Part shown: positions 1 through 11,109 of the stretch, piece by piece
Layout: every line of letters starts with the position of its first letter
How positions within the stretch are numbered: the stretch's first letter is position 1
Translations under genes and position numbers: made by a program
The notes under the pieces: model-generated
Told to the model about the DNA's origin: nothing
Database searches by the model: none
Seen by the model: the letters and a program-made list of their open reading frames with translations, nothing else
Source of the DNA: Gemmatimonadota bacterium
GTDB lineage: Bacteria > Gemmatimonadota > Gemmatimonadetes > Longimicrobiales > Longimicrobiaceae
Direction: 5' to 3'
Assembly (NCBI GenBank): GCA_019348475.1
Contig: JAHWJJ010000095.1
Coordinates: 1 to 11,109, forward strand
Length of the DNA stretch: 11,109 nucleotides

Positions 1-456
1 TTCCGCCGCGGGCGGCGCGGCCGGACGGCGCGGCTCGGGCGCGGCCACCGTCGGCTCCGGCTCCGGCGCGGCGACGATCGGCTCCGGCTCCGGCTGGCCG
101 GCGGGCTGAATGCTGACGCGGAACAGCGGGGCGCCGCGCGTTCCCGCCTCCTTGAGCCGCACCCGGTAGTCGCGGTCGTACAGCGAGCCGTGGCGCATCA
201 CCGAGTCCGTCAACTCCTCCTCCAGCTCCGCCGCCATCACCGCCACCGCCTGCGCCGCGTCCGGCCGCAGCGTCACCACCAGGGTGGTCAGCGGCAGCAT
301 CCGCACGTACTTGTCGGGGATGGCGCGCGAGTTGTCGCGGTCGATGGCGTCCCCCAGCGCCAGCTTGATCTCGGGGATGGCCTCGCGAAGAAACGAGTCC
401 AGCAGCGGCTCTTCCACCGCGTCGTGCGGGCGGCTGGCCGGGGTAAAGTCGGTCAT
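1..456 (-). CDS. FhaA-like protein, N-terminal domain (partial, runs off left edge)
   Basis: The frame is open from an ATG at 456 to the window edge, giving 152 residues with no stop. Residues about 15-117 resemble the N-terminal DUF3662 domain of FhaA. The segment IPDKYVRMLPLTTLVVTLRP is followed by an acidic helix (MAAELEEELTDSV), then a strand pattern ending APLFRVSIQPAG. A Pro/Glu/Ala linker with PEPEP repeats follows, which in FhaA-type proteins joins this domain to a C-terminal FHA domain; that domain would lie outside the window. FHA domains bind phosphothreonine, so the likely role is a cytoplasmic adaptor that reads Ser/Thr-kinase marks near the wall-synthesis proteins. The ATG overlaps the phosphatase stop in an ATGA junction (453-456). 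No Shine-Dalgarno is evident, so translational coupling is likely. The domain call rests on pattern resemblance only. Confidence 0.72.
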   Translation of the reverse strand, partial: MTDFTPASRPHDAVEEPLLDSFLREAIPEIKLALGDAIDRDNSRAIPDKYVRMLPLTTLVVTLRPDAAQAVAVMAAELEEELTDSVMRHGSLYDRDYRVRLKEAGTRGAPLFRVSIQPAGQPEPEPIVAAPEPEPTVAAPEPRRPAAPPAAE

Positions 457-1706
457 GGCTGCGTCGTCGGAGTGGCGGGGCGCGTCCCCGTCGCCGGCTG
501 TCCCGTCGCCGGCTGTCCCGCGGCCGGCTGTCCCGCGGCCGGCGGCGGCGCGGCCGGCGGCGCGGCGGCGGACGGGTTCGCGGCCCCCGGGAGGACGAGC
601 GAATCCGCCGCCAGCCCCGTGGTGTCGCCGATGGCGGCGCGGGCGCGCAGGGTGCGCACCTCGTTGCGCAGGCTGTCCACCTGCGCCGCCAGCGCCGGGT
701 CGCCGCCGGCGCCGCCGCGGGTGGCCGCCCAGGCGGCGTACCCGGCAAGGCCCAGCGCCAGCAGCGCCAGCACCAGGGCGATGCCGCCCATCTTCGAAGA
801 GCGTCGGGGCCCGGTCACGTCCACCTCCGGCGGCGGGTTGAACAGGTTGCGCGGCGCGCTCGCGGTGGATGCGCCCGCGGCCGGCGCGGCGGCCGAGGAC
901 GTCCGGCGCGGGGGCGAGGGCATGGTGTCGCCGCCGCCGTCCAGCACGCGCACCGCGACCACGGTGTAGTTGTCGTCCGGGCCCCGCTCTTCCACCTTGC
1001 GGGTGATGGATTCGCAGATGCGCTCGGACGAGGCCAGGGCCATCGCCTCGCCCAGTTCGTCCAGCCGCATGGCCTTGGTCACGCCGTCGCTCACCAGCAG
1101 GTACGTCCACCCGGCGCGGACGGGGATCCAGGCGGCCTCCGCCTCGCCGCCGCGGCCCACCGCCCGCTGCAGCTTGTTGCTCCCGGGCGAGTCGGGGATC
1201 TCGTCCAGCGCGATCTCGCCCGCCTCCCAGCGCGCGTACGCCGGCGTGTGGTCGCGCGTCTCCAGCCGCACCGTGCCGTCCGGCGAGCGGCTGAGGATGC
1301 GCACGTCGCCCACGTGCGCGCCGATCCATCCCACGTCACCACCGCGGTCCACCGACAGCGCCATCAGCGCCAGCGCGCACCCCATCCCCCCGCGCTCGTC
1401 CGGCGACTGCTGCGCCAGCCGCGCCACCGCCTCGTCCGCGTGGCGCACGGCGTAGCGGGCGCCGTCCAGGCTGCGGATCTCCGCCCCCTGCACCAGCGCC
1501 GACAGCGCCGTGTCGGCGGCCAGCCGGCCGGCCCGCTCGCCCCCCATCCCGTCCGCCACCGCCACCACGCCGCGCGTGGCGAAGGCGTCCACGTCGAACG
1601 CGTCCTGGTTCTCCTTGCGCGGCCCCTGCGCGCTGGCGCCCGCCACGTCGAACAGCAGGCCGTGCAGCGGCACCGGCGGCAGGGCGTGGTTCACGTCATC
1701 GCTCAT
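453..1706 (-). CDS. PP2C-family Ser/Thr protein phosphatase with membrane anchor and extracytoplasmic tail (PstP-like)
   Basis: The product is 417 residues. Residues 15-256 are a PP2C (PPM) metal-dependent phosphatase domain. Signature motifs are RKENQD (30-35), VADGMGG (50-56), HVGDVR (131-136), LVSDGVT (204-210) and GPDDNYT (242-248), whose aspartates bind the two catalytic metals. An Ala/Pro/Ser juxtamembrane linker (260-305) follows. It contains several Thr/Ser that kinases could modify. One transmembrane helix spans about 308-328. The tail begins with a predicted coiled coil (about 337-358) and ends in low-complexity A-x-G-Q-P repeats. This topology matches actinobacterial PstP, which removes phosphates from PASTA kinases and their division and wall targets. 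The ATG overlaps the SEDS stop as ATGA (1703-1706), with GGGGA upstream. The tail is longer and more repetitive than in typical PstP. The phosphatase call is firm; its targets are inferred from the operon. Confidence 0.92.
   Translation of the reverse strand: MSDDVNHALPPVPLHGLLFDVAGASAQGPRKENQDAFDVDAFATRGVVAVADGMGGERAGRLAADTALSALVQGAEIRSLDGARYAVRHADEAVARLAQQSPDERGGMGCALALMALSVDRGGDVGWIGAHVGDVRILSRSPDGTVRLETRDHTPAYARWEAGEIALDEIPDSPGSNKLQRAVGRGGEAEAAWIPVRAGWTYLLVSDGVTKAMRLDELGEAMALASSERICESITRKVEERGPDDNYTVVAVRVLDGGGDTMPSPPRRTSSAAAPAAGASTASAPRNLFNPPPEVDVTGPRRSSKMGGIALVLALLALGLAGYAAWAATRGGAGGDPALAAQVDSLRNEVRTLRARAAIGDTTGLAADSLVLPGAANPSAAAPPAAPPPAAGQPAAGQPATGQPATGTRPATPTTQP
490..544. repeat. 15-bp tandem repeat inside the phosphatase gene
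   Basis: Units of GTCGCCGGCTGTCCC occur at 490-504 and 505-519. A variant beginning GCGGCC lies at 520-534, and a degenerate fourth copy starts at 535. On the minus strand they encode the pentapeptide repeats AAGQP/ATGQP near the C-terminus of the phosphatase tail. Because the period is a multiple of three, copy-number change would lengthen or shorten the tail without shifting frame. Confidence 0.9.
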
Positions 1707-3343
1707 CGGATGCGGATCCCCGTGGCATGCGGCCCGGCCACCGGGGGCGCGAGCGCTTCGTCCATGATGTCCTCGCGGGCCCTGCGGTGGCTCACCCCCG
1801 CGGCCAGCCCCACGGCGAACGCCGAGGCGAGCAGCTTGGCCCCGCCGTGCGCCGCGAACGCCGTGGCCACGCCGGTCAGCGGGATCAGCCGGATCCCCCC
1901 CAGCGTGGCCAGCCAGAAGGGGATGCCGATCAGCATGGCCACCCCCGTCACCAGCGTCCGCTCGAAGGCGCCCGACTCGCGCGCCGCCGCGCTCAGCAGC
2001 TGGACGATGAACAGCGTGTAGAGCAGCACCAGCGACACGGCGCCGGCCCACCCCCAGTGCGTGGCGATGGCGGTGATGAAGCCGTCGTCCGCCGCGTTGG
2101 GCGCCGTTTCGGCGTGCCCCCGGCCGGGCCCCTCGCCCAGCAGGCCGCCCTCGATCACGTTCGCGTCGAACAGCTTCATCTGGTGCAGCTTGGCCGCCCA
2201 CGCCTCCTGCTGCGGCTCGGTCATCTGCGAGACGTCCTTGTACGGATCGTACGCCAGCTCCAGCCGCGTGGCCGAGCGCTCGTCCACGTTGAAGGCGGCG
2301 AACACCAGCGCGGCCCACACCACCAGCATCAGCCCCGCCCACCATCCCCGCCGGGTCCCCACCAGCAGCATGGCCGCCATGGACCCCGCCAGCACGATGG
2401 ACAGCCCCAGCTCGCGGATGATGAGGAAGGGGATGACGGGCGCCGCCCCGTACAGGAACAGGTTCAGCAGCCGCCGCCCCTCGATCACCGCGCCGGGGCG
2501 GGCCAGGTTGTACGCGTCCTCCGCCAGCGTGGCGGCCCAGATGACGATGAAGATGGGAAGGAACAGCTCCCACGGCGTCATCCGCCCCACCTTCCCCAGC
2601 TCCGTGAACCCGATGGTCAGCACGAAGAAGATGCCCAGCGTGGGGACGAACGGGATCAGCCGCCGGTTGCGCACCCAGCGCATCACCCCCGGCTCGCGGG
2701 AGAGAAGGAAGCCCACCAGCAGCGCAAAGGGCGCGACGAAGACGGAGAAGTGCGCCGCCGAACGCGCGAAGAAGCCGCGCGACCGCAGCTCGCGCTCCTC
2801 CGCGCGCGCGAACGGGTCCGGGATTTCCGGCGGCGTTCCCTGGTAGACCACGGCGCGCCGCTCCTCGCTGTACGCGCGCTCGATCGAGGTGAGCCGCGCG
2901 CGCGTGGCCTTGAGGTCGTTCGCCCGCGCCCGCGCGCTCCCCGTGGCCTGGTAGGCGGGGTCCGTGAACAGCTGGAACTGCGTGGGGCGGGTGATGCTGA
3001 AGATCAGGATCGGCAGCACCACCAGTGCCCAGCTTCCCCGGTACCCCAGCCCCCGCAGCGCCACCAGCACCGCGAACCACGCCGCCAGCGCCACGCCGTC
3101 GCGGATGAAGGTGCCCCCCGCCCCCGGCGAGGTGCCGTGCTGCGGCCACACGCCGGTCACGATGGAAAAGTGCGCCGCCACGTAGAACGCCGAAGCCAGC
3201 AGCAGCCCCCACCACAGAAAGCCGGGGAACACCCGCCCCGCGCGCCGTTCCGAGGGCAGGTTGTGCGGCTTCAGGCGGACGGTGACGCCCTCCGGCTGCG
3301 GGCCGGCCGGGCGCCCGCGGCGGAACAGGTCGCGAAGCGCCAT
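1703..3343 (-). CDS. divergent SEDS-family (RodA/FtsW) peptidoglycan glycosyltransferase
   Basis: The product is 546 residues of multi-spanning membrane protein. SEDS proteins polymerise lipid II into glycan strands with a class B PBP partner. Family landmarks are visible in order. RMTPWELFLPIFI (254-266) stands where QPSE-type motifs sit, and IIRELGLSIVL (308-318) where QPDLGT sits. GEGPGRG (403-409) is followed by ADDGFITAI (418-426), in which D420 aligns without gaps to the catalytic Asp of TDFIF. PLTGVATAFAAHGGAK (488-503) matches PLTGxxLPFxSYGGS. The otherwise usual EE pair after TDFIF is replaced by Thr-His. A hydrophilic, charged segment of about 75 residues (118-195) separates the early membrane helices and is longer than in ordinary RodA. 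The start ATG shares one base with the PBP stop (TGATG), and a G-run precedes it. Coupling to the adjacent PBP supports a cognate SEDS-bPBP pair. Whether it is a RodA (elongation) or FtsW (division) type cannot be settled from sequence; the neighbours favour RodA-like. Confidence 0.88.
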   Translation of the reverse strand: MALRDLFRRGRPAGPQPEGVTVRLKPHNLPSERRAGRVFPGFLWWGLLLASAFYVAAHFSIVTGVWPQHGTSPGAGGTFIRDGVALAAWFAVLVALRGLGYRGSWALVVLPILIFSITRPTQFQLFTDPAYQATGSARARANDLKATRARLTSIERAYSEERRAVVYQGTPPEIPDPFARAEERELRSRGFFARSAAHFSVFVAPFALLVGFLLSREPGVMRWVRNRRLIPFVPTLGIFFVLTIGFTELGKVGRMTPWELFLPIFIVIWAATLAEDAYNLARPGAVIEGRRLLNLFLYGAAPVIPFLIIRELGLSIVLAGSMAAMLLVGTRRGWWAGLMLVVWAALVFAAFNVDERSATRLELAYDPYKDVSQMTEPQQEAWAAKLHQMKLFDANVIEGGLLGEGPGRGHAETAPNAADDGFITAIATHWGWAGAVSLVLLYTLFIVQLLSAAARESGAFERTLVTGVAMLIGIPFWLATLGGIRLIPLTGVATAFAAHGGAKLLASAFAVGLAAGVSHRRAREDIMDEALAPPVAGPHATGIRIR

Positions 3344-4935
3344 CAGCGCGCCCCCCCGGCCATGGCCGTCCCCCGAGGCACGCCGCCTTCGCCGCTCCCC
3401 GGCGTCACCATCTGCGGCTGCTGGGCCATGAACTTCGTCATCTCGCCCGCGATGGTGGCCGGCGCGCGCCCGCCCTGCCCGCCGCGCTGCAGGTAGACGA
3501 CGATGGTGTAGCGGGCCCGCCCGTCGGGGCCGTACATCAGCCCCGCGAACCAGGCGTCGGGGCGGGGCGCGTTCGCCACGTCCGCCGTCCCCGTCTTTCC
3601 CCCCAGGTCCCACCCGGTGTTGGCGAAGCGCGCCTTGGCCAGCTGCGCCGTCCCGGAGTCCACCACCGTCAGCATGGCCTCCTGCAGGTTGCGCGCGGTG
3701 GTTTCCTTCATGATCCGCCGCCCCGCGCCCCGCTCTTCCAGCTGATCCCACTCCAGCGTGGGCGGCAGCATCACGCCGCCGTTGCCGATGGCCTGCAGAA
3801 AGCGGGAGATGGCGAGCGGCGTCACGTCCACCGGCCCCTGGCCGATGGCGATCTGCCCCCACTCGTGCGCCGTGAAGCGCGGGGCGAAGCGCACGCGCAC
3901 CGGCGGCGGGGTCATCCGCCGCGCCCAGGCGGGGTTCCCCGTGTTCCAGAAGTCCGGCTCCGCCGCGCTGGGCGGCCCCTCGCCATAGGTGACGAAGCCG
4001 AAGCGCTGGTAGGCGTCGCGAAAGGCGTCCACGCCCAGCCGCTCGCGCATCTCCAGCGCCATCCGCACCGCCGCCGTGTTGCAGCTCACCCGCAGCATTC
4101 CCGTGGGGATGCTGATGGAGGCGTACTCGTGGCTCTCGAAGTTGCGGATGCGCGCGTTCCCCGTCTGGATGGACGGCGGGCACGGCATGCGCGTGTCGGG
4201 AAGGCCGCTCTCCCACCAGAGCGCGGCCACGGCCAGCTTGAAGACGGAGCCCGGCGGCGCGTAGCGCTTGATGCCGAAGGGGGGGTCCTCCGGCCCCCCG
4301 CTGGCCGCGTAGGCGATCAGCGAGCCGGTCTGCACGTCCTGCACGATGATGGCGCCCTTCAGGTTCGTGGCGTCCAGCAGCTGGTACGCGGCGCGGGTGG
4401 GCGCGGCGCACAGCGTCAGCCGCAGGTCCGTCCCCACGGCGTGCAGCTCGCTCTGCTCGCCGAAGGTGCGCGGCTCGCGCAGCCGGCTGGCGAACAGCCG
4501 CTCCACCGTGTAGTCGCGGTCCTCCGCGCCCCGCCCTCCGCCCACCAGGTTGGCCCCCGCCTCGCCCAGCGGGTAGACGCGCTGCACCTCGCCGTCACGC
4601 AGGCCGTAGCGGGCCAGGGCGCGCTCGTCCTCGCCGGTGCAGTCCAGGATCCACCCGCGCACGTCGCCGCGGGCGCGCTCGGCCTCGCGCGGGTCGCCCC
4701 AGCGGCGCCAGGCCATGCGCCCCTCGGTGATCTCCTCCGCGTTCCACAGCAGGCGCGCGTGCCCCCACGCGTAGAGGGCGGCAAGGACCAGCATGCCCAG
4801 CGCCAGGCGAATGGCCCAGCGCTCGCGGCGCTCGCGGATGGCGGCGCGCACCCAGCGCGCCAGCGCGATCAGCGCCCCCGCGCCGAACGCGATCACCACC
4901 CCGCGCAAGATCCAGTTGAGTACGGTTTCCAGCAC
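3343..4935 (-). CDS. class B penicillin-binding protein (D,D-transpeptidase)
   Basis: The product is 530 residues. It cross-links peptidoglycan stem peptides outside the membrane. The active-site triad is complete: SVFK with nucleophile S230, SCN (284-286) and KTGT (447-450). Upstream, RGWILDCTGEDERALARYG (93-111) corresponds to the RGxIxDRNGxxLA dimerisation-region signature, with Cys replacing Arg, and RVYPLGEAGANLVG (119-132) matches PbpA/FtsI-type pedestal sequence. The family usually has one N-terminal helix, but two hydrophobic segments are seen here (about 5-27 and 43-58), which would require an N-out or hairpin arrangement unless one is not membrane-spanning. The start is GTG at 4935, 7 bp after the FHA stop, without a clear Shine-Dalgarno. 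It is preferred because it keeps the first helix. Gene order next to a SEDS protein implies a cognate polymerase-transpeptidase complex. Overall it resembles actinobacterial PbpA more than E. coli PBP2. Confidence 0.93.
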   Translation of the reverse strand: MLETVLNWILRGVVIAFGAGALIALARWVRAAIRERRERWAIRLALGMLVLAALYAWGHARLLWNAEEITEGRMAWRRWGDPREAERARGDVRGWILDCTGEDERALARYGLRDGEVQRVYPLGEAGANLVGGGRGAEDRDYTVERLFASRLREPRTFGEQSELHAVGTDLRLTLCAAPTRAAYQLLDATNLKGAIIVQDVQTGSLIAYAASGGPEDPPFGIKRYAPPGSVFKLAVAALWWESGLPDTRMPCPPSIQTGNARIRNFESHEYASISIPTGMLRVSCNTAAVRMALEMRERLGVDAFRDAYQRFGFVTYGEGPPSAAEPDFWNTGNPAWARRMTPPPVRVRFAPRFTAHEWGQIAIGQGPVDVTPLAISRFLQAIGNGGVMLPPTLEWDQLEERGAGRRIMKETTARNLQEAMLTVVDSGTAQLAKARFANTGWDLGGKTGTADVANAPRPDAWFAGLMYGPDGRARYTIVVYLQRGGQGGRAPATIAGEMTKFMAQQPQMVTPGSGEGGVPRGTAMAGGAR

Positions 4936-4942
4936 GGTCGGT

Positions 4943-5686
4943 TCAGCCGGCGTGGGCCAGGCGCAGCACCGTGTTCCCCATCCGCACCGTGTCGCCCACG
5001 TTCAGGGCGCGCTCCTGGTGCGGGGGAAGGGGCTGCTCGTTGACGAAGGTGCGGTTCTTGGAATCCAGGTCCGTCACCGTTACGCGGCCGCCGCGGGCGG
5101 TAAAGCGGGCGTGGCGGCCCGACATGTAGCGGTCGCCGGTGGCCTGCACGCCGGGTTCGGGCTTGCGCCCCAGGGTGGCCTCGCCGTCGATGCGCACCGG
5201 CTCGCGCAGCGTCTCGGAGCTGACCACCTCCAGCACGGCGCCGCCGCCCCCCACGTGCGCGCCCCCGTACGCGGGCGCGCCGCCCGCCCCGCCGTACGCG
5301 GGGGCCGGCCGCTCCGGGACCAGCGCGCGGTCCGGGCGGGGGGCGTTGCTGGCGCTGGCGGGCTCGGCGCGCGGGGGCTCCAGCCCCAGCGGTTTTACGT
5401 GCGCGAACTCGCGCTTGGTGTCGAGCACCACCACCTCCACCCGCAGCCCCGCGCGCGCGATGCCGTTGTCCTGCGCCCACTGCGCGGCGAAGCGGCGCAG
5501 GTGGTCGGCCTCATCGCGGGCCCACAGGCTGGGGTTCATCCCGGGGGGAACCAGGTCGGTGGATGCGTACACGCGCAGGTCCGGCGCGGTGCGGCGGTCG
5601 GCGTAGCGCCACAGCGCCTCGCGAACGCCGTCTTCCAGCTGCTGCCGTAGCGTGGGGCGCAGGAGCTTGCGGAATGCGTTGATCAT
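4943..5686 (-). CDS. FHA-domain protein with DUF3662-like N-terminus (FhaA-like)
   Basis: The product is 247 residues. The N-terminal part (1-105) starts MINAFRKLLRPTLRQQLEDG and continues with DLVPPGMNPSLW and a basic-to-strand pattern (RVEVVVLDTKREFAHV), in the manner of the FhaA N-terminal domain. An Ala/Pro/Gly linker (106-150) contains two APAYGGA copies. Residues 152-245 are an FHA domain with LGR (172-174), SGRHARF (189-195) and DSKNRTFVNE (208-217). The canonical SRxH is spaced differently (SGRH), and N-G-T is N-R-T. FHA domains dock on phosphothreonine peptides, so this cytoplasmic protein probably links kinase signalling to the PBP/SEDS pair encoded just downstream. The ATG at 5686 was chosen over an in-frame start 48 bases upstream because conserved-looking sequence begins here and the longer start would leave almost no leader. 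The RBS is weak (GGA). Confidence 0.87.
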   Translation of the reverse strand: MINAFRKLLRPTLRQQLEDGVREALWRYADRRTAPDLRVYASTDLVPPGMNPSLWARDEADHLRRFAAQWAQDNGIARAGLRVEVVVLDTKREFAHVKPLGLEPPRAEPASASNAPRPDRALVPERPAPAYGGAGGAPAYGGAHVGGGGAVLEVVSSETLREPVRIDGEATLGRKPEPGVQATGDRYMSGRHARFTARGGRVTVTDLDSKNRTFVNEQPLPPHQERALNVGDTVRMGNTVLRLAHAG

Positions 5687-5733
5687 CGGTGGTCCGGATT
5701 CTACGTTGGGTCGCCGCGGCGCCCGCTGTCGCA

Positions 5734-5762
5734 ATATCAGGACCGGCGCCCTGCCGCGGCAA
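5734..5762 (-). promoter_or_regulatory. candidate sigma70-type promoter of the FHA-PBP-SEDS-PP2C operon
   Basis: On the minus strand TTGCCG (5757-5762) is followed, after 17 bases, by TGATAT (5734-5739). This would start transcription near 5727, leaving a leader of about 40 bases before the ATG at 5686. The -10 match is poor (3 of 6), but the region is a rare AT-containing patch in very GC-rich DNA. It is a guess based on spacing and composition. Confidence 0.3.
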
Positions 5763-5812
5763 GCGCGTGCGCCCGCCCCGGGATGAGGGCTGGATGAGGG
5801 TTTGGAAATGCG

Positions 5813-5868
5813 GTGCGTGAGTGCGTGAGTGCGTGAGTGCGTGAGTGCGGGAGTGCGGGAGTGCGGGA
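5813..5868. repeat. octamer tandem array, copy 1 (4 x GTGCGTGA, 3 x GTGCGGGA)
   Basis: Seven perfect 8-bp units lie head to tail: four GTGCGTGA at 5813-5844, then three GTGCGGGA at 5845-5868, then a decaying eighth. A related array lies at 8987-9038. The block change from one variant to the other suggests expansion of each subtype in turn. The period is not a multiple of three and the array is outside genes. Confidence 0.95.
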
Positions 5869-6007
5869 GTGGGCGCCCCGGCGCGTGAGGGCCCCCTGCC
5901 CGCCTGAGCAGTGCCGCAGACGTTTCAGCGATTCAGCCGGCGACGCCTGCGGCGCGGCTGATCCGGCACGGGAAACCAGCGACAACCGCAAAAGTCGAGG
6001 GTGGTTT

Positions 6008-6023
6008 GGGGGCACACGCCCCC
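6008..6023 (-). terminator. possible terminator hairpin after the frameshifted gene
   Basis: GGGGGC, a four-base loop ACAC and GCCCCC form a perfect 6-bp all-GC stem about 100 bases past the stop of the minus-strand gene at 6122. No T-run follows on the minus strand (AAACC), so intrinsic termination would be atypical. It is listed as a structural candidate only. Confidence 0.3.
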
Positions 6024-6074
6024 ACTCCGCCCTCACCCACCGCACGCTGTCGAAGCCTCGAGCGGCGCGGCTCA

Positions 6075-6109
6075 CTTCGGCGTGCTGGACGCGCCCGTGG
6101 AGGCGCACC
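6075..6109 (+). repeat. displaced 35-bp near-copy of ABC transporter coding sequence
   Basis: These bases match 8185-8219 at 34 of 35 positions; the single difference is G at 6099 against A at 8209. At the second site they encode [11 protein letters not shown], the end of the transmembrane domain of the ABC exporter. Here they lie in non-coding DNA and similarity stops abruptly on both sides. The fragment is in direct orientation relative to the gene. Confidence 0.9.
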
Positions 6110-6121
6110 TCTTCGCGCGGC

Positions 6122-7025
6122 CTACGGCTCACGCCAGCGGCGGACGAACGCGTCCACCTCCGGCGGCATCGGGAGGTGCCGGAACGGCGCCGCGAGCGCG
6201 GCCACCTCCGCGATGATCCCGGGGTGCAGCTCGCGGCGCTGCGAGGGGGTGAGCTCGCGGTGCCACTCGTCGAACCGGCGCGCCCGCTCCACCGTACGCG
6301 GCGCGAGCCGGTCCGCGACGCAGCGGGAGCAGAGCCGGCGCTCGCGCCATGGCCGCTTCCACGTCACCGTCTCGCGCCACTCCGACGCCGGGGCGCCGCA
6401 GAGGGCGCAGGCTTCCGGCGCCGGCGCGAATTCCAGGACGCGGGGATAGTCCCAGCGCCGCCGATGGCGGACGACGATCACGTCGCCCGTGTGCTCCGGC
6501 CACGGCGTATCGGGAAAATGAAAGAGGACGATCGCCACGGCGCCCGCCTGGTACGCCTGCCGCGCCAGCCGTGGATGCTGCCCCAGGTAATGGGCCGGCG
6601 GACCGGCGTTGTGGCCGCCCTCCATCGCCACGAAGTACCCGCGCCTCCATTCTTCGAGGGCCCCCGCGGTCACGAGCAGCGCCTCGTCCGCGCCGATGCA
6701 GCACACCGGCAGCTGCTCGTACGGTTCCCCCCGGCGGCGCGCGGGCTTCCAGGACATCGGCCGCTCGCGGACCATCTGCGCCATCCACTGCTCGGGACTG
6801 TGCGACACGTGGATCCGCGCCGTCCTGCAGGGTCGCCTGCAGCACTAGCGGCCGCGGGAGGCGGGCCAGGGCCAGCGCGGCGGACTCCACCTCCAGCACG
6901 CGTCCGCCCTCCGGGAGCCGAAACCGGTTGGGTGGCGCGTGCCCGAGCGCCACCCTGGCCCGCAGCTCCAGCAGTGCCACGCGCGCGGCGGTCACCTGCG
7001 GATCGTCGTCCAGGAGCGAGATCAT
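6122..7025 (-). pseudogene. unrecognised CxxC-CxxC protein gene, apparently frameshifted
   Basis: Two reading frames look like halves of one gene. The first starts at the ATG at 7025 and gives about 70 protein-like residues (MISLLDDDPQVTAARVALLE..., ending LVLQATLQDGA); beyond about 6816 that frame turns into Arg/Ala-rich noise. The second frame, one base on, becomes protein-like from about 6820 (ARIHVSHSPEQWMAQMV...) and runs to the TAG at 6122. A 2-bp loss in the GGCGCGG run at 6816-6821 would explain the break; restoring it reads LQDGARIHVSHSPEQ and gives about 300 residues. The second half contains CALC and CSRC pairs, suggesting a zinc ribbon, plus the hydrophobic stretch AGAVAIVLFHF. 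I do not recognise the family. Alternatively the second half is expressed alone from a GTG at 6808 (228 residues), or the break is a sequencing error. Confidence 0.62.
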
Positions 7026-7080
7026 GGGTCCAGCCGCGTGGGCGCAGGGCGGGGAGGGAAGGCGTGCCGGCAGGCCGGAG

Positions 7081-7109
7081 ATCCTACGCCGCGCATCCGC
7101 ATCCCACAA
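7081..7109 (-). promoter_or_regulatory. candidate promoter of the frameshifted gene
   Basis: On the minus strand TTGTGG (7104-7109), 17 bases, then TAGGAT (7081-7086). This has ideal sigma70 spacing and 4 of 6 matches in the -10. The predicted start is near 7074, giving a leader of about 48 bases before the ATG at 7025. Confidence 0.4.
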
Positions 7110-7124
7110 CCGGCGGATGGTTGT
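7106..7124. promoter_or_regulatory. inverted repeat spanning both divergent -35 elements
   Basis: ACAACC (7106-7111), a seven-base spacer and GGTTGT (7119-7124) form a perfect 6-bp dyad. Its arms lie on the -35 elements of the two back-to-back candidate promoters. It could be an operator for coordinated control, or simply two facing TTGT motifs. Confidence 0.3.
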
Positions 7125-7150
7125 TCCGGCGCGGCGGCGGGTGGTAAGAT
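7121..7150 (+). promoter_or_regulatory. candidate promoter of the ABC exporter
   Basis: TTGTTC (7121-7126), 18 bases, then TAAGAT (7145-7150, 4 of 6 matches). The predicted start is near 7157, about 27 bases before the GTG start at 7184. It faces away from the candidate promoter at 7081-7109. Confidence 0.45.
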
Positions 7151-7183
7151 GCCGCGGCCGAATCCGCCTCCTCATCCACCGGC

Positions 7184-8995
7184 GTGAACGTGTCCACCGA
7201 AACCCTTTCCGGCGCGGCGGATCGCACACACCCCCTGCGCCGGCTGGTCCGCTATGCGCGTCCGCACCGGCGTTCGGTGTGGCTGGCGACGCTCTGCTCG
7301 GTCCTGAACAAGCTCTTCGACCTGGCGCCCGAGGCGCTGATCGGCGCGGCGGTGGACGTGGTGGTGCGCGGAGAGCAGTCCCTCGTCGGCAGCCTGGGCT
7401 TTCCCGATCCGCGCCACCAGCTGATGGTGCTGGCGGCGATCACCTTCGTGGTGTGGCTGCTGGAGTCGCTGTTCGAGTACCTGTACGGCGTTCTCTGGCG
7501 CAACCTGGCCCAGACCGTCCAGCACGAGCTGCGGCAGCGGGCGTATTCGCACCTGCAGGACCTGGATCTCGCCTATTTCGAGGAGCGCAGCGCCGGCGGG
7601 CTGATGTCCGTCCTGGGCGACGACGTCAACCAGCTGGAGCGGTTCCTGGACCGCGGCGCCAACGAGATCATCCAGGTGGTGACGACGGTGGTGCTGGTGG
7701 GCGCCGCGTTCTTCGCCATGGCGCCGGAGGTGGCATGGATGGCCATGCTCCCCATGCCATTCGTGGTCTGGGGCTCCATCCGCTTTCAACGCCGGCTGGA
7801 GCCGCTGTACGCCGAGGTCCGCGAGCGCGCCGCGGCGGTCAACGCGCGGCTGGCCAGCAACCTGAGCGGCATTACCACCATCAAGGCCTACGCGGCCGAG
7901 GAGCACGAGCGCCGCCGCGTGGCCCGGGACAGCCAGGGCTACCGCGAGGCCAACCGCCGCGCCATCGCGTACAGCGCCGCCTTCGTGCCGCTCATCCGCA
8001 TCCTGATCCTGGTGGGCTTCACGGGGACGCTGGTGTTCGGGGGATTGCAGGCGCTGAACGGTGAGCTGGCCGTGGGCACGTACTCGTTCCTGGTCTACGT
8101 GACCCAGCGGCTGCTGTGGCCGCTCACCCGGCTCGGCGAAACGCTGGACCAGTACCAGCGGGCGATGGCCAGCACGCGCCGCATCTTCGGCGTGCTGGAC
8201 GCGCCCGTAGAGGCGCACCCCGGCCATCGCGCGCTGCCGGCGGAGAGGGTGCGCGGCGCGGTGGAGATGCGCGGGGTCACCTTCGCCTACCGCGGCCGCG
8301 CGCCCGTGCTGCGCGACTTTTCGCTGCACATCGCCCCGGGCGAGACGGTGGCCGTGGTGGGGCCCACGGGCTCCGGCAAGAGCACGCTGGTAAAGCTGCT
8401 GCTGCGCCTGTACGAGGTGGACGCGGGCGCCATCCTGCTGGACGGCACCGACATCCGCACCCTCCGGCTGGGGGACCTGCGCCGGTGCATCGGGCTGGTG
8501 AGCCAGGACGTGTTCCTGTTCCCCGGCACGGTGCGCGAAAACATCGCCTACGGGTCGTTCGGCGCCACGGCCCAGCAGGTGGAGCGCGCATCCCGCCTGG
8601 CGGAGGCGCACGAGTTCGTCACGGGGCTGCCCCAGGGGTACGAGACGGTCGTGGGCGAGCGGGGGCAGCGCCTTTCCGGCGGGCAGCGGCAGCGGATCGC
8701 CATCGCCCGGGCCATCCTCAAGGACCCGCCCATCCTGGTGCTGGACGAGGCGACCAGCGCGGTGGACAACGAGACCGAGGCCGCCATCCAGCGCTCGCTG
8801 GAGCACGTCAGCCGGGACCGCACGACCATCGCCATTGCGCACCGGCTTTCCACCGTCCGCAACGCGCACCGCATCTACGTGATGGACCGCGGCCGCATCG
8901 TGGAGCACGGACGCCACGAGGAGCTGGTGGACGCCGGCGGGATGTACGCCGCCCTCTGGCGGGTGCAGACGGGGGAGGTGGTGGGGAGTGCGTGA
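7184..8995 (+). CDS. ABC exporter half-transporter, fused membrane and ATPase domains
   Basis: The product is 603 residues, the normal length for an MsbA/LmrA-type half-transporter acting as a dimer in the inner membrane. The type IV (ABC1-exporter) transmembrane domain covers about 18-330, with coupling-helix sequence such as [20 protein letters not shown] (131-150) and [10 protein letters not shown] (231-240). The ATPase domain covers about 357-598. Its motifs are Walker [10 protein letters not shown] (393-401), Q-loop Gln 441 in [13 protein letters not shown], signature LSGGQRQR (497-504), Walker B ILVLDE (517-522) and H-loop H553 in IAIAHRLS. All catalytic residues are present. The start is GTG at 7184; a GTG at 7190 is possible, and no good Shine-Dalgarno precedes either. 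The stop codon (8993-8995) lies within an octamer repeat unit. Substrate cannot be read from sequence; lipid, peptide or drug export are all possible. Confidence 0.95.
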
Positions 8996-9038
8996 GGGGG
9001 GGAGTGCGTTAGTGCGGAAGTGCGTTAGTGCGTGAGTG
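8987..9038. repeat. octamer tandem array, copy 2, overlapping the ABC stop codon
   Basis: AGTGCGTG (8987), a G-rich unit (8995-9002), AGTGCGTT (9003), AGTGCGGA (9011), AGTGCGTT (9019), AGTGCGTG (9027) and a final AGTG keep a strict 8-bp register. It is the same family as the array at 5813-5868 but more diverged. The first unit encodes the last residues (Ser-Ala) and stop of the ABC exporter. Confidence 0.9.
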
Positions 9039-9087
9039 ATCGCCGCGCGCGCCCGGAGCGAATGAACTCGCCGCTGGAAATTCGCAA

Positions 9088-9105
9088 AGTCCGCCTGCGC
9101 GGGCT
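9088..9105. other. short hairpin in intergenic DNA
   Basis: AGTCCGC (9088-9094), a four-base loop CTGC and GCGGGCT (9099-9105) pair over seven positions with one G-T wobble. It sits in otherwise unremarkable DNA between the octamer array and the large hairpin. It may be a dispersed intergenic element, but only one copy is visible here. Confidence 0.35.
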
Positions 9106-9151
9106 GCATCGCGGCCATCCCGGAGTGTGGGGACGGCGGCGTGAGCAGGTG

Positions 9152-9194
9152 AAGCCCCGTTCGGCGACGTGTCAGCGTCGCCGAGACGGGGCTT
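9152..9194 (+). terminator. large 18-bp stem-loop after the ABC exporter
   Basis: The left arm is AAGCCCCGTTCGGCGACG (9152-9169), the loop TGTCAG (9170-9175), and the right arm 9176-9194. All 18 pairs are perfect apart from one bulged G at 9185. It lies 157 bases past the ABC stop in the convergent gap, so it could stop readthrough from either side. There is no T-run, so it may act as a transcript 3' end or barrier rather than a textbook intrinsic terminator. Confidence 0.6.
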
Positions 9195-9208
9195 ATCGCT
9201 GTCCCAGC

Positions 9209-9317
9209 AGCGGATTTATCCGCTCATCGGCGTTTATCCGCCGATCGGGTTGATCCGCTCATCGGCGTTGATCCGCCGATCGGGTTGATCCGCTCATCGG
9301 ATTCGTTCGCTCATCGG
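9209..9317. repeat. 35-bp-period palindromic tandem repeat
   Basis: Two 35-bp units at 9230-9264 and 9265-9299 differ at one position. Half-units extend to both sides. GCTCATCGG recurs at 9222, 9257, 9292 and 9309 (spacing 35, 35, 17), and the perfect palindrome CCGATCGG at 9241 and 9276. The left end is itself an inverted repeat, AGCGGAT-TT-ATCCGCT (9209-9224). The array sits between two convergent genes. No coding potential is credible. Confidence 0.9.
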
Positions 9318-9362
9318 ATGCCGCTCACCTCGGTCGGGCCGCCGCGCCGGGCCCAGCCGCCC

Positions 9363-10445
9363 TCACACGTTCGCCGGCTGCCCCACGTCGCTGACGGGAA
9401 CCACGGCGGGGGCCAGGTACTGCGCGCTCACCCAGCCGGTGACCTGCGCGGCCCCCAGCGACACGACGCGCTTCCACCCGTTCGCCTCCTCCAGCGCCTG
9501 CACCACGGTGTTCCTCGTCAGCGGGCTTCCCGGCACCGTGGGATTCGCCGCGCCCGGCCCGCCGCGCACGTTCAGGCTGTCCGCCGTCACCGTGAACAGC
9601 TCCGCGGGGACCGGCTCCAGGAATTGCGCACTCACCCACCCGGACACGCTGGACCCCTCGGCCGTGATGCGCTTCCACCCCGCCTGGTCCTCCGCGCCGC
9701 GCACGATGGTCCCCGCCTGCAGCGGGCTTCCGGCCACCGTGGCGTTGGCGGCGGCCGGGCCGCTGCGCACGTTCAGGGTGGTCTTCACCCGGAAGCGGGG
9801 GATGGTCTTCAGCCCCGCGGGCGGCGTCACCCGCGCGGCGCTGTCCGGCTGCTTCGTGGCCGACGCGCGGAAGCTGTCCATGGGAAAGGTGGGCCCGGGG
9901 TCCTGCTTGCGCCCGGGCGCGATGTCGTCGTGCCCCACCACGTCCTCCAGCCGGTATTCCCGTACCAGCAGCTTCGCCAGCTCCAGCGCGGCGTCCAGCT
10001 GCGCCTGCGGGTACTTTGGCCACCCGCCCGACGGCTTGCCGAACTTGTGCGTGGCCACCACCACGTCGCTGTCGGGGATGGACTTGTTGCCGAACTTCCA
10101 CTTGCCCGGGCCGGCCGTGCCCAGGTACCCGTAGCCGTCCAGCTCGATGCCGATGGAGTGGCCGTTGAGCCACTGTACCCCCTTCCACGCGCTCTCCCCC
10201 GCGTGGTTGGCCTTGCGGTTGAACGGAACGCATTGCGTGATGGTGCCGTCCTTCGCGATCACCACGTGCGCCGACACCTTGCTCAGCGGATCGGCGAACC
10301 AGTTGATGGCGCCCGCGGCGTTGGCGCTGGCCGTGTAGTGCATCACCAGCCAGCGCGGCTTGATGGTGGGGCCCGTGTGCGGCGACGCGCGGAACGCGTA
10401 CGGCGTGCCGTCGTCCCGGTGCAGGCGGTGGTTGATGATCTTCAT
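9363..10445 (-). CDS. N-acetylmuramoyl-L-alanine amidase with two SH3b domains
   Basis: The product is 360 residues. It cleaves the amide bond between N-acetylmuramic acid and L-Ala of peptidoglycan. The Amidase_2 (T7 lysozyme/AmpD-like) domain covers about 28-195. Likely zinc ligands are H36 in VMHYTAS, H172 in VGHDDIAPGRK and D182 in KQDPGP; other family motifs are NHAGESAWKG (80-89) and SIGIELDG (97-104). Two SH3b repeats (about 217-278 and 284-346) share LNVR-GP-AAN-TV-GSPL and GWVSAQ-L-P, and probably bind cell wall. The start is ATG at 10445 with GGAG nine bases upstream. The N-terminus (MKIINHRLHRDDG) shows no signal peptide or membrane helix, so the enzyme is either cytoplasmic (recycling), exported by another route, or a phage-type lysin. 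No other phage genes are visible. The neighbours do not decide its role. Confidence 0.92.
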   Translation of the reverse strand: MKIINHRLHRDDGTPYAFRASPHTGPTIKPRWLVMHYTASANAAGAINWFADPLSKVSAHVVIAKDGTITQCVPFNRKANHAGESAWKGVQWLNGHSIGIELDGYGYLGTAGPGKWKFGNKSIPDSDVVVATHKFGKPSGGWPKYPQAQLDAALELAKLLVREYRLEDVVGHDDIAPGRKQDPGPTFPMDSFRASATKQPDSAARVTPPAGLKTIPRFRVKTTLNVRSGPAAANATVAGSPLQAGTIVRGAEDQAGWKRITAEGSSVSGWVSAQFLEPVPAELFTVTADSLNVRGGPGAANPTVPGSPLTRNTVVQALEEANGWKRVVSLGAAQVTGWVSAQYLAPAVVPVSDVGQPANV

Positions 10446-10692
10446 GAGGCGGTACTCCGTTCGGGGAGAGGAGGATGCGCGCGGCTCCGGCCAGCCGCGG
10501 CGATGTCGCGCGCCAGCACGACGGGGATGGAGCAACCCACGTTCCCGGACACCGCTCGGTGCAGGCCAGTCCGCAAGTCGTTTCGCATCCGGCGCTTACG
10601 ATCATCGCCCCGCCGCGGCTGCGTGCGGCGGCCGGGACCTCGATGCCGCAACACGGGACAACGCTGCCGCACCCGCGCCGCCGGACGCACGA
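10446..10692. other. non-coding leader region upstream of the amidase gene
   Basis: About 250 bases between the amidase start and the terminator hairpin. I see no gene, no repeat and no convincing promoter; the open frames here are Arg-rich and unlike their neighbours. The hairpin just upstream implies that the amidase promoter should lie in this stretch. Confidence 0.55.
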
Positions 10693-10720
10693 AGGCCCCG
10701 GGCCGTGAAGCCCGGGGCCT
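10693..10720 (-). terminator. strong terminator hairpin of the small membrane protein gene
   Basis: AGGCCCCGGGC (10693-10703), the loop CGTGAA and GCCCGGGGCCT (10710-10720) form a perfect 11-bp GC stem, 25 bases past the stop at 10746. Only a short TTC follows on the minus strand, so the U-tail is weak, but position and stem strength fit a terminator separating this gene from the amidase. Confidence 0.75.
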
Positions 10721-10745
10721 GGTGCATCCGCCGTGCGGTTGGGCC

Positions 10746-10976
10746 TCAGAGGTCCAGCGTGGAGGTGGACGTGCCGCGGTCGCTGCCGCCCAGCCACTGA
10801 ACGATCTTTACGATCAGCCACACCACCAGCACCACAGGCAGCACCCGGAAGAGCAGGAACCCGCCCAGGAAGAAGGCGATGCCCATCACGGTGAGCAGGA
10901 TCTTGAGCGCGGCAAAGGCCAGGATCACGACCACGATCCACTTGAGGATCGTCTCGAAGTTGTTCTTTTCAGTCAT
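10746..10976 (-). CDS. small two-helix membrane protein, function unknown
   Basis: The product is 76 residues. After a polar start (MTEKNNFETILKW) come two hydrophobic segments, about 12-32 and 34-60, then a hydrophilic tail (GGSDRGTSTSTLDL). It is probably an inner-membrane hairpin. The start is ATG at 10976, preceded by GGAG seven bases upstream; an in-frame ATG 30 bases further up has a poorer context. It has its own terminator and appears to be a single-gene unit. I do not recognise a family; comparable short proteins are usually annotated as hypothetical membrane proteins. A structural, chaperone-like or stress role are all possible, with no sequence evidence for any. Confidence 0.75.
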   Translation of the reverse strand: MTEKNNFETILKWIVVVILAFAALKILLTVMGIAFFLGGFLLFRVLPVVLVVWLIVKIVQWLGGSDRGTSTSTLDL

Positions 10977-11084
10977 CTTCAGGCTCCCGTTCCGTCTGGA
11001 GTTCATGCGCCTCGGCGGTCACGGGACTGCCGTACGGCGGCGCCGGGCGCGGAGTTTCAACCGGCCAACCAACGATAACCCGAC

Positions 11085-11108
11085 GGCCGCCGCAGCGGAA
11101 CGGCGGCC
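11085..11108. terminator. hairpin at the right edge, possible terminator of an upstream gene
   Basis: GGCCGCCG (11085-11092), an eight-base loop and CGGCGGCC (11101-11108) form a perfect 8-bp stem about 110 bases upstream of the small membrane gene. It could end a minus-strand transcript that enters from beyond the window. Confidence 0.35.
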
Positions 11109-11109
11109 T

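Follow-up and report, generated by a model that had tools for sequence, protein, structure and literature searches.

A candidate phospho-threonine signaling module with a third pair of SEDS and class B PBP proteins in Longimicrobiaceae

RESULTS

Here, we present an analysis of a locus in an 11,109-nucleotide stretch of DNA (the window) from a member of the Longimicrobiaceae (Gemmatimonadota); an earlier note on this DNA had rightly allowed for a host outside the actinobacteria. The locus is on the minus strand, where five tightly packed genes encode FHA1 (5686-4943; Pfam FHA, PF00498, 1.3e-14), a class B PBP of 530 aa (4935-3343, after a gap of 7 nt; Transpeptidase, PF00905, 3.3e-35), a SEDS protein of 546 aa (3343-1703, with a TGATG overlap with the PBP gene; FTSW_RODA_SPOVE, PF01098, 1.8e-20), a PP2C phosphatase (1706-453, with an ATGA overlap with the SEDS gene; NCBIfam Stp1-type NF033484, 8.6e-27), and the 5' part of FHA2 (ORF5, 456-1, with an ATGA overlap with the PP2C gene), which is truncated at the contig end after 152 codons. 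A scan of region 5600-7200 found neither promoters nor terminators. The order, coordinates, and packing of the five coupled genes stand as the note had described them; what the window covers of the second FHA gene encodes a conserved N-terminal domain and the start of a linker, and a Pfam scan found no FHA domain in it.

Another contig of the same genome, C40, starts within the FHA2 gene and continues with two Ser/Thr kinase genes. The FHA2 remainder (C40:1-516; L047) encodes a divergent FHA-like domain without a Pfam FHA match and ends in DPDATQFG. A full-length FHA2 relative in genome G032 covers both parts: its residues 1-134 are 84% identical to the window part, and its residues 175-350 match C40:1-513. 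The kinases that follow directly (kinase 1, C40:772-2532; kinase 2, C40:2814-4577) both have a PF00069 domain (E = 1.8e-41 and 4e-39) and TPR and have no PASTA match. The note had proposed to look for a kinase to the left of position 1; two are present on C40, and the whole module has six or seven genes once the kinases are counted.

Because the gene caller missed genes in GC-rich DNA, gene orders in related genomes were taken from tblastn. The order FHA1-PBP-SEDS-PP2C-FHA2-kinase was found in all 21 family genomes examined, as far as their contigs reach. All six genes are present in 16 of them (on a single contig in 14, with FHA1 cut in G180, and over two contigs in G000); the module is cut by contig ends in the other five, and no genome has another order. 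Relatives of the PBP, FHA1, and SEDS proteins are 58-93% identical among the 120 matches listed per search (the window's own copies apart). This identity among the matches listed, together with the recurrence in 21 genomes, shows that the five-gene order is not due to chance. Within the phylum, the FHA1 profile matched 10/298 genomes at E<=1e-10 and the SEDS profile 9/298 at E<=1e-40, all of them Longimicrobiaceae, and neither profile had a match in the 288 other Gemmatimonadota genomes. A contig scan gave nine loci, comprising Gemmatimonadota (L029-L034) and distant PBPs of 26-30% identity (L035-L037); by eye, those of L036 and L037 adjoin mre-like genes, and no FHA gene was seen near that of L035. 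In a plasmid-collection search with the PBP, all matches were under 60% identity and pointed to actinobacterial chromosome-like records. The portions of the literature on FHA/kinase/RodA clusters in Gemmatimonadota that were available to us do not describe the module.

FHA1 consists of a conserved N-terminal domain (residues 1-102), a Pro/Ala/Gly linker, and a C-terminal FHA domain (residues 171-237; nt 4976-5176). In an alignment of 26 rows (A1), G-R, S-x-R-H, and S-x-N are invariant, and we take these residues to be the pThr pocket. The predicted structure has a pLDDT of about 95 over the FHA domain, and the 50 matches listed in a fold search are all FHA-domain entries or contain one. FHA1 has an FHA fold with putative pThr-pocket residues. 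For FHA2, a sequence search against solved structures gave weak FHA matches only (best E = 0.14), and an FHA fold is predicted for the full-length relative in G032 by structure model and fold search. Because the fold searches with both models were dominated by FHA-domain matches, they scarcely probed the N-terminal domains against solved structures.

The note had also assigned a long FhaA-like N-terminal domain to both FHA proteins. This assignment fails: FhaA_N (PF12401) matches neither of them, no other window protein, and none of three full-length FHA2 relatives, and it finds nothing in the host genome at E<=10; three actinobacterial and one clostridial FhaA, used as positive controls, match at 4e-23 to 1e-38. 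A profile-profile comparison is weakly suggestive of kinship between FHA2 and FhaA_N (P = 0.0035 over 86 columns, probability 9%; control P = 0.57). The same comparison is not suggestive for FHA1 (P = 0.043 over just 19 columns), and we dropped this kinship because neither type of profile analysis supports it. The idea that the N-terminal domains of FHA1 and FHA2 are mutual copies is likewise not supported (P = 0.21); both are predicted to be helix-strand-helix-strand-strand, which alone shows little. Separately, among the 298 Gemmatimonadota genomes, a protein with FhaA_N occurs in one (G038); the 3.4-kb contig that carries it has no SEDS, PBP, or kinase gene by eye.

The transpeptidase domain of the PBP (nt 3442-4356) has the motifs S230xxK, S284xN, and K447TG, all invariant in 26/26 aligned relatives, and is preceded by two N-terminal hydrophobic segments (hydropathy); the best profile match among solved structures is 4mnr_A (73 bits). 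The PbpA dimerization domain (PF21922) has no match in the window PBP up to E = 1; Nocardia, Actinomyces, and clostridial control proteins match it. The SEDS protein has 10 predicted hydrophobic segments, as found by hydropathy in two family SEDS proteins, a long loop at about residues 118-195, and the PF01098 match at residues 254-521. Asp420 (nt 2084-2086) occupies the alignment position of the RodA catalytic Asp; this residue, which lies in the fourth periplasmic loop, is conserved in 16/16 family SEDS proteins, as is the Pro five positions before it. TPWEL (nt 2564-2578) lies at the position of QPSExxK of other SEDS proteins. The Gln and Lys of this motif are present in none of the 16 family proteins, compared with 24/24 (Gln) and 23/24 (Lys) of the others, and the EE of the SEDS motif GEELG is replaced in the family.

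Both proteins of the pair differ from the canonical elongasome pair RodA-PBP2: the window SEDS (65.9 bits) and PBP (122.4 bits) score below the RodA and PBP2 equivalog cutoffs (336.7 and 455), while the host's own RodA (TIGR02210, 371 bits; beside a weak MreD match under the cutoff) and two PBP2 (524 and 542 bits) pass. The host also has an FtsW (326 bits, under the cutoff of 337.5) and an FtsI-like PBP. Because RodA/PBP2 and FtsW/FtsI-type genes are present in addition, the module represents a third SEDS-PBP pair. The RodA-PBP2 and FtsW-FtsI pairs share the SEDS and class B PBP chemistry with the module; however, they form separate clades with full support and keep QPSExxK, and a kinase profile search of their contigs gave no match.

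PP2C is predicted to cross the membrane once (residues 309-327), and its C-terminal tail is rich in Pro and Ala; the protein scores 94 bits against NF033484 (Stp1/IreP), below the 230-bit equivalog cutoff, and matches PF13672 (1.5e-8). Six module kinases were scanned (two each from L038 and L047, one each from L041 and L045); all contain TPR, and none has a PASTA match. In the host genome (76.6% complete), PASTA is found only on contigs C41 and C503, where there is no kinase match. The C-terminal end of FHA2 is DP[DE]xT in 16/16 genomes. A pattern search found acidic Thr motifs in the KinB linker in 14/15 cases, with a background of 30 matches per 56,550 aa in crude gene calls that include antisense frames. 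We infer that these Thr motifs may be phosphorylated or bound by FHA domains. Kinase L049 of the same genome likewise has a DPDAT motif. Among nine actinobacterial or clostridial cluster kinases inspected by eye, only the two of Nocardia have a similar one.

The actinobacterial fhaA-fhaB-pstP-rodA-pbpA-pknA-pknB cluster likewise contains two FHA proteins, PP2C, SEDS, a class B PBP, and two Ser/Thr kinases, counting the second FHA domain of the module by predicted fold only. In agreement with the rearrangement proposed in the note, four actinobacterial records (L068, L070, L071, and L072) read FhaA-FhaB-PP2C-SEDS-PBP-kinase-kinase, an order that is annotated in L072, annotated without a feature at the PP2C place in L071, and taken from ORFs in L068 and L070. 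Besides this order, the Longimicrobiaceae module differs in having no FhaA_N or PbpA dimerization domain match, TPR in place of PASTA on the kinases scanned, and a very divergent SEDS that coexists with a canonical-type RodA/PBP2 pair. The functional set is the one that the note had called actinobacterial; however, it is not solely so, since in a clostridial genome (G310, L155) consecutive genes encode FhaA, PP2C, a fused SEDS/PBP protein, and a PASTA kinase. This block also combines FHA, phosphatase, SEDS, PBP, and kinase and has a short SEDS catalytic loop, but it has a single FHA protein with FhaA_N, a fused SEDS and PBP, a PASTA kinase, and another order. By eye, the flanks of L155 resemble rlmN and rsgA.

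For the first SEDS tree, five partial, duplicate, or fused-duplicate ORFs of 45 were removed; for the second, three long rows were also left out. In the latter (unrooted), the family and 4 actinobacterial RodA are separated from 17 canonical FtsW/RodA with support of 100/98.8. In the full tree (unrooted), the family is on the actinobacterial RodA side with 97/96, the clostridial row included. Grouping with actinobacterial RodA alone gave p = 0.233; groupings with Gemmatimonadota FtsW (p = 0.174), all FtsW (p = 0.09), and all canonical RodA (p = 0.086) are not rejected, and grouping with the phylum's own RodA gave p = 0.044. A short catalytic loop is common to the family SEDS, the 4 actinobacterial RodA, and the fused SEDS of the clostridial genome. 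The family SEDS profile ranks the 4 actinobacterial RodA on top among 24 others (71, 60, 45.3, and 44.5 bits; an FtsW follows with 44.0). Mean SEDS identity is 19.7% to actinobacterial RodA and 20.6% to Gemmatimonadota FtsW, and group mean identities are 16-21% for SEDS and 21-27% for PBP. The SEDS tree favors placing the family on the actinobacterial RodA side, where it forms a very deep branch of its own. The PBP tree (46/67 ORFs; partial, duplicate, and class A ORFs removed, and the cut G300 module PBP absent) does not decide the origin of the family PBP: the unrooted tree supports the actinobacterial side with 94/81, groupings with PBP2 (p = 0.302) or FtsI (p = 0.206) are not rejected, grouping with actinobacterial PbpA alone gave p = 0.049, and a Gemmatimonadota PBP2 ranks first with the family PBP profile. 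The branches to the family clade measure 3.06 (SEDS) and 2.0 (PBP) changes per column.

DISCUSSION

We consider it probable that the window holds most of a phospho-Thr signaling module centered on a third pair of SEDS and class B PBP proteins, which is very old kin of the actinobacterial and clostridial pairs. Directly seen are the gene content, the fixed order, the kinase neighbors, the PBP catalytic residues, the SEDS Asp, and the Thr motifs in FHA2 and the kinase linker. Judged from the sequences, the likeliest reading of the module is an accessory wall synthase under phospho-Thr control. According to this model, SEDS and PBP would work together on wall glycan, the former polymerizing and the latter cross-linking it, in addition to the canonical-type RodA/PBP2 and FtsW/FtsI. 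The membrane kinase, which has TPR rather than PASTA beyond its single hydrophobic segment, would sense the state of the envelope and phosphorylate itself at DDRTxLA repeats and FHA2 at DPDAT motifs. FHA1 and FHA2 would bind these pThr sites and recruit or restrain the synthase, and PP2C would reset the system. The pair would most likely descend from the same ancient stock as the SEDS/PBP pairs in actinobacterial and clostridial FHA clusters, with accessory domains replaced or strongly diverged since.

The chief alternative, which we regard as distinctly less probable, is that Longimicrobiaceae independently assembled an analogous cluster from their own duplicated, fast-evolving wall synthases, so that it would share no ancestry with the actinobacterial module. 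The differing gene order, the lack of FhaA_N, PASTA, and PF21922 matches in the module proteins scanned, and the restriction of the module to one family in the phylum sample are consistent with this idea, as are the unrejected PBP2 or FtsI kinship of the PBP, the unrejected FtsW grouping in the full SEDS tree, and a SEDS identity to FtsW as high as that to actinobacterial RodA. However, kinship with actinobacterial RodA is indicated by the SEDS tree and the short loop and, by a narrow margin, by the profile ranking, and grouping with the phylum's own RodA, at p = 0.044, also argues against independent assembly. Between this alternative and an ancient shared module, one of the two origins that the note had considered, these SEDS data lean toward the shared module; mean identity does not, and the PBP tree is neutral.

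The missing Gln and Lys of QPSExxK could mean that the SEDS protein has weak or no polymerase activity. According to a study of RodA (PMC10449877), the Asp is the catalytic residue, E. coli RodA needs both this Asp and the Pro five residues earlier, Gln111Ala lowers activity in vitro, and Lys117Asn has a modest effect in vitro while the equivalent SpoVE mutation is severe in vivo. These mutant effects, the loss of both residues in all 16 family proteins, and the replaced EE of GEELG would fit a SEDS that is no longer a peptidoglycan polymerase and instead serves as a scaffold or works on a different lipid-linked sugar. We consider this unlikely, because the Asp and the Pro are retained in the same 16 proteins and the partner PBP retains all of its catalytic motifs.

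Transfer of an actinobacterial cluster with later reshuffling, the other origin raised in the note, agrees with the shared functional set and the side taken by SEDS but is very unlikely, and recent transfer in particular, because the long SEDS and PBP branches would require it to be very old, every family genome examined carries the module, and the accessory domains differ.

Returning to common descent, we tentatively speculate, with considerable doubt, that the pair represents a third major kind of SEDS-PBP synthase, which is neither FtsW/FtsI nor RodA/PBP2, has a SEDS active region remodeled to lack the QPSExxK Gln and Lys, and was tied to a Thr-kinase/FHA/phosphatase switch deep in bacterial history. 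Actinobacteria and clostridia would keep one version and Longimicrobiaceae another, with a TPR kinase for the PASTA sensor and the DPDAT tail of FHA2 as the switch. It is chiefly in actinobacteria that wall growth is known to be under phospho-Thr control by a kinase, a phosphatase, FHA readers, and a SEDS-PBP pair encoded in one cluster. If Gemmatimonadota have a fixed version alongside RodA- and FtsW-type pairs, this coupling would be far older than that or would have arisen repeatedly. The altered SEDS motif offers a natural way to ask which residues wall polymerases need, and Longimicrobiaceae have a cultured member, Longimicrobium terrae, in which the role of the extra synthase may be asked.

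Results

The window, one entire contig (C35) of a 4.08-Mb assembly of 504 contigs that is 76.6% complete, carries on the minus strand, from 5686 to 1, five genes encoding FHA1, a class B PBP, a SEDS protein, a PP2C phosphatase and the 5' part of FHA2, which overlap by 1 to 4 nt or are separated by a 7-nt gap. Named organisms among the closest protein relatives listed are Longimicrobium, Longimicrobiaceae or Gemmatimonadota. Based on the full-length FHA2 of a relative (G032), the module continues on a second contig of the same assembly, C40: window 456-52 matches residues 1-134 of this protein, and nt 1-513 of C40 match residues 175-350. The end of FHA2 on C40 is followed by kinase 1 (772-2532) and kinase 2 (2814-4577), and in G032 FHA2 is followed by the same two kinases, all on one contig. 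Because the ends of C35 and C40 share no sequence, we infer their adjacency from G032. Each C40 kinase combines a Pkinase domain with TPR repeats and a single hydrophobic segment; the domain scan gave no PASTA match in either. The five-gene set of the earlier note was largely right and its coordinates correct, and the kinase that it proposed to look for beyond position 1 has two candidates; the cluster proves more complete than could be seen from the window alone.

Upstream of FHA1, a minus-strand gene (6122-6808) encodes a 228-residue protein matching no family above cut-off; by eye, it has CxxC pairs and is zinc-ribbon-like. Family searches identified two further genes upstream of the module, for an ABC exporter (plus strand) and an amidase with SH3 domains (minus strand), and between them lies a 35/52-bp tandem repeat (9211-9317). 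Tandem 8-bp repeats resembling GTGCGTGA occupy intergenic DNA at 5813-5871 and 8984-9038. Similar repeats, read as THALTH/SRTHALTH-like frames, occur on C40, where they separate FHA2 from the first kinase, and on other contigs, a distribution that looks as if they had spread through intergenic regions.

The module is fixed in one family of Gemmatimonadota. Among 298 genomes of the phylum, the FHA1 profile matches 10 (E<=1e-10) and the SEDS profile nine (E<=1e-40), all within the family of the window. The SEDS gene is present in 20 of 21 family genomes; the remaining one (G224) has FHA1 and the PBP at a contig end. All six genes occur in the order FHA1, PBP, SEDS, PP2C, FHA2, kinase in 16 of the 21, in 14 on a single contig, in G180 with FHA1 cut and in G000 spread over two contigs. 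In the other five (G273, G243, G224, G300, G301) contig ends break off the order, and no other gene order was found among the 21. The second kinase is present in G000 and G032; the G180 contig stops after the first. In a large protein database, where the best 7,994 candidates were scored, the 120 SEDS relatives among the matches listed are 59-93% identical; because 170 weaker ones (E<=1e-10) lie beyond these, relatives outside the phylum are possible.

The genome encodes canonical-type SEDS proteins and PBPs as well, which makes the SEDS and PBP of the module a third such pair. Its RodA is over the equivalog cut-off and adjoins, by eye, an MreD-like gene; its FtsW (326 bits) is slightly under its cut-off, with neighbors that look like mur genes; an FtsI-like PBP lies downstream of genes that by eye look like mraZ and mraW. 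There are also two PBP2 over the cut-off; these paralogues (L054 and L056) both exceed that for MrdA. The module SEDS and PBP form their own clades with full support in trees of 40 SEDS and 46 PBP proteins.

Discussion

The gene set had been described as actinobacterial with a rearranged order. In four actinobacterial records, the order is FhaA, FhaB, PP2C, SEDS, PBP, kinase, kinase; for L068 and L070, which are unannotated, it was read from sequence, and L071 lists no feature at the PP2C place. In the available text of PMC3989709 and PMC11898655, this operon and a role of FhaA in wall synthesis are described. Actinobacterial FhaA (three scanned) match FhaA_N and PbpA (two scanned) match PBP_dimer_2, whereas domain scans found FhaA_N in neither module FHA protein, contrary to the FhaA-like N-terminal domain suggested for both, and no PBP_dimer_2 in the module PBP. 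The sole FhaA_N protein among the 298 Gemmatimonadota genomes lies on a 3.4-kb contig of G038 (L098 1642-2469), and its C-terminus is FHA-like by eye. Nor is the set specifically actinobacterial: because a clostridial genome (G310) encodes FhaA, PP2C, a fused SEDS-PBP protein and a PASTA kinase consecutively, this association also exists outside actinobacteria. The fusion within that block has 837 residues (L155 8623-11136). Nocardia PknA and PknB (L068 10166-13593) have the linker motifs EDATHVL and DEDRTTFMG, resembling the Thr motifs found in kinases of the module; by eye, no close motif was seen in the other seven kinases read, which are actinobacterial or clostridial.

A common origin with the actinobacterial cluster is favored but not proven, because the trees lack a root and the module sits on very long branches. 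The SEDS tree separates 19 canonical FtsW/RodA from 16 module proteins, four actinobacterial RodA and the SEDS of the clostridial fusion (support 97/96); without three long rows, module and actinobacterial RodA separate from 17 canonical proteins at 100/98.8. The catalytic loop is 2-3 residues shorter than the canonical one in module SEDS, actinobacterial RodA and the clostridial fusion. Module SEDS with actinobacterial RodA alone is not the best tree but is not rejected (p 0.233). Forced groupings gave p 0.174 with Gemmatimonadota FtsW, 0.09 with all FtsW, 0.086 with all RodA and 0.044 with Gemmatimonadota RodA. The module SEDS profile ranks the four actinobacterial RodA top of 24, the last two ahead by <2 bits, and mean identities (19.7% to actinobacterial RodA vs 20.6% to FtsW) do not separate the groups. 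The PBP tree agrees in topology (94/81); groupings with PBP2 (p 0.302) or FtsI (p 0.206) are not rejected, p is 0.049 when actinobacterial PbpA is the sole partner, and the module PBP profile scores a Gemmatimonadota PBP2 and Nonomuraea PbpA about equally (84.5 and 84.2 bits).

The conserved QPSExxK motif is replaced in 16/16 module SEDS, which lack both its Gln and its Lys; the other aligned SEDS have Gln in 24/24 and Lys in 23/24. In the alignment, the periplasmic loop holding this site is ~11 residues shorter in module SEDS, and the EE of GEELG is not kept. The Asp matching E. coli RodA Asp262 and the Pro five residues before it are kept in 16/16. According to the available text of PMC10449877, Asp262 and Pro257 are needed in vitro and Gln111Ala reduces activity; the effect of Lys117Asn is modest in vitro, but that of the corresponding SpoVE substitution is severe in vivo. 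Read against these mutant effects, the residues kept and replaced suggest that the module SEDS is likely active, with altered activity. Altogether, the cluster is most aptly described as a new version of the FHA/kinase/phosphatase/SEDS-PBP module.
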